From: Marinobacter halotolerans
GTDB taxonomy: Bacteria > Pseudomonadota > Gammaproteobacteria > Pseudomonadales > Oleiphilaceae
Assembly: GCF_008795985.1 (NCBI RefSeq)
Contig: NZ_VMHP01000001.1
Span: 1,116,001 to 1,180,000 of the forward strand
Reading direction: 5' to 3'
DNA length: 64,000 nucleotides
The first letter of the stretch is position 1. Each line of letters starts with the position of its first letter. The notes under the pieces are model-generated. The model made no database searches. It saw only the letters and a list, made by a program, of their open reading frames with translations, and had not been told where the DNA came from. Below are positions 1-64,000 of the stretch, piece by piece. A program made the translations under genes and the position numbers.

Positions 1-267
1 GTTCACAACGCAGACCCGGACACCTTCCATCAATGGTTCGAGCTGATGGGCATGCAACGGCACCTGAAGGCCGCTGGCATTTTCGCCCGGCTGGATATCC
101 GCGATGGCAAGCCCGGCTACCTTGGCGACATTCCCCGCACCGTCTGTTACCTGGTGCATGCCAGTGGCCAGCAACCGGCGCTGAGACACTTCCACGAGTG
201 GCTGACCGACCGGGTGCTGCCGGCCATTGAAGAAACCATCGGTTCCGTGGAGACCCGCCACCTGTGA
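1..267 (+). CDS. amgK: AmgK, anomeric MurNAc/GlcNAc kinase (C-terminal fragment)
   Basis: The window opens inside this gene, and 88 C-terminal residues remain in frame 1. The visible part (LVHASGQQPALRHFHEWLTD near the end) fits the C-terminal helices of an aminoglycoside-phosphotransferase-fold sugar kinase. The main argument is context: its stop overlaps the GTG start of murU by 4 bp, as in the Pseudomonas amgK-murU pair. AmgK phosphorylates N-acetylmuramic acid at C1, so that MurU can make UDP-MurNAc and bypass de novo synthesis during peptidoglycan recycling. The catalytic motifs lie outside the window, so the name rests on pairing and general resemblance. Confidence 0.75.
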   Translation, partial: VHNADPDTFHQWFELMGMQRHLKAAGIFARLDIRDGKPGYLGDIPRTVCYLVHASGQQPALRHFHEWLTDRVLPAIEETIGSVETRHL

Positions 268-944
268 AAGCCATGATTCTTGCGGCGGGTAAAGGCGAAC
301 GCATGCGGCCGCTGACGCTGACCACGCCAAAACCTATGCTCCGCGCCGGGGGCAAGCCGCTGATCGTGCACCATCTGGAAAATCTTCAGCGTGCAGGTTT
401 CCGGGAGCTCGTGATAAATCATGCCTGGCTGGGCACACAGATCGAGGAAGCGCTGGGCGATGGCAATGAATTCGGCGTCCGCATTACCTACTCGGCCGAG
501 GGCGAACCGCTGGAAACAGCGGGCGGAATCGTCAAAGCCCTGCCCCTGCTCACCGAATCCGGCGACGACTGGTTTGCGGTGATCAATGGCGATATCTGGT
601 GCGACTTCGATCCTGGCAATCTGACACCGCCCGCAGGTGCAGATGCATTGCTAGTGCTCACCGACAATCCAGAGCACAACCCACAGGGCGATTTCAGCCT
701 GGATGAACAGGGCCGCGTGGTTAAGGACGGCGCCGAAAAACTCACGTTCACCGGCATCAGCCTGCTCCATCGTCGACTGTTTGACGGACTGGAAGCGGGC
801 CCGCTGAAACTGGCGCCGATCCTTCATGAGGCCATTGCCAGGGGCCGGGTGCGGGGTATTCACCATACCGGCCAGTGGATGGATATCGGAACGCCGGACC
901 GGCTAAAGGAACTGGATACGCTTCTGGCACGGGGAAAGGCCTGA
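264..944 (+). CDS. murU: MurU, N-acetylmuramate-1-phosphate uridylyltransferase
   Basis: This 226-residue protein is a sugar-1-phosphate nucleotidyltransferase. The N-terminal signature LAAGKGERMRPLT (about residues 6-18) binds the nucleotide. ETAGGI near residue 85 and NGDIW near residue 110 (metal-binding Asp) follow as expected. The short length, without a left-handed beta-helix, fits MurU rather than GlmU or glucose-1-phosphate thymidylyltransferase. The start is the GTG of a GTGA overlap with the upstream kinase, which implies translational coupling. It converts MurNAc-1-P and UTP to UDP-MurNAc in the cytoplasm for wall recycling, a route known to give intrinsic fosfomycin tolerance in pseudomonads. 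Confidence 0.9.
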   Translation: MKAMILAAGKGERMRPLTLTTPKPMLRAGGKPLIVHHLENLQRAGFRELVINHAWLGTQIEEALGDGNEFGVRITYSAEGEPLETAGGIVKALPLLTESGDDWFAVINGDIWCDFDPGNLTPPAGADALLVLTDNPEHNPQGDFSLDEQGRVVKDGAEKLTFTGISLLHRRLFDGLEAGPLKLAPILHEAIARGRVRGIHHTGQWMDIGTPDRLKELDTLLARGKA

Positions 945-947
945 ACC

Positions 948-1703
948 ATGGCATCTAAAACGCCGGACAACACATTGCCTCGTCGCATGGAAGCCGAATT
1001 CACCAGCCTGCTGGGTGAGCTGTCTGCCTGCGGCCACCAGGCCAGCGAACTGATGGTTCGCACCCGGCTGCCGGGTTGGTGCCGCCGCAGTCTGTTTTTC
1101 TTTCTGGGCTACATCGCCAAAGCCGACGGGCGCGTAACCGAGAAAGACATCGGCTTTGCCGAAACCCTGATGCGGGCTCTTCGACTCTCCCAGCGCCAGC
1201 GCCGCAAGGCCATACGGCAGTTCCAGCAAGGTAAAAAGGCCGACACCATTCCCAGGGGCCGGGCCCTGCGGCTGCGGATCTCCCACCGGCTATGGCCCTC
1301 ACCGTCGCTGCGGGTTGCCATCTGCCTGTGCCACGCTGCCCAGCTTTCCGGCCGCCCCGGCAAAAAGCGGCGATACCGGTGCGAGGACGCCATTGACCAG
1401 ATGGGCCTGCCCATCGGTATCAGTGATGACATTCTGGACAGCTATGCCAGCAAAGTCTGGATTACCGAACCGGAAACCCAGGCCCAACCCACCACCTATG
1501 AACAGGCGCTGCAGTTGCTGGGGGTTACCCGGCGGGACTCACGGGCGGAGGTTAAACGCGCCTATCGCAAACGGGTATCCGAGTGCCATCCAGACAAGCT
1601 GGCCCAGCGCAACCTGAGCGCCGCCGAACTGGCCCAGGCCAAGGACCGGCTGCTGCGATATCAGCAGGCCTGGGAATTGGTCGACCGCCGCCACCCGAAC
1701 TAG
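948..1703 (+). CDS. DjlA-like co-chaperone: TerB-like domain plus C-terminal J domain
   Basis: This 251-residue protein begins 3 nt after the murU stop. Residues of about 45-150 resemble a TerB/DjlA-type helical domain (FFLGYIAKADGRVTEKDI). The last 70 residues form a J domain with the essential HPD tripeptide at residues 214-216 in ECHPDK. E. coli DjlA has an N-terminal membrane anchor. None is obvious here, so this looks like a soluble relative. By family it should stimulate the ATPase of a DnaK-type Hsp70. The region of about residues 100-145 is unusually Arg-rich and fits the TerB family poorly. Confidence 0.75.
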   Translation: MASKTPDNTLPRRMEAEFTSLLGELSACGHQASELMVRTRLPGWCRRSLFFFLGYIAKADGRVTEKDIGFAETLMRALRLSQRQRRKAIRQFQQGKKADTIPRGRALRLRISHRLWPSPSLRVAICLCHAAQLSGRPGKKRRYRCEDAIDQMGLPIGISDDILDSYASKVWITEPETQAQPTTYEQALQLLGVTRRDSRAEVKRAYRKRVSECHPDKLAQRNLSAAELAQAKDRLLRYQQAWELVDRRHPN

Positions 1704-2617
1704 CGCTTCAGCCAGGCTGAAATACGGTTCGACAACTTGCGAGCCTCTCTTGCCTGTGGCTGCCGGGCCATTGCCACCGGCTGTCGCTCGTACCCACTGA
1801 TACCAGAGCGTTCCATGGCCGCTTCCCGCTCGCGGGCGACCCGGTCCAGCGTTTTATCGCCCGGGAAGGTACTGTAAAGCTCAAGAATCGAGGGCGACCT
1901 GGCCGAGGCCAGCAACTCCGTCAGACCGGAGGATTCGTCGGTATAGAATCGGGGGGCGATCCAGATCAGATCCGATGCCCGGCCGTCTGCCCTCACCTGA
2001 CGGGTAACATGACCCGCCGCCCGGCCAACCCCGACCAGCACGATTCTCTTGTACTCCCGCTCCTGCAGGGCGTCCACGGCGGCGTCAAGCGACGCCATCA
2101 CCCTCTCCCGATACTGCTCTAGGGCCTTGTCCGGGGGCACCGACTCCATGACATTGATCATCACCGACGACTTTTCCTCCGGTTCCTGTTCCTGGTCGGT
2201 CTCCTCGCCCTGGGCATCGGCAGGTTCACCAGCCGGTTCCGTGCCAGCCCCCGGGACGGTATTGTTCTGTTGCCGCAACCACTCCTGAACGGCGAAAGGC
2301 GGTGCCGGCAACCCCAGAGTCATCACCGCCCAGCCGGCCCGGCTCAGCGGCGCCCGCAGGGCATCCACCACTCCGGAGGCTGCGGATATACCTTCGTCTG
2401 CCAATATCACCAGCGCGCCTCGGGCAGGCAGCTCCTGCTCCGGCTGGAACAGCGCCAGGGTGGGCTCCTGGTCTTCGGCTGTCAGCCAGACCGCGGAATC
2501 CGGATGATTGCGGGCGATGGCTTCGGCCCCAAGGCCGGTTGAAACCATCGGCCTTTCGGCCGCCGCGACACTGGACACAATCATCAACACGGCGACAGGG
2601 ACGAGCAATATCTTCAC
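1700..2617 (-). CDS. DUF3530 family exported alpha/beta-hydrolase-like protein
   Basis: The favoured start is GTG at 2617, behind an AAGAGAG purine run. It begins a clean signal peptide (VKILLVPVAVLMIVSSVAAA, ending AxA), giving 305 residues. A longer start at 2656 would put charged residues before it. The body resembles DUF3530: a strand-turn segment (GALVILADEG) near residue 70 and VLVGVGRAAGHV near residue 195, where a hydrolase would carry a nucleophile elbow. An acidic low-complexity insert (EGEETDQEQEPEEK type) lies in the middle. The first few nt overlap the end of the DjlA-like gene tail to tail. The function is unknown; a periplasmic or outer-membrane hydrolase-like role is inferred from the fold only. 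Confidence 0.65.
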   Translation of the reverse strand: MKILLVPVAVLMIVSSVAAAERPMVSTGLGAEAIARNHPDSAVWLTAEDQEPTLALFQPEQELPARGALVILADEGISAASGVVDALRAPLSRAGWAVMTLGLPAPPFAVQEWLRQQNNTVPGAGTEPAGEPADAQGEETDQEQEPEEKSSVMINVMESVPPDKALEQYRERVMASLDAAVDALQEREYKRIVLVGVGRAAGHVTRQVRADGRASDLIWIAPRFYTDESSGLTELLASARSPSILELYSTFPGDKTLDRVAREREAAMERSGISGYERQPVAMARQPQAREARKLSNRISAWLKR

Positions 2618-2706
2618 CGGAGTCTCTCTTATTGGTGTGCGAAAAATGGCCTGCAAACTGTTAGACTAGCAGCTTCCCATGAGTACCGAGAGCATAGAGA
2701 GCCTTC

Positions 2707-3393
2707 ATGAATCCGTTCCAGATTGCCCCCTCCATTCTGTCCGCCGATTTTGCCCGACTCGGCGAAGAAGTCGATAACGTTCTGGCCGCCGGTGCCGACA
2801 TCGTGCATTTCGATGTCATGGACAATCACTACGTCCCCAACCTGACCATCGGCCCGATGGTATGCGAGGCCCTGCGCAAGCACGGCGTCACCGCCCCCAT
2901 CGACGTGCACCTGATGGTGTCACCGGTGGACGACCTGATCCGCATGTTTATCGACGCCGGTGCAACCTACATCACCTTTCACCCGGAAGCGTCCAATCAC
3001 ATTGACCGGTCGCTGCAACTGATCCGCGACGGCGGCTGCAAGGCGGGGCTGGTGTTCAATCCCGCCACATCCCTGCACTACATTGACCATGTCATGGACA
3101 AGCTGGACATGATCCTGCTGATGTCCGTGAACCCGGGTTTTGGTGGCCAGTCGTTTATCCCCGGCACCCTGGACAAATTGCGGGAAGCCCGCAAACGGAT
3201 TGACGCCAGCAACTACAACATCCGTCTGGAAATCGACGGCGGCGTGAAAACCGACAACATCTGCGCGATCGCCGAAGCGGGCGCGGATACCTTTGTGGCC
3301 GGGTCTGCCATCTTCAAGACCGACGACTATAAGGCCACCATCGATGCCATGCGCGCGGAACTGGAGTTGGCCCGCAAGAGCATCAGCCAATGA
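2707..3393 (+). CDS. rpe: Ribulose-phosphate 3-epimerase
   Basis: This 228-residue TIM-barrel epimerase interconverts ribulose-5-phosphate and xylulose-5-phosphate in the pentose phosphate pathway. Family signatures are present in order: [16 protein letters not shown] at the N terminus, [16 protein letters not shown] with metal-binding His and Asp, [13 protein letters not shown] (phosphate loop), and EIDGGV near residue 178 with the catalytic Asp. Length and motifs are normal. It overlaps gph by 4 bp (ATGA), and trpE follows, the same rpe-gph-trpE order as in Pseudomonas aeruginosa. Confidence 0.96.
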
Positions 3394-4079
3394 GTCTTGC
3401 CGGGCTGTTCAGCCCACGGTGGCCGGGGGTGGCGCTGTTTGATCTGGACGGCACGCTGGTAGACAGTGCCCCGGACCTGGCTGCAGCCGTCGACACCATG
3501 CTGGAGCAACTGGGACGCCGCAAAGCCGGCCCTGACAATGTTCGCAACTGGGTTGGCAACGGTGCCTCCGTACTGGTGCGCCGGGCACTGGCAGGCAAAG
3601 CCGACTGGGAACCGGCCACGGCAAAAGACGAGGCCCTTTACAAGGACGCCCTGTCACTGTTTTTTTACGCCTACGAAAAGGCCAACGGGCAACACGCCAA
3701 ACTCTATGAAGGCGTTGAACCCTGCCTGCAGCGACTGACCGAATACGGATGCCGCCTGGGTGTGGTCACCAACAAGCCGGAGCAGTTTGTTGCGCCGTTA
3801 ATGAAACAGATGGGCATCGACCACTACTTCAAGATCTGCGTGGGTGGCGACACTCTGCCAGTAAAGAAACCCGACCCGGCGCCACTGATTCACGCCATGG
3901 AAGCACTGGGCGGCACCCGCGGCACCACGGTAATGATCGGCGATTCCGCGGCCGACATCAGCGCCGCCCGGGCCGCCAGCATCCCATGCGTGGCGGTGCG
4001 CTACGGCTATAATTTCGGAGCACCGGCGGATGCACTCAGGGCCGACGCAACGGTTGATTCGCTGACACAGCTTTTGTAA
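3390..4079 (+). CDS. gph: Phosphoglycolate phosphatase (HAD superfamily)
   Basis: This 229-residue HAD hydrolase carries motif [15 protein letters not shown] near residues 17-30 (nucleophile Asp), motif II VVTNKP, a conserved Lys in VKKPDPAPL, and motif [15 protein letters not shown] with the metal-binding Asp residues. It removes phosphate from 2-phosphoglycolate formed during repair of 3'-phosphoglycolate DNA ends and other side reactions. The start overlaps rpe. The trp leader follows its stop directly, and a candidate promoter for trpE overlaps the last codons. Confidence 0.93.
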
Positions 4080-4082
4080 TCT
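4054..4082 (+). promoter_or_regulatory. Candidate promoter for the trp leader/trpE
   Basis: TTGATT at 4054-4059 is separated by 17 bp from TAATCT at 4077-4082, overlapping the end of gph. The -35 is good and the -10 is poor, so this is only a candidate. It would start a transcript about 40 nt before the leader peptide. Confidence 0.3.
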
Positions 4083-4127
4083 CACAGGACGTTGATTTTG
4101 AAACTTTTCATTCGGGAGATTCCTGCC

Positions 4128-4220
4128 ATGCAGGGACTGAATCTGACTGCAGATCGCGGCGCGCATAGCAGCGTACTGACCAGCCGCACGACTCGCTGGT
4201 GGCGATGGCGCACGGCTTGA
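4128..4220 (+). CDS. trpL: trp operon leader peptide (30 residues, Trp-Trp-Arg-Trp)
   Basis: A short reading frame opens at ATG 4128 behind a good GGGAG ribosome site (4114-4118, 9-nt spacing) and closes at TGA 4218-4220. Its C terminus reads TTRWWRWRTA: three Trp codons within four positions, 77 nt before trpE. Trp is otherwise rare, so this is the classic attenuation arrangement in which ribosome stalling senses charged tRNA-Trp. No hairpin with a U-tract is visible before trpE. The clearest structure is a GGCAC...GTGCC stem at about 4233-4263, so the mechanism may not be plain intrinsic termination. Confidence 0.85.
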   Translation: MQGLNLTADRGAHSSVLTSRTTRWWRWRTA

Positions 4221-4297
4221 GCTTGCCCTTTCATGGCACATGACAGCGATGACCGTTGCCGTGCCAAATTGCAGAACAGATGTCAGGAACTACTCTC

Positions 4298-5785
4298 ATG
4301 ATACCCGAGCAATTCGCCGAGCTTGCACAGGCCGGCTATAACCGCATCCCCGTTTACCGCGAAGTTCTGGCCGACCTGGATACGCCGCTGAGTACCTACC
4401 TCAAGCTGGCCAGTGGCCCCTATTCCTACCTGTTTGAATCCGTGCAGGGCGGCGAGAAATGGGGCCGATACTCCATCATCGGCCTGCCCAGCGTGGAAGT
4501 GTTGAAGGTGTACGGTGAAAAAATCACCATCACCCGCTCCGGACAGGTGGTTGAAGAAGCCACTGCCGATGACCCGCTGGCCTTTATCGAGGACTACCAG
4601 ACCCGCTTCAACGCCCCGGACCTGGAAGAGCTGCCCAGATTCAATGGCGGCCTGGTGGGCTACTTCGGCTATGACACGGTCCGCTACATCGAGCCCCGGC
4701 TCAAGCCAAGCTGCCCGCCGGACCAGATCGGCACAGCGGACATCCTGTTGATGGTGTCGGACGAAATCGTGGTGTTCGACAACCTCCGGGGCAAACTGCA
4801 CCTGATTGTGCACGCCGATCCGAATGAAGACGGCGCTTACGAGAAAGCCCAGAAGCGGATCGACGAGCTGGAGTCCCGGCTGCACCGGCAGACCTCCGAT
4901 GCGCCCCAGACGCCGGCTCATCTCAGCGGTAAAACCGTCGACGAGAGCGATTTCGTCTCCGGCTTCAACCAGGACAAATTCGAAGCGGCCGTGGGCAAGA
5001 TCAAGGAATACGTGCTGGACGGCGACGTGATGCAGACGGTGATTTCCCAGCGCATGTCGATTCCGTTCGAGGCACCACCGCTGAACCTGTATCGCTCGTT
5101 GCGGGTTCTGAATCCGTCGCCCTACATGTATTTCCTGGATCTGGACGACTTCCACATCGTCGGTTCGTCACCGGAAATCCTGGCGCGGGTGGAAGATGAC
5201 GAAGTCACCGTTCGCCCCATCGCCGGCACCCGCAAACGCGGCGCCACCGATGCCGAAGACAAGGCCCTGGAAAGTGAACTGCTGGCCGACCCCAAGGAAA
5301 TTGCCGAGCACCTGATGCTGATCGACCTGGGCCGCAACGACGCCGGCCGCGTATCAGAAACCGGCACGGTGAAGCTGACCGACAAGATGATCGTGGAGCG
5401 CTACTCCCACGTGATGCACATTGTCTCCAACGTCACCGGCCGTCTGAAAGAGAACACCAGCTGCCTGGACGTACTGCGGGCCACCCTGCCGGCAGGCACG
5501 CTGAGCGGCGCGCCGAAGATCCGCGCCATGGAAATCATCGACGAGCTGGAGCCGGTAAAACGCGGCGTCTACGGCGGTGCCGTAGGCTATCTGTCGTTCA
5601 ACGGCAACATGGACACGGCCATTGCTATCCGCACCGCCGTGATCAAGGACCAGACCCTGCACATCCAGGCAGGGGCCGGCGTGGTAGCCGATTCGGTGCC
5701 CCGCCTCGAGTGGAAAGAAACCATGAACAAGGGCCGCGCGATCTTCCGCGCGGTAGCCATGACCTACAACGATTTCGACCACTGA
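4298..5785 (+). CDS. trpE: Anthranilate synthase component I
   Basis: This 495-residue chorismate-utilising enzyme makes anthranilate together with TrpG. The chosen start, ATG 4298, follows CAGGA with about 9-nt spacing; an upstream in-frame ATG at 4256 would add 14 unlikely residues. The N-terminal domain carries the Trp feedback site ([18 protein letters not shown] and NPSPYMYFL). The catalytic domain shows [19 protein letters not shown] and [21 protein letters not shown]. The gene is preceded by a Trp-rich leader, so both enzyme feedback and leader control are expected. trpG begins 16 nt downstream. Confidence 0.97.
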
Positions 5786-5801
5786 GGCGGAGGACAAGAT
5801 T

Positions 5802-6380
5802 ATGTTGCTGATGATCGATAACTACGATTCCTTCACCTACAACGTGGTGCAGTATCTGGCAGAGCTGGGTGCGGACGTGCAGGTGTACCGGAATGATGAA
5901 ATCACCATCGAGAAGATTGAAGAACTGAACCCGGAGCGCCTGGTAATCTCGCCCGGCCCCTGCACGCCCAACGAGGCGGGCATTTCCATGGCAGCCATCG
6001 AACACTTCGCGGGCAAGCTTCCGATTCTGGGCGTGTGCCTGGGCCATCAGGCCATCGGCCAGGTATTCGGCGGCAATGTCATCCGCGCCGGGCGGGTCAT
6101 GCACGGCAAGGTGTCGCCGGTGTTCCATCGGGACCAGGGCGTATTTCGTGGCCTGAACAATCCGCTTCAGGCAACCCGCTATCACAGCCTGGTCATCGAA
6201 AAAGAGTCACTGCCGGATTGCCTGGAAGTCACCGCCTGGACCCGCCACGATGACGGCTCGGTAGAGGAAATCATGGGCGTCCGACACAAGACCCTGCCCA
6301 TCGAAGGCGTTCAGTTCCACCCTGAGTCGATTATGACTGAGCAGGGGCATGAGCTGCTTCGGAACTTTCTCCGGGGTTAG
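5802..6380 (+). CDS. trpG: Anthranilate synthase component II (glutamine amidotransferase)
   Basis: This 192-residue class I glutamine amidotransferase supplies ammonia to TrpE. It starts [18 protein letters not shown]. The nucleophile Cys is in [11 protein letters not shown] near residue 79, and the His/Glu pair is in QFHPESIM near residue 170. GGAGG sits 10 nt before the ATG. The same subunit often serves aminodeoxychorismate synthase (PabA role) in this group. It is joined to trpE but separated from trpD by a 263-bp gap holding a repeat-like element. Confidence 0.95.
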
Positions 6381-6643
6381 TTTTGTTTGTTGGCCTCGGG
6401 GGCTGGATCTGGATTCGGTCAACGAGGGGGATCGCCTTCCCAAACCGTGCGGAGCCATGGATGGCGGAGCCCGAGCCGCACAGGGACGTCTTGAGGCGAT
6501 TTTGCGAAGTAGCTATCCCACCCAGCGGCCATGCACCCAGGCCAGAGGGCTGACCGAGCAAGAGGTCCTACACTAGCCAGGAACTTGCTAAGCTAGAACC
6601 AAACACAGAATACAAGAAGCAGATTGACCCAAGGGGCCCACGA
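6381..6643 (+). repeat. trpG-trpD gap with repeat-like hairpin element
   Basis: I find no convincing gene in this gap, although an open frame runs through it. Its core is palindromic: GCCATGGATGGC at 6454-6465 lies inside a longer inverted pair, GTGCGG (6447-6452) and CCGCAC (6476-6481), followed by CAGGGACGTCTTGAGGCGA. The ATGGATGG...CAGGGACG pattern resembles dispersed intergenic elements that I remember from marine gammaproteobacteria. No second copy is visible in this window, so the repeat status is inference. Confidence 0.4.
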
Positions 6644-7672
6644 ATGGACATGAAAGAAGCACTGAACCGCATTGCCTCCAACCTGGATTTATCCACGGAG
6701 GAAATGAAGGACGTTATGCGGATCGTCATGAAAGGCGAGGCCAGCGATGCGCAGATCGGGGCGTTTCTGATGGGGCTGCGCCTGAAGAGTGAAACCATTG
6801 ACGAAATCGCCGGCGCCACCGAGGTGATGCGTGAGCTGGCGACCAAGGTCACCGTGAATGCCGAGCCGCTGGTGGACATTGTTGGCACCGGCGGTGACGG
6901 GGCCAATCTGTTTAATGTGTCCACCGCTGCGTCTTTTGTCGTGGCTGCCGCCGGCGGTTTTGTGGCCAAGCATGGCAACCGGGCAGTTTCTTCGAAAAGC
7001 GGCAGTGCCGACCTGTTGGAAAAGCTGGGCATCAACCTGCAGATGGCGCCGGAAGAAGTGGCCCGGTGCGTGGAACAGATCGGCGTTGGCTTCATGTTTG
7101 CGCCCGCCCATCACAGCGCCATGAAACACGCCATTGGCCCGCGCAAGGAACTGGGCTGCCGCACCATTTTCAATATCCTTGGCCCAATGACCAACCCCGC
7201 CAGCGTCAAGCGCCAGCTGGTTGGCGTGTTCAACCGGGAGCTCTGTCGCCCAATGGCCGAAGTGCTTTACCGCCTCGGCGCGACGCACATCATGGTGGTG
7301 TGCGCCAAAGACGGCCTGGACGAAATCAGCCTTGCCAGTGCTACCCATGTAGCCGAACTTAAGGATGGCGAGATTACCGAGTACGACATGACGCCGGAAG
7401 ACGTTGGCATCAAGAGCCAATCGCTGGTCGGCCTGACCGTTGATACCGCAGACGATTCACTGAAACTGATCAAAGCCGCCTTTGGCCGGGGTCACGACGA
7501 AATGGCCGAGAAGGCCCGTGACCTTATTGCTCTCAATGCCGGAGCGGCGATTTATGTCGCCGGGCTGGCCAAGACCCCAACTGCTGGTGTCGACATGGCG
7601 CTCGATGCCATGGGCTCTGGGCTTGCTGCTGGCAAGATGTCGGAACTTGCCGACTTCTCCCAGTGCTTCTGA
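6644..7672 (+). CDS. trpD: Anthranilate phosphoribosyltransferase
   Basis: This 342-residue enzyme transfers phosphoribose from PRPP to anthranilate, the second step of tryptophan synthesis. Signatures are [17 protein letters not shown] near residue 80 (PRPP loop), [18 protein letters not shown] near residue 108, and the anthranilate-binding [22 protein letters not shown] region. The ATG follows AAGGGG. It is 16 nt from trpC, so trpD and trpC are one unit. The 263-bp gap upstream may hold its own promoter. Confidence 0.96.
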
Positions 7673-7688
7673 TTAAACAGGCCTGAAA

Positions 7689-8510
7689 ATGACTGAAAGA
7701 CACCTGGACAAAACCCCCACGATTCTCCGGAAAATTGTTGACCGGAAATGGGAAGAAATTGACGAGCGCAAACGCGGGCTATCCATCGCCGACCTGAAAG
7801 CCATGGCCGGCGACCAGCCAGCTGCTCGCGGGTTTGCTGATGCCATGCGTTCACGCATCAACGCCAAAACCCCCGCCGTCATCGCCGAAATCAAAAAGGC
7901 CTCCCCCAGCAAAGGCGTCCTTCGCGACCCGTTTGAACCGGCCGCTATTGCTGAAAGCTACGAACAAGGCGGCGCGGCCTGCCTGTCAGTACTCACTGAC
8001 CAGGATTTCTTCCAGGGCCATGAAGACTTCCTCAAAGCCGCCCGCAACGCCTGCAGCCTGCCGGTGATTCGCAAGGATTTCATGGTGGCGCCCTATCAGG
8101 TGTACGAGAGCCGCGCAATCGGCGCCGACTGCATCCTGCTGATCGCCGCCTGCCTGACCCGTGACCAGATGCAGGAACTGGAAGGCATCGCCCACGACAT
8201 CGGGCTGGATGTTCTGGTGGAAGTGCATGACGGCGTGGAACTGGACGATGCGCTGACGCTGAAAACACCCCTGGTCGGCATCAACAACCGCAACCTGCAC
8301 ACCTTTGATGTCAGCCTGGATACCACCTTCGAACTGCATCACCGGATTTCGGAAGACCGGTTAACCATTACCGAAAGCGGCATCATGACGATTGATGATG
8401 TGAACGCCATGACAGAGCGGGGTATCTACGGTTTTCTGGTGGGTGAATCGTTCATGCGGGCAGAGGAACCAGGAAAAAGACTGAGCGAGTTTTTCTTTCC
8501 AGAACGCTAG
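7689..8510 (+). CDS. trpC: Indole-3-glycerol phosphate synthase
   Basis: This 273-residue monofunctional TIM-barrel enzyme closes the ring of CdRP to form indole-3-glycerol phosphate. It shows [15 protein letters not shown] (catalytic Lys region) near residue 66, [49 protein letters not shown] and ITESGI. There is no fused TrpF. In P. aeruginosa the next genes are vfr, osmC-like and speD. Here about 13.8 kb of other genes intervenes. Confidence 0.96.
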
Positions 8511-8514
8511 CCCG

Positions 8515-8566
8515 TTCCTGCCTCGACCCTGGCTTTTGCGAGGTTCCCCCGAGGCTCGGGCCAGAA
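8515..8566. terminator. Possible hairpin between convergent trpC and DUF4202 gene
   Basis: This 56-bp convergent gap holds nested GC-rich complementarity: CCTCG/CGAGG, and CCCGA-GGC-TCGGG near the right end. There is no U-tract on either strand, so intrinsic termination is only possible, not clear. Confidence 0.3.
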
Positions 8567-9187
8567 CTAGCCCTCAGGATCAGCCAAAGCCTCCCGCAAC
8601 AACGCCAACAGATGCGGCGGCATCCCCTCCGCCAGCTTCAAAGCCGCCTCATGCCCCCGATGGGACATCTTGCCCCAGGTCCGGCGCACGATACGCAGCC
8701 ACTTCTCCCGGTCGTAATCCACCTTCTGCTCATAGAAATCAGCAAAATAACGCTCAAGGAACACCATGCACGCCACATCTTCCAGCAGCTGAGTGTCCTC
8801 ATCCTGGCGCAACTCCCGCTTGGTCAGAATGGTTTCCACCCGCTGACACTCATCCTCCGGAAAACCACACTGCGCCATGATTTCCGCCGCCCGACGACCG
8901 TGCATCCGACCGCAGGCCTGACGCCACTGGTAGTAGGCCTTGCGGCCCTCCGGGAAATCACTGCGGGGCATGGTCCAGCGTTCGATGTGCTGGGCCCGGC
9001 AGGCCACCTGCATGCGTGGGGAGGGCACGGGCTCCAGCTCGAACAGCCAGCGGGTCATGTGCAGACTGTAGGCGTATTCCTTGGGCAGCCATTGCCCATC
9101 AACCTGCTCCTGATTGGGGTCCGCCTTGTTGGCAGAATCAATGGCATTCAATGCACAGGCAAGAGGCTGCTCGGTACTCATAATCAC
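8567..9187 (-). CDS. DUF4202 family protein
   Basis: This 206-residue soluble protein matches the DUF4202 pattern in gross features: an early CALNAIDSANKADPN segment, a conserved ACRAQHIERWTMPRSDFPEGRKAY-like stretch (His/Arg-rich), then a helical HGRRAAEIMAQCGF region and FLERYFADF. The function is unknown. HxxER and the clustered His/Arg residues suggest a helical bundle, perhaps metal- or nucleotide-binding, but this is speculation. The start codon overlaps the stop of the upstream glutathione-transferase gene by 4 bp, so the two are co-expressed. ATG at 9181 is an alternative start. Confidence 0.7.
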   Translation of the reverse strand: MIMSTEQPLACALNAIDSANKADPNQEQVDGQWLPKEYAYSLHMTRWLFELEPVPSPRMQVACRAQHIERWTMPRSDFPEGRKAYYQWRQACGRMHGRRAAEIMAQCGFPEDECQRVETILTKRELRQDEDTQLLEDVACMVFLERYFADFYEQKVDYDREKWLRIVRRTWGKMSHRGHEAALKLAEGMPPHLLALLREALADPEG

Positions 9188-9801
9188 ACCTTCGATGAGG
9201 GACGTTCCTTTATGCGCTCGAACCAGGCTTTCAGGTTCTCCTGCTCAGGACGGATGCGGATATCCACCACCCGTGCAAACGCCATGGTTGTAAAGGCATT
9301 GATGTCCGCCGCCGTGAACCGATCGCAACAGATGAAGTCCCGGCCTTCCAGATGCTTGTCCAGGAACCCCATGAATTTCTCCACGGTTTTCCCGCATTCC
9401 TCACCCCATTCCTTGATCGGATTCATGCGATCCTTGAAATAGCCGCTGGTGTGCTGGAAGCACATGCCGGTAGGCATGAAAAACGAAAACTCGATCCAAC
9501 GCAGCCACTGCTCCACCTGCGCTTTTTCCAGCGGTGTATTGCCGAGCAACGTGGGCGAATCCGGATAGCTTTCCTCGAAATAGCGGCAGATTGCCATGGT
9601 TTCCGAAATACAGGTGCCGTCATCCAGTTCCATCACCGGCACCTTTTTCATGGGGTTTTTCGCCGCGTATTCCGGAGTCAGATTTTCACCCTTCTGCAGA
9701 TCAATCTGAATGAACTCCGCCTCGTCCAGCAATCCTTTCTCGGCCATGAACATGCGGACACGACGGGGGTTGGGGGCGGTACTGGTTTCAAAAATTTTCA
9801 T
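9184..9801 (-). CDS. Glutathione S-transferase family protein
   Basis: This protein has 205 residues from ATG 9801, chosen because GGAG lies 9 nt upstream; the longer frame starts with TTG inside that site. The thioredoxin-like N domain reads MKIFETSTAPNPRRVRMF, with MKKVPVMELDDGTCISETMAICRYFE as the glutathione-binding cis-Pro and Glu/Ser region near residues 50-75. An all-helical C domain follows. The conserved N-terminal Ser or Tyr is probably S7 or T8. The substrate is unknown. It forms a two-gene unit with the DUF4202 gene. Confidence 0.85.
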   Translation of the reverse strand: MKIFETSTAPNPRRVRMFMAEKGLLDEAEFIQIDLQKGENLTPEYAAKNPMKKVPVMELDDGTCISETMAICRYFEESYPDSPTLLGNTPLEKAQVEQWLRWIEFSFFMPTGMCFQHTSGYFKDRMNPIKEWGEECGKTVEKFMGFLDKHLEGRDFICCDRFTAADINAFTTMAFARVVDIRIRPEQENLKAWFERIKERPSSKV

Positions 9802-10106
9802 TGTTTTAGACTCCAAACTATCGGAAAAAACCGGTCTGACGGAAAGACTGACGCCCTATCGCCGAGGCGTCAAGCAAAGCGGAATAAGCATTTGCTCTGT
9901 AGTAACGTTTTACATGAATAGCTTGTAACTCTTGTCAGGATCATTACTCTAAAAGGTGAGCTGTAACCGGAACGAAACGATTTGAATCCTCAATTCCGCA
10001 CAGAATCCAGTCTTCCCGTTGTATCCGATTCAGGATACAGCCTCCCTTCTTGCGACAGTCTTTTAACACAATGTCGCACTCCGAAAACCCCAAAAGGAGC
10101 ATTCCT
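9802..10106. promoter_or_regulatory. Divergent intergenic region with two inverted repeats
   Basis: No gene is visible in this divergent region between the GST gene and the betaine transporter. Two inverted repeats stand out. TGTATCC-GATTCA-GGATACA at 10020-10039 lies 67 bp before the transporter start and is a plausible operator. GACGCC...GGCGTC (9850-9855 and 9866-9871) lies near the GST gene. I see no strong sigma70 promoter. AAGGAGC gives the transporter gene a good ribosome site. Confidence 0.45.
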
Positions 10107-11075
10107 ATGAGAAAGCTAACGCCTGTAGCGCTATTGTGCGCACTGTCAGCACCCTCACTCGCTTCAGCTGATTGCGGTGAAGTTTCCATCACCGAAATGG
10201 GCTGGGCATCCAACGCTGTGGTAACAGCCACCGCCAAGTTTCTTATGGAACAGGGCTATGGATGCGAGGTGACTATCGTTCCCTCTGACACCGTTCCTGC
10301 CGTCACCTCTGTTGCGGAAAACGGAGAGCCGGATATCGTCACCGAGCTATGGCTGAACTCCGCCGGCGAAGCTTACCTGGAGCTTGAAAAGCAGGGCAAG
10401 ATCAAGCGCGTAGCCGAGGTTCTGGACCCGGGCGGCGTTGAAGGCTGGTGGATTCCAACCTATCTGGCCGAGAAGCATCCGGAACTGACCACCATTGAAG
10501 GCGTTATGGCTAACCCTGAACTGGTAGGCGGCCGCTTCAACAACTGCCCCAGTGGCTGGGGCTGCCGGGTGGTCAGTGACAACCTGGTCCGCGCCCTGGA
10601 TCTGGAAGAATCCGGTCTCGAGGTGTTCAACCACGGATCCGGTGAAACCCTGGCTACCTCCATGGCATCCGCCGTGCAGAGTGAAGAGCCCTGGTTCGGC
10701 TACTACTGGGGACCGACCGTACCGCTCGGCAAGTACGACATGACCCGCGTGGATCTGGGTGAGGTCAAGCCTGAGGTACACCAGCGCAATCAGACCCAGG
10801 ACGTCGAGAACCCGGGCGTTTCCGATTTCCCGGCGGCGACCATCCTGACCTCGGTCACCACCGATTTCAGTGATCGCGAGCCGGAAATCGCCGAGCTGAT
10901 GAGCAACATGACCTTCAAGACCTCGACCATGAGTGCCCTGTTGGCCTGGATGGACGAAAACAATGCCTCTGCTGAAGAGGCGGCCGTTTACTTCCTGAGC
11001 AACAACAGTGACGTGTGGTCCGCCTGGTTGAATGACTCGGCCAGACAGAACCTTGCCTCCGTGATCGGAGAGTAA
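10107..11075 (+). CDS. Glycine betaine/choline-type ABC transporter substrate-binding protein (ProX-like)
   Basis: This protein has 322 residues from ATG 10107, which has AAGGAGC at ideal spacing; an upstream frame to 10050 is unlikely. The signal peptide MRKLTPVALLCALSAPSLASA is followed by the OpuAC/ProX domain. Features include ITEMGWASNAVVTATAKFL, PDIVTELW, NCPSGWGCRVV and EEPWFGYYWGPT; the scattered Trp and Tyr residues fit a quaternary-ammonium aromatic cage. It acts in the periplasm and delivers an osmolyte to the permease encoded next. The gene comes first (order X-W-V), unlike E. coli proVWX, and is followed by a strong hairpin. Confidence 0.85.
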   Translation: MRKLTPVALLCALSAPSLASADCGEVSITEMGWASNAVVTATAKFLMEQGYGCEVTIVPSDTVPAVTSVAENGEPDIVTELWLNSAGEAYLELEKQGKIKRVAEVLDPGGVEGWWIPTYLAEKHPELTTIEGVMANPELVGGRFNNCPSGWGCRVVSDNLVRALDLEESGLEVFNHGSGETLATSMASAVQSEEPWFGYYWGPTVPLGKYDMTRVDLGEVKPEVHQRNQTQDVENPGVSDFPAATILTSVTTDFSDREPEIAELMSNMTFKTSTMSALLAWMDENNASAEEAAVYFLSNNSDVWSAWLNDSARQNLASVIGE

Positions 11076-11083
11076 AAGCCCCA

Positions 11084-11116
11084 GAGAAGAGCCGGTTCGC
11101 CGGCTCTTCTTCTGTC
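11084..11116 (+). terminator. Strong hairpin after the substrate-binding protein gene
   Basis: GAAGAGCCGG (11086-11095), loop TTCG, and CCGGCTCTTC (11100-11109) form a perfect 10-bp stem with a stable tetraloop, followed by the T-rich TTCTGTCT. It lies inside the operon, 61 bp before the permease gene. It probably acts as a partial terminator or 3'-end stabiliser that keeps the binding protein more abundant than the membrane parts. Confidence 0.8.
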
Positions 11117-11177
11117 TGGCTTGGAAAAAGTCATACGCGATACCTCATTCTGAATGTGGAACGGATACTGACCTCTC

Positions 11178-12212
11178 ATGGCTACCTACGACTTTTTATT
11201 TTCTTCGCTCGGGCTAAAAGACTGGTGTGCCGAGGGCTCGAGCGACGCGCCCATGTCCATGGCTGCATTGCTTAACAAATCAAAAGGGACGGAAACACAG
11301 GAAGTGTCCATCTGGGAGCTGCCTTTTCCATCGATGGATGCGCTCAACGATGCCTGTGCGGCCTTTCCCAAATCCCGAGAGTTGACCAAGGGCCTTGAAG
11401 AAGGTTTCCTTGCGGTCAAAGACAACCTGAGCATTGTACTGGATCCGATTACCCAGCCCCTGAGTTGGGCTCTGGATGGCACCCTCTACGCCATGGTGAA
11501 TGCTCCCTGGTGGATTGTTATTCCGCTGCTGCTGGCGGTGGTTCTGTTTGTTACCAAATCCTGGAAGCTGGTCGGCTTCGTGGCTGGCAGTCTTTGCCTG
11601 CTGGCCTTTATCGACTACTACGAATACGCCATGCAGACTCTGGCCATCATATTTGTCTGCGCTTTCCTGTGCGTGCTACTTGGTGTACCCATCGGCATTG
11701 CCATGTCCCGTAGCGACATGATGCAGAGGCTGACGGTTCCCGTGCTCGATATGCTGCAGACACTGCCGCCCTTCGTGTACCTGATTCCGCTGATTTTCCT
11801 GTTCAGCGTGACCGAATCGAAACTGTATGGCATCGCGATTATTCTGTACGCCATCGTGCCGGTCATCCGTCTGACCAACCTTGGCATACGGCTGGTGGAC
11901 AAAGACGTGATGGAGGCGGCCAACGCCTTCGGCATGACCAGCCGCCAGAAGCTGTTCAAGGTGCAGATCCCGCTGGCGTTGCCCAACATCATGGCCGGCG
12001 TCAACCAGACCATCATGATGAGCCTGGCGATGGTGGTTATCGCCTCGCTGGTGTCGGCACCCGGCCTCGGTGTGCTGGTGCTTCAGGGCATCCGCAACCT
12101 GGAACTGGGCGTGGGCCTGGTGGCCGGCCTGGGCATTGTTATCCTGGCCGTGATTCTTGACCGGGTCACCAAAGCCTCATTGGCGCGTATCAACGCCTCG
12201 CAGAAACAATAA
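11178..12212 (+). CDS. Glycine betaine-type ABC transporter permease (ProW-like)
   Basis: This 344-residue membrane protein has a roughly 95-residue N-terminal extension before the first membrane segment (WWIVIPLLLAVVLFV). Further hydrophobic helices follow, with a binding-protein-dependent permease loop near MEAANAFGMTSRQKLFKVQIPLALPNIMAG, the EAA-type motif that contacts the ATPase. E. coli ProW also has a long N-terminal extension. It forms the inner-membrane channel between the ProX-like gene and the ATPase gene, 11 nt before the latter. Confidence 0.87.
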   Translation: MATYDFLFSSLGLKDWCAEGSSDAPMSMAALLNKSKGTETQEVSIWELPFPSMDALNDACAAFPKSRELTKGLEEGFLAVKDNLSIVLDPITQPLSWALDGTLYAMVNAPWWIVIPLLLAVVLFVTKSWKLVGFVAGSLCLLAFIDYYEYAMQTLAIIFVCAFLCVLLGVPIGIAMSRSDMMQRLTVPVLDMLQTLPPFVYLIPLIFLFSVTESKLYGIAIILYAIVPVIRLTNLGIRLVDKDVMEAANAFGMTSRQKLFKVQIPLALPNIMAGVNQTIMMSLAMVVIASLVSAPGLGVLVLQGIRNLELGVGLVAGLGIVILAVILDRVTKASLARINASQKQ

Positions 12213-12223
12213 GGGAGCGAATC

Positions 12224-13282
12224 GTGGACCGGGACATCAAAATATCCATCAAGAATCTCTACAAGATCTTTGGCAGTGAACCGGAGATCGCCCTGGAGTA
12301 CGTCAAGCGCGGCATGGGCAAGCCCGAGCTGCTGGAAAAACACAAGCATGTGCTGGGCCTGGAAGACATCAACGTAGACATGCAGGAAGGCGAAATCACG
12401 GTGATCATGGGACTGTCCGGCTCCGGGAAGTCCACCCTGATCCGCCACCTGAACCGGTTGATTGAACCGACCTCGGGGCAAATCATTCTCGACGGCGAAA
12501 ACGTTCTCGACTTTGATGAAGAGCGTCTGCGCAAACTGCGCCGCGAAGGCATGTCCATGGTATTCCAGAAGTTTGCCCTGCTGCCCCACCGCACGGTACT
12601 CGAAAACGCCGGCATGGCGCTTTCAGTGAGGGGCTTCGGGGTGGAGGACTTCGAGTCGGAAGCCCGGAAATGGCTGGCCCGTGTGGGACTGGAGGGCAAT
12701 GGCGACCAGTATCCCCACGAACTGTCCGGCGGCATGCAGCAGCGGGTGGGCATAGCCCGGGCGCTGGCCTCCAATTCCCCCATCATGCTGATGGACGAGG
12801 CCTTCTCTGCCCTCGATCCGCTGATCCGTTCCGATATGCAGGATCTGCTGCTGGAACTCCAGGAAGAGCTGCAGAAAACCATCGTGTTCATCACCCATGA
12901 CCTGGACGAGGCCCTGAAACTGGCCGACCACCTGGTCATCCTCAAGGACGGCCACGTGGTGCAGCAGGGCGAACCCCAGGAAATACTGATGAATCCGAAC
13001 GATCCGTACATTACTGATTTTATTTCGGATATCAACCGCGCCAGGGTGCTGCGGGTTCGCTCGGTGATGGAAAGAACGAAGGATGCACCATCGGAATGCG
13101 CCGGGGATGTGTCAGAGCATGACAACCTGGAGTCGGTCATTGCCAAATCCAACGGCAACACGGACCTGGTATATCGGGTTACTCGCAAAGGCAACCAGGT
13201 CGGCGTGCTGGACATGAAGGTTCTGGTAAAAGCGCTGGTTCCCACGGAAGCGTCAGACAGCAGTGAGCGCGCACAGCTCTAG
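12224..13282 (+). CDS. Glycine betaine-type ABC transporter ATPase (ProV-like)
   Basis: This 352-residue ATPase uses a GTG start behind AAGGGAG. The N-terminal NLYKIFGSEPEIAL stretch is typical of ProV. Walker A GLSGSGKST is at residues 63-71, the signature is LSGGMQQRVGIARAL, Walker B is IMLMDEAFSALDP, and the H-loop is FITHD. The C-terminal 70 residues correspond to the CBS region that senses ionic strength in ProV/OpuA. Here it is short and diverged, so osmotic gating is uncertain. Confidence 0.88.
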   Translation: MDRDIKISIKNLYKIFGSEPEIALEYVKRGMGKPELLEKHKHVLGLEDINVDMQEGEITVIMGLSGSGKSTLIRHLNRLIEPTSGQIILDGENVLDFDEERLRKLRREGMSMVFQKFALLPHRTVLENAGMALSVRGFGVEDFESEARKWLARVGLEGNGDQYPHELSGGMQQRVGIARALASNSPIMLMDEAFSALDPLIRSDMQDLLLELQEELQKTIVFITHDLDEALKLADHLVILKDGHVVQQGEPQEILMNPNDPYITDFISDINRARVLRVRSVMERTKDAPSECAGDVSEHDNLESVIAKSNGNTDLVYRVTRKGNQVGVLDMKVLVKALVPTEASDSSERAQL

Positions 13283-13381
13283 TAAAGGCACGCCAGGTGT
13301 TTGGAAAGCTCTGGTCGCACAGTCCGGTCGGGTCTACAATGGAATTATGGCCTCGAGGCAGAGGCAACACCGACAGAGATC

Positions 13382-14242
13382 ATGTGCAGAATCCTGACGT
13401 TTCTGATCATCCTCGCACTACTGAGTGGCTGTTTCGGGGCTGACGAGCCGACAGCCACACAGGATGTGCTGCCTGAAAACATATCCAGTCCTGAACCACC
13501 TCCTGAAATTCCAACGCCCGCCGAGACAGACCGCCAGATTGTTCTGGTAGCCGATCCCTGGTGCCCCCACAACTGCGCCGTCGATGCCCCCCAGAAAGGC
13601 TACATGGTGGACATCGCCCGGGAAGCTCTGGCGATGGCCGGTTACACCCTCGAATACCGCAATATCAGTTGGGCAAGAGCGCTGAGAATGGCGCGCCAGG
13701 GCAAAGTGCATGGCGTGGTGGGCGCCTTCAGGACGGACGCACCGGATTTTGTGTTCCCGGATGTGGCGCAGGGTCGCGCTTCGATCGGTCTTTACACCAG
13801 CCCCGACAGCGACTGGCGCTACACCGGAATTGCATCCCTGGAAAACCGGAACCTGCTGGCCATCAACGGTTATTCCTACACAGCCGAACTGGATGCCTAT
13901 ATCGATAACAACCGGGAAAACCGGGAAAGAATCTGGATTTTGTCTGGCCCGGCACCGCTGGAACGTGCCCTGAGTCTGCTGGAAAAGCAGCGGGGAGATC
14001 TGTTTGCCGAAGACGATTACGTGATGGACTGGGCGGTCCGCAACAACCCGGAAATTGACCGGCCCCGCAGAGCCGGCCAAGTCGGCGAAACCCTCTCCTA
14101 TGTTGCCTTTTCGCCTGCACTCAGCAACTCCGACGAGCTGGCCCGGCTGCTATCTGAAGGCACCCGGGCACTGATCGACAATGGCCGTATAAACGCCATT
14201 CTGAACAGCTACGGCCTTAGCGCGAGGCCGGAAGCGCCCTGA
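13382..14242 (+). CDS. Family 3 extracellular solute-binding lipoprotein
   Basis: This protein has 286 residues from ATG 13382, chosen because it begins the lipoprotein signal MCRILTFLIILALLSGC, with the lipobox Cys at residue 17. A Pro/Glu-rich linker follows, then a periplasmic binding domain of the amino-acid (SBP_bac_3) type: GYMVDIAREALAMAGYTLEYRNISWARAL, and LLEKQRGDLFAEDDYVM. The ligand is unknown. No transporter genes of its own are adjacent, so it may be a sensor or orphan scavenger rather than part of the betaine system. Its end overlaps the next gene tail to tail by 26 bp. Confidence 0.7.
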   Translation: MCRILTFLIILALLSGCFGADEPTATQDVLPENISSPEPPPEIPTPAETDRQIVLVADPWCPHNCAVDAPQKGYMVDIAREALAMAGYTLEYRNISWARALRMARQGKVHGVVGAFRTDAPDFVFPDVAQGRASIGLYTSPDSDWRYTGIASLENRNLLAINGYSYTAELDAYIDNNRENRERIWILSGPAPLERALSLLEKQRGDLFAEDDYVMDWAVRNNPEIDRPRRAGQVGETLSYVAFSPALSNSDELARLLSEGTRALIDNGRINAILNSYGLSARPEAP

Positions 14243-14962
14243 GTTTTGCGCCATTGACGGAGGTAATCACCAACGCCCCCTGAGCGCTGATATCGAAAGT
14301 CCGGGCCGACTCAAGCAGGCGCAGAAACCGATCCTCCTGATCCATTAACGGCGAAGGGCAGGCTTTGCGTGTCGACGCCAGTTTTCCCATCTCGATAGTG
14401 GCACCGGTCAGGGACCAGTTGCCGGTGTATCGGTTGCAGGAGGCGGTGCCGTGGATACGACCATCCGGCATGAACTCCAGGGTGGCACGGGATTTTTCTT
14501 CCAGACCGCGACCGGCGATGTCCTCGACATCCCATTCAGTGCCGGTAAGCAGTTGCCTGGGGTCGCCACCGCACCCCGATGTCATGTCACCGTTGAGAAT
14601 CAGACGCACCTGGTATGGATGGGGCATGCCGGACATCGAGTCCCGGCAGAGCTGGGCGCGGTGACTACCTCAATGACCAGGCCCTCGCGGGAGGCCCTGA
14701 AACGGCGACCCGTTCCGGACTTGTCGACAGTCTGGTAGCGCAGCTCTTCGATGGGCAATGAGGGGCGCTCCAGTACAAGCTGGCCCGGCTCGATGATCAC
14801 GTGCCAGAAAGGCTCGTTTCCTGTCGCCCTGAACGGCTTATCGATGCCCCCCGCTTCCCCGGCCCCGGAAATCTCCGGCGGCTTTTCCGGGCTGGAAGAG
14901 CAGCCCGCCAGTGCGGTTGCCAGCAACAAGCCCACCAATACCCGTGCGTGAATTGCTTTCAT
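14217..14962 (-). pseudogene. META-domain (HslJ-like) lipoprotein split by a frameshift
   Basis: Two minus-strand frames make one protein. The first (14962 down to about 14655) has a lipoprotein signal (MKAIHARVLVGLLLATALAGC) and a GNEPFWHVIIEPGQLVLERP domain. The second (to 14217) carries a META domain (LTGTEWDVEDIAGRGL, FMPDGRIHGTASCNRYTGNW, STRKACPSPLMDQEDRFLRLL). They join if one base is added near 14655-14662. Then the text runs from VVTAP into LCRDSMSGMPHPYQ, restoring about 248 codons. The downstream half keeps intact family motifs, so the lesion is recent or a sequencing error. META proteins are linked to heat-shock and novobiocin phenotypes in E. coli. Confidence 0.8.
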
Positions 14963-15112
14963 TCGGTCAATCTCCTTTTCAACCTGCCTGTGGTAGTGCC
15001 ACTGAGTGTCAGTGAACGGAAGTCTACTTCAGCCAGCCCCGGAATCCATACCATTTCCCGCCAGAAGGCATTACTCTTGTGCCACTAATTGACTGCAAGG
15101 AGGCTCTTGTCC

Positions 15113-15850
15113 ATGGCTCTTCAACTCTATCAGTTTGCGATATCCCATTACTGCGAAAAAGTCCGCTGGGCGCTGGATTTCAAGGGCATTAACCACCAGA
15201 CGGTCAACCTTCTTCCCGGCCAGCATGTGAATGCCCTTAAAAAGCTGGGCGCGGACGCCTCCTCGGTGCCGGTCATCGTCCACGATGGCCGTTGCGTTCA
15301 GGGTTCCGCCCGAATTATCGACTATCTGGAGGAGACCTTCCCTGAACGCCCGCTGACCCCGTCTGACCCTGCCGCCCGTGAACAGGCTCTGGCCTGGGAG
15401 CAGCGCATGGATGATGAACTGGGGCCCGCGGTTCGCTGTTTTGCCTACCACTATTTCCTGCAGCGCCCGAAAGTGGTGACGCCCATGCTGACAGCGGGTA
15501 CGCCCTTCTATAACCGCTATCTTATCCGGCTGGCGTTCAGCCGGGTGGATGAAATCATGCGCAAATGGATGAAGATCAACGAAAAAACCGCCAACACGTC
15601 CCGCGAGATCATGGAGCGTTACCTGACCGAACTGGCCGGGGCCTATGAGAAATCCCCCTTCCTGGCCGGTGGCAGCTTTAGCCGGGCGGACCTGACCGCC
15701 GCGGCGTTTCTCGCGCCCATGTTTCAGCCGCCGCAATACCCGGTGCCCTGGCCCGAGCCGAAACGTATTCCCGAACCCGTGCGGGACTGGCTGGCCCAAT
15801 GGCAGCCCCAATTGCAGACTCTGGAAGACCTTTACCTCGCTAACCGGTAA
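15113..15850 (+). CDS. Glutathione S-transferase family protein
   Basis: This protein has 245 residues from ATG 15113, with AAGGAGG 9 nt upstream; the longer frame opens at a TTG inside that region. The N domain reads YQFAISHYCEKVRWALDFKG, a CxK-like active-site pattern near residues 14-18 similar to Omega/Beta-type enzymes. SSVPVIVHDGRCVQGSARIIDYLE supplies the cis-Pro and the Ser that holds glutathione. The helical C domain ends in a Pro-rich segment (QPPQYPVPWPEP). It converges on the AraC gene with an 11-bp overlap. The substrate is unknown. Confidence 0.85.
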   Translation: MALQLYQFAISHYCEKVRWALDFKGINHQTVNLLPGQHVNALKKLGADASSVPVIVHDGRCVQGSARIIDYLEETFPERPLTPSDPAAREQALAWEQRMDDELGPAVRCFAYHYFLQRPKVVTPMLTAGTPFYNRYLIRLAFSRVDEIMRKWMKINEKTANTSREIMERYLTELAGAYEKSPFLAGGSFSRADLTAAAFLAPMFQPPQYPVPWPEPKRIPEPVRDWLAQWQPQLQTLEDLYLANR

Positions 15851-16880
15851 ACCCCTGCCTCCGGTCCCGTCCCGGTGATCGACCGGTCCAGCGACGGTAG
15901 GCCCGGTTAAACGCGCTCTGCTCGGAAAACCCGAGCAGTAGCGCAATGTCCGCCAGGGTCAGCGACGGGTCTTCCAGATACTGGTGAGCCAGTTGTTCCC
16001 GGCTGCGATCCAGCCATTGCTGCCAGCTCAGCCCGTGGCGGGCCAGCCGCCTCTGCAGGGTTCTCGGCGACATATGCATGGCCGCCGCAGCCCGGGCCAG
16101 AGTGGGCTCCCCGTCCGACAGCATGCGTAATACCACCCGTTGCATCTGCCGGTCCGATTCAGAGCTCTGGGGCAACGCCTGCAGCATGGCCCGGGCCTGC
16201 CTGTCGAGCAGCCGCCGAAGCGTGGGGTCACGCCGGGGCATGGGCAGGCCCAGATATTCAAGCGGGAAACGCACCCGCACATAGCGGTCGTTCCAGGTTA
16301 CCGGGCAGCCGAAAAACGTCTCATAGGCGCGGGCCGTTTGCGAATCCACATCGTGGAGAAAGCTGATGCCCGACGGTGGAGGCGGCTGGTCGATCTGGCG
16401 GCGCAGAAAAGTCACCAGCGCCGCTATCGCCACGCCGTCTGCCTGTTGACCCAGCTCATTGTCTGAGGCGGGCCATCGGATTTCCGCCTCACTTTCCGTG
16501 TTACCAATTTCCGCCAGGCTGGTACCGTAAAACAGGGTTTCGTAGCGCTGATACGCCAGCATGGCCTCGCCCAGGGTATCGGTGGCCAGCACCAGGTAGC
16601 CCAGAACGCCCACATGACGTGGCGTCACGCACGCCCCAACTTCCAGCTCCGGTGCTGGCCGGTGACGTGCCAGGGCCAGGCCATCCGCCAGCATCCGCCG
16701 CCACACCTCCACCGGCACATTGTCCTGGGTCGACCAGCGGGCCAGCTGGGGTCGCAGGGTTTCCGCCTCCAGCTTTTGCTGGTCCAGCCAGTCCTTCAAA
16801 AGCCCGGTCCAGGCGCCGGTTACGCGTATGACGCTTGCCACTGTTTTGTGCTCCCGTTCGGAATTTCCGGCAGATGACAT
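15840..16880 (-). CDS. AraC-family transcriptional regulator
   Basis: This 346-residue protein has an N-terminal ligand domain of the OruR/Arabinose_bd type (about residues 20-210, with CVTPRHVGVLGYLVLATDTLGEAMLAYQRY). The C-terminal double helix-turn-helix includes ARAAAAMHMSPRTLQRRL and SLTLADIALLLGFSEQSAFNRAYRRWTG. It faces the sterol desaturase/hydrolase/SDR cluster across 92 bp that contains two direct repeats spaced 21 bp, the usual AraC half-site geometry. This suggests it activates that cluster in response to a lipid or sterol-like ligand. Confidence 0.88.
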   Translation of the reverse strand: MSSAGNSEREHKTVASVIRVTGAWTGLLKDWLDQQKLEAETLRPQLARWSTQDNVPVEVWRRMLADGLALARHRPAPELEVGACVTPRHVGVLGYLVLATDTLGEAMLAYQRYETLFYGTSLAEIGNTESEAEIRWPASDNELGQQADGVAIAALVTFLRRQIDQPPPPSGISFLHDVDSQTARAYETFFGCPVTWNDRYVRVRFPLEYLGLPMPRRDPTLRRLLDRQARAMLQALPQSSESDRQMQRVVLRMLSDGEPTLARAAAAMHMSPRTLQRRLARHGLSWQQWLDRSREQLAHQYLEDPSLTLADIALLLGFSEQSAFNRAYRRWTGRSPGRDRRQGFTG

Positions 16881-16885
16881 GAATA

Positions 16886-16913
16886 GTCAATTTTATGGCG
16901 TGTATTGTCAATT
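16886..16913 (+). promoter_or_regulatory. Candidate AraC operator: two GTCAATT repeats 21 bp apart
   Basis: GTCAATT occurs at 16886-16892 and again at 16907-16913, same orientation, with exactly two helical turns between starts. The flanks also agree (TAgTCAATT and TtGTCAATT). The site starts 6 bp upstream of the araC-type start codon and lies 60 bp before the divergent desaturase gene. It could therefore repress the regulator and activate the cluster. Confidence 0.6.
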
Positions 16914-16972
16914 CTACTGGATAAGCCCGCGCGACACTGACGGTCTACGAACAACCATGAGACTTCCCCGTC

Positions 16973-17902
16973 ATGACCCTGATAGACATGATGACCAATG
17001 CCCTGAACGAGAGCGGACTGCTGACGCTCTGGCAGACCCTGGCCCCGTGGCTGGCACTGGACGAACGCCAGCTGATTTTCATGATTGCCACGCCGGTCTT
17101 TATCGCCGTTGCGGTCTGGGAATATTTCCGGATTCGCCACAACCCGGCAAAAATGGACGTGCGGGAAGCGATTCGCAATTTTGCCCTCGGCGCCGGCTAC
17201 CAGACCACCGAATTGCTCTTTGCCGGGCTAATCGCGTTTCCGGTATACGCCCTGTGCTATCACTTCCGGCTGCTGGATCTGGAGCTGAACGCTCTGACCG
17301 TGGCGCTGACCTTTATCGGGGTCGATTTCTGCTTCTACTGGATGCACCGTTGCAGCCACCGGGTTCGCTGGTTCTGGGCGGCCCATGTGGTTCACCATTC
17401 CTCTGAGCGGATGAACTTTTCCACTGCCATGCGCCAGAACGCCACCAATATTTTCAACGGTAACTGGACCTTCTACCTGCCCCTGGCGCTGATCGGGTTC
17501 AACCCGGTCTGGATCGGCGTGGCCTATGCCCTGTCGCTGGTGTACCAGTTCTTCATTCACACCACCGTGATCGACAAACTGCCCTGGCCTGTTGAGATGG
17601 TGTTCAATACCCCCAGCCATCACCGAGTGCACCATGGCCGGAACCCCGGCTATATTGATCGCAATTACGGCGGCACCCTGATTATCTGGGACCGGCTGTT
17701 CGGCACCTTTGTGGCGGAAGACGAACAGGCGCCACCGGAGTACGGCATTACCACCCCGGTCCCGTCCAACAACCTGCTGGTACTCTGGACCCACGAATAC
17801 CGGGATATGTTCCGGGATATGGCCCGGCCAGGACCGCTTGCCCAGAAGCTGAAACACCTCTGGAAACCGCCGGAGTGGCAACGCAAAGGCGGTTCCCGGT
17901 AG
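16973..17902 (+). CDS. Sterol desaturase / fatty acid hydroxylase family membrane protein
   Basis: This 309-residue integral membrane di-iron protein has the histidine boxes of the family in order: HRCSH (near residue 124), HHSSE (near 142) and HHRVHH (near 223). Several hydrophobic helices (MIATPVFIAVAVW, LLFAGLIAFPVYAL, WTFYLPLALIGF) bracket them. Such enzymes hydroxylate or desaturate lipids with O2. The substrate cannot be told from sequence. The next two genes encode a lipase-like hydrolase and a short-chain dehydrogenase, so a lipid-modifying pathway is plausible. Confidence 0.85.
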   Translation: MTLIDMMTNALNESGLLTLWQTLAPWLALDERQLIFMIATPVFIAVAVWEYFRIRHNPAKMDVREAIRNFALGAGYQTTELLFAGLIAFPVYALCYHFRLLDLELNALTVALTFIGVDFCFYWMHRCSHRVRWFWAAHVVHHSSERMNFSTAMRQNATNIFNGNWTFYLPLALIGFNPVWIGVAYALSLVYQFFIHTTVIDKLPWPVEMVFNTPSHHRVHHGRNPGYIDRNYGGTLIIWDRLFGTFVAEDEQAPPEYGITTPVPSNNLLVLWTHEYRDMFRDMARPGPLAQKLKHLWKPPEWQRKGGSR

Positions 17903-17944
17903 ACTTCATCCTCTCCAATAAAAACACAGACGGACCTGACCCCA

Positions 17945-18853
17945 ATGAACGCACAGGAACGCTTTATTGCCAGCACGGACAGCCATCGCATCCCTTTGCT
18001 GTGCTGGATTCCGGACCAGGCCAGCCAGGTTCTGGTCATTGCGCACGGCATGGCCGAACACGCCGCCCGTTATGAGCCGCTTGCCCACTGGCTGAACGAA
18101 CGTGGTGTTGCAGTCTACGCCATTCAGCACCGGGGCCACGGCCCCCATTGCCCGCCGGAAAACCGGGGCCATTACGCCGATAAGGACGGCTGGCAGAAGG
18201 TGATTGACGACCTGTCGCTGGTGATTCAGCACGCCCGATCAGAATACCCGGATCGTCCCCTGAGTCTTTTCGGACATAGCATGGGATCGTTCATTGCCCA
18301 GGCCTATGTGCAGCAATACGGCGAGCAGATTGATAACCTGCTGCTATGTGCCACCAACCGTATTGACCGCCTCAAGCTCGCCCCCTATCTCGGGCTGGTA
18401 AAGCTGATTAAGCTGTTGCGGGGCAAGCACCATCGCAGCCCGCTGATCGACACCCTCTCCTTCGACGCCTTCAACAAGGAATTTGCACCCAACCGGACCG
18501 GCCACGACTGGCTAAGCCGTGATCCTTCCCACGTGGACCGCTATGAAAACGACCCGCTTTGCGGCTTCTCATGCACCGTCGGGCTCTGGACCGACTTTAT
18601 TGGTGGCATGCTGAGCCTGAACCCGGCCCAGTGGCGCAAGGACCTGCCCGTCAACCTGATGGCGGGCGACCAGGACCCGGTGGGTGAAATGGGCAAGGGC
18701 TTTAACCGTCATATTGCCAACCTCCGCAGGGCGGGCGTCAGGGTGGTTTCAGAACGGCTATTCCCGGGCGCCCGTCATGAACTGGTGAACGAAACCGTAG
18801 CCGACGAGGTGTGGAATCACATTTATCAGTGTCTGTTGCCCGCAAAACCATGA
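17945..18853 (+). CDS. Monoacylglycerol-lipase-like alpha/beta hydrolase
   Basis: This 302-residue serine hydrolase carries the nucleophile elbow GHSMGS (Ser near residue 117) and the oxyanion HGMAEHAARY motif near residue 37. It also has QHRGHG, a late acidic segment GDQDPVG, and a catalytic His in GARHEL near residue 279. This fits the Hydrolase_4/PldB family acting on monoglycerides or lysophospholipids. There is no signal peptide. It starts 42 nt after the desaturase stop and is likely in the same transcript. Confidence 0.85.
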   Translation: MNAQERFIASTDSHRIPLLCWIPDQASQVLVIAHGMAEHAARYEPLAHWLNERGVAVYAIQHRGHGPHCPPENRGHYADKDGWQKVIDDLSLVIQHARSEYPDRPLSLFGHSMGSFIAQAYVQQYGEQIDNLLLCATNRIDRLKLAPYLGLVKLIKLLRGKHHRSPLIDTLSFDAFNKEFAPNRTGHDWLSRDPSHVDRYENDPLCGFSCTVGLWTDFIGGMLSLNPAQWRKDLPVNLMAGDQDPVGEMGKGFNRHIANLRRAGVRVVSERLFPGARHELVNETVADEVWNHIYQCLLPAKP

Positions 18854-18937
18854 CGGCGACCGCTCCGGAACGCTAAGATCACCCCTACGCTATTCCACAC
18901 CCTATGCTAAAACGGGTTTTCACAACGGGAGCCGCCC

Positions 18938-19735
18938 ATGTTTACCAATCGAGTCGTCTGGATTACCGGTGCTTCGTCCGGCATCGGTGAGGCCCTGGCC
19001 CTGCGTTTTGCCCGGGACAATGCCCGGCTGGTGCTGTCGGCCCGGCGGCAATCGGAACTTGAACGGGTAAAGCAGCGTTGCATCGACTCCGGAGCCGCGG
19101 AAGCCAATCTGTTTGTGCTGCCGCTGGACGTGACCGAGCTGGACGCGCTGCCTGGCAAGGTGTCGGAAGTGCTCGAGCGTTACAGCCAGATTGATATGCT
19201 GATCAATAATGCCGGGGTATCCCAGCGATCCCTGTGCAAGGATACCGAGCTATCGGTCTACCAGCGGCTGATGGACGTGGATGTGATGGGCCAGATTGCC
19301 CTGACCAAGGCGGTGCTGCCCCATATGCTGGAACGCCGTTCCGGCCATCTTGCGGTGACCGCCAGCGTGGCCGGCAAAGTTGGCGTGCCCATGCGCACCG
19401 GCTATTGCGCTGCCAAGCATGCGGTAATGGGCTTCTTTGACGCCCTTCGGGCCGAAGTGGAAGACGACGGCATTCTGGTGTCCACCATCACCCCCGGCTT
19501 CATCCGCACCGACATTTCCCGTAACGCCCTGGCCGCCGATGGCTCCGCGTTCGGCGAAGAAGACGAGGACATTGCCGGCGGCATGGATGTCGGCGAATGT
19601 GCGGACGTCATTGTCAAAGGTCTGGACAAGGGCCAACGCGAAATTCCGGTGGGCAAAGGCAAGGAAATGGCTGCCCTTTGGGTCAAACGCCTGGCTCCGG
19701 AAATGATGTTCAAGATGGCCAAGAAGCAGAACTGA
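18938..19735 (+). CDS. Short-chain dehydrogenase/reductase
   Basis: This 265-residue classical SDR has the NAD(P)-binding TGASSGIG at residues 10-17, NNAGVSQ near residue 91, a Ser in TASVAGKVG, and the catalytic Tyr-Lys pair in YCAAKHA. An Arg-rich segment after the first strand (SARRQSELERVKQR) suggests NADP preference. It resembles DHRS7/acylglycerone-phosphate-reductase-like members that act on lipids, in line with the desaturase and hydrolase upstream. modA begins only about 15 nt downstream. Confidence 0.87.
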   Translation: MFTNRVVWITGASSGIGEALALRFARDNARLVLSARRQSELERVKQRCIDSGAAEANLFVLPLDVTELDALPGKVSEVLERYSQIDMLINNAGVSQRSLCKDTELSVYQRLMDVDVMGQIALTKAVLPHMLERRSGHLAVTASVAGKVGVPMRTGYCAAKHAVMGFFDALRAEVEDDGILVSTITPGFIRTDISRNALAADGSAFGEEDEDIAGGMDVGECADVIVKGLDKGQREIPVGKGKEMAALWVKRLAPEMMFKMAKKQN

Positions 19736-19750
19736 CCGACTGTGGCTGTG

Positions 19751-20518
19751 ATGGTAAAGACCGGATTTTCCATGTTCCGCGGGCTGATCCTGGCTCTGGT
19801 GCTTGTCCCGGCCCTCGCGACCGGGGCAGAAGCGAGGCTGGCCGTCGCCGCCAATTTCTTTGCCACCACCCAGGTTCTTGCTGACCTCTTCAGACAGACC
19901 ACAGAGCACAGTATTGTTATCAGCTATGGCTCGACGGGAAAGCTCTACGCCCAGATCCGCCAGGGCGCGCCCTTTGACGTGTTCATGGCCGCCGATCAGT
20001 GGCGCCCGGAACGGTTGGAAGCCCTGGGGTTAACCGAGCCCGACACCCGTTTTACCTATGCCATCGGCCGTCTTGCCCTATGGAGCCCCGACCCGGATGC
20101 CTTTTCCGATCCCGAGGCCTTCCTGGCCGGCAGTTTCCAGCGGCCTCTGGCCATTGCCAATCCGGCCACGGCGCCCTATGGCCTGGCGGCGCAACAGGCC
20201 CTGACAAAACTCGGCTTGTGGCAGCAGCTTGAGGCCGGGCTGGTGCGGGGAGAATCCATCGCCCAGACGTTCCAGTTCGTTGCCACCGGCAATGCCAGGG
20301 GCGGATTTATTGCGCTGACACAGCTGCTAACCGAAAATCGGGACGGATCCGTGTGGCGAGTGCCTACTGATCTGCACGAGCCCATTATCCAGCAGGCCAC
20401 GTTGCTGGAACGGGCCAGGGACAACCCCGCGGCGCTGGCCTGGATGACTTTTCTGAAATCGCCCGAGGCGCGGGCCATCATCCGCAGCCACGGCTATGAT
20501 CTGACGGAATCACTATGA
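19751..20518 (+). CDS. modA: Molybdate ABC transporter substrate-binding protein
   Basis: This periplasmic binding protein has about 255 residues. The start is uncertain: GTG 19742, ATG 19751 and ATG 19772 are all in frame, and the last opens the signal peptide directly ([21 protein letters not shown]). Mature motifs are [38 protein letters not shown] (oxyanion-binding Ser residues) and [14 protein letters not shown]. The gene overlaps modB by 4 bp. No ModE-type site is obvious. The tight spacing to the SDR gene suggests read-through from the lipid cluster. Confidence 0.92.
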
Positions 20519-21195
20519 CCCCGGAATGGTCGACAATCTGGCTGACACTCAAGCTCGCCGCCATCACCACCACTGTGCTGCTGGTGATCGGCACGCCGCT
20601 GGCCTGGTGGCTGGCCCGCAGCAAGCACTGGCTACGCCAGCCGGTTGCCGCGGTGGTTGCCCTGCCGCTGGTACTGCCACCAACCGTGCTGGGCTTTTAT
20701 CTGTTGCTGCTGATGGGGCCTGAGGGCACGGTCGGCCAACTGACCCAGTGGCTGGGACTGGGCACCCTGCCTTTCACTTTTGCCGGCCTGGTGGTTGCCT
20801 CGGTACTCTATTCGCTGCCGTTTACCGTCCAGCCACTGCAGAACGTTTTTTCCACGGTCAACGGCCGGTTGCTGGAAGTGGCGGCGACCCTTCGGGCATC
20901 GCCGCTGGACCGTTTCTTCACCGTGGTGATTCCCCTGGCCCGCCCGGGCTTTCTGACGGCGGCGGTGCTGACCTTTGCCCACACCCTGGGCGAGTTCGGA
21001 GTGGTGCTGATGATCGGCGGCAATATCCCCGGTGAAACCCGGGTGCTGTCCGTGGCAATCTACGATCATGTGGAAACCCTGAACTACGGTCAGGCCCACC
21101 TGCTGGCCGGCGGCATGCTGGCCTTCTCATTCCTGGTGCTAATGACCCTCTACCTGATTAACGGACGCATCAGTGAGCGGGGCCTGCATTCATGA
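20515..21195 (+). CDS. modB: Molybdate ABC transporter permease
   Basis: This 226-residue inner-membrane permease has about five hydrophobic segments and the EAA-like cytoplasmic loop ([25 protein letters not shown]). The strongly conserved ModB/CysW stretch [20 protein letters not shown] is also present. It overlaps modA and modC by 4 bp each, which implies coupled translation and fixed stoichiometry. Confidence 0.94.
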
Positions 21196-22271
21196 GAGAG
21201 AGTCAGGTTCAGGCACAGTTCAAGGCCCAGCTGGGCAGCTTTCACCTGGACGTATCCCTGACGCTGCCCGGCTCGGGCGTCACCGCCATTTTCGGCCACT
21301 CCGGCTGCGGTAAAACGACGCTTCTCAGATGCATGGCCGGCCTGCAGGACGGAGAAGGCCTGATGCGGGTCAATGGCTCGCTGTGGCAGGACGGGAACCT
21401 GAACCTGCCGACCCACAGGCGCCCACTCGGGTATGTTTTTCAGGAAACCGGCCTATTGCCCCATCTGTCGGTGGAAGCCAACCTGTTGTTCGGCTACCGC
21501 CGCGTACCGGAGTCCGAGCGCCGGATTGCCCCAGACCAGGTCGTCTCCTGGCTGGGGCTGGCGCCCCTGATGAAACGCAGGCCCGAGAGTCTCTCAGGCG
21601 GCGAGCGGCAGCGCGTGGCCATAGGCCGTGCACTTCTGACAAGCCCCCGCCTGCTTTTGCTGGACGAACCGGTATCGGCACTCGACGAACCCGGCAAACG
21701 CGAGGTTCTGGGATATCTTGAGAGCTTACGCGCACACCTGGATATCCCCATGGTCTACGTCTCCCACTCGGTGAGCGAGGTGGCCCGTCTGGCGGACCAT
21801 TTGGTGATCATGCGTAAAGGCAAAGTGATGTCGGAAGGCGGCCTTCAGGCCATGCTGGCACAACCCGATGAGACGCTGGCGCTACGAGAAGGTGCGTCGG
21901 TGGTTGTGCCCGCCCGGATCAGCCAACAGGACCCGCAGTGGCACCTTTGTCTGGCCAGGTTCGATGGCGGTGAACTCTGGCTGCGGGATCATCAGGGGCT
22001 GGAGCCGGGCACTGAGGTGCGGCTGCGGGTCATGGCGAAGGACGTCAGCATTGCCCTTAATCCGCACCACGACCAGAGCATTCAGAATGTTCTGGCGGCA
22101 AGGGTCACGGACATAGTGCCTCAACAGGACACGGGTGTGAGCACCCTGCGCCTGCTGGCGGGCAGAACGCCCTTTCTTGCAAAGGTGACCTCACGGTCGG
22201 TGCAGCAACTGGGGTTACAGGAAGGCGCCAGCGTGTGGCTTCAGATCAAGAGTGTGGCGATTATCGAATAG
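21192..22271 (+). CDS. modC: Molybdate ABC transporter ATPase
   Basis: This 359-residue protein has Walker A GHSGCGKT at residues 35-42, signature [15 protein letters not shown], Walker [14 protein letters not shown] and the H-loop YVSHS. The C-terminal third is a MOP/TOBE-type molybdate-binding domain (about residues 290-355) that can inhibit the transporter when molybdate is high. It completes modABC. A GC-rich hairpin follows before the convergent vfr gene. Confidence 0.94.
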
Positions 22272-22272
22272 C

Positions 22273-22293
22273 GGCGGGCCCGGGCGGCCCGCC
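22273..22293. terminator. GC-rich hairpin between convergent modC and vfr
   Basis: GGCGGGCC (22273-22280) and GGCCCGCC (22286-22293) form a perfect 8-bp stem with a 5-nt loop. No U-tract follows on either strand, so it may block transcription from both sides only weakly. Confidence 0.4.
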
Positions 22294-22304
22294 TGCCTGC
22301 TGGC

Positions 22305-22946
22305 TCAACGGGTGCCGTAGACAACCATGGTTTTACCCTTAACCCGGACCAGGCCCTGATCCTCCAGGGTCTTCAGTACGCGCCCCACCATCTCCCGGGA
22401 GCAGCCCACAATACGGCCGATTTCCTGGCGGGTGATCTTGATCTGCATGCCGTCCGGGTGGGTCATGGCGTCCGGCTCCTTGCAAAGATCAAGAAGGGTA
22501 CGGGCAACTCGGCCGGTAACGTCGAGAAACGCCAGATCGCCAACCTTGCGGGTGGTCTGGCGCAGGCGCGAGGCCATCTGCTCGCCGATGAAATACAGCA
22601 CCCTTGGGTCCTGCTGGGCGATTTCCCGGAACTTGGTGTAGCTGATTTCAGCCACTTCGCACTCGCTCTTGGCCTTAACCCAGGCGCTACGGGAATCCAT
22701 ATTGTCGAACAGCCCCATCTCACCGAAAAAATCACCGGCGTTGAGGTAGGCCATGATCATTTCGCGGCCGTCGTCGTCCTCAATAATGACGGTCACCGAT
22801 CCCTTCACGATGTAAAACAGGGAATCGCTTTTGTCACCGGCGTAGATAATCGTGCTTTTGGCGGGATAGCGCCTGCGATGGCATTGGGACAGGAAATAGT
22901 CCAGGTGCTTGGTTTTTTGCTCAACCGGCTTGACGATAGTAGCCAT
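22305..22946 (-). CDS. vfr: Vfr/CRP-type cAMP-binding global regulator
   Basis: This 213-residue protein is very like Pseudomonas Vfr and E. coli CRP. The cyclic-nucleotide domain holds GEMGLF (Glu76) and RSAWV (Arg86, Ser87), which bind cAMP. The helix-turn-helix is [31 protein letters not shown] 22946 is preferred because AAGGAGG would lie only 1 nt before the ATG at 22958. It is divergent from an OsmC-like gene, as crp-yhfA in E. coli and vfr-PA0653 in Pseudomonas. Confidence 0.95.
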
Positions 22947-23039
22947 AGTGCGGGACATGCCTCCTTAGAACTGGCGGGAATTCAGGAATTGTTGTTATTT
23001 ACCCTGCTTTCCTTGCGGGCTTTTCATGAATGAGCGGAC

Positions 23040-23068
23040 CTTATAACAAGAAGGGCCTGCCTCGGCAA
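23040..23068 (-). promoter_or_regulatory. Candidate sigma70 promoter for vfr
   Basis: On the minus strand TTGCCG (23068-23063), a 17-bp spacer and TATAAG (23045-23040) form a good promoter about 95 bp before the vfr start. Confidence 0.5.
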
Positions 23069-23216
23069 CTGCAAACAGTATAGCCCAGATCCATGGTTCT
23101 GCCCTACCTCCCTCTTAGCAGGGCTGTCCATACTGCCTATCCACCACTGCCCGCCAGCAGGTCGATATGCTAGCATCCGTGACCAGTAAAACCTGAATTT
23201 ACCGGAGTAGCTGCGG

Positions 23217-23639
23217 ATGAAAGCAACCATAGACTGGACCGGGAATGCCGGCTTCAAAGCAACCAGTGGAAGCGGGCACGCCGTCCAGCTGGACGGGCCA
23301 CCGGATCACGGTGGAAAAAACCAGGGGCCCCGTCCCATGGAGATGGTGTTGATGGGACTGGGTGGCTGCTCATCGTTCGATGTCATGAGCATTCTCCAGA
23401 AGAGTCGCCAGGATGTCACCGACTGTCATACCGAGCTGGAAGCCGAACGGGCAGAGGCTGTGCCCTCGGTGTTTACACGGATTCACCTGCACTTTGTGGT
23501 CACCGGCAATGGCCTGAAAGAAAACCTGGTAAAGCGCGCCGTCAGCCTTTCGGCTGAAAAATACTGCTCAGCGTCTATCATGCTGGTAAAAGGCGGTGTG
23601 GAAATCACCCACAGTTACGAAGTTCGGGCCGCGTCCTGA
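23217..23639 (+). CDS. OsmC/YhfA-family protein
   Basis: This 140-residue OsmC-fold protein keeps the two cysteines expected of peroxide-reactive members: one in LGGCSSFDVMS near residue 51 and one in AEKYCSASIML near residue 119. The family includes hydroperoxide reductases; the YhfA branch is not well characterised. The position divergent to vfr/crp is conserved over many gammaproteobacteria. ATG follows CCGGAG with suitable spacing. Confidence 0.88.
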   Translation: MKATIDWTGNAGFKATSGSGHAVQLDGPPDHGGKNQGPRPMEMVLMGLGGCSSFDVMSILQKSRQDVTDCHTELEAERAEAVPSVFTRIHLHFVVTGNGLKENLVKRAVSLSAEKYCSASIMLVKGGVEITHSYEVRAAS

Positions 23640-23724
23640 GGCAGGATTGGCTCTACCCAACGCAAGCGCCAGTGTGCATAATACGCGGCTTTTCCGGCCG
23701 GCATGAGCGACATGGCACGCAACC

Positions 23725-23781
23725 ATGACCACTGACATTCGACTGACTCCGGACTATTCCGAACTCCTGGGGGGAGGCTGA
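23725..23781 (+). CDS. Possible 18-codon upstream ORF of speD
   Basis: An ATG frame of 18 residues ([18 protein letters not shown]) ends 2 nt before the speD start. The speD ribosome site GGGGGGAGG lies within its last codons, so its translation would interfere or couple with speD initiation. It has no clear ribosome site of its own. It is listed because of its position; it may be chance. Confidence 0.3.
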
Positions 23782-23783
23782 AC

Positions 23784-24575
23784 ATGGAATCCAAACTACA
23801 GCTTCATGGTTTCAATAACCTGACCAAATCGCTGAGCTTCAACATCTACGACATCTGCTACGCGCAGACCGAAGAGCAACGTAAGGCCTACATTGATTAT
23901 ATCGATGAGATGTACAATGCCGAGCGCCTGACCCAGATTCTGACAGACGTGGTCAAGATCATCGGCGCCAACGTGCTGAATATTGCCCGCCAGGACTACG
24001 AGCCCCATGGTGCGTCGGTCACCATGCTGATTGCCGAACACGAGATCAGCGACGGCGAGCCGGACAACGAAGAATCACCCGGCCCCCTGCCCGACACCAT
24101 CCTTGCGCACCTGGACAAGAGCCATGTGACGGTTCACACCTACCCGGAAAGCCACCCCTATGAGGGCATCAGCACCTTCCGGGCAGACATAGACGTGTCC
24201 ACCTGTGGCCTGATTTCGCCGCTGAAAGTACTGAACTACCTGATCCACAGTTTTGATTCCGATGTGGTCACCGTCGATTACCGCGTCCGCGGCTTCACCC
24301 GCGACGTCGACGGCCGGAAGCACTACATCGACCACGACATCAACTCGATTCAGAACTATCTGACCGAGGATACCCAGAACGCCTACCAGATGATTGACGT
24401 CAACGTGTATCAGGAGAACATGTTCCACACCAAGATGATGCTCAAGAACTTCAAGCTGGATAACTATGTGTTCGGAGTAAACGCAGAGGATCTGGACCCG
24501 GCGGAAGCCCAGTCCATCGAGGACCGCCTGCGCCGCGAGATGCTCGAGATTTTCTACTCCCGCAACGTCGAATAG
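23784..24575 (+). CDS. speD: S-adenosylmethionine decarboxylase proenzyme
   Basis: This 263-residue protein is closely similar to E. coli SpeD over its length ([24 protein letters not shown] at the start). The self-cleavage site is [16 protein letters not shown]. Ser113 should become the pyruvoyl cofactor. [16 protein letters not shown] carries the conserved Cys region. It makes decarboxylated AdoMet, the aminopropyl donor for spermidine. No speE is in the window. A strong terminator follows. Confidence 0.96.
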
Positions 24576-24588
24576 CGCCCCCGCAAAC

Positions 24589-24638
24589 CGGTTCCGGCCA
24601 GCCTTCGATCCCCCAGGGCCGGAACCGTCAGTTTTTTT
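24589..24638 (+). terminator. Rho-independent terminator after speD
   Basis: CGGTTCCGGCC (24589-24599) pairs perfectly with GGCCGGAACCG (24617-24627). Four bases later come seven T residues (24632-24638). The loop is 17 nt. Confidence 0.85.
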
Positions 24639-24721
24639 GATGGCCCTCTCCAGAATTCTTCGTTTTATAGATCGCCGGTCATAGCCTCTAATAGCATTAT
24701 CTGCTGAACAAGGAGACTGCC

Positions 24722-25579
24722 ATGTTATCAAGATCCATTACCCGCCGCATTGCTGCGATGGAAACATCGGACGGCGCCGGTGTGCGCATCAAACGCTCCC
24801 TGGGCCAGAGCCCACACACCCGGCTCGACCCCTACCTGATGCTGGACGAGTTCGGCTCGGACCAGCCCCAGGACTACATTGCCGGTTTTCCGTCCCACCC
24901 CCACCGCGGGTTTGAAACCGTTACCTACATGATCGAAGGGCACATGCTGCACGAGGACCACCTGGGTAACCGTGGCAACCTGAAAAACGGCGGTGTGCAA
25001 TGGATGACGGCCGGGCGCGGCATTGTGCACTCGGAAATGCCCCAGCAGGAATCCGGTCAGATGCGCGGCTTCCAGCTTTGGCTCAACCTGCCGGCCGCGG
25101 AGAAAATGAAACCGGCCGGTTACCGGGATATCCAGCCGGAGGAAATACCGGACCTGCCCCTCGGGGATGCTCGGGTCAAACTGGTCGCCGGTTCGCTGTC
25201 TATCGGGGAAGAGGTTCATGAAGGCGCCGTGACCGGCGGTTCCACCCAGCCCCTATATGCGGATATTCATCTTCCGGCCAATGGCGAGGTGCAACTGCCG
25301 GTGGCGCAGGGCCTGGCCGGCCTGGTCTATCTCTATGAGGGCAGCGCCGGGCTGAAGACCGATAACGGCACCGAGGAACTGGCGCGCTCGTCTGCCCACA
25401 TCCTGTCCGATGGCGACCGCATCGAGCTAAAAGCAGGCACTGAAGGCGCCAGGGTCTTGCTGATCGCCGGCCGGCCGATTGGCGAACCGGTGGTGCAGTA
25501 CGGCCCGTTCGTAATGAACAGCCGCGAGGAAATCGAGCAGACGCTACAGGATTACCGTGATGGCCGGCTGACAGCCTGA
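24722..25579 (+). CDS. Pirin family protein
   Basis: This 285-residue bicupin has the metal ligands of pirins in FPSHPHRGFETVTYMIEG (His59, His61), HEDHLGN and TAGRGIVHSEMP. The C-terminal pirin domain spans about residues 180-280. Pirins vary from quercetinase activity to transcription or metabolic cofactors, so the role here is unassigned. AAGGAG precedes the ATG. It converges on the prkB-like gene. Confidence 0.9.
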   Translation: MLSRSITRRIAAMETSDGAGVRIKRSLGQSPHTRLDPYLMLDEFGSDQPQDYIAGFPSHPHRGFETVTYMIEGHMLHEDHLGNRGNLKNGGVQWMTAGRGIVHSEMPQQESGQMRGFQLWLNLPAAEKMKPAGYRDIQPEEIPDLPLGDARVKLVAGSLSIGEEVHEGAVTGGSTQPLYADIHLPANGEVQLPVAQGLAGLVYLYEGSAGLKTDNGTEELARSSAHILSDGDRIELKAGTEGARVLLIAGRPIGEPVVQYGPFVMNSREEIEQTLQDYRDGRLTA

Positions 25580-25600
25580 ATGTGGACTCGCCGTTGGCGC

Positions 25601-26467
25601 TCAGGCGAACGGCTTGTGCGCCATCAGCTCCAGTACCATCGGGCGCATGATCAGATCCATGGCCAATGACAGTTTTGTGCCCGGTATCACCAGCGTGTCG
25701 TACCGGGACAGATGGCTGCCGGCAATCATCTGTAGCAGATAGGGAAAGTCCACCTCGGAGGAGTCCCGAAAGCGGATCACCACCATGCTCTCGTCTTCGG
25801 TGGGCACATCCCTCACCACAAACGGATTGGACGTATCCACCAGCGGAATGCGCTGGAAATTCACATGAGTATGAGAGAACTGCGGCACGATGTCGTGAAC
25901 GTAGTCGTCCATGCGATTGATTATGGTTTCCACCACCGCATCCTGGGAATAGCCCCGGATGTTGGTATCCCGGTGGATTTTCTGGATCCACTCCAGATTG
26001 ACAATCGGCACCACGCCTACCAGCAAGTCCACGTGCTGGGCAATGTTGTAGGTGTCGCTGATCACCCCGCCATGCAGGCCCTCGTAGAACATAAGATCGG
26101 TATCCGCCGCCAGCGGCCCCCAGGGGGTAAAAGTGCCGGGCTTGAAGCCTTCGGCGATCAACTGCCGGTCTTCGTCATGGACGTACTGGCGATACTGGCC
26201 GTTGCCCGTGTGGCCGTAGTCATAGAACAGCGCTTCCAGCTTGTCGATATGGTTGGCGGCCAGGGCAAAGTGGTTGCGCTCCCCGAACTGGCCCTTGGCA
26301 GCCAGGCGCGCCATCTGTGCCCGACTGTACCGGTGAAAGCTGTCACCCCCGACCATGGCGGCGTGAAGCGACTCGCTGGCGAACAACCGGCGGAATATGC
26401 GGCCGGTGGTGGTGGTACCCGCGCCGGAGGAGCCGGTAACTGCAATGATCGGATGGCGTTTTGACAT
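25601..26467 (-). CDS. prkB: PrkB-type phosphoribulokinase-like protein
   Basis: This protein has 288 residues from ATG 26467, matching E. coli PrkB length; an in-frame extension upstream overlaps the neighbour and has no family similarity. The P-loop is TGSSGAGTTTTG (residues 11-22). GGDSFHRYSR, FYEGLHGG and NLEWIQKIHRD match class I phosphoribulokinases. No RuBisCO is seen, so it is probably not an autotrophy enzyme and its substrate is unknown. In E. coli prkB lies beside yhfA-crp, so the vfr-osmC-prkB closeness here is conserved. Confidence 0.85.
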   Translation of the reverse strand: MSKRHPIIAVTGSSGAGTTTTGRIFRRLFASESLHAAMVGGDSFHRYSRAQMARLAAKGQFGERNHFALAANHIDKLEALFYDYGHTGNGQYRQYVHDEDRQLIAEGFKPGTFTPWGPLAADTDLMFYEGLHGGVISDTYNIAQHVDLLVGVVPIVNLEWIQKIHRDTNIRGYSQDAVVETIINRMDDYVHDIVPQFSHTHVNFQRIPLVDTSNPFVVRDVPTEDESMVVIRFRDSSEVDFPYLLQMIAGSHLSRYDTLVIPGTKLSLAMDLIMRPMVLELMAHKPFA

Positions 26468-26513
26468 GGTGCTAGGGCGTCCGAGGTAGCAATCAAGAGT
26501 CGCTGTCCAGCTC

Positions 26514-29500
26514 TCAGTCGAGGCTGCTGAGCAATCGTGGTTTTTCAATCACAAAGCCCTGAGCGTAATCGGCGCCCAGACTGGTCAGCATATCCAGTAC
26601 TGTACGGGTTTCCACCTGAGACGCAATTACCTCGCGTTTCATGTAGTGCGCCATATCGATCATCGACTTGACCATGGCCCGGTCGGTCTCACTCTTGTCC
26701 AGCTCACGGGTGAACGCGCTGTCGAGTTTGATCAGGTCCACCGGCAAGCTGCGCAGGAACTGGAAAGACGTGGGCCCGGTGCCGAAATCTCCCAGGCAGA
26801 AACGGCAGCCCAGTTCCTTCATTTCTTCCACGAACTCGGAAATACTCTGCAGGTCATTGATCGCCGAGGCCTCGGTAATCTCAAACCAGATCCGCTCGAT
26901 CGGCGCGTCTTTCTGGCTGAGCTTGTCGTAGATGAACTCCATCAGCGACTGGTCATTCAGCGAATGCCCTGACAGGTTGATGCAGATGCCGCCCATATGG
27001 GCCGGGTCCGGCGCCTTGTCCCGCAGCCAGTCCAGCACGTGGCCCACCACCCAGCGATCCACCGCCTGCATGCGGTCATAGCGCTCGGCCATGCGGACAA
27101 AATCCTTTCCGGTGATCAGGTTGCCGCTGTCGTCATACATGCTGATCAGGATTTCATACTGGGGCGACATGGTGGTGTCCGCATGCAGCGGGATCATTTT
27201 CTGGCACCGCAGCAGCATCCGTTCCTCGTTCAGATCCCCCAGGCTGGCCACCTTGGCGGCAATCTGGTCCTGGCGCGCCTGGTCGTGGGCATCCATGGAA
27301 TACTCAATAACCTTGCCGTGTCCACGTTTTTTCGCTCGTTTGAGGGCCTCTTCGGACGCCTTCAGCCAGCGTTCCGCGTCCGTCAGCCCCGGCATTTCAG
27401 CCGCCAGCCCGGCACTGGCTGACAGGTGGTAGCTGCCACTGTCGAACTTGAACTCGGTTTTCTCGATGGCCTCGATAATTCCCCGGGCGCCCTCAAGGGA
27501 GTTCTCCGCTGGCAGCATCAGCGCAAACTCGTTCCCAGCCAGGCGCGCCAACGGCATGCCGTCGCCCACGTGGCTGCGCAGAATATCGGCCACCTGCTTG
27601 AGGGCCTGGTCCCCGGCCTGGTAGCCGGCGGTGTCGTTCAACAACCGGAACTGGCGCAGATCCAGCCGAACCAGTGCACGCTCGTCTTCGCGGATCGCCA
27701 GCTGCTGTTCCAGCATGCGTTCAAACTCCCGGCGACCCAGCAGGCCGGTGAGGTCGTCGTGGGTCGATGCCCAGGACAGCTGGTCGTAGACCTTCTTGAC
27801 CATGCGATCGATACTTTCATCCACCAGCGGCCGCTCGTACTGGCTGTCCGGCACGATCATGCCTTTGCGCATCTTCTGGGCCAGCGCTTCCAGTTCAAGC
27901 TCCACCACTCGCATGCCCTGATGGTTTACAAACACAAACCGGCTGAAGCCACGAGCCACCCAGACAAGGCGAATGTACTGGGGCTCGTCGGGCTTGTCCT
28001 GATCCCGCATCCAGTCACCGGTGCGCAGCTGTTGGGCACGATTAATCCAGCGCTGCAGACTACGCTGCTCCCGCTCGGAGACAGCCTGCTCGCTTTTCTC
28101 TTTCGGCTTGGCGACCGGTACCTCTACCAGTTCAGGCGGCTCGGAGGGGCTACGCACCAGAAACTGCTTCAGCTCGTCCCGAATCTGCGACGACGGCATG
28201 TGGTTGCTGGAGATCGAGGCCAGTCCGTCCTGGATTACCCGAAGCAGTTCCGGCAGGTTGATGTCGCTCTGGGGGTCGTCGGCAAAGGTCATCAGCGAGT
28301 CGACCACCGACAGGTAATCCTGCCAGAGCGGGCTGTCCTCTCCCTGGCGGATCCAGGTCAGCGACAGCAGATCTCGCCAGCCTCCGTCCAGCAAGCTCAG
28401 GACCGCTCGGGGGATCTTGCGACCACCCAGCTTCTGATCGAGAACGCCGGCCACCGCCTGCTTGGATTCGGCCACTTTCTGGGCGCCCTCTGCCGCGGCC
28501 GTTACCCTTTCCACATTACGGCGGTAGACCAGATTCTGCCGGTCAATCAGCATGTCCAGCTCGCCCACGGCGTTTTCGAAAACACCGGTATCCTGCTCAA
28601 AATCCGTGTTGATCCGTTGGATCAGCTCATCGATGCGGCGCTGGACAACCGGGTTAATTCGCCCTCCTTTCACCCCCAGCTGGGCAAGGCGATCCATCAC
28701 GCCCCGGACCGGGCTGTCGCGGTCTTCGAAAAACTCCGGATCACGCATAACCACTTTCAGAACCGGTACCTCCAGCGAGCGCATTCGCTCCCGGGCATAG
28801 GTGCTCAGTTTCGGGCTTTCCACTACACTGCTGAAGAACCGGTCCACCACATCCAGCGTGGCCTGATGTTCCTGACCCAGGGCATGCTCACCGTCTTCCT
28901 TGACGCGCTCGACAACACGCTTGCGCAACGTGGTTTCGGCCTCAGTCGGTGCCGGCTCCGCCTGCATCTTCTGAAGCTGCCTGTGGAATTCGCCGGCAGA
29001 AAGTTCGCGGGCGCCGGGGGCAAATTCCACCGGCTCGGGGTCACCCCGGGCAATGCGGCTGGAAGTCAGTGTACCCAGCAGGCTTTTGACCGTGGCAAAG
29101 GCAGTCTTGGCCGCAGAGGAATAGCCCCGGAACTCAGAGGAAGAGCGAGACGGCCCGGTAAAACGCCGGCGGGGTGACGTTTCCCGGGGCCCGGTTTCAT
29201 CTGCCTCTGGCGCTCCGTCAGCTCCGGCATTTTCAGACTCCGCCACGCGCTCTTTCGGTTGCGCTTGCGGTTTCTGTTTTTGCTCTGTTTCTGGCTGTGA
29301 CTTCTGCGAGGGCTGCTCACTCAGGTATTTGGTCAGATCCAGGTCCGGCAATACACCGTGGCGTATCAGGATATTGTTCAGCTCCTGATACATGGGCTCC
29401 AGATGCTTGAGCACGGATTTATCGAATACCCGCAGGCAGATCTTTTCTACCTCGCGGTTTACCTTGAGCTGGGTCAGGCCGGCGTGAAACGCCTCGCAGA

Positions 29501-30302
29501 TAAGCCCGGGGCCTAACGGATTGTGATGCCCCGTTGCGTTGGAAACCCCCAGCTTGTCGAGCCTGAGCTTCAACTGCAGCAGATCGCCGCGATACTGGGT
29601 GTCAGCTTTGGTGACCATTACCCGCAGCGTCAGCCAATCCTCGAATTCACCCTTGTCCACCACCGACAGTTCAGCCCCGGGAGCACCTTTAGGGGCCGGT
29701 TTGAGCGGGGATTCCAGGCTCTTCGCCATTTGGTGCCAGATCACCCGCTGACGGGCTTCCACCTGCCCGGCGGCATCCATCAGTTCATTCGCCTGCTGGT
29801 TGTTACCCGCCTTCTGGGCTGATTCTTTCAGGGTAGCAATCATCTGGACCAGGGCTGCGTCCATCAGCGGCTCGATATACTGAACCACAGCTTTGGCCGC
29901 CTGATGCAGTACAAACTGCACCCGGTCACTTGGAGCTTTCAGGGACACCCGGTCCTGCTCCCGGTTCGCTCCCACCATGGCAAGCAGAGCATCAATGGCA
30001 GCAGGATTTGACCGGTTAAAACTGACGCCCATGGCACCGTCGATGCGGCGCCGCACATCCACGTTCAACTCGTGGCGCTGACGGCCGTCCGTACTGCGGA
30101 AACGAACCAACAGGTCCCTTGCTGACGGGCTCTTCAGAAGCTGGTCCAGCTTCCTGGCGGTATCGCCGGAATAGCGTACGAACAGACCTTCCGCGCAGAA
30201 GTCTGCAATCTGGCAGGGCAAGGTCTGGCCATTGCCCAGATCCAGCTGGGCCGCAAGTTTTATGGGCTTACGGGGGCTCGAACGACGTTCTTTCGGATCC
30301 AT
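26514..30302 (-). CDS. Large PilZ-DUF1631-GGDEF-EAL protein with degenerate catalytic motifs
   Basis: This 1262-residue cytoplasmic protein starts with a PilZ-like domain (about 1-110; RxxxR at 7-11, but the second motif is DxCxxG rather than D/NxSxxG). A long helical DUF1631 region (about 120-790) follows, with an acidic/basic linker near 330-400. The GGDEF domain has AGNEF at 922-926. The EAL domain has EIL at 1050-1052 and GDFG at 1171-1174 in place of DDFG. FEITE, KLD and the late QVET remain. Neither synthesis nor full hydrolysis of c-di-GMP looks likely, so a c-di-GMP receptor or scaffold is inferred. It is divergent from the metallopeptidase gene. Confidence 0.85.
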   Translation of the reverse strand: MDPKERRSSPRKPIKLAAQLDLGNGQTLPCQIADFCAEGLFVRYSGDTARKLDQLLKSPSARDLLVRFRSTDGRQRHELNVDVRRRIDGAMGVSFNRSNPAAIDALLAMVGANREQDRVSLKAPSDRVQFVLHQAAKAVVQYIEPLMDAALVQMIATLKESAQKAGNNQQANELMDAAGQVEARQRVIWHQMAKSLESPLKPAPKGAPGAELSVVDKGEFEDWLTLRVMVTKADTQYRGDLLQLKLRLDKLGVSNATGHHNPLGPGLICEAFHAGLTQLKVNREVEKICLRVFDKSVLKHLEPMYQELNNILIRHGVLPDLDLTKYLSEQPSQKSQPETEQKQKPQAQPKERVAESENAGADGAPEADETGPRETSPRRRFTGPSRSSSEFRGYSSAAKTAFATVKSLLGTLTSSRIARGDPEPVEFAPGARELSAGEFHRQLQKMQAEPAPTEAETTLRKRVVERVKEDGEHALGQEHQATLDVVDRFFSSVVESPKLSTYARERMRSLEVPVLKVVMRDPEFFEDRDSPVRGVMDRLAQLGVKGGRINPVVQRRIDELIQRINTDFEQDTGVFENAVGELDMLIDRQNLVYRRNVERVTAAAEGAQKVAESKQAVAGVLDQKLGGRKIPRAVLSLLDGGWRDLLSLTWIRQGEDSPLWQDYLSVVDSLMTFADDPQSDINLPELLRVIQDGLASISSNHMPSSQIRDELKQFLVRSPSEPPELVEVPVAKPKEKSEQAVSEREQRSLQRWINRAQQLRTGDWMRDQDKPDEPQYIRLVWVARGFSRFVFVNHQGMRVVELELEALAQKMRKGMIVPDSQYERPLVDESIDRMVKKVYDQLSWASTHDDLTGLLGRREFERMLEQQLAIREDERALVRLDLRQFRLLNDTAGYQAGDQALKQVADILRSHVGDGMPLARLAGNEFALMLPAENSLEGARGIIEAIEKTEFKFDSGSYHLSASAGLAAEMPGLTDAERWLKASEEALKRAKKRGHGKVIEYSMDAHDQARQDQIAAKVASLGDLNEERMLLRCQKMIPLHADTTMSPQYEILISMYDDSGNLITGKDFVRMAERYDRMQAVDRWVVGHVLDWLRDKAPDPAHMGGICINLSGHSLNDQSLMEFIYDKLSQKDAPIERIWFEITEASAINDLQSISEFVEEMKELGCRFCLGDFGTGPTSFQFLRSLPVDLIKLDSAFTRELDKSETDRAMVKSMIDMAHYMKREVIASQVETRTVLDMLTSLGADYAQGFVIEKPRLLSSLD

Positions 30303-30326
30303 GAACTACCTGATTATTGGTAAACT

Positions 30327-30364
30327 CCGGTGACCCATTGGGATGTCAGGATTCTGGTCACCGG
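30327..30364. promoter_or_regulatory. Inverted repeat with 9-bp arms in a divergent promoter region
   Basis: CCGGTGACC (30327-30335) and GGTCACCGG (30356-30364) are perfect inverted arms 20 bp apart, between the DUF1631 gene (starts 30302) and the metallopeptidase gene (starts 30474). Spacing suits a dimeric regulator or a 5'-UTR hairpin of the DUF1631 transcript. Confidence 0.45.
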
Positions 30365-30473
30365 CCGGGACTCCCTGAACACGGATAAATCAATGCCACC
30401 TGGCCGATTATGGTAGCGTGAAACAGATTCCGTGCCCACTGGTCCAGCCGGCCACAAAAGAACCGCCAGACCC

Positions 30474-31556
30474 ATGAGACAGCTTAGTCAGATCTATCCC
30501 CTTACGCTACTTATAGTGATCTGTTTCACAATATTTTCCGGTTGCTCTTCCCTTGGCTACTATCACCAGGCGGCCGCCGGGCACCTGTCACTGATGATGG
30601 CCACCGAACCGGTTGAGGACTGGCTGGACGCCCCATCTACGCCCGGGCCGCTAAAAGCCAAACTGCGTTTGTCTCAGCAGGCCCGGCAGTTCGCCGGGAA
30701 AAACCTGCACCTGCCGGTAGGCGATGCGTTCTCTGAATATACGTCGTTGGACCGTCCCTGGGTCCTTGTGAATCTGGTGGCTGTTCCGGAGTTTTCCCTG
30801 GAGGCCCACCAGTGGTGCTATCCCCTGATCGGCTGCCAGGCCTATCGCGGCTACTACCATCTCGAGGATGCCCGGGCAGAAGCCCGCGATTTTGCTGACC
30901 GCAGCTATGACACCTTCATCGGCGGTGTGACGGCCTATTCCACACTGGGCTGGTTTGACGACCCACTGCACTCCGGGTTTACCCGGCTATCCGATTCGGA
31001 AATGGTTGCCCTGATATTCCATGAACTGGCCCACCAGGTGGTGTATATCCCGGAGGACACAGCCTTCAACGAAAGCTTCGCCACAGCGGTGGAGCTTGAA
31101 GGTCTGCGGGCCTGGCTGCAGAAAACCGGCGACACCGCCGGCTTCGATCAGGCCCTGGATCGGCTGCGCCAGCGCAACCAGACACTGGAACTTGTTGAAG
31201 AAACGACCGACGAACTGCGAGCCCTTTATGAGCGCGACGCCAGTCTGTCGACCGCGCAGATGCGGCAGCGCAAAGCTGCCATTTTCGAGAAATTGCGACG
31301 GGACTATCTGGCTCTGGCGCAGCACTGGGATCAGCCCGGGCCCTTCGGCGCTGCCCCTGCGTCGCTCAACAACGCCAACCTGGCGCTGTTTCGCCAGTAC
31401 AACCAGTATGTACCGGGGTTTCGCCAACTGCTGCGGGAAACCGGCGGAAGGTTTGACGACTTCTACCGGGCGGTGGAAGCCCTGGCGGAGCTGGACAAAC
31501 CACAGCGGATAGCGCGGCTGGAGGCACTAAACCAGCGGTTTGACGAAGACCTTTGA
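30474..31556 (+). CDS. Predicted aminopeptidase lipoprotein (HExxH zinc metalloprotease)
   Basis: This protein has 360 residues from ATG 30474, which opens the lipoprotein signal ending IFSGC (Cys24). The zinc motif HELAH is at 183-187 with the third ligand Glu200 in FNESFA, the pattern of the COG4324-type predicted aminopeptidases. The N-terminal SSLGYYHQAAAGHLSLM region is also characteristic of that family. It is anchored in the outer or inner membrane facing the periplasm. It overlaps argA tail to tail by 30 bp. Confidence 0.8.
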   Translation: MRQLSQIYPLTLLIVICFTIFSGCSSLGYYHQAAAGHLSLMMATEPVEDWLDAPSTPGPLKAKLRLSQQARQFAGKNLHLPVGDAFSEYTSLDRPWVLVNLVAVPEFSLEAHQWCYPLIGCQAYRGYYHLEDARAEARDFADRSYDTFIGGVTAYSTLGWFDDPLHSGFTRLSDSEMVALIFHELAHQVVYIPEDTAFNESFATAVELEGLRAWLQKTGDTAGFDQALDRLRQRNQTLELVEETTDELRALYERDASLSTAQMRQRKAAIFEKLRRDYLALAQHWDQPGPFGAAPASLNNANLALFRQYNQYVPGFRQLLRETGGRFDDFYRAVEALAELDKPQRIARLEALNQRFDEDL

Positions 31557-32837
31557 TTTTCGCTCGACGTTGTAGGACGCCAGTTTCGGCCCCGGCAGTT
31601 CCTGCACCGACGACGGCCTGAAGCCGCGCTCCCGGAACCAGTGTTCCGTTTGCGTGGTCAGGGCGAAAAGACGCTGGATACCCTGACCACGGGCCAGCTT
31701 CTCGACCATCGCCAGAATGTCATCCCCGCGTCCGGCACGGCGATAGGCCTGGTCTACCGCAAAGCACGACAACTCGCCGGCGCCTTCCTCCGGATAGGCG
31801 TGCAGGGCGGCACAACCCACGATGGTGCCGTCCCTTTCCGCCACCACGTAGCAGCCGATCTCGGTTTCCAGCATGTCGCGGGAGCGGCGCACCAGTATGC
31901 CCTGTTCCTCCAGGGGCTGGATCAGGCCCAGAATGCCGCCTATGTCTTCCACTCTCGCCGGACGGATCTGCTCGTAGTTGTCGCCGCTGACCAGGGTGCC
32001 GGAGCCATCCCGGGTGAAGAGCTCTTCCAGCAGGGCACCGTCCTGGACATAGCTGATGATGTGGGCCCGGCGAACTCCTTTCACGCAGGCATCGCAGGCA
32101 GCCTTGAGCAGGTCGCCATCATGCCCTTCAACCTTACCCGCAGACAGGCGCTCCGTGGCCTGCTTGGCAGTCAGTTCACGGATCAGCGAACCGTCATCTT
32201 CCGGCAGGCCCTGGTTTTCGGTAAACATGATCAGTTTTTCCGCCTTCAGGGCAGCGGCAACCTGACCGCCCACATCCTCATAGGACAGGTTAAATGCGTC
32301 GCCGGTGGGCGAATAGCCCAGGGGTGGCAGCAGCACGATGTGGCCCAGCTCCAGAAGTTTTTCAATGCCAGTCACATCTACCCGCCGGACCCGGCCGGTG
32401 TAGCCAAAATCAATACCGTCCAGCACGCCCACGGGCCGGGCCGTCATGTAGTTGCCACTGGTGACCCGTATGCGGGCATTGTGCATGGGCGAATTCACCA
32501 TACCCATGGACAGATGGCTTTCCAGGTAGGCACGCAGACCGCCAATGGCTTCCAGTACCGGCAATAACTGGGATTCCGGTGTCACCCTCAGGCCCCGGTG
32601 GAAAACCGACTCGGCCCCAATCGCATCCAACCGCGTCTGAATCTGCGGCCGCGCGCCAAACGCCACCACAAGTCGCACCCCAAGGCTGCTCAGCAGGGCA
32701 ATGTCATGGATGATGTTGATGAGATTGTCATGGGCAATCGCATCGCCCCCAATGCTCAACACCACAGTGCGACCACGGTGGGCATTAATATAGGGCGATG
32801 AGTGGCGGAACCCATGCAGCCATTCGTTGGATTTCAA
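31527..32837 (-). CDS. argA: N-acetylglutamate synthase (amino-acid kinase fold plus GNAT)
   Basis: This 436-residue protein catalyses the first step of arginine synthesis, acetyl-CoA + glutamate to N-acetylglutamate. The start is a TTG at 32837 with GGAG 8 nt upstream, and no ATG fits the conserved beginning (HSSPYINAHRGRTVVLSIGG). The N-terminal amino-acid kinase domain binds arginine for feedback. The C-terminal GNAT domain (about 290-436) includes FAVDQAYRRAGRGDDIL. It lies 15 nt after argE in the same direction. Confidence 0.95.
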   Translation of the reverse strand: MKSNEWLHGFRHSSPYINAHRGRTVVLSIGGDAIAHDNLINIIHDIALLSSLGVRLVVAFGARPQIQTRLDAIGAESVFHRGLRVTPESQLLPVLEAIGGLRAYLESHLSMGMVNSPMHNARIRVTSGNYMTARPVGVLDGIDFGYTGRVRRVDVTGIEKLLELGHIVLLPPLGYSPTGDAFNLSYEDVGGQVAAALKAEKLIMFTENQGLPEDDGSLIRELTAKQATERLSAGKVEGHDGDLLKAACDACVKGVRRAHIISYVQDGALLEELFTRDGSGTLVSGDNYEQIRPARVEDIGGILGLIQPLEEQGILVRRSRDMLETEIGCYVVAERDGTIVGCAALHAYPEEGAGELSCFAVDQAYRRAGRGDDILAMVEKLARGQGIQRLFALTTQTEHWFRERGFRPSSVQELPGPKLASYNVERKSKVFVKPLV

Positions 32838-32852
32838 CCTGTTTTCTCCAGC

Positions 32853-34013
32853 CTAGAGGCAAAACTTGCGGATCAGACCTTTCAGGATCCTGACCGCAGG
32901 GTCGAGTTGTGACAATTCCAGAAACTCATCCGGCTGGTGAGCCTGATCGATGGATCCGGGGCCCATCACCAGTGTTTCCAGACCCAGCTTCTGCAGCCAG
33001 GGCGCTTCAGTGGCAAACGCCACCGCCTCCGCGGTATGGCCGGTGAGCTTTTCACAGGCCCGCACCAGTTCGGCGTCTTCGGCCGTCTCGAACGGCGGCA
33101 CACCGTCAAACAGCGGCTCGAACTCCATGGACAGCCCACGGCTTTGTGCCAGCGGCTGCAGGGTCTGTTTGATCGAATGCCGCAGCGCGTCCATATCCAT
33201 TCCCGGCAGTGGCCGCAGATCAAAATGCAGCTCGCAGCGGGCGCAGATTCGGTTGGGATTATCGCCCCCATGAATACAGCCCAGATTCATGGTGGGCACC
33301 TGAACCCGGAAATTGGGATTGCTGTACTGCTCCTGCCAGCTCTTGCGCAGGGCCAGCAAGTGCCCCAGAGCCTCGTGCATGCCTTCAAGCGCATTCCGGC
33401 CAAGGCCCGGATCGGAGGAATGGCCGGACTGTCCCTCGAAGACCAAACGCTCCATCATGATGCCTTTGTGCATGCGTACCGGCTTGAGGCCCGTCGGCTC
33501 GCCGATCACCGCATAGCGTGCTTTCGGTCGCCCTGCCTCCGCCAGTGCCCGGGCTCCGTTCATCGAGCTTTCTTCGTCGGCGGTGGCCAGGATAATCAGC
33601 GGCTGCTGCAGTTTTTCGTTCACAAAGGCTTTGGCCGCTTCAATGGCCAACGGAAAAAAGCCCTTCATGTCGCAGGTGCCGAGGCCGTACCAACGATTGT
33701 CCCGCTCGGTGAGACGGAACGGATCGCTCTGCCAGCGTTTGTCGTCAAAAGGCACCGTGTCAGTATGCCCGGACAGCACCAGACCACCGGGGCCGCGACC
33801 AAGCGTGGCGATCATGTTGACCTTGCCGGGCATACCGGGCACGTCCAGCACTTCAACCTCGAACCCCATGGGTTCAAGCCACTCCGCCAGGGTGCGCACC
33901 ACCGGTTCATTGCTGTGATCCCACTCGGCCGAGGCGCTGCTGATGGACGGCTGGGAAATCAGCCGTGCAAGCATGTCCTGGATACCGGGGAGATGCTGTG
34001 TGGATGCGGGCAT
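32853..34013 (-). CDS. argE: Acetylornithine deacetylase
   Basis: This 386-residue M20 metallopeptidase-fold enzyme releases ornithine from N-acetylornithine. The di-zinc site is seen in LSGHTDTVPFD (His, Asp), GTCDMKGF, and ATADEESSMNGA with the catalytic Glu-Glu. EATEAPWLQ-like and MGPGSIDQAHQPDE segments carry the late ligands. GGAGG precedes the ATG by 7 nt. Many pseudomonads recycle the acetyl group with ArgJ; a dedicated ArgE beside argA indicates the linear pathway is at least available. Confidence 0.92.
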   Translation of the reverse strand: MPASTQHLPGIQDMLARLISQPSISSASAEWDHSNEPVVRTLAEWLEPMGFEVEVLDVPGMPGKVNMIATLGRGPGGLVLSGHTDTVPFDDKRWQSDPFRLTERDNRWYGLGTCDMKGFFPLAIEAAKAFVNEKLQQPLIILATADEESSMNGARALAEAGRPKARYAVIGEPTGLKPVRMHKGIMMERLVFEGQSGHSSDPGLGRNALEGMHEALGHLLALRKSWQEQYSNPNFRVQVPTMNLGCIHGGDNPNRICARCELHFDLRPLPGMDMDALRHSIKQTLQPLAQSRGLSMEFEPLFDGVPPFETAEDAELVRACEKLTGHTAEAVAFATEAPWLQKLGLETLVMGPGSIDQAHQPDEFLELSQLDPAVRILKGLIRKFCL

Positions 34014-34050
34014 TCAGATACCTCCGTCCCTGGACGGGACCAGGGAAAAC

Positions 34051-35268
34051 CTAGGGAGTCTGGCCGCGACGCCAGACTTCAAAACCATCGATCAGCCGGG
34101 TTGCGATGGGGTAAGCCACCTCACCGCCGTCAACCAGCCGTGCTACTTCCATTCGTTCTTCACTGACAGCTGCCAGGCGCCCTTCCACCACATTACCATT
34201 TGCCAGGGTGACTCTCACCGTCTGGCCAATCAGTCCGGCGGCTTCCGCCTTGTCGGCAACCTGCCAGCCCGGCGCCTGCGCTGCCGGCTTTTCCTCGGCC
34301 GGCTCGGCGGATTCTGCAGGTTCCGGCGCGACTTCCAGCCGCTCCAGATAGACATCGGGCACGCGGGCGTCGTTATAGGTCACAAAAGGCGCGGAGGCAC
34401 CTACCGGGACACCCCACAATGCCTCGCCAGGGCGCAGTTCCAGGCTCAACTCACCACCTTCGGTCAGCCATTGGCGGTAAAGGGCGATCAACTGGTCGCT
34501 GGCCCGGAAACCGCGGTCGGCCAGTCCGGCCCGAAAAGTCTCCGTTGCAAGGCTGAGCCACTGGTTGGCTTCCATACCGGCCTCACGGGAACAGTAGGCT
34601 GCTATCCGGCGCATCAGGCCGCCGTCCCGAAGCGTGACACTCACCGGCTGTGTGCTGGAGGTCATCAGGGCCGTCGGGTCCAGAGGGTTGAAGCGGGCCC
34701 CAGGCCAGAGCACTTCCAGGCTGCCCGTTTCCGCCGTGGTGATTTCCCCGTAAACCTGAGAGGCATCCTGGCGCAAGAGCACCTCACCGGTGACCCGGGC
34801 AATACCCAGACCGAGCAGATCTGCGGTGCTCAAGCGCTGCTGGGGATCCGGGCCACAGACCGGGGCAAACAGTGGCGGAGTTCCGGGCTCGCCCGATTCC
34901 GTGACCCAATTGCTCAACAGGGCGTTATCGAGCGTCATCGAAAGCTGCTCGCCTCTCAGCCTCCATTGTGAGGGCAGAGCCGAGGGGTCAAGCAGGGCAT
35001 TGACCAGCGCTACCGGCGAACCGGCGTCGAACGTCAGGCGCCCCACTTTCAGCGGTCGTGACAGCCGGAAATCTTCATAGAAGCCGTCCACCAGAGTCAG
35101 CGATCCTGAAATGTCCGAGCGGATCTGGCCATGATCAATGACGCCGATATCGTCCACGGCGCGATCCGCCTCGGCAAGACGCTGATCCGCCAGCCACCAG
35201 ACACCGCCCTTGAACGCCAGATAGCCCATCAGGGCAAGTACAACCAGCAGGGTCAGCAGGCGTTTCAT
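34051..35268 (-). CDS. Membrane-anchored periplasmic protein of unknown function
   Basis: This 405-residue protein has one N-terminal membrane segment (LLTLLVVLALMGYLAF) followed by a soluble region, presumably periplasmic. The C terminus holds a Pro/Glu/Ala-rich linker (about 305-330), then a small beta-rich motif (VRVTLANGNVVEGRLAAVSEERMEVAR) that resembles an Sm-like fold. I do not recognise the family. It sits 22 nt after argB within an arg gene run, but nothing in it points to arginine metabolism. RBS AAGGA precedes ATG. Confidence 0.7.
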   Translation of the reverse strand: MKRLLTLLVVLALMGYLAFKGGVWWLADQRLAEADRAVDDIGVIDHGQIRSDISGSLTLVDGFYEDFRLSRPLKVGRLTFDAGSPVALVNALLDPSALPSQWRLRGEQLSMTLDNALLSNWVTESGEPGTPPLFAPVCGPDPQQRLSTADLLGLGIARVTGEVLLRQDASQVYGEITTAETGSLEVLWPGARFNPLDPTALMTSSTQPVSVTLRDGGLMRRIAAYCSREAGMEANQWLSLATETFRAGLADRGFRASDQLIALYRQWLTEGGELSLELRPGEALWGVPVGASAPFVTYNDARVPDVYLERLEVAPEPAESAEPAEEKPAAQAPGWQVADKAEAAGLIGQTVRVTLANGNVVEGRLAAVSEERMEVARLVDGGEVAYPIATRLIDGFEVWRRGQTP

Positions 35269-35290
35269 GATTCAATCCTTTTCCAGGCGG

Positions 35291-36187
<897 letters not shown>

Positions 36188-36253
36188 TCAATATGCCCTA
36201 ACGATTGGATTAACAGTCTTGAGAATTAACTTGCTTATGCCCGGGCCCGCGGC

Positions 36254-38884
36254 TCAGAAATCAGCGACCAGATCGGGCGCCGCCTTGTTGAGCTGCTCGC
36301 GGAAAACGGACTTGATGCGCTCCAGTGCCTCGTCGCTTTCAGCTTCAAAGCGAAGCACCAGCACAGGTGTGGTATTGGACGCCCTGCATAATCCCCAGCC
36401 GTCACTGAATTCCACGCGGATGCCGTCGATGGTGCTGACGCTGCCGTCGCCGAAATCCCCCTGCTGACCCAGGCGCTCCATAATTTTGAACTTGGTCTCC
36501 TCGGTGACCTCCACGTTCAATTCCGGTGTGCTGATGTCTTCCGGGAATTCCTCGAACACCTCATTACTGTCGCGATCTTCTATGCCCAGTATTTCCAGCA
36601 GGCGGGCCGCCGAGTATAGCCCGTCATCGAACCCGTACCAGCGCTCGCCGAAGAAAATATGGCCACTCATTTCCCCTGCCAGCAGCGCACCGGTCTCTTT
36701 CATTTTCGCCTTCATCAGGGAATGACCGGTCTTCCACATAACAGGACGGCCACCGGCTTCCGAGATCACGCCGGACAGGCGGCGGCTGCATTTGACATCA
36801 AACAGCACATCAGCGCCAGGGTTGCGGGACACAACATCCCGGGCGAACAGCATCATCAGGCGGTCCGGCCAGATGATTTTGCCGGTGTTGGTCACCACGC
36901 CGATCCGGTCTCCGTCGCCATCAAAAGCCAGTCCCAGATCCGCCTTCTCCGACTGCACGGCAGCGATCAGGTCTTTCAGGTTTTCAGGCTTGCCCGGGTC
37001 CGGGTGGTGGTTGGGGAAATCGCCGTCAACTTCGCAGTACAGAGGCACCACTTCGCAGCCCAGCTCTTCCACCAGCACCGGCGCAAGCTCACCGGCGATG
37101 CCATTGCCGGCGTCCAGCACTACTTTCAGCGGCGCGGCCACGGCAATATCACCGACAATACGGTCCAGATAGGCCCGGCGCACATCCTCGGAGGACTGGC
37201 TGCCCTGGCCGCTGACAAAGTCTCCGGTCTGGATCCGCTGAAGTAACCGCTGAATGGCCTCGCCCGACAGGGCTTCACCGCCCAGCATGATTTTCAGGCC
37301 GTTATAGTTGGCCGGGTTATGACTACCGGTGACCATCACCCCGGAACCGGTGCCCAGTTCGTGGGTAGCAAAGTAAAGAACCGGCGTCGGCACCGCACCA
37401 ATATGGATAATATCGCAGCCGGCGGACATGATGCCGGTGCCCAGCGCGTCTGCCAGATCCGGGCTGGAGTGTCGGCCGTCATAGCCGATGCAGATGCTTT
37501 TCACACCCCGTTCGATCGCTTCGCTGCCGATAGCAACGCCGATGGTTCTGACAATCTCATTGGTGAGTGTTTCTCCCACGATGCCGCGGATGTCATAGGC
37601 CCGGAAGATGGTCTCCGAGACATTCACATCCGGCAGAGACACCTCTTCGACACCGGGGGCGTCATCCAGAGAGTCGGAGCCACCAAAGCCCAGTACATCG
37701 TCGTCACCGTCCAGCATGTCGATGTCGAGCATGTCCTTTTCTTCAAACAATGGCTCATCACCTGCTGCTGCGCCTTCCCTGGACGCTGCTGATTTCTTTT
37801 TCGGGCGGGCGGATTCGGCCATTTTGGCCGCACGCTTATCCACCATCTGGGAGAGCCGATACAGGACCTCGGCAGCCGAGGCAACCATATCCCATTTGAA
37901 ACCGGGCGGTTTTACCTTTTCGCCGCCAAACGCCTTGTGCGCCCACTGGATCAATACCGTCACTTCCTGGCGCAGACTGCGCTGGGCTCCGCCCAGCATG
38001 ACCCAGATCAGTATTGCTGCCAGCAATACCGGCCCCACCACCAGAGCGCCAACGGCCACTATGCTGATCAGGGGCGCGGGCGCCGCGGACGGGGTGAACC
38101 GCAGTTTCCAGTCCGGGTTCATCAGGTTGCGCAGAACCGGCTCGCCGCCACCACTGCCATTATTGACAATGACCCGGTTCGAGCCCGCAACCGACTGAAC
38201 AATCGCAAACTCACCCTCAAGCTGATCGTTCAGGCCCGACAGCAGCGGCCTGAGCTGAGCGGCATCGAATACCGCGAGAACACTTCCAACCACGGCGTTG
38301 CCGGTATCCCGGCGCACCGGCGCGGCCATCTGCAGATACCATTTGTCATCCCGGGGAAAGGCATCCGGATAGAGCGGGCGGCCGGTTTCCGCCCGGCGGG
38401 CAAGATCAAGCCCCGCAAACCCCAGAGTGGGCGAACTGGAGGTGCGCGGGATCTCGCCATAAGGGAAAAGATACACTCCCTCGGCTTCCGGCATGGCCTC
38501 GGTCAGATTGGCCATGGCGGTGGACAATGAGCCGTCACCGTCCAGCGCCTGACGCACATACCCCTGACTGCCCATTCCGGCAACCGTTGATTGCAGCAGA
38601 GCCAGCCGCTGGTCAACCCTTGCCGCAGCGGTATCAGCGGCAAGAGCGGCCTGCATTTCAAACCGATGGGATTCGGCTGGCACAACCAGCAGGAAATAGA
38701 CCAGCGCTGCGGACACCACGCCAGCCAGAAACACCACCAGTGCCTGCTTGACAGCAACCGAACCCAGCCGCTTATGATGGTGACTTGTGGCGGTTTTCTG
38801 TGCTTTGGCCTGCTTCTTTGCCGGTTTGGCGTGCTCTGGGGAGTCAGCGGCGTCGTCCGTTTTCTTCTTTTTGCCAAGCTTCAT
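36254..38884 (-). CDS. algC: Phosphomannomutase/phosphoglucomutase with N-terminal membrane-sensor region
   Basis: This 876-residue protein is an extended AlgC. The N-terminal 400 residues contain two membrane segments (about 48-67, AVKQALVVFLAGVVSAALVY; and about 270-295) around a presumed periplasmic domain. The enzymatic part follows: FRAYDIRGIVGETL, phosphoserine loop VTGSHNP (Ser521), Mg loop FDGDGDRIG and sugar loop GEMSGH. P. aeruginosa AlgC also has the long form. It isomerises mannose-6-P and glucose-6-P to 1-phosphates for LPS and exopolysaccharide. Confidence 0.93.
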   Translation of the reverse strand: MKLGKKKKTDDAADSPEHAKPAKKQAKAQKTATSHHHKRLGSVAVKQALVVFLAGVVSAALVYFLLVVPAESHRFEMQAALAADTAAARVDQRLALLQSTVAGMGSQGYVRQALDGDGSLSTAMANLTEAMPEAEGVYLFPYGEIPRTSSSPTLGFAGLDLARRAETGRPLYPDAFPRDDKWYLQMAAPVRRDTGNAVVGSVLAVFDAAQLRPLLSGLNDQLEGEFAIVQSVAGSNRVIVNNGSGGGEPVLRNLMNPDWKLRFTPSAAPAPLISIVAVGALVVGPVLLAAILIWVMLGGAQRSLRQEVTVLIQWAHKAFGGEKVKPPGFKWDMVASAAEVLYRLSQMVDKRAAKMAESARPKKKSAASREGAAAGDEPLFEEKDMLDIDMLDGDDDVLGFGGSDSLDDAPGVEEVSLPDVNVSETIFRAYDIRGIVGETLTNEIVRTIGVAIGSEAIERGVKSICIGYDGRHSSPDLADALGTGIMSAGCDIIHIGAVPTPVLYFATHELGTGSGVMVTGSHNPANYNGLKIMLGGEALSGEAIQRLLQRIQTGDFVSGQGSQSSEDVRRAYLDRIVGDIAVAAPLKVVLDAGNGIAGELAPVLVEELGCEVVPLYCEVDGDFPNHHPDPGKPENLKDLIAAVQSEKADLGLAFDGDGDRIGVVTNTGKIIWPDRLMMLFARDVVSRNPGADVLFDVKCSRRLSGVISEAGGRPVMWKTGHSLMKAKMKETGALLAGEMSGHIFFGERWYGFDDGLYSAARLLEILGIEDRDSNEVFEEFPEDISTPELNVEVTEETKFKIMERLGQQGDFGDGSVSTIDGIRVEFSDGWGLCRASNTTPVLVLRFEAESDEALERIKSVFREQLNKAAPDLVADF

Positions 38885-38989
38885 AGTCCATCCTGCTGAT
38901 ACAAGCGTCCGGATTTATTAATGATTCGGGGAGTTCCAGAGAGTATAGACCCTAGTGACCAATCTGTAGCACCCCGGGGAACTGCCGTG

Positions 38990-39451
38990 TCACTGGCTGC
39001 CAGTTGAGCCGAAACCGCCATCACCACGCAGACTCTGATCAAACTCTGACACCACCTCAAAGTCCGCCTGCACCACCGGGACCAGAACCAGCTGTGCAAT
39101 GCGGTCGCCCACCTCGATGGTGAACTCGGTACTGCCACGGTTCCAACAGGACACCATCAGTTCGCCCTGATAGTCCGAATCAATAAGCCCCACCAGGTTG
39201 CCGAGAACGATTCCGTGCTTGTGACCAAGACCACTGCGGGGAAGGATCATTGCCGCCAGCGAAGGGTCGGCAATGTGCACAGACAGCCCGGTTTTGATCA
39301 GTTCGGTCTGCCCGGGCCTAAGGGTGAGAGGGCCATCCAGGCAGGCCCGCAGGTCAAGCCCCGCGGATCCTTCGGTAGCGTATTCAGGAAACGGGACACT
39401 TTGCCCGATCCGGTCATCCAGAATGCGGACCTGAAAGGTCTGGCGAGTCAT
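38990..39451 (-). CDS. dut: dUTP diphosphatase
   Basis: This 153-residue trimeric dUTPase cleaves dUTP to dUMP and PPi. All five motifs are present in order: [43 protein letters not shown], and a C-terminal glycine-rich GDGGFGSTG that closes the active site. The start overlaps the coaBC stop by 4 bp. Confidence 0.97.
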
Positions 39452-40668
39452 GAACTTTCCTTCTGAGTCAGTTGATCGGCAATCAGTGAGATCAGCCGCC
39501 GGGACAGGTTGGCCTTGGTATCCGGCCCGATGTTTTCGTGGCCTCCGGGCCAGAACACGGTGACGGTGTTATTGTCGCTGTTAAAGCCCATGCCCGGCGC
39601 AGAAACATCATTGGCGACAATCATGTTCAGGTTTTTTCGTGACAGTTTATCAAGGGCGTAGCGCTCGACGTCCCGGGTTTCGGCAGCAAACCCGACGGTG
39701 AACGGCGCGTCACTGCGCGCCGCAATGGTCGCCAGAGTGTCAGGATTACGAACCAGTGCCACGCTCATTGACTCGTCGGATTTCTTGATCTTGTCAGTTG
39801 CAAAGACGTCGGGCCGGTAGTCCGCCACGGCCGCAGTGGCGATAAACAGATCGCAGCCGGCATCCACCGCGCGGGTGGATTCTTCAAGCATCTCTTCGGC
39901 CGTCGTTACTGATCGACGCTCCACACCGGCAGGGGTATCGATAGCCACCGGACCACTGACCAGAACCACTTCGGCCCCGGCGGCACGGGCGGCCGCCGCA
40001 AGCGCATAGCCCATCTTGCCGGAGCTATGATTGCTGATGTATCGCACCGGATCGATGGGTTCGCGGGTAGGACCGGCTGTGATCACCACCCGTTTGCCAG
40101 TCAGTGGCTGGTCTCCGGAAGCTGCTCCCGCCAGGGCCTGAACAACCAGTTCGAAAAGCCCCGCAGGCTCCAGCATTCGACCAGGCCCGACATCGCCGCA
40201 GGCCTGAAAACCCTGATCGGGACCCCAGAGCTGAATCTGCGGATCGGCTTCCAGCAGACCGATGTTGCGCAGGGTCCGATGATTGCTCCACATGGCCTGA
40301 TTCATCGCAGGGGCCAGGGCAATGGGCGCTTCCGTTGCGCAGCAGAGGGTGGTCAGCAGATCATCAGCCATGCCGTTGGCCAGCCGGGCTATAAAGTTCG
40401 CCGAGGCGGGGGCAACCACAACCAGATCGGCCCACTTGGCCAGCTCGATGTGGCCCATGCCCGCTTCGGCATCCGGATCCAGCAGCGAAGAGCGAACCGG
40501 CTCTCCGCTCAAGGCCTGGAACGTCATGGGTGTCATGAAGGCTTCGGCACCACGGGTCATGACCACGCGAACTTCGCGCCCTGATTTTTTCAGCAGGCGC
40601 ACAAGTTCCGCACTCTTGTAGGCGGCGATGCCTCCCGTGACTCCCAGCAGGATTCTATCAGCGGCCAT
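39448..40668 (-). CDS. coaBC: Bifunctional PPC synthetase / PPC decarboxylase
   Basis: This protein has 406 residues from ATG 40668, with AGGAG 5 nt upstream; the in-frame extension of about 120 residues upstream has no family similarity. The CoaC flavoprotein half begins [21 protein letters not shown], has APAMNQAMW and the catalytic Cys in [11 protein letters not shown]. The CoaB half has [25 protein letters not shown]. It converts 4'-phosphopantothenate to 4'-phosphopantetheine. coaD and a panP-like gene elsewhere in the window act in the same pathway. Confidence 0.95.
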
Positions 40669-40694
40669 AGTGGCTCCTGGGCTGTGGCTCCGAG

Positions 40695-40724
40695 ACAGCT
40701 GCACACCATCGGGCGGCCAGCTGT
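40695..40724. promoter_or_regulatory. Inverted repeat between divergent coaBC and radC
   Basis: ACAGCTG (40695-40701) and CAGCTGT (40718-40724) are perfect arms 16 bp apart, 27 bp upstream of coaBC. AT-rich sequence with TATAAA and TTATAA follows. The 215-bp gap holds no gene. Confidence 0.35.
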
Positions 40725-40883
40725 ACCTCATATAAATGAAAGGCTTATAAGATAGCACGTCCGGGCGCTTCGGACAGCCCGCGGCCCATGGTAAACTCCA
40801 CACTTTGTGAAGGCCCCGGGGCGGCACAGGATGTGTGGCCATACGCCGGAAATCGAGAGTGCAGATCGAAAGGAATCGAGACC

Positions 40884-41558
40884 ATGCCAAACACACACTG
40901 GCCGGAAGACGAGCGTCCACGAGAGCGGCTGCTGGCCCATGGGGCAAACAGCCTGTCAGATGCAGAACTACTGGCCATTTTTCTGAGGACCGGCACAGCA
41001 GGCATGCCAGTAATGGCCCTGGCAAGACACCTGACGGACTCCTTCGGCGGGCTACGGGGCCTGATGACTGCCTCCCAGCGCCAGTTCTGTGCCGTCAAGG
41101 GGCTGGGCACTGCCAAGTACGCTCAGGTACAGGCTGCCATGGAGATGGCCCGGCGCGTGATGGATGAACCTCTGCGCCAGGGCGACCCGCTCCGGTCGCC
41201 GGAGGACACCCGGCGCTTTTTGAACAGCCGACTGGGCACCTATCCCCACGAGGTGTTTGCCGGACTGTTTCTGGACAATCGTCATCGGGTGATCCGCTAC
41301 CAGGAACTGTTCCGGGGTACCATCGACGGTGCCGCGGTTTATCCCAGGGAGGTGGTCCGACAGGCATTGGAAGTGAACGCCGCCGCGGTCATCTTTGCTC
41401 ACAATCACCCGTCCGGTGTGGCCGAGCCCAGTCAGGCGGATGTGTCGCTGACCCGGAGGCTCAAAGAGGCGTTGGGTCTGGTGGATATCAGGGTTCTTGA
41501 CCATATGGTCGTGGGCCACGGTGAGGTAATATCCCTAGCCGAAAGAGGACTGATGTAG
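40884..41558 (+). CDS. radC: RadC family JAB-domain protein
   Basis: This protein has 224 residues from ATG 40884, which has AAGGA about 10 nt upstream. An N-terminal helix-hairpin-helix region ([23 protein letters not shown]) precedes the JAB/MPN metal site: [14 protein letters not shown] with an upstream Glu in [14 protein letters not shown]. The old link to DNA repair is not well supported, and the true activity is unknown. Its place between coaBC and rpmB is conserved in pseudomonads. Confidence 0.93.
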
Positions 41559-41606
41559 ACACCGGACCGGAAGCGGTGAAAAACTGGCCAAAACACCAAC
41601 AATTTT

Positions 41607-41635
41607 TTGCGTTGGGCGGGCAGTTCTGGTATAAA
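41607..41635 (+). promoter_or_regulatory. Promoter for rpmB-rpmG
   Basis: TTGCGT (41607-41612), 17-bp spacer, TATAAA (41630-41635), followed by a long 5' leader (about 130 nt) to rpmB. The -10 is near consensus, as expected for ribosomal protein genes. The preceding 45 bp is AT-rich and could serve as an UP element. Confidence 0.6.
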
Positions 41636-41771
41636 AGCTGCCCTTTCTGGCGGCGTCTGGCGAGTAGCGTGCACTTTTAAGCAGAAGTTCTAGCACAAGC
41701 AAAAAACCAGAAACGCGAATGAACGAATTTAAAACGCATTTTCAGGACCCTAGCTCAGGTCGGAGGCAAGT

Positions 41772-42008
41772 ATGTCCAGAGTCTGTCAGGTAACCGGTAA
41801 GCGACCGGTAGCCGGTAACAACGTTTCTCACGCGATGAACCATTCCCGTCGTCGTTTTCTGCCCAACCTTCAGAATCATCGTTTCTGGGTTGAGTCAGAG
41901 AAGCGTTTTGTAAAGCTGCGCGTATCTACCAAAGGTATGCGTGTAATCGACAAAAAAGGCATTGACGCTGTGCTGGCCGATCTTCGTGCCCGCGGCGAGA
42001 AATTCTAA
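41772..42008 (+). CDS. rpmB: 50S ribosomal protein L28
   Basis: This 78-residue basic protein has [20 protein letters not shown] at the start, the L28 signature including one Cys, and ends in [15 protein letters not shown] lies 5 nt before the ATG. rpmG follows after 11 nt. Confidence 0.98.
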
Positions 42009-42019
42009 GGAGCCGCATC

Positions 42020-42175
42020 ATGCGCGAGAAAATCAAGCTGGTTTCATCAGCAGGTACTGGTCACTTCTACACGACCAAAAAGAACAAGCGTAACACCCCG
42101 GAAAAAATCGAGATCAAAAAGTACGATCCGGTTGTCCGCAAGCACGTTGCGTACAAGGAAGCCAAGATCAAATAA
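42020..42175 (+). CDS. rpmG: 50S ribosomal protein L33
   Basis: This 51-residue protein ([20 protein letters not shown]... ending KEAKIK) is typical L33 of the Cys-free, zinc-independent type. TAAGGAG precedes the ATG. It is too short for many ORF cut-offs but unmistakable. Confidence 0.98.
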
Positions 42176-42192
42176 GATCTTTGCCTCCCCCG

Positions 42193-42227
42193 AAAATGCC
42201 CCGGCCTCAAACCCGGGGCATTTTTTT
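42193..42227 (+). terminator. Rho-independent terminator after rpmG
   Basis: AAAATGCCCCGG (42193-42204) pairs with CCGGGGCATTTT (from 42213), loop 8 nt, running into a T-tract to 42227. It also faces the LuxR-type gene leader. Confidence 0.92.
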
Positions 42228-42276
42228 GTCTACGCTTCGGGTAAATGCGGTAGGAGAAATAAAGGAACAGGCCGCC

Positions 42277-43335
42277 ATGTCGAAGGAAACCCTGCAAAAG
42301 CTGGACACTCTGTCGGACCTCAGAATGTCGTCGGCTGCCGGCGTGGTGGACGCGCTCGACCTGGTTGAAAACAGCATCCCTCACATACTTGGAAGCATGC
42401 TGATCTGGGCGTCCGCGTCCGGAGAGGTAGCCGGAGGATTTTCGCGTCTGCTGGGCATCGAAGAAGGCCTGGCAGCCTATGCCCGTGGGTTTGCCAATTC
42501 CGCCAGCGAAGAAACCATTGCCGGCGAGACCTTCCGCAGCAATATGCGTAATCAGGTCCGATCTCGGCGCCTGAAAGACATCGTGCAAATGTCGCTGGCC
42601 GACTTCTACGAAACCGACATGTTCCGGGAAATGCTGCTGCCCTGGAAGATCCGGGACATGGCCCGCTGCGCTGTTACCTTTGAAAACATCCCGCTTGGTG
42701 GACTGGTCATCTTTCGGGGAGACGGCGCTCCCGACTTTAGCGACCCGGAGCTGGCCATCATGGACCAGTGCGCCGACTGGATCGGGCGCCTGCTGCAATG
42801 CAGCCCGACCGCTGAAGTGCCCATGGTGGATGAGTACGAACCGGGCGTCGCCGAACTGGACAGTGAAGGCAAACTGCATAGCGCTACCCGCACCTTCCGC
42901 TTGCATCTGGCCATGCAGAATCAGGCCGAGCCGGGCCAGGGCCCAGCAGATTTCAACTTCAGCGTTCCGCCGGAGGTCGTGCGGGCCGCCAGCGGGCTTG
43001 AAAACGAACCCCAGACTCTGAAAACAGAATGTGCCTGGGGCAATTTCCACATGACCCTCGAACGATTGATCGGTACAGACAGAATTGCCCTCACCAGCCG
43101 GCGATCCATACCGGCGGGCCTGATGATGTTCCGTCGCACTCTTGATCAGCCTCTTTCGCGGCGCCAGCGGCAGGTTGCCTGTGCGTTGGCAGAGGGTGAC
43201 TCATTCCACGATATGGCCGAACGTTGGGATATCTGCCGCAGTTCAATCATTACCCACGGCCATTTCCTGTACGACAAACTCGGTGTGGCCGGCAAATCCG
43301 AGCTTATGAACCGCTTTGTCTGGGGCAGAGATTAA
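42277..43335 (+). CDS. LuxR-type helix-turn-helix regulator
   Basis: This protein has 352 residues from ATG 42277, with AAGGA 10 nt upstream. The C terminus is a LuxR/GerE-type DNA-binding domain (LSRRQRQVACALAEGDSFHDMAERWDICRSSIITHGHFLYDKLGV). Some consensus residues are missing, so the domain is somewhat diverged. The N-terminal 270 residues include two GAF-like stretches (CAVTFENIPLGGLVIF) but no autoinducer-binding signature. It carries no receiver domain. A perfect 20-bp palindrome lies 8 bp after its stop. Confidence 0.7.
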   Translation: MSKETLQKLDTLSDLRMSSAAGVVDALDLVENSIPHILGSMLIWASASGEVAGGFSRLLGIEEGLAAYARGFANSASEETIAGETFRSNMRNQVRSRRLKDIVQMSLADFYETDMFREMLLPWKIRDMARCAVTFENIPLGGLVIFRGDGAPDFSDPELAIMDQCADWIGRLLQCSPTAEVPMVDEYEPGVAELDSEGKLHSATRTFRLHLAMQNQAEPGQGPADFNFSVPPEVVRAASGLENEPQTLKTECAWGNFHMTLERLIGTDRIALTSRRSIPAGLMMFRRTLDQPLSRRQRQVACALAEGDSFHDMAERWDICRSSIITHGHFLYDKLGVAGKSELMNRFVWGRD

Positions 43336-43342
43336 ATCACCA

Positions 43343-43362
43343 CTTCCCTACATGTAGGGAAG
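43343..43362. promoter_or_regulatory. Perfect 20-bp palindrome
   Basis: CTTCCCTACATGTAGGGAAG has no central loop and no U-tract, which fits a protein-binding site better than a terminator. It lies 79 bp before the large lipoprotein gene and directly after the LuxR-type gene, whose family binds sites of about 20 bp with dyad symmetry. Confidence 0.55.
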
Positions 43363-43440
43363 CCGCCACTTGCTCGCACCCCTACCCTCGTTTCAGGCAG
43401 TGAAAGTCTGCCTTACACATCAGAGGGAAGGAGTCTGAAA

Positions 43441-45078
43441 ATGCGTATAGCAGGTTGGCATAGAATTCTATTACCGGTTCTGGCGGCGACCCTGGCCGGT
43501 TGCGGCAGTGATGGAGGAGATGGCACTCCCGGTGGTCAGGACAGTGGCACAGCGGCCCAGGGTGAATCCCAGAAAGGACCGTTTCAGCAGGGGGCCGGCG
43601 CAACCGCCCGCAACCTGCTTGCAGATGGCACTATCGGCAGCCAGTCCGCGTCCACCAGCACCACCGACGGCCGGGGCAGCTACCAGTTTGACAGCCTTGG
43701 ATGGCAGGGCGGGACTCGCATCCGGATTGAAGGAACATTCTTTGACGAGGTGACGGGAACCTTCTCCAGTGAGAGCCGCTACCTGGACGCAATGATGCTT
43801 GCCGGAGAGGCGAACGGCACCAATATCAACCTTTACACACACATCCAGTCTGCCCGCATTCAGGCACTGATGCAGAGCGGAAAATCGTTTTCCGATGCCA
43901 GAGACCAGGCCCGCCAGGAGTGGCAGACCATCGCCGGCACGCAAACGCCCGCCAGCGCGCTCGACATCCTGGACGGCCAGAGTGGATCGGCAGAGTCCGA
44001 TAACGCCAACCTGTTACTTTTCTCAGCGGCGGCTCTACAGGCCGGCCTGGATCAGCAGGCACTGAACAGCCTGCGTGATGATTTCGCTGACGATGGTCAG
44101 ATAAACGGTGCCGCGCAGTCCACCTACAGCTCGATCGTCAGCGCTGGCCAGACACCGGACCTGCTGGCCGATGCCAGAGCAAACCTGGTCGCTGAATTCG
44201 GCGGCGATCCGGCCGACGGGAGCTCCTTAGGCTTCGCCTGGATCCCGGGTGCCTGTGAGCAAACCCGCCTTGCGGTATCCAATCGCCAGGTATTCTGCTC
44301 TGGCGATGACCCAATCCAGAATCTGAACAGCAATAGCCCAGACGACTCAAGAGTGGCTGCCGCCATGATATTCGAAAAACCGGGTCATTACCGGGTGGAG
44401 GTGTCAGGGATTTCCGGTGACGCCTATTCAGGCAACAACTGGAAACTCTTCCGCTTTGACGATCAGGACACCAACCGACTTTGCGACAACTCCACCGAAA
44501 CCTCGGAGGCAATCGGTCGCTCGGTGATTGAGGGTCTGACAGACCGGATGGACCCGGACGAACGCAAGTGCCTCGAGCTCTATTTTGCTCCGGCAGCTAA
44601 CAACGGCGGCCCAACCGAGTTTGATATCGGACTGGTCCCCATCAATGACGGTGGTCCCGCTCTGGATGAAGCCGTTCCCCTGGCGCTGGGTCAAAACCAT
44701 GCCGGAAAGATCGGAAACTACGTCACTGGCGCATCGGACTTCCCAGCCTATAGCTATTACCGTTTTTCCGCACCTACCGACGGCACCTATCGGATCACCG
44801 TCAACGGTTATGCCAATCTCGGGTCCGGGTCCATGAGGATTTCCCTGTTCACTGACCAAGACAATAGCGGTGGCATTACTTTCTTTAATGACCAGGAGAG
44901 GATCGATTTCACCGGTGGCCCGGGCACCGACAGCAAAGAGACCGTCATGGAAAAGTCCCTGGGTGCGGGAACCTACGTTGTTCGCGTATTCAACGGCACC
45001 GGTTATCGCGCAACCATGGAAGGCGCCACCTATTACCTTACAGGGCTTGACCTGAATATCACCGTGGACAGCCTCTAA
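43441..45078 (+). CDS. Large lipoprotein of unknown function
   Basis: This 545-residue protein has a lipoprotein signal (IAGWHRILLPVLAATLAGC, Cys21), then a Gly/Asp/Gln-rich linker. Next comes KGPFQQGAGATARNL and a Ser/Thr-rich section (SASTSTTDGRGSYQFD) like a carboxypeptidase-regulatory-type beta repeat. The C-terminal 250 residues contain two segments (AAAMIFEKPGHYRVEVSG and AYSYYRFSAPTDGTYRITVNG) resembling pre-peptidase C-terminal beta domains. It is probably surface-exposed. AAGGAG precedes ATG. The function is unknown; the upstream palindrome suggests regulated expression. Confidence 0.75.
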   Translation: MRIAGWHRILLPVLAATLAGCGSDGGDGTPGGQDSGTAAQGESQKGPFQQGAGATARNLLADGTIGSQSASTSTTDGRGSYQFDSLGWQGGTRIRIEGTFFDEVTGTFSSESRYLDAMMLAGEANGTNINLYTHIQSARIQALMQSGKSFSDARDQARQEWQTIAGTQTPASALDILDGQSGSAESDNANLLLFSAAALQAGLDQQALNSLRDDFADDGQINGAAQSTYSSIVSAGQTPDLLADARANLVAEFGGDPADGSSLGFAWIPGACEQTRLAVSNRQVFCSGDDPIQNLNSNSPDDSRVAAAMIFEKPGHYRVEVSGISGDAYSGNNWKLFRFDDQDTNRLCDNSTETSEAIGRSVIEGLTDRMDPDERKCLELYFAPAANNGGPTEFDIGLVPINDGGPALDEAVPLALGQNHAGKIGNYVTGASDFPAYSYYRFSAPTDGTYRITVNGYANLGSGSMRISLFTDQDNSGGITFFNDQERIDFTGGPGTDSKETVMEKSLGAGTYVVRVFNGTGYRATMEGATYYLTGLDLNITVDSL

Positions 45079-45941
45079 AAGGTTTGCACGTAGCCACTGG
45101 GCAGCTTGATGTCCAGGGCGACGGGCAGATGGTCAGACACCGGGAAACTGACCACTTCCGAGCGGCGGATCTCCAGGCTGGGGCTGACCAGGATATGGTC
45201 CAGCGCCCGTTCGGGCCGCCAGCTCGGAAAGCTGTGGGCGGTTGCGGGTAGTGGCACCAGGTTGGCGTGCTTGAGGGGTGTGTTGCTAAGCAACTGCTCC
45301 GCATGGTTGTTCAGATCTCCCATCAGCACCACATGCTGATAATCCGAAATCAACTCCCGAATGAATCCCAACTGCTTGTTCTGGGCTGACTTGCTCAGGG
45401 AGAGGTGGAGCATGACCAGAACCAGCGGATCACTTTCCGTGCCATAGCGGGCAACGATAGCACCCCTGCCGGGAATCAGACCGGGCAGTTTATGCTCCTC
45501 CACACCCAGTGGCCGGTAGCGACTGAGCAACCCGTTGCTGTGCTGTGCCAGCTGCCCTAGATTCCGGTTCAGTTGCTGATGCCAGTATGGAATTCCGGCT
45601 GCTTCCGCCAGATACTGAACCTGATTGATGTACCCGCTTCGCAAACTGCCACCGTCACACTCCTGCAGGGCAATCACATCGTAATTGCGCAACAGCACTG
45701 CGATACGGTCCAGGTTCTCGATGCGTTTTCGATGCGGAAGCAGGTGCTGCCAGCTACGGGTCAGATAGTGGCGGTAGGAGGCCGTATTGATGCCCACCTG
45801 AATATTAAAGGTCAGCAGCCGGATATGCCGGTGAGGTTCAAAATCCGGCACATGGTCATCGCCCGAACTTCGCCCCCGGGGCTGAGGCTCATCGGCCGAC
45901 CTGAGAATTCCTTCCAGCTGCTTTCTGATCCGTCTGTACAT
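45075..45941 (-). CDS. Endonuclease/exonuclease/phosphatase family protein
   Basis: This 288-residue protein of the EEP fold has LLTFNIQVGI, ALQECDGG (metal Glu), MLHLSLSK, LMGDLNNHAEQ (catalytic Asp-Asn) and a C-terminal SDHLPVALDIKLP with the catalytic Asp-His. There is no signal peptide; the N terminus is basic (MYRRIRKQLEGIL). An EEP gene next to dsbA-cytochrome c4 also occurs in Pseudomonas. The substrate is unknown. It overlaps the lipoprotein gene end by 4 bp. Confidence 0.85.
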   Translation of the reverse strand: MYRRIRKQLEGILRSADEPQPRGRSSGDDHVPDFEPHRHIRLLTFNIQVGINTASYRHYLTRSWQHLLPHRKRIENLDRIAVLLRNYDVIALQECDGGSLRSGYINQVQYLAEAAGIPYWHQQLNRNLGQLAQHSNGLLSRYRPLGVEEHKLPGLIPGRGAIVARYGTESDPLVLVMLHLSLSKSAQNKQLGFIRELISDYQHVVLMGDLNNHAEQLLSNTPLKHANLVPLPATAHSFPSWRPERALDHILVSPSLEIRRSEVVSFPVSDHLPVALDIKLPSGYVQTF

Positions 45942-46001
45942 AAATAGGCAGCTCTGTTCAGTGGGCCGGGCGCCTGCTGGCCCATCGCTACAACTACTGT
46001 T

Positions 46002-46634
46002 TTACTGCGCCTGGCGCTCCTTCTCAACCAGGTAATCCACCACATCAAGCACCGCTTCGTGACTGCCTGCCATGCTGGCCGTTACCCGGTATTTGCCGTT
46101 AACCAGCACCGTCGGCGTGCCGGTTACCCGCGCCCCGCGAACCTTGGCCTGCGCCTGTTGCATCCGCGCATTGACGCCAAAGCTGTTGTAGTTCTCCAGA
46201 AACGCCTCACCATCCACCCCGTGCTGGGCCACAAAATCTGCGAGAGCTTCTCCGGAGTTTAATGGGCGACGTTCCCCGGCCAGCGCGTCGAAAAGCGCAT
46301 CATGCACCTTATCGAGTTCTCCCATGGCCTTGAGCGCGTAGAAAGCCTTGGCGTGAGGCTCCCAGGAGGCGCCAAGGGCTGCCGGAATCTTCACGTAATT
46401 GACGTCATCCGGAATGGTTTCCGCCCAATTCTCGATCAACGGCTTGAAAGCATAGCAATGGGGGCACCCGTACCAGAACACCTCCGCCACCTCGATGCCG
46501 GTGTCACTGGCGGTTCTTACCGGCGTATCAAGGGCAACGTAATCGCGCCCCTCTTCATAGGACTGGGCGTTTGCCTGGGCCATAAAAAGCATGGCAAAGA
46601 TCGAGACAACGAGCATCCGGACGCTTCTGATCAT
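46002..46634 (-). CDS. dsbA: Thiol:disulfide interchange protein DsbA
   Basis: This 210-residue periplasmic oxidoreductase has a signal peptide (MLVVSIFAMLFMAQANA) and the active site CPHC at residues 57-60 in VFWYGCPHCYAF. The cis-Pro loop is TGTPTVLVNGKYRV. It introduces disulfides into exported proteins, including cytochrome and lipase substrates. It is downstream of the cytochrome c4 gene, with a terminator between them. Confidence 0.95.
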   Translation of the reverse strand: MIRSVRMLVVSIFAMLFMAQANAQSYEEGRDYVALDTPVRTASDTGIEVAEVFWYGCPHCYAFKPLIENWAETIPDDVNYVKIPAALGASWEPHAKAFYALKAMGELDKVHDALFDALAGERRPLNSGEALADFVAQHGVDGEAFLENYNSFGVNARMQQAQAKVRGARVTGTPTVLVNGKYRVTASMAGSHEAVLDVVDYLVEKERQAQ

Positions 46635-46695
46635 TTGTGTTCTCCGGTTTTCTGAATAGGTTTGAAACGATTATGACCGAGTGACAGACAACAAA

Positions 46696-46717
46696 AAACC
46701 CCGCCGGAGCGGGGTTT
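46696..46717 (-). terminator. Rho-independent terminator after cytochrome c4
   Basis: On the minus strand AAACCCCGC (46717-46709), loop TCCG, GCGGGGTTT (46704-46696) continues into TTT, giving a U-tract. It ends the cytochrome c4 transcript 25 bp past its stop. Confidence 0.9.
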
Positions 46718-46741
46718 CAGAAGTTTCATCAAACGGCCCGA

Positions 46742-47350
46742 TCAGTTAAGACCTGACACATAACTGGAAACCGCCTTGATTTCCTGATCGGTCAGCTTGG
46801 AAGCAACGTCCATCATGATCGACGCGTTCTGGCCAGCGGCCCGTTCGCCGTCCCGATAGGCCTTCAACTGCTTCTCGACATAAGCCGCTGACTGACCGCC
46901 GAGGTGGGGATAACCCGCCGCATCGATACCGTTGCCGGTGGGGCTGTGACATGCCGCGCAGGCTGGCACGCCCGTCGCCATGTTGCCGCCGCGGTAAAGC
47001 GACTCGCCCTGATCAACCAGGTCCGGATCAGCCTGACCTATCGGCATATCCTGACTGTCAAAATAGGCAGCCAGGTCCTGCAGATCCTGATCCGAGCGGT
47101 TGTCCAGAATGCCGGTCATCGAGGCAATGGCGCGATCGCCACTCTTGATCAGTTTCAGCTGCTGGTACAGATATTTCTCACCCAGATTCGACAGCTTCGG
47201 GTAGTCCGGGGCAATCGGTTTGGCGCCACCGGCACCGTGACATCCCGCACAAACCTGTGCGTTCGCTTCGCCTGCTTCAGGATCTCCCGCCCCGTGCGCC
47301 ATCGCCGTGAGGCTAACACCGAGAACAACTCCTGCGATCAGTTTCTTCAT
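46742..47350 (-). CDS. Cytochrome c4 (diheme)
   Basis: This protein has 202 residues from ATG 47350, which opens the signal MKKLIAGVVLGVSLTAMAHGA. There are two haem-attachment motifs, CAGCH (residues 34-38) and CAACH (near 132), with axial Met in IASMTGIL and SIMMDV. The two similar halves are the c4 hallmark. It is periplasmic and shuttles electrons to terminal oxidases. It is divergent from engB, as in Pseudomonas. Confidence 0.93.
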   Translation of the reverse strand: MKKLIAGVVLGVSLTAMAHGAGDPEAGEANAQVCAGCHGAGGAKPIAPDYPKLSNLGEKYLYQQLKLIKSGDRAIASMTGILDNRSDQDLQDLAAYFDSQDMPIGQADPDLVDQGESLYRGGNMATGVPACAACHSPTGNGIDAAGYPHLGGQSAAYVEKQLKAYRDGERAAGQNASIMMDVASKLTDQEIKAVSSYVSGLN

Positions 47351-47522
47351 GCTCGCTCCGCTTCTCTCATCCAAAAGTATTCTTCGTTATGCAGCCGGCA
47401 GGCACTGGTGAAAAGACACAAACCGGGACTGATGGCGGCTATCCAAGGCGTTCCGCCGATAATTGGTGTAGCATTATACATTAATCCCTGACAACTGAAA
47501 TCCAATAGGAAATCCGATCTCC

Positions 47523-48176
47523 GTGACGTCTGACACGACCGCCAAAAGCCTTTCGTTCAACAGTGCCCGCTTCCTCATCAGCGCCTCACGGCTCGATGAG
47601 TGTCCCGCCGATTACGGCGCGGAAGTAGCCTTTGCGGGGCGTTCGAACGCCGGTAAATCCAGCGCCATCAACACCATCACCACCAACGGCAAACTGGCGC
47701 GAACCAGTAAAACGCCGGGCCGCACGCGGCTGATCAACTTTTTCTCCCTGAACCGCGAGAACTGTCGTCTGGTGGATCTGCCCGGCTACGGCTATGCCAA
47801 AGTCTCCCGGGACATGAAGGACGACTGGCAAAAACATCTGGGCCACTACCTTAACGATCGTCGCTGCCTCCGCGGCCTGGTGCTGGTGATGGACATTCGC
47901 CACCCGCTCACCGATTTTGACCAAATGATGGTGGAATGGTGCGACCATAACAACCTACCGCTGATGATTCTTTGCACCAAAGCAGACAAGCTGAAGTTCG
48001 GTCAGGCTAAAACCGCGATGATGGGGATTGCCCGGAAACTGGAGGCGGTTGGCTGCCTCGAACACCTGGTGATGTTCTCCGCTACTTCCAAACGCGGGCT
48101 GGACGAAACCCGGGATGCCCTGACCGTCTGGCTGGAAGCTGAGTCGGAAGAAAGCGGTCACTCGACCGCAGAATAA
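47523..48176 (+). CDS. engB: Ribosome-assembly GTPase EngB (YsxC/YihA)
   Basis: This 217-residue GTPase starts at GTG 47523, after TAGGAA. G1 is GRSNAGKSS (39-47), G2 lies in TSKTPGRTR, G3 is DLPGYGYA, G4 is CTKADK and G5 is SATSKRG. It is needed for 50S subunit maturation. Its 3' side faces a structured element whose place matches Spot 42 in E. coli and ErsA in Pseudomonas. Confidence 0.95.
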   Translation: MTSDTTAKSLSFNSARFLISASRLDECPADYGAEVAFAGRSNAGKSSAINTITTNGKLARTSKTPGRTRLINFFSLNRENCRLVDLPGYGYAKVSRDMKDDWQKHLGHYLNDRRCLRGLVLVMDIRHPLTDFDQMMVEWCDHNNLPLMILCTKADKLKFGQAKTAMMGIARKLEAVGCLEHLVMFSATSKRGLDETRDALTVWLEAESEESGHSTAE

Positions 48177-48187
48177 AACAGAAAGAT

Positions 48188-48340
48188 AAAAAAACGGCCT
48201 GCCAAACTGACAGGCCGCGAAACGTCAGGGTTTGCGACGTACTAAAACCTGAGTTCTCTCACCGGGCTCTGCCGGCAAGCACTCCCAGGAAGACACCGGC
48301 GATGTCCGAATCGCGGGTGTCTGTATTGGTAGACACGGGG
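48188..48340 (-). ncRNA. Candidate small RNA at the Spot 42/ErsA locus
   Basis: The convergent gap after engB has a terminator reading on the minus strand: CGGCCTG (48217-48211) and CAGGCCG (48201-48195) with a run of seven U, ending about 12 nt from the engB stop. Upstream on that strand is an imperfect 32-nt palindrome (48291-48322; arms AGACACC/GGTGTCT and GCGAT/ATCGC). AGACAC at 48331-48336 can pair instead with the same GTGTCT, so two folds exclude each other. E. coli spf and Pseudomonas ersA lie beside engB in this orientation. No promoter is clear, so the 5' end is a guess and it could be the tetR 3' UTR. Confidence 0.5.
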
Positions 48341-48373
48341 TTTATGGAAAAGTTCCCGGCTTCTCCAGGATCC

Positions 48374-49063
48374 TCAGGATCCTTCATTCGCCGCCAGCGC
48401 GGCACGATCCGCGGCATCCGGCAGTTCCGGCCGGTATTTCTCCCGTAACGCCATGACCCGCTCGCGATAATCCGGCGTCAGGTAGGGAATTTCCAGTGTC
48501 AGCACCTGATAGATGCCCTGCTTCAGGTGGGTCAGTGTCAGCTCACCATCGCCCTGGCTGGCATGGGCCGTTTTCAGATAGGCCATCCAGTTGGTAATCA
48601 CCAGCCAGACGTTCAGGGACATGGCGGACCTGAGATCCTCATGCTGATAGTGAATGATGTCAGCTTCCGCCAGTTTCTGGAAAATGCGGCTGATTGCCAC
48701 CAGGCAGCGCTCGGTAAATTCACGGTAGTCCTCCCGCAGACGACGGTCACTGTCCAGCAGGTATTCCAGATCCCGGTGGAAGAACCGGTAACTCCACAGC
48801 CCGTCGAAGACCGACTCCAGGTAGAAGGTCAGATCTTCGAGGGTAATCGGCCGGCTTTCCGGAATATCAAGATAGAAATCCACCAGCTTTTCATACTCGA
48901 GGAAGATCTCGTAAATGATGTCTGACTTGTTCCGGAAGTGGTAATAGAGATTGCCGGGCGAAATTGCCAGGTGTGCCGCTATATGGTTGGTGGTCACATT
49001 CCGCTCTCCGCGCTCGTTAAAAAGCTCCAGACTGGACAGCAGGATCTTGTCTCTGGTTTTCAT
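48374..49063 (-). CDS. TetR-family repressor of the aldehyde dehydrogenase operon
   Basis: This 229-residue TetR protein has an N-terminal helix-turn-helix (RDKILLSSLELFNERGERNVTTNHIAAHLAISPGNLYYHFRNKSDI). The larger ligand domain (about 70-210) is rich in aromatic residues (SYRFFHRDLEYLLD). It faces the ALDH/Tat/GMC operon. A perfect 16-bp palindrome lies inside the opposing promoter, so it probably represses that operon and itself. The inducer may be a fatty aldehyde, alcohol or acyl-CoA, by inference from the operon. Confidence 0.88.
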   Translation of the reverse strand: MKTRDKILLSSLELFNERGERNVTTNHIAAHLAISPGNLYYHFRNKSDIIYEIFLEYEKLVDFYLDIPESRPITLEDLTFYLESVFDGLWSYRFFHRDLEYLLDSDRRLREDYREFTERCLVAISRIFQKLAEADIIHYQHEDLRSAMSLNVWLVITNWMAYLKTAHASQGDGELTLTHLKQGIYQVLTLEIPYLTPDYRERVMALREKYRPELPDAADRAALAANEGS

Positions 49064-49098
49064 AGGCTCAACGTTTATTGCGATGAAATGGGAGTGAC

Positions 49099-49127
49099 TT
49101 GACTACCTAGAGTATATACTCTAATAA
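49099..49127 (+). promoter_or_regulatory. ALDH operon promoter with TetR operator inside
   Basis: TTGACT (49099-49104), 17-bp spacer, TAATAA (49122-49127) is a strong sigma70 promoter. The palindrome TAGAGTATATACTCTA (49108-49123) fills the spacer, so a bound repressor would block RNA polymerase. The palindrome is also about 45 bp upstream of the divergent tetR start. Confidence 0.75.
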
Positions 49128-49206
49128 TAGCCAATAACGCAAATTGAGCATTTTTTCATCAGAGATGACCTGCCCTGCGGGGCATGGGTCGCCAGGGAGA
49201 ACGATT

Positions 49207-50652
49207 ATGGTTGCCAACGTTGTGCAGCTGACCGAGAGCAAGAAGCAGATTCAGCAGAACCACCGCATCTTTGACGATCAGAAAAAGGCATTCCGCAACA
49301 ACCCCATGCCGACCCTGACCGAACGACAGGAGAATCTGAAGCGGCTCAAGCGGCTGCTGCTTGCCAATCAGGAGCAGTTGCTGGATGCCATGGATCGTGA
49401 TTTCGGCTGCCGCTCACGGGACGAGTCACTGATTGCCGAAGTAATGCCGTCCATTCAAGGCATCAACTACACACTGAAGCACCTCGGCAGCTGGATGAAG
49501 CCCTCAAAACGCCATGTATCCTTACTTTTCCAGCCCGCCAGCAATCAGGTAAATTACCAGCCCAAGGGCGTCGTGGGGGTGATCGTACCCTGGAACTACC
49601 CGCTGTATCTGGCCGTGGGGCCGCTGATAGCGTCGCTGTCGGCCGGTAACCGCACCATGATCAAGATGTCGGAATACACGCCTCACACCTCGGCCCTATT
49701 CCGCGAGCTGATCGAGTCCAACTTCCCTGAAGATCTGGTCAGTGTGATCAACGGTGAAGCCGATGTAGCCGCCGATTTTTCTGCACTGCCCTTTGACCAT
49801 ATGCTTTTCACCGGTTCCACCTCCGTGGGCAAACTGGTTATGAAAGCAGCCGCGGAAAACCTGACGCCGGTGACCCTGGAACTGGGCGGCAAATCCCCGG
49901 CAATTGTGGCCGCGGACGTGCCGATGGAAGATGCGGCCCAGCGCATTGGTTTCGGTAAGGCCATCAATGCGGGCCAGACCTGCGTCGCGCCCGATTACGT
50001 ACTTTGCCCCGCCGACCGGGTTCAGTCTTTTGTGGATGAATTCCGCAAGCAGCTGTCCGCCATGTACCCCACCCTGCGGGACAACGACGACTACACCTCC
50101 ATTATCAATGAGCGACAGTACGAGCGCCTTCAGAGCTACCTGGAAGACGCCAGAAACAAGGGTGCCGATCTGATCGAGATCAACCCGGCCCAGGAGAATC
50201 TGAAAGACGGCACCCGAAAAATGCCCATCACCCTGGCGCTGAACACAACGCCGGACATGAAGCTCATGCAGGACGAGATCTTCGGCCCGATTCTTCCGGT
50301 GATCAGCTACGGCAGTCTGGATGAGGCCATACACTACATCAATGACCGGCCTCGTCCGCTGGCGCTCTACTATTTCGGCTACGACAAATCCCAGCAGGAG
50401 CATGTCACCAACAATACCCTCTCGGGTGGCATGTGCATCAACGACGCCGTGCTGCATGTGGCCCAGGACGATCTTCCGTTTGGCGGCGTGGGCGACTCGG
50501 GGATGGGCCACTACCATGGCAAGGAAGGCTTCATGACCTTCTCCCATCAACGGTCAATTTTCAGCAAGCAACGGTTCAACAGTGGCAAATTTGTGTACGC
50601 ACCTCACGGTACGACCGCCCACAAGATGATATATAAGCTGTTCATCCGATAA
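49207..50652 (+). CDS. Aldehyde dehydrogenase (coniferyl aldehyde dehydrogenase type)
   Basis: This protein has 481 residues from ATG 49207, with GGGAGA 7 nt upstream. Catalytic Cys is in NAGQTCVAPDYVL and catalytic Glu in TLELGGKSPAIV. The NAD-binding segment FTGSTSVGKLVMKAA and the N-terminal VPWNYPLYLAVGPL are typical. The short C-terminal tail ending in a hydrophobic/basic stretch (MIYKLFIR) resembles class 3 ALDHs that act on fatty or aromatic aldehydes. It is first in a TetR-controlled operon with a GMC alcohol oxidoreductase. Confidence 0.88.
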   Translation: MVANVVQLTESKKQIQQNHRIFDDQKKAFRNNPMPTLTERQENLKRLKRLLLANQEQLLDAMDRDFGCRSRDESLIAEVMPSIQGINYTLKHLGSWMKPSKRHVSLLFQPASNQVNYQPKGVVGVIVPWNYPLYLAVGPLIASLSAGNRTMIKMSEYTPHTSALFRELIESNFPEDLVSVINGEADVAADFSALPFDHMLFTGSTSVGKLVMKAAAENLTPVTLELGGKSPAIVAADVPMEDAAQRIGFGKAINAGQTCVAPDYVLCPADRVQSFVDEFRKQLSAMYPTLRDNDDYTSIINERQYERLQSYLEDARNKGADLIEINPAQENLKDGTRKMPITLALNTTPDMKLMQDEIFGPILPVISYGSLDEAIHYINDRPRPLALYYFGYDKSQQEHVTNNTLSGGMCINDAVLHVAQDDLPFGGVGDSGMGHYHGKEGFMTFSHQRSIFSKQRFNSGKFVYAPHGTTAHKMIYKLFIR

Positions 50653-50660
50653 TGATCCTG

Positions 50661-50684
50661 ATGCCGGCCCTCACGGGCCGGCAT
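50661..50684 (+). terminator. Intercistronic hairpin after the ALDH gene
   Basis: ATGCCGGCCC (50661-50670), loop TCAC, GGGCCGGCAT (50675-50684) make a perfect 10-bp stem just past the ALDH stop. There is no U-tract, so it is more likely an mRNA-stability element than a full stop. Confidence 0.5.
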
Positions 50685-50723
50685 GCGACACAAAAAAGAA
50701 TCATAAAAATAACGAGAGATGTC

Positions 50724-51350
50724 ATGCCTGAACACATCACTGCGTCCACTGACCTGGATCGTCGCAGCTTTTTACGCACCGGCATGGGTGGGGCCCTCTT
50801 TCTGGGAACGGTCAGCGTAACGGCCGGGCTTTCCGGCTGTGCCACATCACCGGCGGGCGGCGGTTACACCACCCTTGAAGATACCCGCCACGGCGGCTAC
50901 CGCTACCGCTTCCTGACCAAAGACGACATCGTTCTTTTCCAGGCATTGTTGCCTGCCCTGGTCGGCCCGGCATTGACTGAGAAGCCGGAACGGCGACGGG
51001 CACAGATTCGCGAGACCATCGAGCGCATTGATGCCGGCATCTACCAGTTCGGCCCAGCCAACCGTAAAGAGCTACGGGGGCTGTTCGACCTGCTCAACTT
51101 CAGCGTTACCCGGGTCACGGTTGCCCGGGTCTGGTCCGGTTGGGCCAACGCCAGCACCGCAGAGGTGGATGCATTCCTCAATCGCTGGCGCACCAGCGGC
51201 ATCGGGCTGTTCAACAACGGCTACATTGCACTGACCAAGGTCAGCAACGTCGCGTTTTATGGCCACGAAGACCACTGGCATGTCTCCGGCTACCCCGGGC
51301 CGCCCCAGTGGGCTGTGGACGCGCTGCCACAGTTCCGCGCCGGCGCCTGA
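50724..51350 (+). CDS. Tat-signal small-subunit-like protein of a GMC dehydrogenase
   Basis: This protein has 208 residues from ATG 50724; the frame upstream to 50652 is not coding in style. The twin-arginine signal is LDRRSFLRTG (Arg13-Arg14), then a hydrophobic segment and a Cys in GLSGCATS that could be a lipobox. The remainder is helical with aromatic clusters (RVWSGWANAS, FYGHEDHWHVSGYPGPPQW). It sits directly before a GMC gene, as small Tat subunits of gluconate-2-dehydrogenase-type complexes do, and probably exports its partner. Confidence 0.7.
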   Translation: MPEHITASTDLDRRSFLRTGMGGALFLGTVSVTAGLSGCATSPAGGGYTTLEDTRHGGYRYRFLTKDDIVLFQALLPALVGPALTEKPERRRAQIRETIERIDAGIYQFGPANRKELRGLFDLLNFSVTRVTVARVWSGWANASTAEVDAFLNRWRTSGIGLFNNGYIALTKVSNVAFYGHEDHWHVSGYPGPPQWAVDALPQFRAGA

Positions 51351-51403
51351 AACCCTGGATCTGAAATCTGCTTACCGCGTCCCGCGAACTTACGGAGAAC
51401 CCC

Positions 51404-52996
51404 ATGTCTATAACGGACCGAATTGCCCGCGGGCTAGAATCCGGCTGGAAAGTCACCGACGGCGCCACTCTCACCAGAAACCAGACCCACGAGGCCGACG
51501 TGGTGGTCATCGGCACCGGCGCCGGGGGCGGCACCACGGCGGAAATTCTGGCCCGTTCGGGACTGTCTGTGATCCTGGTGGAGGAAGGCCGCCTGTATTA
51601 TCAGAAAGATTTCCGCATGAATGAGCTGGACGCCTATGCCTCGCTTTATCAGGAAGGCATGAGTCGTGTTACCAAAGACGGTGCCATATCGATTCTGCAG
51701 GGGCGCTGTGTGGGCGGTTCCACCACCGTGAACTGGACCTCCAGCTTCCGCACACCCGCGCCTACCCTGAATTGGTGGGCGAGCCGTTTCGGACTCGATG
51801 GCCTGAGCCCCGAGGCCATGAAACCCTGGTTCGACGGTCGGGAAGAGCGCCACAACATCGAACCCTGGAGGGTCGATCCCAATCTGAACAACGATATCCT
51901 GCGCCAGGGTTGCGAGAAGCTGGGCTGGTCGTGGCAGATCATCCCACGCAACGTCAAAGGCTGCTGGAACCTTGGGTACTGCGGCGTTGGCTGCCCCACC
52001 AACGCCAAGCAGGGTGCCCTGACCACCACCATTCCCGGCGCCCTGGACAACAACGCCACGCTGTTTCACGGCCTGCGGGCAGAGCGACTGGTTGTCAAAC
52101 AGGACCGTATTAATCATCTGACCGCCTCGGCAATGTCCGCAGACGGAATCATCCCGTCCGGTGTGACGGTGGAACTGCGGGCCCGTCATTTTGTCGTGGC
52201 AGCAAGCGCCATCGGCTCCCCGGGCCTGCTGCTTCGCTCGGACATTCCTGACCCCCACGAGCGCATCGGCAAACGCACCTTTATCCATCCGGTGAACGCC
52301 ACGGTGGCGGAAATGGCGGAAACGGTCGACCCCTACTATGGCGCGCCCCAGTCCATCTATTCGGACCAATTCAATTTCTCCGGCGGAGTGGACGGCCCGG
52401 CGGGCTTCAAGCTGGAAGTGCCGCCCCTGCATCCGGCCATGTCCGCCGGCGTTGTTCCTGGCCACGGCGCAGATCAGACCCTGGACCTGTCCAGATTGCC
52501 CAGAATGAACTCGGTTCTGGCACTGTTGCGGGACGGTTTTCACCCGGACAGCCCCGGCGGGACCGTCAGCCTCAGGGGCGATGGCAGTCCGGTGCTGGAT
52601 TATCCGGTGACCGATTACCTCTGGCGCGGGCTGAGGGAATCCTTCCACCGGATGGCCGAGATCCAGTTTGCGGCCGGTGCCCAAAGGGTACGGCTGATGC
52701 ACCTGGATTCGCCCTGGTTTTCGTCCTGGCCGGAAGCGCGCAAGGCCATTGATGACCTGGCGATGGAGTCGCATCGGGTGCGGCTGTTTACCGCCCATCA
52801 GATGGGCGGCTGCGGTATGGGCCAGGATCCCCGGGAATCCGTGGTCAACGGCTTTGGCGAGCATCATCACCTGGCCAACCTGAGTGTTCACGATGCCTCC
52901 ATCTTCCCCACCAGTATCGGCGCCAACCCCCAACTGTCGGTTTACGCCCTGGCCGCGAGAAACAGTACCCATCTGGCTGGCAGGCTCCGCGGCTGA
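51404..52996 (+). CDS. GMC-family FAD-dependent alcohol oxidoreductase
   Basis: This 530-residue flavoprotein has FAD-binding GTGAGGG at residues 37-43 and VEEGRLYY after the second strand. It also has GRCVGGSTTVNWTSSFRTP (GMC signature 1 region), AASAIGSPGLLLRS (signature 2), and a C-terminal His region HQMGGCGMGQDP with SIFPTSIGANPQL. Three Cys in CWNLGYCGVGC resemble membrane-bound long-chain alcohol dehydrogenases and oxidases. It has no signal peptide; export with the Tat partner is inferred. Together with the ALDH it would take an alcohol to an acid. Confidence 0.85.
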   Translation: MSITDRIARGLESGWKVTDGATLTRNQTHEADVVVIGTGAGGGTTAEILARSGLSVILVEEGRLYYQKDFRMNELDAYASLYQEGMSRVTKDGAISILQGRCVGGSTTVNWTSSFRTPAPTLNWWASRFGLDGLSPEAMKPWFDGREERHNIEPWRVDPNLNNDILRQGCEKLGWSWQIIPRNVKGCWNLGYCGVGCPTNAKQGALTTTIPGALDNNATLFHGLRAERLVVKQDRINHLTASAMSADGIIPSGVTVELRARHFVVAASAIGSPGLLLRSDIPDPHERIGKRTFIHPVNATVAEMAETVDPYYGAPQSIYSDQFNFSGGVDGPAGFKLEVPPLHPAMSAGVVPGHGADQTLDLSRLPRMNSVLALLRDGFHPDSPGGTVSLRGDGSPVLDYPVTDYLWRGLRESFHRMAEIQFAAGAQRVRLMHLDSPWFSSWPEARKAIDDLAMESHRVRLFTAHQMGGCGMGQDPRESVVNGFGEHHHLANLSVHDASIFPTSIGANPQLSVYALAARNSTHLAGRLRG

Positions 52997-53062
52997 CATC
53001 CGGCAGCCCTGCCCGGCGTTTTGGTTCGCGGGCAAGGCTGCTATCCTGTCGGCTTCAGATAG

Positions 53063-53554
<492 letters not shown>

Positions 53555-53560
53555 TTAGGT

Positions 53561-53582
53561 TGGGGCCCGATGACCGGCCCCA
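53561..53582. terminator. Hairpin between convergent coaD and ydgA-like gene
   Basis: TGGGGCC (53561-53567) pairs with GGCCCCA (53576-53582), loop 8 nt. There is no U-tract on either strand, so its efficiency is doubtful. Confidence 0.45.
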
Positions 53583-53588
53583 GTCACA

Positions 53589-54884
53589 TCAGAACATCGG
53601 CGGCAGAGGAAGCACCTTGTCGTTGATGGTCAATGCCATATCACCCAGGGTGCCGACCATCCGCAGGCGATCGCCCTCCTGAATCACCATGCCCTGTTTG
53701 ATCAGTGGTGCCACCTGCATTGCCAGTGACGGATTCTGATCCATCAGTTCAACGGGCATGCTGATATCCAGGTTGCCTACCAGACCCTGCATCACCAGCA
53801 GGTTCTGACCTTTGTCCTTGGCGTCCAGTTCCGGGTGGCTGATCATCAGCTCGCCCCGGATAGGGCCTTCCGGCGTACTCAGATCGATTTTCGGCAGCCC
53901 AAACCTGAAGCCCTCTGTTGCCAGCCCTACCAAAGCCTCGTTAACCCGCTGGAATGCCTCCATCTGCTGCTGCATCAACGCCTGGGGGTCAGGGTCGCCA
54001 GCCGGTGTCATGGCCGCCTGCTGCATCTCACTGATGGCGGATGACAGTTGCTCAAGGTTTGTCACATCCAGGCTTTCAAACAAAATCTGGACTTCGTGTG
54101 GGCCATACTCTGTTCCGCCCGCCGCAACCTTTTCCAGCTGGATGCTTGAAAGACCGTTCAACCGCTCGCCATCGTCCGAAACGTCGGTATCGCTGGTGAT
54201 GGACAGGCCTTCGAAGGTCACGGAGGGCTGATCCGCCGAATCGATCTGAATGCCGGCCAGGGTCATCCGGGCATCACCCAGCCACAGGTCACCGGTCAGG
54301 TGCTCCAGGGAATTTTCCATCTCGAAATCGGTAAGGGTGAACTGGACGTCCTGACCACTGAGGGTCATACCCGGCCAGGTGACCAGGATCTCCATGTCAG
54401 CGCCGGCGGAGCTGATATCGGCACGGCCATAGGCACGGGCGGTGGTCAGGGTCTCACCGGTGGCCTCATCGATGACGTCGGTTTCCGGCACGGTCATCTC
54501 GACCGTTGCGGTACCCCAAAGATTGGTCTGCAGGGTCAGGCGGGGCTTTTCATCCGGAAAGAACTGACTGGCGCGCCCATTCAGATCCTCTGCGGACGTA
54601 AAATCCATCAGACTGCCGGTCACACCGTGGCTGACCCGGGCCTGGAACTCGAAGCTGTGCTGTTCTCCGCTTTCGGGGGCAGTGAATACAATGGAACCAT
54701 TCATCGTGGCATTCATGTAGCCACGGTCATAGTTGCGGGTTTCCAGTCGGAAAACATTCTGGGCGTTGTTCACTCCCGCCTCGACACCCTGCCACTGCTG
54801 CTGTGTGTAGAGTCCCACACCCCAGGGCGCGGCTGCCCCAATCATCAACGCCGCCGCACCGACCGCCATCCATCTTTTTTTCAA
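53589..54884 (-). CDS. YdgA-like DUF945 family protein
   Basis: This protein has 431 residues if it starts at TTG 54884. That codon follows AAGGAG by 8 nt and opens a signal or anchor (KKRWMAVGAAALMIGAAAPWGVGLYTQ). ATGs further upstream (54923, 54905) would lie before or within the ribosome site. The body is a periplasmic beta-rich repeat domain with YDRGYMNATMNGSIVF, TRAYGRADIS, LDVTNLEQL and MQGLVGNLDISMPVEL stretches, fitting the YdgA family. The function is unknown, but relatives are linked to envelope integrity and motility. Confidence 0.75.
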   Translation of the reverse strand: MKKRWMAVGAAALMIGAAAPWGVGLYTQQQWQGVEAGVNNAQNVFRLETRNYDRGYMNATMNGSIVFTAPESGEQHSFEFQARVSHGVTGSLMDFTSAEDLNGRASQFFPDEKPRLTLQTNLWGTATVEMTVPETDVIDEATGETLTTARAYGRADISSAGADMEILVTWPGMTLSGQDVQFTLTDFEMENSLEHLTGDLWLGDARMTLAGIQIDSADQPSVTFEGLSITSDTDVSDDGERLNGLSSIQLEKVAAGGTEYGPHEVQILFESLDVTNLEQLSSAISEMQQAAMTPAGDPDPQALMQQQMEAFQRVNEALVGLATEGFRFGLPKIDLSTPEGPIRGELMISHPELDAKDKGQNLLVMQGLVGNLDISMPVELMDQNPSLAMQVAPLIKQGMVIQEGDRLRMVGTLGDMALTINDKVLPLPPMF

Positions 54885-54948
54885 ATTTCTCTCTCCTTGC
54901 TCCATGCTCCGTGTAGCCTCCATGCTCTGGGCAGGGTCTGGCTGTTGG

Positions 54949-57093
54949 CTATTGTGATGTGCCTGTCAGACGTTCAAGTAAAACCAGCTGGGACGCAAAA
55001 CGGTCCTCGCCTTCAGCGGGCTGATTCTGAACGTAACTGCCGTCAGACTGCAAGATCCACGACTGGCAATTATCGGCCAGATAGGTATCCAGATCCTCCC
55101 GCAGGCGTGCCGACAAGGACGGGTCCTCCACCGGAAACGCCGTTTCCACGCGGTTCAGCAGGTTCCGCTCCATACCGTCAGCACTGGAGCAATAGACATC
55201 CGGGCGGCCGTCATTGCCAAAGTAATAGACCCGGGTGTGTTCAAGGAAGCGGCCGATAATCGAGCGAACGCGAATATTCTCCGACAGCCCCGGAACTTCC
55301 GGCCGCAGACAGCAGATACCCCGGATAATCAGGTCGACCTTGACCCCGGCCTGGGAAGCCCGGTAAAGCGCCTTGATCAGCTCCCGCTCGGTCAACGCGT
55401 TGAATTTCAGTATGATCCGCCCCTTTTCACCCAGTTCGGCTTCACGGTCCACCAGCGCTAGCAGGCGGCTGTGCAGGGTGAAAGGCGAATGGAACAGCTT
55501 TTTGATCTTCAGGGCCTTACCCATGCCTGTCAGCTGCTGAAAGAGCTTGTTCACATCGTCGCCGATGGACTCGTCGCAGGTCATAAAGCTGTAGTCGGTG
55601 TAAAGGCGGGCGTTGCCGGCGTGATAATTGCCGGTGCCGAGATGGACATAGCGACGCAGCCGCCCTTCTTCCCGACGCACGATCAGGATCATCTTGGCGT
55701 GACACTTGTAACCCACTACGCCGTAGACCACGATCACGCCGGCTTCCTGAAGGCGGCTGGCCAGTTCCAGGTTCTCCGCTTCGCTAAACCGGGCACGCAG
55801 CTCAATGATGGCGGTCACTTCCTTGCCCCGACGGGCGGCGTCCATCAGTGCTTCGACAATCTCGGAATCGGCACCGGTGCGGTAAAGTGTCTGCCGGATG
55901 GCCAGAACCTGAGTATCCTTGGCCGCCTGACGCAACAGATCCACCACCGGGCTGAAATTTTCATAGGGATGCAGCAACAGAAGCGGCCGTTTGCGAATGG
56001 CATCGAACATCGAGTCCTTGCTGCGAATCAATCGTGGAATTGACGGCGAGAAATTGGAATAGGTCAGGTCCGGACGGTCCACCAGGCCACCCACGGCCAT
56101 CAGACGGGTCAGGTTCACCGGGCCGTGGACCTTGTAAAGATCCCTATCGGTCAGGCCGAACTCCCGCAGCAGGAATTGCACAAGCTCTTCCGGGCAGTTA
56201 TCCGCAACCTCCAGCCGCACACCGTCGCCAAAGCGACGGCTCAACAGCTCACCGCGCAGGGCTGAGGCCAGGTCTTCCAGATCGTCTTCCAGCTCAAGGT
56301 CGGCATTACGGGTGAGCCGGAACTGGTAGCAGCCCTTCACTTCCATTCCCGGGAACAGTTCCTCGGCGTGGGCGTGGATCATGGAGGACAGAAACACCAG
56401 ATTTTCACCGCCGCTGCAAACATCATCCGGCAGGCGAACCAGACGGGGCAACGACCGGGGCGCCGGCACGATCGCCATGCCGGTTTCACGACCGAAGGCG
56501 TCCTTGCCATCGAGCTCGACAATGAAGTTCAGGCTCTTGTTGACCAGTCGTGGAAAGGGATGGGAGGGATCGAGCCCGATGGGGCTGACCACCGGCAGGA
56601 TCTCGTCTTCAAAATAGTGACGCACCCAGTCAGCCTGCTCTGCCGTCCATTCCCGGCGCCGCACGAAATGAATATTTTCCCGCTCCATTTCAGGAATCAG
56701 CACGTCATTCAGAATTTCGTACTGCTCGCGGATGTACTCGTGAGCCACACGGCTGATTTCCCCCAGCACTTCCTCCGGCATCATTCCGTCGGACCCCAGG
56801 GTTTCCCGGCCATATTTGATCTGCTGGCGAAGGCCGGCCACCCGGATCTCGAAAAACTCGTCCATGTTGCTGCTGAAAATGCAGCAGAACATCAGCCGGT
56901 TGAGCAACGGGTGTGTTGTATCCAGAGCCTGCTTCAGCACCCGGTAGTTGAACTGAAGCTGGCTCAGTTCCCGGTTGAAATAGTTTTCGGCAGCGGCCAC
57001 GTTAATATCGTTGCCCGGCTCCGGCAGTTCAACCGGCGCCGGCACATTCGGTGACTCGACTGCATTGTCCTGATTTGCTGATTCCGTGGTCAT
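54949..57093 (-). CDS. ppk1: Polyphosphate kinase 1
   Basis: This 714-residue enzyme reversibly makes polyphosphate from ATP. The N domain starts NYFNRELSQLQFNYRVL. The phosphorylated and assisting His residues are in GYKCHAKMILIVRR and YVHLGTGNYHAGNARLYTD, matching the E. coli PPK His pair. The C-terminal phospholipase-D-like repeats include NIRVRSIIGRFLEHTRVYYF. The ppk-hemB adjacency is the same as in P. aeruginosa. hemB ends 18 nt downstream of its start side. Confidence 0.95.
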   Translation of the reverse strand: MTTESANQDNAVESPNVPAPVELPEPGNDINVAAAENYFNRELSQLQFNYRVLKQALDTTHPLLNRLMFCCIFSSNMDEFFEIRVAGLRQQIKYGRETLGSDGMMPEEVLGEISRVAHEYIREQYEILNDVLIPEMERENIHFVRRREWTAEQADWVRHYFEDEILPVVSPIGLDPSHPFPRLVNKSLNFIVELDGKDAFGRETGMAIVPAPRSLPRLVRLPDDVCSGGENLVFLSSMIHAHAEELFPGMEVKGCYQFRLTRNADLELEDDLEDLASALRGELLSRRFGDGVRLEVADNCPEELVQFLLREFGLTDRDLYKVHGPVNLTRLMAVGGLVDRPDLTYSNFSPSIPRLIRSKDSMFDAIRKRPLLLLHPYENFSPVVDLLRQAAKDTQVLAIRQTLYRTGADSEIVEALMDAARRGKEVTAIIELRARFSEAENLELASRLQEAGVIVVYGVVGYKCHAKMILIVRREEGRLRRYVHLGTGNYHAGNARLYTDYSFMTCDESIGDDVNKLFQQLTGMGKALKIKKLFHSPFTLHSRLLALVDREAELGEKGRIILKFNALTERELIKALYRASQAGVKVDLIIRGICCLRPEVPGLSENIRVRSIIGRFLEHTRVYYFGNDGRPDVYCSSADGMERNLLNRVETAFPVEDPSLSARLREDLDTYLADNCQSWILQSDGSYVQNQPAEGEDRFASQLVLLERLTGTSQ

Positions 57094-57111
57094 TGGGCGT
57101 TATTTCCGTTG

Positions 57112-58260
<1,149 letters not shown>

Positions 58261-59295
58261 CTATTGGATCGAGTCCAGCGCCTCGGCACGGTATATCTCT
58301 GCACCCGTGAAATGCTGCTGCCGCAGGCGGTTTATGGCCGCCTCACGTTCGGGCCCCGCCAGCCCCAGCTTTTCCAGTTCGGCTTTTGCCTGTCGGTATG
58401 CCTGCCAGCGCTGCCCCCAGGCCTGCTGATCCGCTTCAACCTGAGCCAGACGCTCCGCCGCTTCCATGCCGAAGGCATCGACACGCCAGGCCTGCAACGC
58501 TTGCGGATCGTCCGCCAGCGCTTGCTGAACCTGCTCGTATTCCGAAAACTTACGGGTGCGCTGACGGGCTTCCCGTACCGGTGCCGGCAACGCCTGTTCG
58601 GCCTCCCGCAACTGTTGTTCCCGCGCCTTGGCGCTGAGGGACTCATCGGCGCGGATCCGCAGTCGGGCCAGCTGATACTGATCCACCGCTTCTTCCAGCG
58701 CAAAGAACGCCTGAGTAGTCTCCGTATCCATCCATTGACGGCGCAGGGCACGAATCCGTGCAAGTTGGCTGGCCATAGCGTCCGGACTCATGGAGGCGAC
58801 CTCACCGGCGGCGGATTCCAGCTCGCCCAGTTCCAGTTTGTAATCGAGATAGGAGCCAAGAATATTAATGGCCTGGGAACGGGCCGGCTCATGCAGAATG
58901 GACAGCGCCCGCTCGATCCGCGCGATCAGTTGCTCCAGAGTCTCCTCGCCCAGTGCCGCGAGGTAATGCTCGAACAACTGGCGCAGCTGCGGTGTCGGCA
59001 CCAGTTCGCCATTGACGTCTGTCTGGTCCCAGCCACGGGGAACGCTGGTGCCGCTGAGAGAATCCGGAAGCTGCTGCGGAATCTCCACCGATTCGGAAGC
59101 CAGCAGCCGGGAGGGGTATTCGTCGGTCGGTCGAACATCGGTCGTGTCGTCGGCCGATCCGGCGAGTGAAGCGCCGTCGGGGCTACCCGACGGCGAGCCG
59201 GGGGATGGACCGGAGGCCGAAAACACAAGTGTCAGGGCAATGGCGGCGGCCAGTCCGAAAAGAGCGACCGTCGCCAGTGTCAGAGCTCGCTTCAT
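58261..59295 (-). CDS. Lipase secretion chaperone (LifO/Lif family)
   Basis: This 344-residue protein has an N-terminal membrane anchor (LTLATVALFGLAAAIALTLVF) and a Ser/Gly/Pro-rich linker. The helical lipase-chaperone domain carries LRQLFEHYLAALGEETLEQL near residue 105, the counterpart of the family motif RxxFDY(F/C)L(S/T)A, with Asp-Tyr changed to Glu-His. Arg-rich helices and FTGAEIYRAEALD near the end also match. Such proteins fold a cognate secreted lipase in the periplasm. No lipase gene is adjacent, which is unusual. Confidence 0.85.
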   Translation of the reverse strand: MKRALTLATVALFGLAAAIALTLVFSASGPSPGSPSGSPDGASLAGSADDTTDVRPTDEYPSRLLASESVEIPQQLPDSLSGTSVPRGWDQTDVNGELVPTPQLRQLFEHYLAALGEETLEQLIARIERALSILHEPARSQAINILGSYLDYKLELGELESAAGEVASMSPDAMASQLARIRALRRQWMDTETTQAFFALEEAVDQYQLARLRIRADESLSAKAREQQLREAEQALPAPVREARQRTRKFSEYEQVQQALADDPQALQAWRVDAFGMEAAERLAQVEADQQAWGQRWQAYRQAKAELEKLGLAGPEREAAINRLRQQHFTGAEIYRAEALDSIQ

Positions 59296-59316
59296 CAGTA
59301 CCTGCTAGATAGAGGT

Positions 59317-59538
59317 TCAGAGGGAGCGGTTGTTGAAGCCCACGTCCACCTTTCTAGGTGCATCATTCCGAAAGGCGGTGTCCACTTCCTCGATTCTGCC
59401 ACCCTGACTCAGAAACGCCTCAATGTCATGCTGAAGTTGTGCCCTGATCCGCGCGCGTCCGGCGATGGAATGGGTGTCTTCGGTATCAATGGACCAGCTT
59501 CCGGATTGCTCCAGATTTCCTTCGTCAAATTCGCTCAT
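59317..59538 (-). CDS. Small acidic protein with SutA-like C terminus
   Basis: This protein has 73 residues from ATG 59538, with GGGAGAGA a few nt upstream; a longer frame to 59592 is less likely. The N half is acidic and low in structure (MSEFDEGNLEQSGSW). A helix with EAFLSQGGRIEEV follows, then a tail ending DAPRKVDVGFNNRSL. Pseudomonas SutA, an RNA-polymerase-associated regulator in slow growth, has the same plan (acidic N terminus, EEFLSRGGKVQEI, PKKPDSKYGSRPI). The assignment is by memory of that pattern and is tentative. Confidence 0.5.
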   Translation of the reverse strand: MSEFDEGNLEQSGSWSIDTEDTHSIAGRARIRAQLQHDIEAFLSQGGRIEEVDTAFRNDAPRKVDVGFNNRSL

Positions 59539-59569
59539 GGAGTCTCTCCCATAACGAACCCAGTAATAA

Positions 59570-59585
59570 AGGCGTCGCAACGCCT
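59570..59585. repeat. Short hairpin in the leader of the SutA-like gene
   Basis: AGGCGT-CGCA-ACGCCT forms a 6-bp stem with 4-nt loop, about 32 bp before the SutA-like start on its transcript. The surrounding 255-bp gap also holds TATAAT at about 59627 on the plus strand and a tandem repeat further right. Confidence 0.35.
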
Positions 59586-59668
59586 CACTCAACAGAAACC
59601 CTGTACAGTCACCGTCTTGGCGTCTTTATAATGCGCTTTTGATGACAGCGCTATTTCCTTACAAAGTC

Positions 59669-59688
59669 TTTTTTGTAATTTTTTGTAA
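59669..59688. repeat. Two tandem copies of TTTTTTGTAA
   Basis: TTTTTTGTAA is repeated head to tail (59669-59678 and 59679-59688), and TTACAAA at 59659-59665 is inverted relative to them. It lies in the divergent region between the SutA-like gene and tetR and could be an AT-rich regulator site or curved DNA. Confidence 0.45.
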
Positions 59689-59746
59689 CTATCCCCATTG
59701 TTCTGTTTTTGAAGGATAAACTGAACCCATCAAACGGGCATAATCG

Positions 59747-59775
59747 TTGACTGAAGAAATGAACCGTGGTTCAAT
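59747..59775 (+). promoter_or_regulatory. Promoter of tetR/acyl-CoA dehydrogenase pair with operator inside
   Basis: TTGACT (59747-59752), 17-bp spacer, TTCAAT (59770-59775). The palindrome TGAACCGTGGTTCA at 59760-59773 overlaps the spacer and -10, so autorepression by the TetR protein encoded 20 bp downstream is expected. AAGGAGG follows before the ATG. Confidence 0.65.
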
Positions 59776-59793
59776 ATTTATTAAGGAGGCCGA

Positions 59794-60426
59794 ATGGCCT
59801 ATCGCGAAACTGAAAAGATGCGGAACCGCAAAGCCGAGGCCCGCAGGCGCATTGTCGAGTGCACCCAGCAGTGTGTGGTTGAAGGTGGATTCCGCAATGC
59901 GCGGGTAACGGCGGTTGCCGAGTGCGCGGGGGTGGCAACCGGCACTATTTACCGCCATTTCGAATCCAAGGAAGACCTGTTCGCCGAAATCTTCCGGATA
60001 GCGACCCAGCGTGAAGTGGATAAGGTGGCGGAAGCACTGGCCACCGAAGGAAACGCCGTCATCAGACTCGAACGTGCCCTGCGCCAGTTTGCAGTGCGAG
60101 CCCTGAGAGCGCCCACCATGGCCTGGTCGCTGATCGCCGAGCCGGTGGACCCGAAGGTGGAGGAAGAACGGCTGCAGTTTCGCCGCGCCTATGCAGAGCT
60201 GTTTCAACGAGCCATTGAAGAAGGCATGGCAGAAGGAAGTCTGCCGCAACAACAGGCCGCCCAGAGTAGTACCTGTCTGGTCGGGGCCATAGCCGAAAGC
60301 CTGGTGGGCCCGTTATCGCCATCCATGGCGGAAACGCCGGTCCAGGCCGGTAACAACGACAGTCATCCGCTGGTCGACTCCATCATCTGTTTTTGCATGC
60401 AGGGGCTGACTGGCAATCGGAGGTAG
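59794..60426 (+). CDS. TetR-family regulator paired with an AidB-like gene
   Basis: This 210-residue TetR protein has the DNA-binding region RRRIVECTQQCVVEGGFRNARVTAVAECAGVATGTIYRHFESKEDLFAE and a C-terminal domain of the TetR_C type (APTMAWSLIAEPVDPKVEEER). The stop overlaps the ribosome site GGAGG of the next gene, so the two are coupled. Its own promoter contains a 14-bp palindrome. An acyl-CoA or related ligand is inferred from the partner gene. Confidence 0.88.
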   Translation: MAYRETEKMRNRKAEARRRIVECTQQCVVEGGFRNARVTAVAECAGVATGTIYRHFESKEDLFAEIFRIATQREVDKVAEALATEGNAVIRLERALRQFAVRALRAPTMAWSLIAEPVDPKVEEERLQFRRAYAELFQRAIEEGMAEGSLPQQQAAQSSTCLVGAIAESLVGPLSPSMAETPVQAGNNDSHPLVDSIICFCMQGLTGNRR

Positions 60427-60428
60427 AC

Positions 60429-62132
60429 ATGAATGCCCGCCAGCCACAGCCAGAAGCACCGCTGAACCATCCGGTGGATGCCCCGGATCTTGCCATTACC
60501 CACGAGGTAACCAACCAGCCCCCGGCCCTGGAAAACTACAACCTGTTCAGCCAGGACACCGCGCTGCAGGAAGCGGTGGCTCGGGAAGGCGCAGCCCATG
60601 CGGTGGCTGACCTTGACCGTTTCGGTGCCTGGACCGGTGCCGCAAACACCATTGAGCTGGGATTCCAGGCCAACGCCAACAAACCGGCCTTCGACACTCA
60701 CGACCGTTTTGGCCATCGCATAGACCAGGTCAACTTTCACCCGGCCTACCACCAGTTGATGGCCAAAGCCATGGAAGAGGGCCTACACAGTAGCCCCTGG
60801 GCCCAGCCGGGAACCGGAGCCCACGCTACCCGCGCGGCAAAATACTACATGCACTCCCAGGTCGAGGCCGCCCACTGTTGCCCCATCACCATGACGTTCG
60901 CTGCGGTGCCGTCCATCCGCAAACAACCTGAGCTGGCGGCCCTCTGGGAACAAAAGATTCTTGCCAATCAGTACGATCCGTCCAATCGGCCGGACACTGA
61001 AAAGCAGTCGGTCACCATCGGTATGGCCATGACCGAAAAACAGGGTGGCAGTGACGTGCGCGCCAACAGCACCAGAGCCTACCCGATTGGCGCCGGCGGA
61101 CCCGGGCAATCCTATGAACTGGTAGGACACAAATGGTTTGTCTCTGCCCCCATGTGCGATGCCTTTCTGGTACTCGCCCAGACCGGTAGCGGCCTTTCCT
61201 GTTTTCTGATGCCGCGGTGGCGTCCGGACGGCAGCAAGAATCCCTGGCAGGTCCAGCGCCTGAAGAACAAAATGGGCAATGTTGCCAACGCTTCCAGCGA
61301 GGCGGAACTGCGCGGCGCACTCGCCTGGATGGTCGGCGAAGAGGGGCGCGGCGTACCCACCATTATTGAAATGGTGGCCATGACCCGGTTCGACTGCATG
61401 ATCGGCAGCTCTGCCGGTATGCGCCAGGCCATTGCCCAGGCCACCCATCACTGCCGTCATCGCAGCGCATTCGGCCAGCAACTGAACCGGCAACCGCTGA
61501 TGCAGAACGTCCTGGCTGATCTGGCGCTGGAGAGTGAAGCGGCCCTGACCTACACCATGCGGGTTGCTCGCGCGCTGGACAATCAACACCTTGAACATGA
61601 ACGGCTGCTAGCCCGGCTGGCTACTCCCGTGGGTAAATACTGGATCTGCAAGCGCACCCCCAACCACGCCTACGAAGCCATGGAATGCCTTGGCGGCAAT
61701 GGCGTGATGGAAGACTGCATCATGCCGCGGCTGCTGCGGGAATCGCCGGTGAACGCTATCTGGGAAGGCAGCGGCAACGTCCAGTGCCTGGACACCCTGC
61801 GGGCGCTGCAGAAAGAACCGGACACCCTTGATGCCTTCTTCCGCGAGGCGGGCCTTGCCAGAGGCGCCGACCGCCGCTTTGACCGCTTCCTGGCTCAGTT
61901 GCAAAACGACTTTGCCGATATCAGCGACTTCGAATACCGCGCCCGCAATCTGGTGGACCGGCTGGCACTGGCCATGCAGGCATCACTGCTGCTTCGCCAC
62001 TCCGACCCGGCTTCCGCCGATGCCTTCTGCGCCTCGCGGCTTGAGTACACCGGCGGTCTGAACTATGGCAACCTGCCTTCGGGCCTGAATACCGCAGGCA
62101 TTATCGACCGGGCGACTCCTGTAGTAGACTGA
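60429..62132 (+). CDS. AidB-like acyl-CoA dehydrogenase family protein
   Basis: This protein has 567 residues from ATG 60429. It aligns along its whole length with E. coli AidB: an N-terminal extension (NYNLFSQDTALQEAV), AQVEAAHCCPITMTFAA, GMAMTEKQGGSDVRANSTRA (flavin-binding region), WFVSAPMCDAFLVLAQT, MTRFDCMIGSSAGMRQA, and PVNAIWEGSGNVQCLD with the acyl-CoA dehydrogenase Glu position. AidB protects DNA during alkylation stress. Relatives under TetR control may instead be lipid dehydrogenases. The length fits AidB rather than ordinary ACADs. Confidence 0.87.
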   Translation: MNARQPQPEAPLNHPVDAPDLAITHEVTNQPPALENYNLFSQDTALQEAVAREGAAHAVADLDRFGAWTGAANTIELGFQANANKPAFDTHDRFGHRIDQVNFHPAYHQLMAKAMEEGLHSSPWAQPGTGAHATRAAKYYMHSQVEAAHCCPITMTFAAVPSIRKQPELAALWEQKILANQYDPSNRPDTEKQSVTIGMAMTEKQGGSDVRANSTRAYPIGAGGPGQSYELVGHKWFVSAPMCDAFLVLAQTGSGLSCFLMPRWRPDGSKNPWQVQRLKNKMGNVANASSEAELRGALAWMVGEEGRGVPTIIEMVAMTRFDCMIGSSAGMRQAIAQATHHCRHRSAFGQQLNRQPLMQNVLADLALESEAALTYTMRVARALDNQHLEHERLLARLATPVGKYWICKRTPNHAYEAMECLGGNGVMEDCIMPRLLRESPVNAIWEGSGNVQCLDTLRALQKEPDTLDAFFREAGLARGADRRFDRFLAQLQNDFADISDFEYRARNLVDRLALAMQASLLLRHSDPASADAFCASRLEYTGGLNYGNLPSGLNTAGIIDRATPVVD

Positions 62133-62171
62133 TGGGGATATCTTCAACTCGGTCCAACACAGCGAACGCCT

Positions 62172-62510
62172 ATGTCCGATGCATTGCGCAAGCTTCTGAA
62201 CACCGCAGACGACCATCCGGTGATCACCCCGCACGTCGGGGTGCTCACCCTGCACTTTCAGCTATATGGCTGTCCTGACCTGAAAGCAAAGCGAAAGGTG
62301 TTTACGGCGCTGAAAGCCGTCTGGGGAAAAGAATCCGACCTGGCGGTCGCCGAAACGGCGGATCAGGAAACCCTGGATTGCGCAACCTGGACGGTTGCCG
62401 CTCTGGGTGGCTCTTCCAGGCAGATTTCCGAACGTCTGGACCAGGTGGAAAAAGCCATTGAAGAGCGGGTAGACGCCGCCATTCTGGACGTACACCGCGA
62501 GATTCTGTGA
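62172..62510 (+). CDS. DUF503 family protein
   Basis: This 112-residue protein matches DUF503 (YlxP-like). It has VGVLTLHFQLYGCPDLKAKRKVFTALKAVWGKE, then AETADQETLDCATWTVAALGGSSRQISERLDQVEKAIEE. Members are small alpha/beta proteins; in Firmicutes ylxP lies beside ribosome-binding factor genes. No ribosome site is obvious. The function is unknown. Confidence 0.75.
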   Translation: MSDALRKLLNTADDHPVITPHVGVLTLHFQLYGCPDLKAKRKVFTALKAVWGKESDLAVAETADQETLDCATWTVAALGGSSRQISERLDQVEKAIEERVDAAILDVHREIL

Positions 62511-62667
62511 TCAAAGGCCTGCTGTAGCGTATGACGGCACAGCGCCGTATACTAGCTCCCCTCAGGGAACGCAGCCCCTTGCCCGACGGGCAATAACCGA
62601 TAGTTTCCACCTTCCACACGGCACCCGGGACGGGCCGGTGGTCGACCACTGAAAGCGTGTGGCACCT

Positions 62668-64000
62668 ATGACTGGAAAGAAAAAGTCGGCCCAGGCCTCG
62701 ATTGAAGCCATGCACCGTGTATTCACGGTACCCGAGGCCCCTGAATCAACCCTGAGCCGTATCGATCAGAACATTTCCCGCAACCTCGCTGGCTTCCTTC
62801 AGGAGCATATTGTCGCGGTTGAACGGGACCTGTCCGAGGTGGAAAAGGATTTTTCCGACTACGCCATACCGGAAAAACCCATTTTTGTGTCGGAACAGGC
62901 CCAGTTCCTGCTCGAGAAGCTGGTGGCCAACTCGGTCCATACCGCATCCCCCAGCTTTATCGGCCACATGACCTCAGCGCTGCCCTATTTCATGCTGCCG
63001 CTGTCCAAGATCATGATTGCCCTGAACCAGAACCTGGTGAAAACCGAAACGTCCAAGGCCTTCACGCCCATGGAACGCCAGGTATTAGGCATGATTCACC
63101 GGCTGGTCTATGAGCAGGACGGTGCTTTTTACCGCAAGTACATGCACGACCCCCGCCATGCGCTGGGCGCCATGTGCTCTGGTGGCACGGTCGCCAACCT
63201 GACTGCGCTGTGGGTCGCCCGCAACAATGCGTTTCCTGCCGAAGGCAGCTTCCGCGGTATTCATCAGGAAGGTTTATTCCGGGCACTGCGCTATTACGGC
63301 TGCGAGGGCGCTGCCATTCTGGTGTCCCGTCGCGGCCACTATTCACTGCGCAAGGCGGCGGACGTGCTCGGGCTGGGCCGGGAATTTCTGGTGCCGGTGG
63401 ATACCGATGACGAAAACAAGATCCAGACCGACGCGCTGCGGGAAAAATGCCTGGAGCTTCACCGCCAGAAGATCCGCGTGATCGCCATCTGTGGTATTGC
63501 GGGCACCACCGAAACCGGCAATGTCGACCCCCTGGATGCCATGGCAGACATCGCTCGGGAGTTCGGTGCGCATTTTCATGTGGACGCCGCCTGGGGCGGA
63601 CCAACGCTCTTTTCCCGCACCCACCGGCATCTGCTGCGAGGCATAGAAAAGGCCGACTCGGTCACTTTCGATGCCCACAAGCAGCTTTATGTCCCCATGG
63701 GCGCGGGCCTGGTGGTGTTCCGCGACCCGGCACTGGCCAGTGCCGTGGAGCATCATGCCCAGTACATCATTCGTAAGGGGTCTCGCGACCTCGGCAGTAC
63801 CACGCTGGAAGGATCGCGCCCCGGCATGTCCATGTTGATCCAGTCCGGCCTGAAGATTCTGGCCCGGGAGGGCTATGAAATCCTGATTGATCAGGGCATC
63901 GACAAGGCGCGGACCTTCGCGGAGATGATTGATAACGAGCCGGATTTTGAACTGATCACCCGGCCGGAACTGAACATTCTGACCTATCGCTATTGCCCCA
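62668..64000 (+). CDS. PLP-dependent decarboxylase, PanP-type aspartate decarboxylase (5' part)
   Basis: The first 444 residues of a group II PLP decarboxylase are present, and the frame is still open at the window end. It has the conserved SGGTVANLTALWVARN, CGIAGTTETGNVDPLDAMADIA, FHVDAAWGGPTLFS (Asp contacting the pyridine) and the PLP Lys in TFDAHKQLYVPMGAG. The N-terminal helical region and overall character resemble PanP, which makes beta-alanine for pantothenate in Vibrio and relatives lacking PanD. A glutamate decarboxylase is the alternative. The start at 62668 has a weak ribosome site. Confidence 0.75.
   Translation, partial: MTGKKKSAQASIEAMHRVFTVPEAPESTLSRIDQNISRNLAGFLQEHIVAVERDLSEVEKDFSDYAIPEKPIFVSEQAQFLLEKLVANSVHTASPSFIGHMTSALPYFMLPLSKIMIALNQNLVKTETSKAFTPMERQVLGMIHRLVYEQDGAFYRKYMHDPRHALGAMCSGGTVANLTALWVARNNAFPAEGSFRGIHQEGLFRALRYYGCEGAAILVSRRGHYSLRKAADVLGLGREFLVPVDTDDENKIQTDALREKCLELHRQKIRVIAICGIAGTTETGNVDPLDAMADIAREFGAHFHVDAAWGGPTLFSRTHRHLLRGIEKADSVTFDAHKQLYVPMGAGLVVFRDPALASAVEHHAQYIIRKGSRDLGSTTLEGSRPGMSMLIQSGLKILAREGYEILIDQGIDKARTFAEMIDNEPDFELITRPELNILTYRYCP

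Follow-up and report, generated by a model that had tools for sequence, protein, structure and literature searches.

A conserved minus-strand unit beside engB in Marinobacter, probably the gene of a small RNA with a sigmaE/AlgU-type promoter at the ErsA/Spot 42 address

Does the gap between engB and a tetR gene in Marinobacter halotolerans contain the gene of a small regulatory RNA, and is such an RNA related to Spot 42 or ErsA? The question was raised by an original prediction, made from the letters of a 64,000-nt stretch of the genome (the window), which placed a structured, terminator-ended element in this 197-nt gap (contig C1 1,164,177-1,164,373), at the Spot 42/ErsA position. The features that the analysis connects to the locus are the following (window coordinates):

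47523..48176, plus strand: engB (ysxC/yihA), encoding a GTPase (TIGR03598, 235.7 bits, above cut-off); convergent with the unit
48188..48194, minus strand: terminator T-tract (the U tail of the RNA), from the sequence
48188..48322, minus strand: predicted small RNA of ~130-136 nt (covariance model match 48189-48322, 89.1 bits)
48194..48218, minus strand: intrinsic terminator stem-loop, covarying in 6 of 10 pairs
48222..48240, minus strand: near-invariant 19-nt core ACGTCGCAAACCCTGACGT, exact in 71 Marinobacter records
48248..48289, minus strand: hairpin 2 (CCTGGGAG...CTCAGG), from alignment A1; longer here than in most relatives
48291..48322, minus strand: hairpin 1 (the 32-nt palindrome), with two-sided changes in 8 of 10 pairs
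48328..48333, minus strand: predicted -10 element TCTACC, 16-nt spacer from the -35
48331..48336, minus strand: segment GTGTCT, spacer end plus -10; predicted from its position to be untranscribed
48350..48355, minus strand: -35 element GAACTT of the predicted sigmaE/AlgU-type promoter, from the sequence
48374..49063, minus strand: gene of a TetR-type regulator (open reading frame), on the same strand as the unit and upstream of it

We named tetR, aldehyde dehydrogenase and cytochrome c4 from reading the translations. As had been predicted, polA was absent beside engB; it was found ~0.99 Mb from the gap on the same contig (C1 2,152,020-2,154,737). Comparison between genomes showed a conserved unit with putative promoter elements, structure, terminator and synteny, and strongly supports the small-RNA reading: the minus-strand unit beside engB probably encodes a trans-acting small regulatory RNA under a sigmaE/AlgU-type promoter. 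Promoter, covariation, terminator and conservation thus all spoke for the predicted independent sRNA gene, but the alternative fold and the ErsA/Spot 42 membership proposed with it did not hold.

The structural parts were present in the sequence as described: on the minus strand near the engB stop (48176) an intrinsic terminator with an 11-bp stem (48218-48194) and a T tail, the 32-nt palindrome at 48291-48322, and a third segment at 48331-48336 (GTGTCT, minus strand). The minus strand of the 153 nt between 48188 and 48340 folds at -63.2 kcal/mol (shuffled mean -47.6, z -3.5), and 0 of 200 shuffles fold as well. The check for compensatory changes across Marinobacter that had been suggested was run on a sequence-only alignment (A1) and recovered two-sided changes in 14 of the 32 pairs, as compared to 6.9 in shuffled controls (0 of 500 as high) and 4-8 in versions with the partners slid; 95.2% of the cells pair, against 90.2% when shuffled and at most 42.1% when slid. 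These two-sided changes are confined to hairpin 1, whose loop holds a CGGAC that is invariant in A1, and to the terminator. Hairpin 2 (6 pairs, 96.4% of cells paired) has zero two-sided changes in A1. The core ACGTCGCAAACCCTGACGT could possibly form a hairpin 3 with loop CAAACCC, the helix of which is invariant throughout A1, so that there are no pair changes to score. A model-fitted alignment of 74 matches (including one weak second match in L079) gave two-sided changes in 25 of 32 pairs, this alignment leaning toward the structure. The predicted RNA measures ~130 nt in M. halotolerans versus ~107-110 nt in most relatives.

Upstream of these hairpins lies a recurrent promoter-like arrangement. 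GAACT[TC] was present in 24/24 of the loci collected first, for which the motif served as anchor, and TC followed exactly 16 nt past the -35 in 23 of them and at 17 nt in the remaining one. Over 71 Marinobacter loci the pattern GAACT[TC]-N15/16-TC was found in 69 (N16 in 68), and the two non-fitting loci have GAACCT and GAAACT in the upstream stretch. The GAACTT-N16-TC arrangement is the sigmaE/AlgU pattern. The genome contains one RpoE/AlgU match above the family cut-off, GAACTA-N16-TC upstream of the rpoE-like gene itself, and a gene for Hfq. By sequence, the unit has the sigmaE-type promoter of its own and the U-tailed terminator that go with the class of sigmaE-dependent sRNAs. From the conserved promoter, the 5' end would lie at ~48320-48323 on the minus strand, within the range in which a 5' end had been anticipated (48260-48373). 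Because this predicted start falls at the base of the palindrome, the RNA would have the palindrome as its hairpin 1, and the promoter would include the third segment. In genome G015 the RNA is kept, yet no GAACTT was seen in the upstream stretch inspected; its divergent sRNA copy (L294) lies beside a tetR frame whose match holds one TGA, possibly a decaying locus.

The position of the third segment bears on the two exclusive folds of the original prediction, in which this segment replaces one arm of the hairpin as in a two-state RNA switch. The claim is true of the letters, the segment being complementary to the hairpin arm in the window, but conservation does not support it. The segment shares letters with the predicted -10 (48328-48333) and lies ahead of the expected transcript start, outside the predicted RNA. 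Full 6/6 pairing between segment and arm occurs in only 3 of 70 distinct loci (window included), below the mean of 6.7 obtained when the segments are shuffled among the loci, and pairing at 5/6 or better in 38 of 70, versus 36.3 shuffled. We rejected the switch, which is extremely improbable, because the arm pairing is not conserved and the segment falls within the predicted promoter.

The unit is conserved throughout the genus. A DNA search in 38 related genomes gave matches in 24 of the 25 same-genus and in 0 of the 13 other-genus genomes, and a covariance model built from these 24 loci matched 39 of 40 genus genomes, among them G015, which had escaped the DNA search. The 39 best matches had E values of 1.6e-6 or lower, and G685 was the one genome without a match. 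With stricter filters, in a search of the order, 12/12 genus genomes were matched. Outside the genus the class and order searches with the model yielded weak matches only, located away from engB; those in G208, G309 and G640 were rejected as homologues, since they fall in hairpin-rich DNA at other places and the fetched stretches contained no engB. In a sibling genus (G574), a diverged form of the unit (22.1 bits, E 0.0037) sits in the gap from engB to tetR. The exact 19-mer ACGTCGCAAACCCTGACGT was recovered from 71 records of an 84,980-species collection, all Marinobacter and once in each, and a plasmid search with 48100-48500 gave no match. In 19 genomes the RNA had a mean majority-base frequency of 0.85, rising to 0.97 for the core region, as compared to 0.47 for the promoter spacer and 0.48 for the 20 nt just upstream of the -35; engB codon positions 1, 2 and 3 scored 0.92, 0.96 and 0.69 in the same genomes.

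The drop in conservation upstream of the -35 matters for another reading, in which the unit amounts to no more than tetR's 3' UTR and terminator, from which a 3'-end RNA might be processed, and its structure serves to protect or end the tetR mRNA. The unit directly follows tetR on the same strand, with the two adjacent (<400 nt) in 71 of 71 Marinobacter records, and read-through from tetR into the unit is likely. However, a properly spaced promoter sits between the two, the 20 nt upstream of it are hardly conserved whereas the unit is, and in genome G680, which has no close tetR orthologue (best match 35%), the RNA persists, flanked by engB and the aldehyde dehydrogenase gene. Moreover, promoter-terminator units are found at this address without this tetR in genera outside the family. 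A mere 3' UTR is unlikely on these grounds. On its other side the unit has engB adjacent (<300 nt) in 55 of 71 records and 4.6-4.8 kb off in 8; in 8 records engB was not found in the fetched 8-kb stretch. Since engB has moved in some loci and G680 has no close tetR orthologue, the unit survives change on either side. The idea that the sRNA kept its engB side only needs correction as worded, tetR being adjacent in every record and engB in 55, although G680 does keep the engB side without a close tetR orthologue. An attenuating or insulating element between the convergent engB and tetR transcripts, with no regulatory RNA as product, would account for convergent genes and a strong terminator, but it leaves the invariant 19-nt core and the promoter unexplained, and the unit is retained where engB lies 4.6-4.8 kb away; we regard it as very improbable.

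Some variation in the surroundings may be recorded here. An insertion of ~4.6-4.8 kb parts the sRNA from engB in some Marinobacter, as in L172 (G017), where it lies between engB and tetR. In the insertion-type loci the sRNA terminator is followed by the palindrome TGTTACCGGTAACA, which resembles a LacI-family box. In L003, L007, L008, L010 and L013, engB is missing from the 3-kb stretch.

With the unit read as a probable sRNA gene, its kinship can be considered. The whole window gave 0 Rfam matches at gathering score, and the families RF01719 (ErsA), RF00021 (Spot 42), RF02232 (sX13) and RF02837 (anti-hemB) gave no match on 48100-48500 at E values up to 5. The same region had three sub-threshold matches, which were set aside: suhB/mmgR (18.9 of 41 bits), DUF3800-I (18 of 44.2) and RAGATH-32 (11.5 of 41.8). 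The first two were judged to rest mainly on the terminator. None of 12 genus genomes had an RF01719 match over the gathering cut-off of 50 bits and 11 lacked any match; G613 has two weak RF01719 matches, neither at its sRNA site. The stretches of G015, G680 and the sibling G574 gave no RF01719 match at E up to 0.5. Of the proposed link to Spot 42 and ErsA, the engB-side address and direction were borne out, but Rfam membership was not, as covariance searches with both families gave no match.

The comparison with the individual families is instructive. In E. coli, spf lies at the polA-engB address, and it is this sRNA address that the Marinobacter unit has in common with Spot 42. Spot 42 is reportedly repressed by cAMP-CRP and is not known as sigmaE-driven, in which it differs from the unit, as it does in the lacking covariance match. 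The likeness to ErsA (Pseudomon-1) goes further and includes engB-side address, direction, a promoter of the sigma22/AlgU (sigmaE) type as judged from the sequence pattern, a similar length and a terminator beside engB. The differences are that the Marinobacter RNA is without the polA neighbour, so that the ErsA location between polA and engB is not found in the window, that its core sequence is another one, and that CCCC before the terminator is absent in 22 of the 24 A1 rows; the CCCC counts in Marinobacter (2/24 A1 rows, 4/69 transcripts) also indicate that the C-rich unpaired stretches seen in the order's engB-side RNAs are mostly missing. ErsA is described as sigma22-dependent and as acting with the aid of Hfq in passages of PMC8395346 and PMC7565897, and passages among PMC5819304, PMC3349714, PMC8575079, PMC7264166, PMC3771888, PMC7565897, PMC7324555 and PMC8395346 recount that it was first reported as Spot 42's functional orthologue and that it acts with Hfq on algC and oprD; a table of PMC3349714 lists a transcript at engB with the note Spot42. 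sX13 of the Xanthomonadaceae is likewise a family-restricted sRNA at the polA address, of 115 nt and with three stem-loops according to passages of PMC3771888, where the polA locus is mentioned; it has C-rich loops and acts without Hfq, in which it would differ from the Marinobacter RNA, and its model had no match at the Marinobacter site. Anti-hemB of Burkholderia has no match in the window, and its sub-threshold overlap with engB-side predictions in two order genomes is a lead only. A search of the literature on Marinobacter sRNAs, with coverage mostly of papers outside subscription, had no paper on this RNA among the entries listed. We conclude from the sequence comparison that the ErsA/Spot 42 address in Marinobacter would hold an sRNA family that is new and has no Rfam entry.

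Whether sRNAs are encoded at the polA locus in further bacteria is a question raised in a passage of PMC3771888. The order offers an answer. Cytochrome c4, engB and polA occur in that order in 12 of 18 stretches from other families (L154-L171), and the Marinobacter locus for that reason looks like the ancestral address minus polA. engB was found in 186 of 194 order genomes, and 82 engB genomes from outside the genus were taken (the 30 best-scoring, 12 picked and the 40 next in the list), of which 2 were too short and 80 were used, one (G574) being in the same family. We surveyed these for GAACT[ATC]-N15-17-TC running toward engB within 300 nt of the engB stop; six loci with engB-polA gaps of at most 103 nt were kept in the counts, and the pattern misses the units of L153 and L154. 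The promoter pattern toward engB was recovered in 21 of 36 polA-adjacent gaps and in 10 of 44 others, as compared to 2/36 and 1/44 on the opposite strand and 0.76 and 1.22 expected from dinucleotide shuffles. The GAACTA form joined the pattern only after some of these sequences had been seen, and the strict GAACT[TC] form gave 14/36 and 6/44 (shuffles: 0.66 and 1.04). The polA/engB address thus often encodes a putative sRNA with a sigmaE-type promoter in this order.

Above-cut-off matches to RF01719 itself were restricted to family f16 and occurred in 12 of 293 order genomes; in G448 the match lies inside the engB-polA gap. Sub-cut-off ErsA matches that run toward engB were found within ~0.6 kb of it in G458, G463, G494, G538, G566 and G569, in the last as a tandem beside engB (G569:C1:7304805-7304919 and 7305018-7305128). 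Weak ErsA, sX13 and anti-hemB matches, all below the Rfam thresholds, overlap the predicted units of L127, L191, L205 and L185; like the sub-cut-off ErsA matches near engB, these are no more than leads. The weak anti-hemB matches (L185 533-612, L205 402-474) overlap predicted engB-side sRNAs and hint at a wider sharing of the address. A search of E. coli genomes with part of L154 matched only polA.

Whether the Marinobacter RNA descends from these units is a question of ancestry only, and either answer is compatible with the sRNA model. That a sigmaE-promoted sRNA arose or arrived at the address independently, not descending from ErsA-type RNAs, has close to an even chance in our estimation. 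It agrees with the Rfam searches, which gave no ErsA match at the site, and with the rarity of CCCC before the terminator, as this occurs in 28 of the 31 order RNAs predicted by the survey. It also agrees with local alignments of 4 Marinobacter RNAs to 5 order RNAs with the terminators removed, in which all 20 comparisons stayed at shuffle level, the lowest shuffle fraction being 0.142. Of the four positive controls, three succeeded (0.002 each) and L127 versus L191 did not (0.11). On the other hand, address, direction, promoter type and size are all shared with the other units of the order. We also make a tentative proposal, to which we give a chance somewhat short of even: a single orthologous sRNA gene driven by sigmaE may have had its home on the engB side of polA since ancient times, and in this gene address, direction, promoter and terminator were inherited and the pairing sequence was replaced wholesale. 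Marinobacter would be the clearest branch, having lost the C-rich loops and the polA neighbour and fixed a new, near-invariant 19-nt core. On the sRNA reading itself, whatever the ancestry, the unit forms a separate sequence family, retained at the engB-polA address when the tetR-aldehyde dehydrogenase pair had taken the place of polA as neighbour. Because address, promoter and pairing sequence come apart in Marinobacter, the genus can serve to test whether an sRNA gene keeps its input while changing its output.

For the sRNA itself, we infer transcription, sigmaE dependence, Hfq binding and base pairing from the features described above. Envelope stress would free the sigmaE/AlgU factor, and polymerase would start at ~48320-48323 on the minus strand and end beside engB, at the U-rich terminator. 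Probably together with Hfq, the RNA would base-pair with mRNAs via conserved unpaired stretches, for which the core ACGTCGCAAACCCTGACGT is the candidate region, and the pairing would alter translation or stability of these mRNAs. The unit is in this way a candidate envelope-stress regulator for the marine genus Marinobacter. Target searches covered the complement of the core and the starts of four genes, and neither the core-complement nor the duplex searches in genus genomes returned a convincing conserved target. A search of 17 genus genomes for the wobble complement of the core, TYRGGGTTTGYG, gave 112 sites, the sRNA gene itself accounting for 16; the 96 non-self sites versus 53 for the reversed pattern may reflect composition. 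Among the 20 examined of the 23 listed non-self TCAGGGTTTGCG sites, there was no recurrence at a start codon from one genome to another. Predicted duplexes with the starts of tetR, aldehyde dehydrogenase, engB and cytochrome c (24, 24, 19 and 19 loci) were no better than those of shuffled RNA. Three of the TCAGGGTTTGCG sites (L251, L260 and L265) seem to belong to one and the same gene, close to where a long open frame ends. Finally, a perfect 16-nt palindrome, TAGAGTATATACTCTA, is located at 49108-49123, between tetR and the divergent aldehyde dehydrogenase gene, and is likely the operator of the TetR-type regulator.
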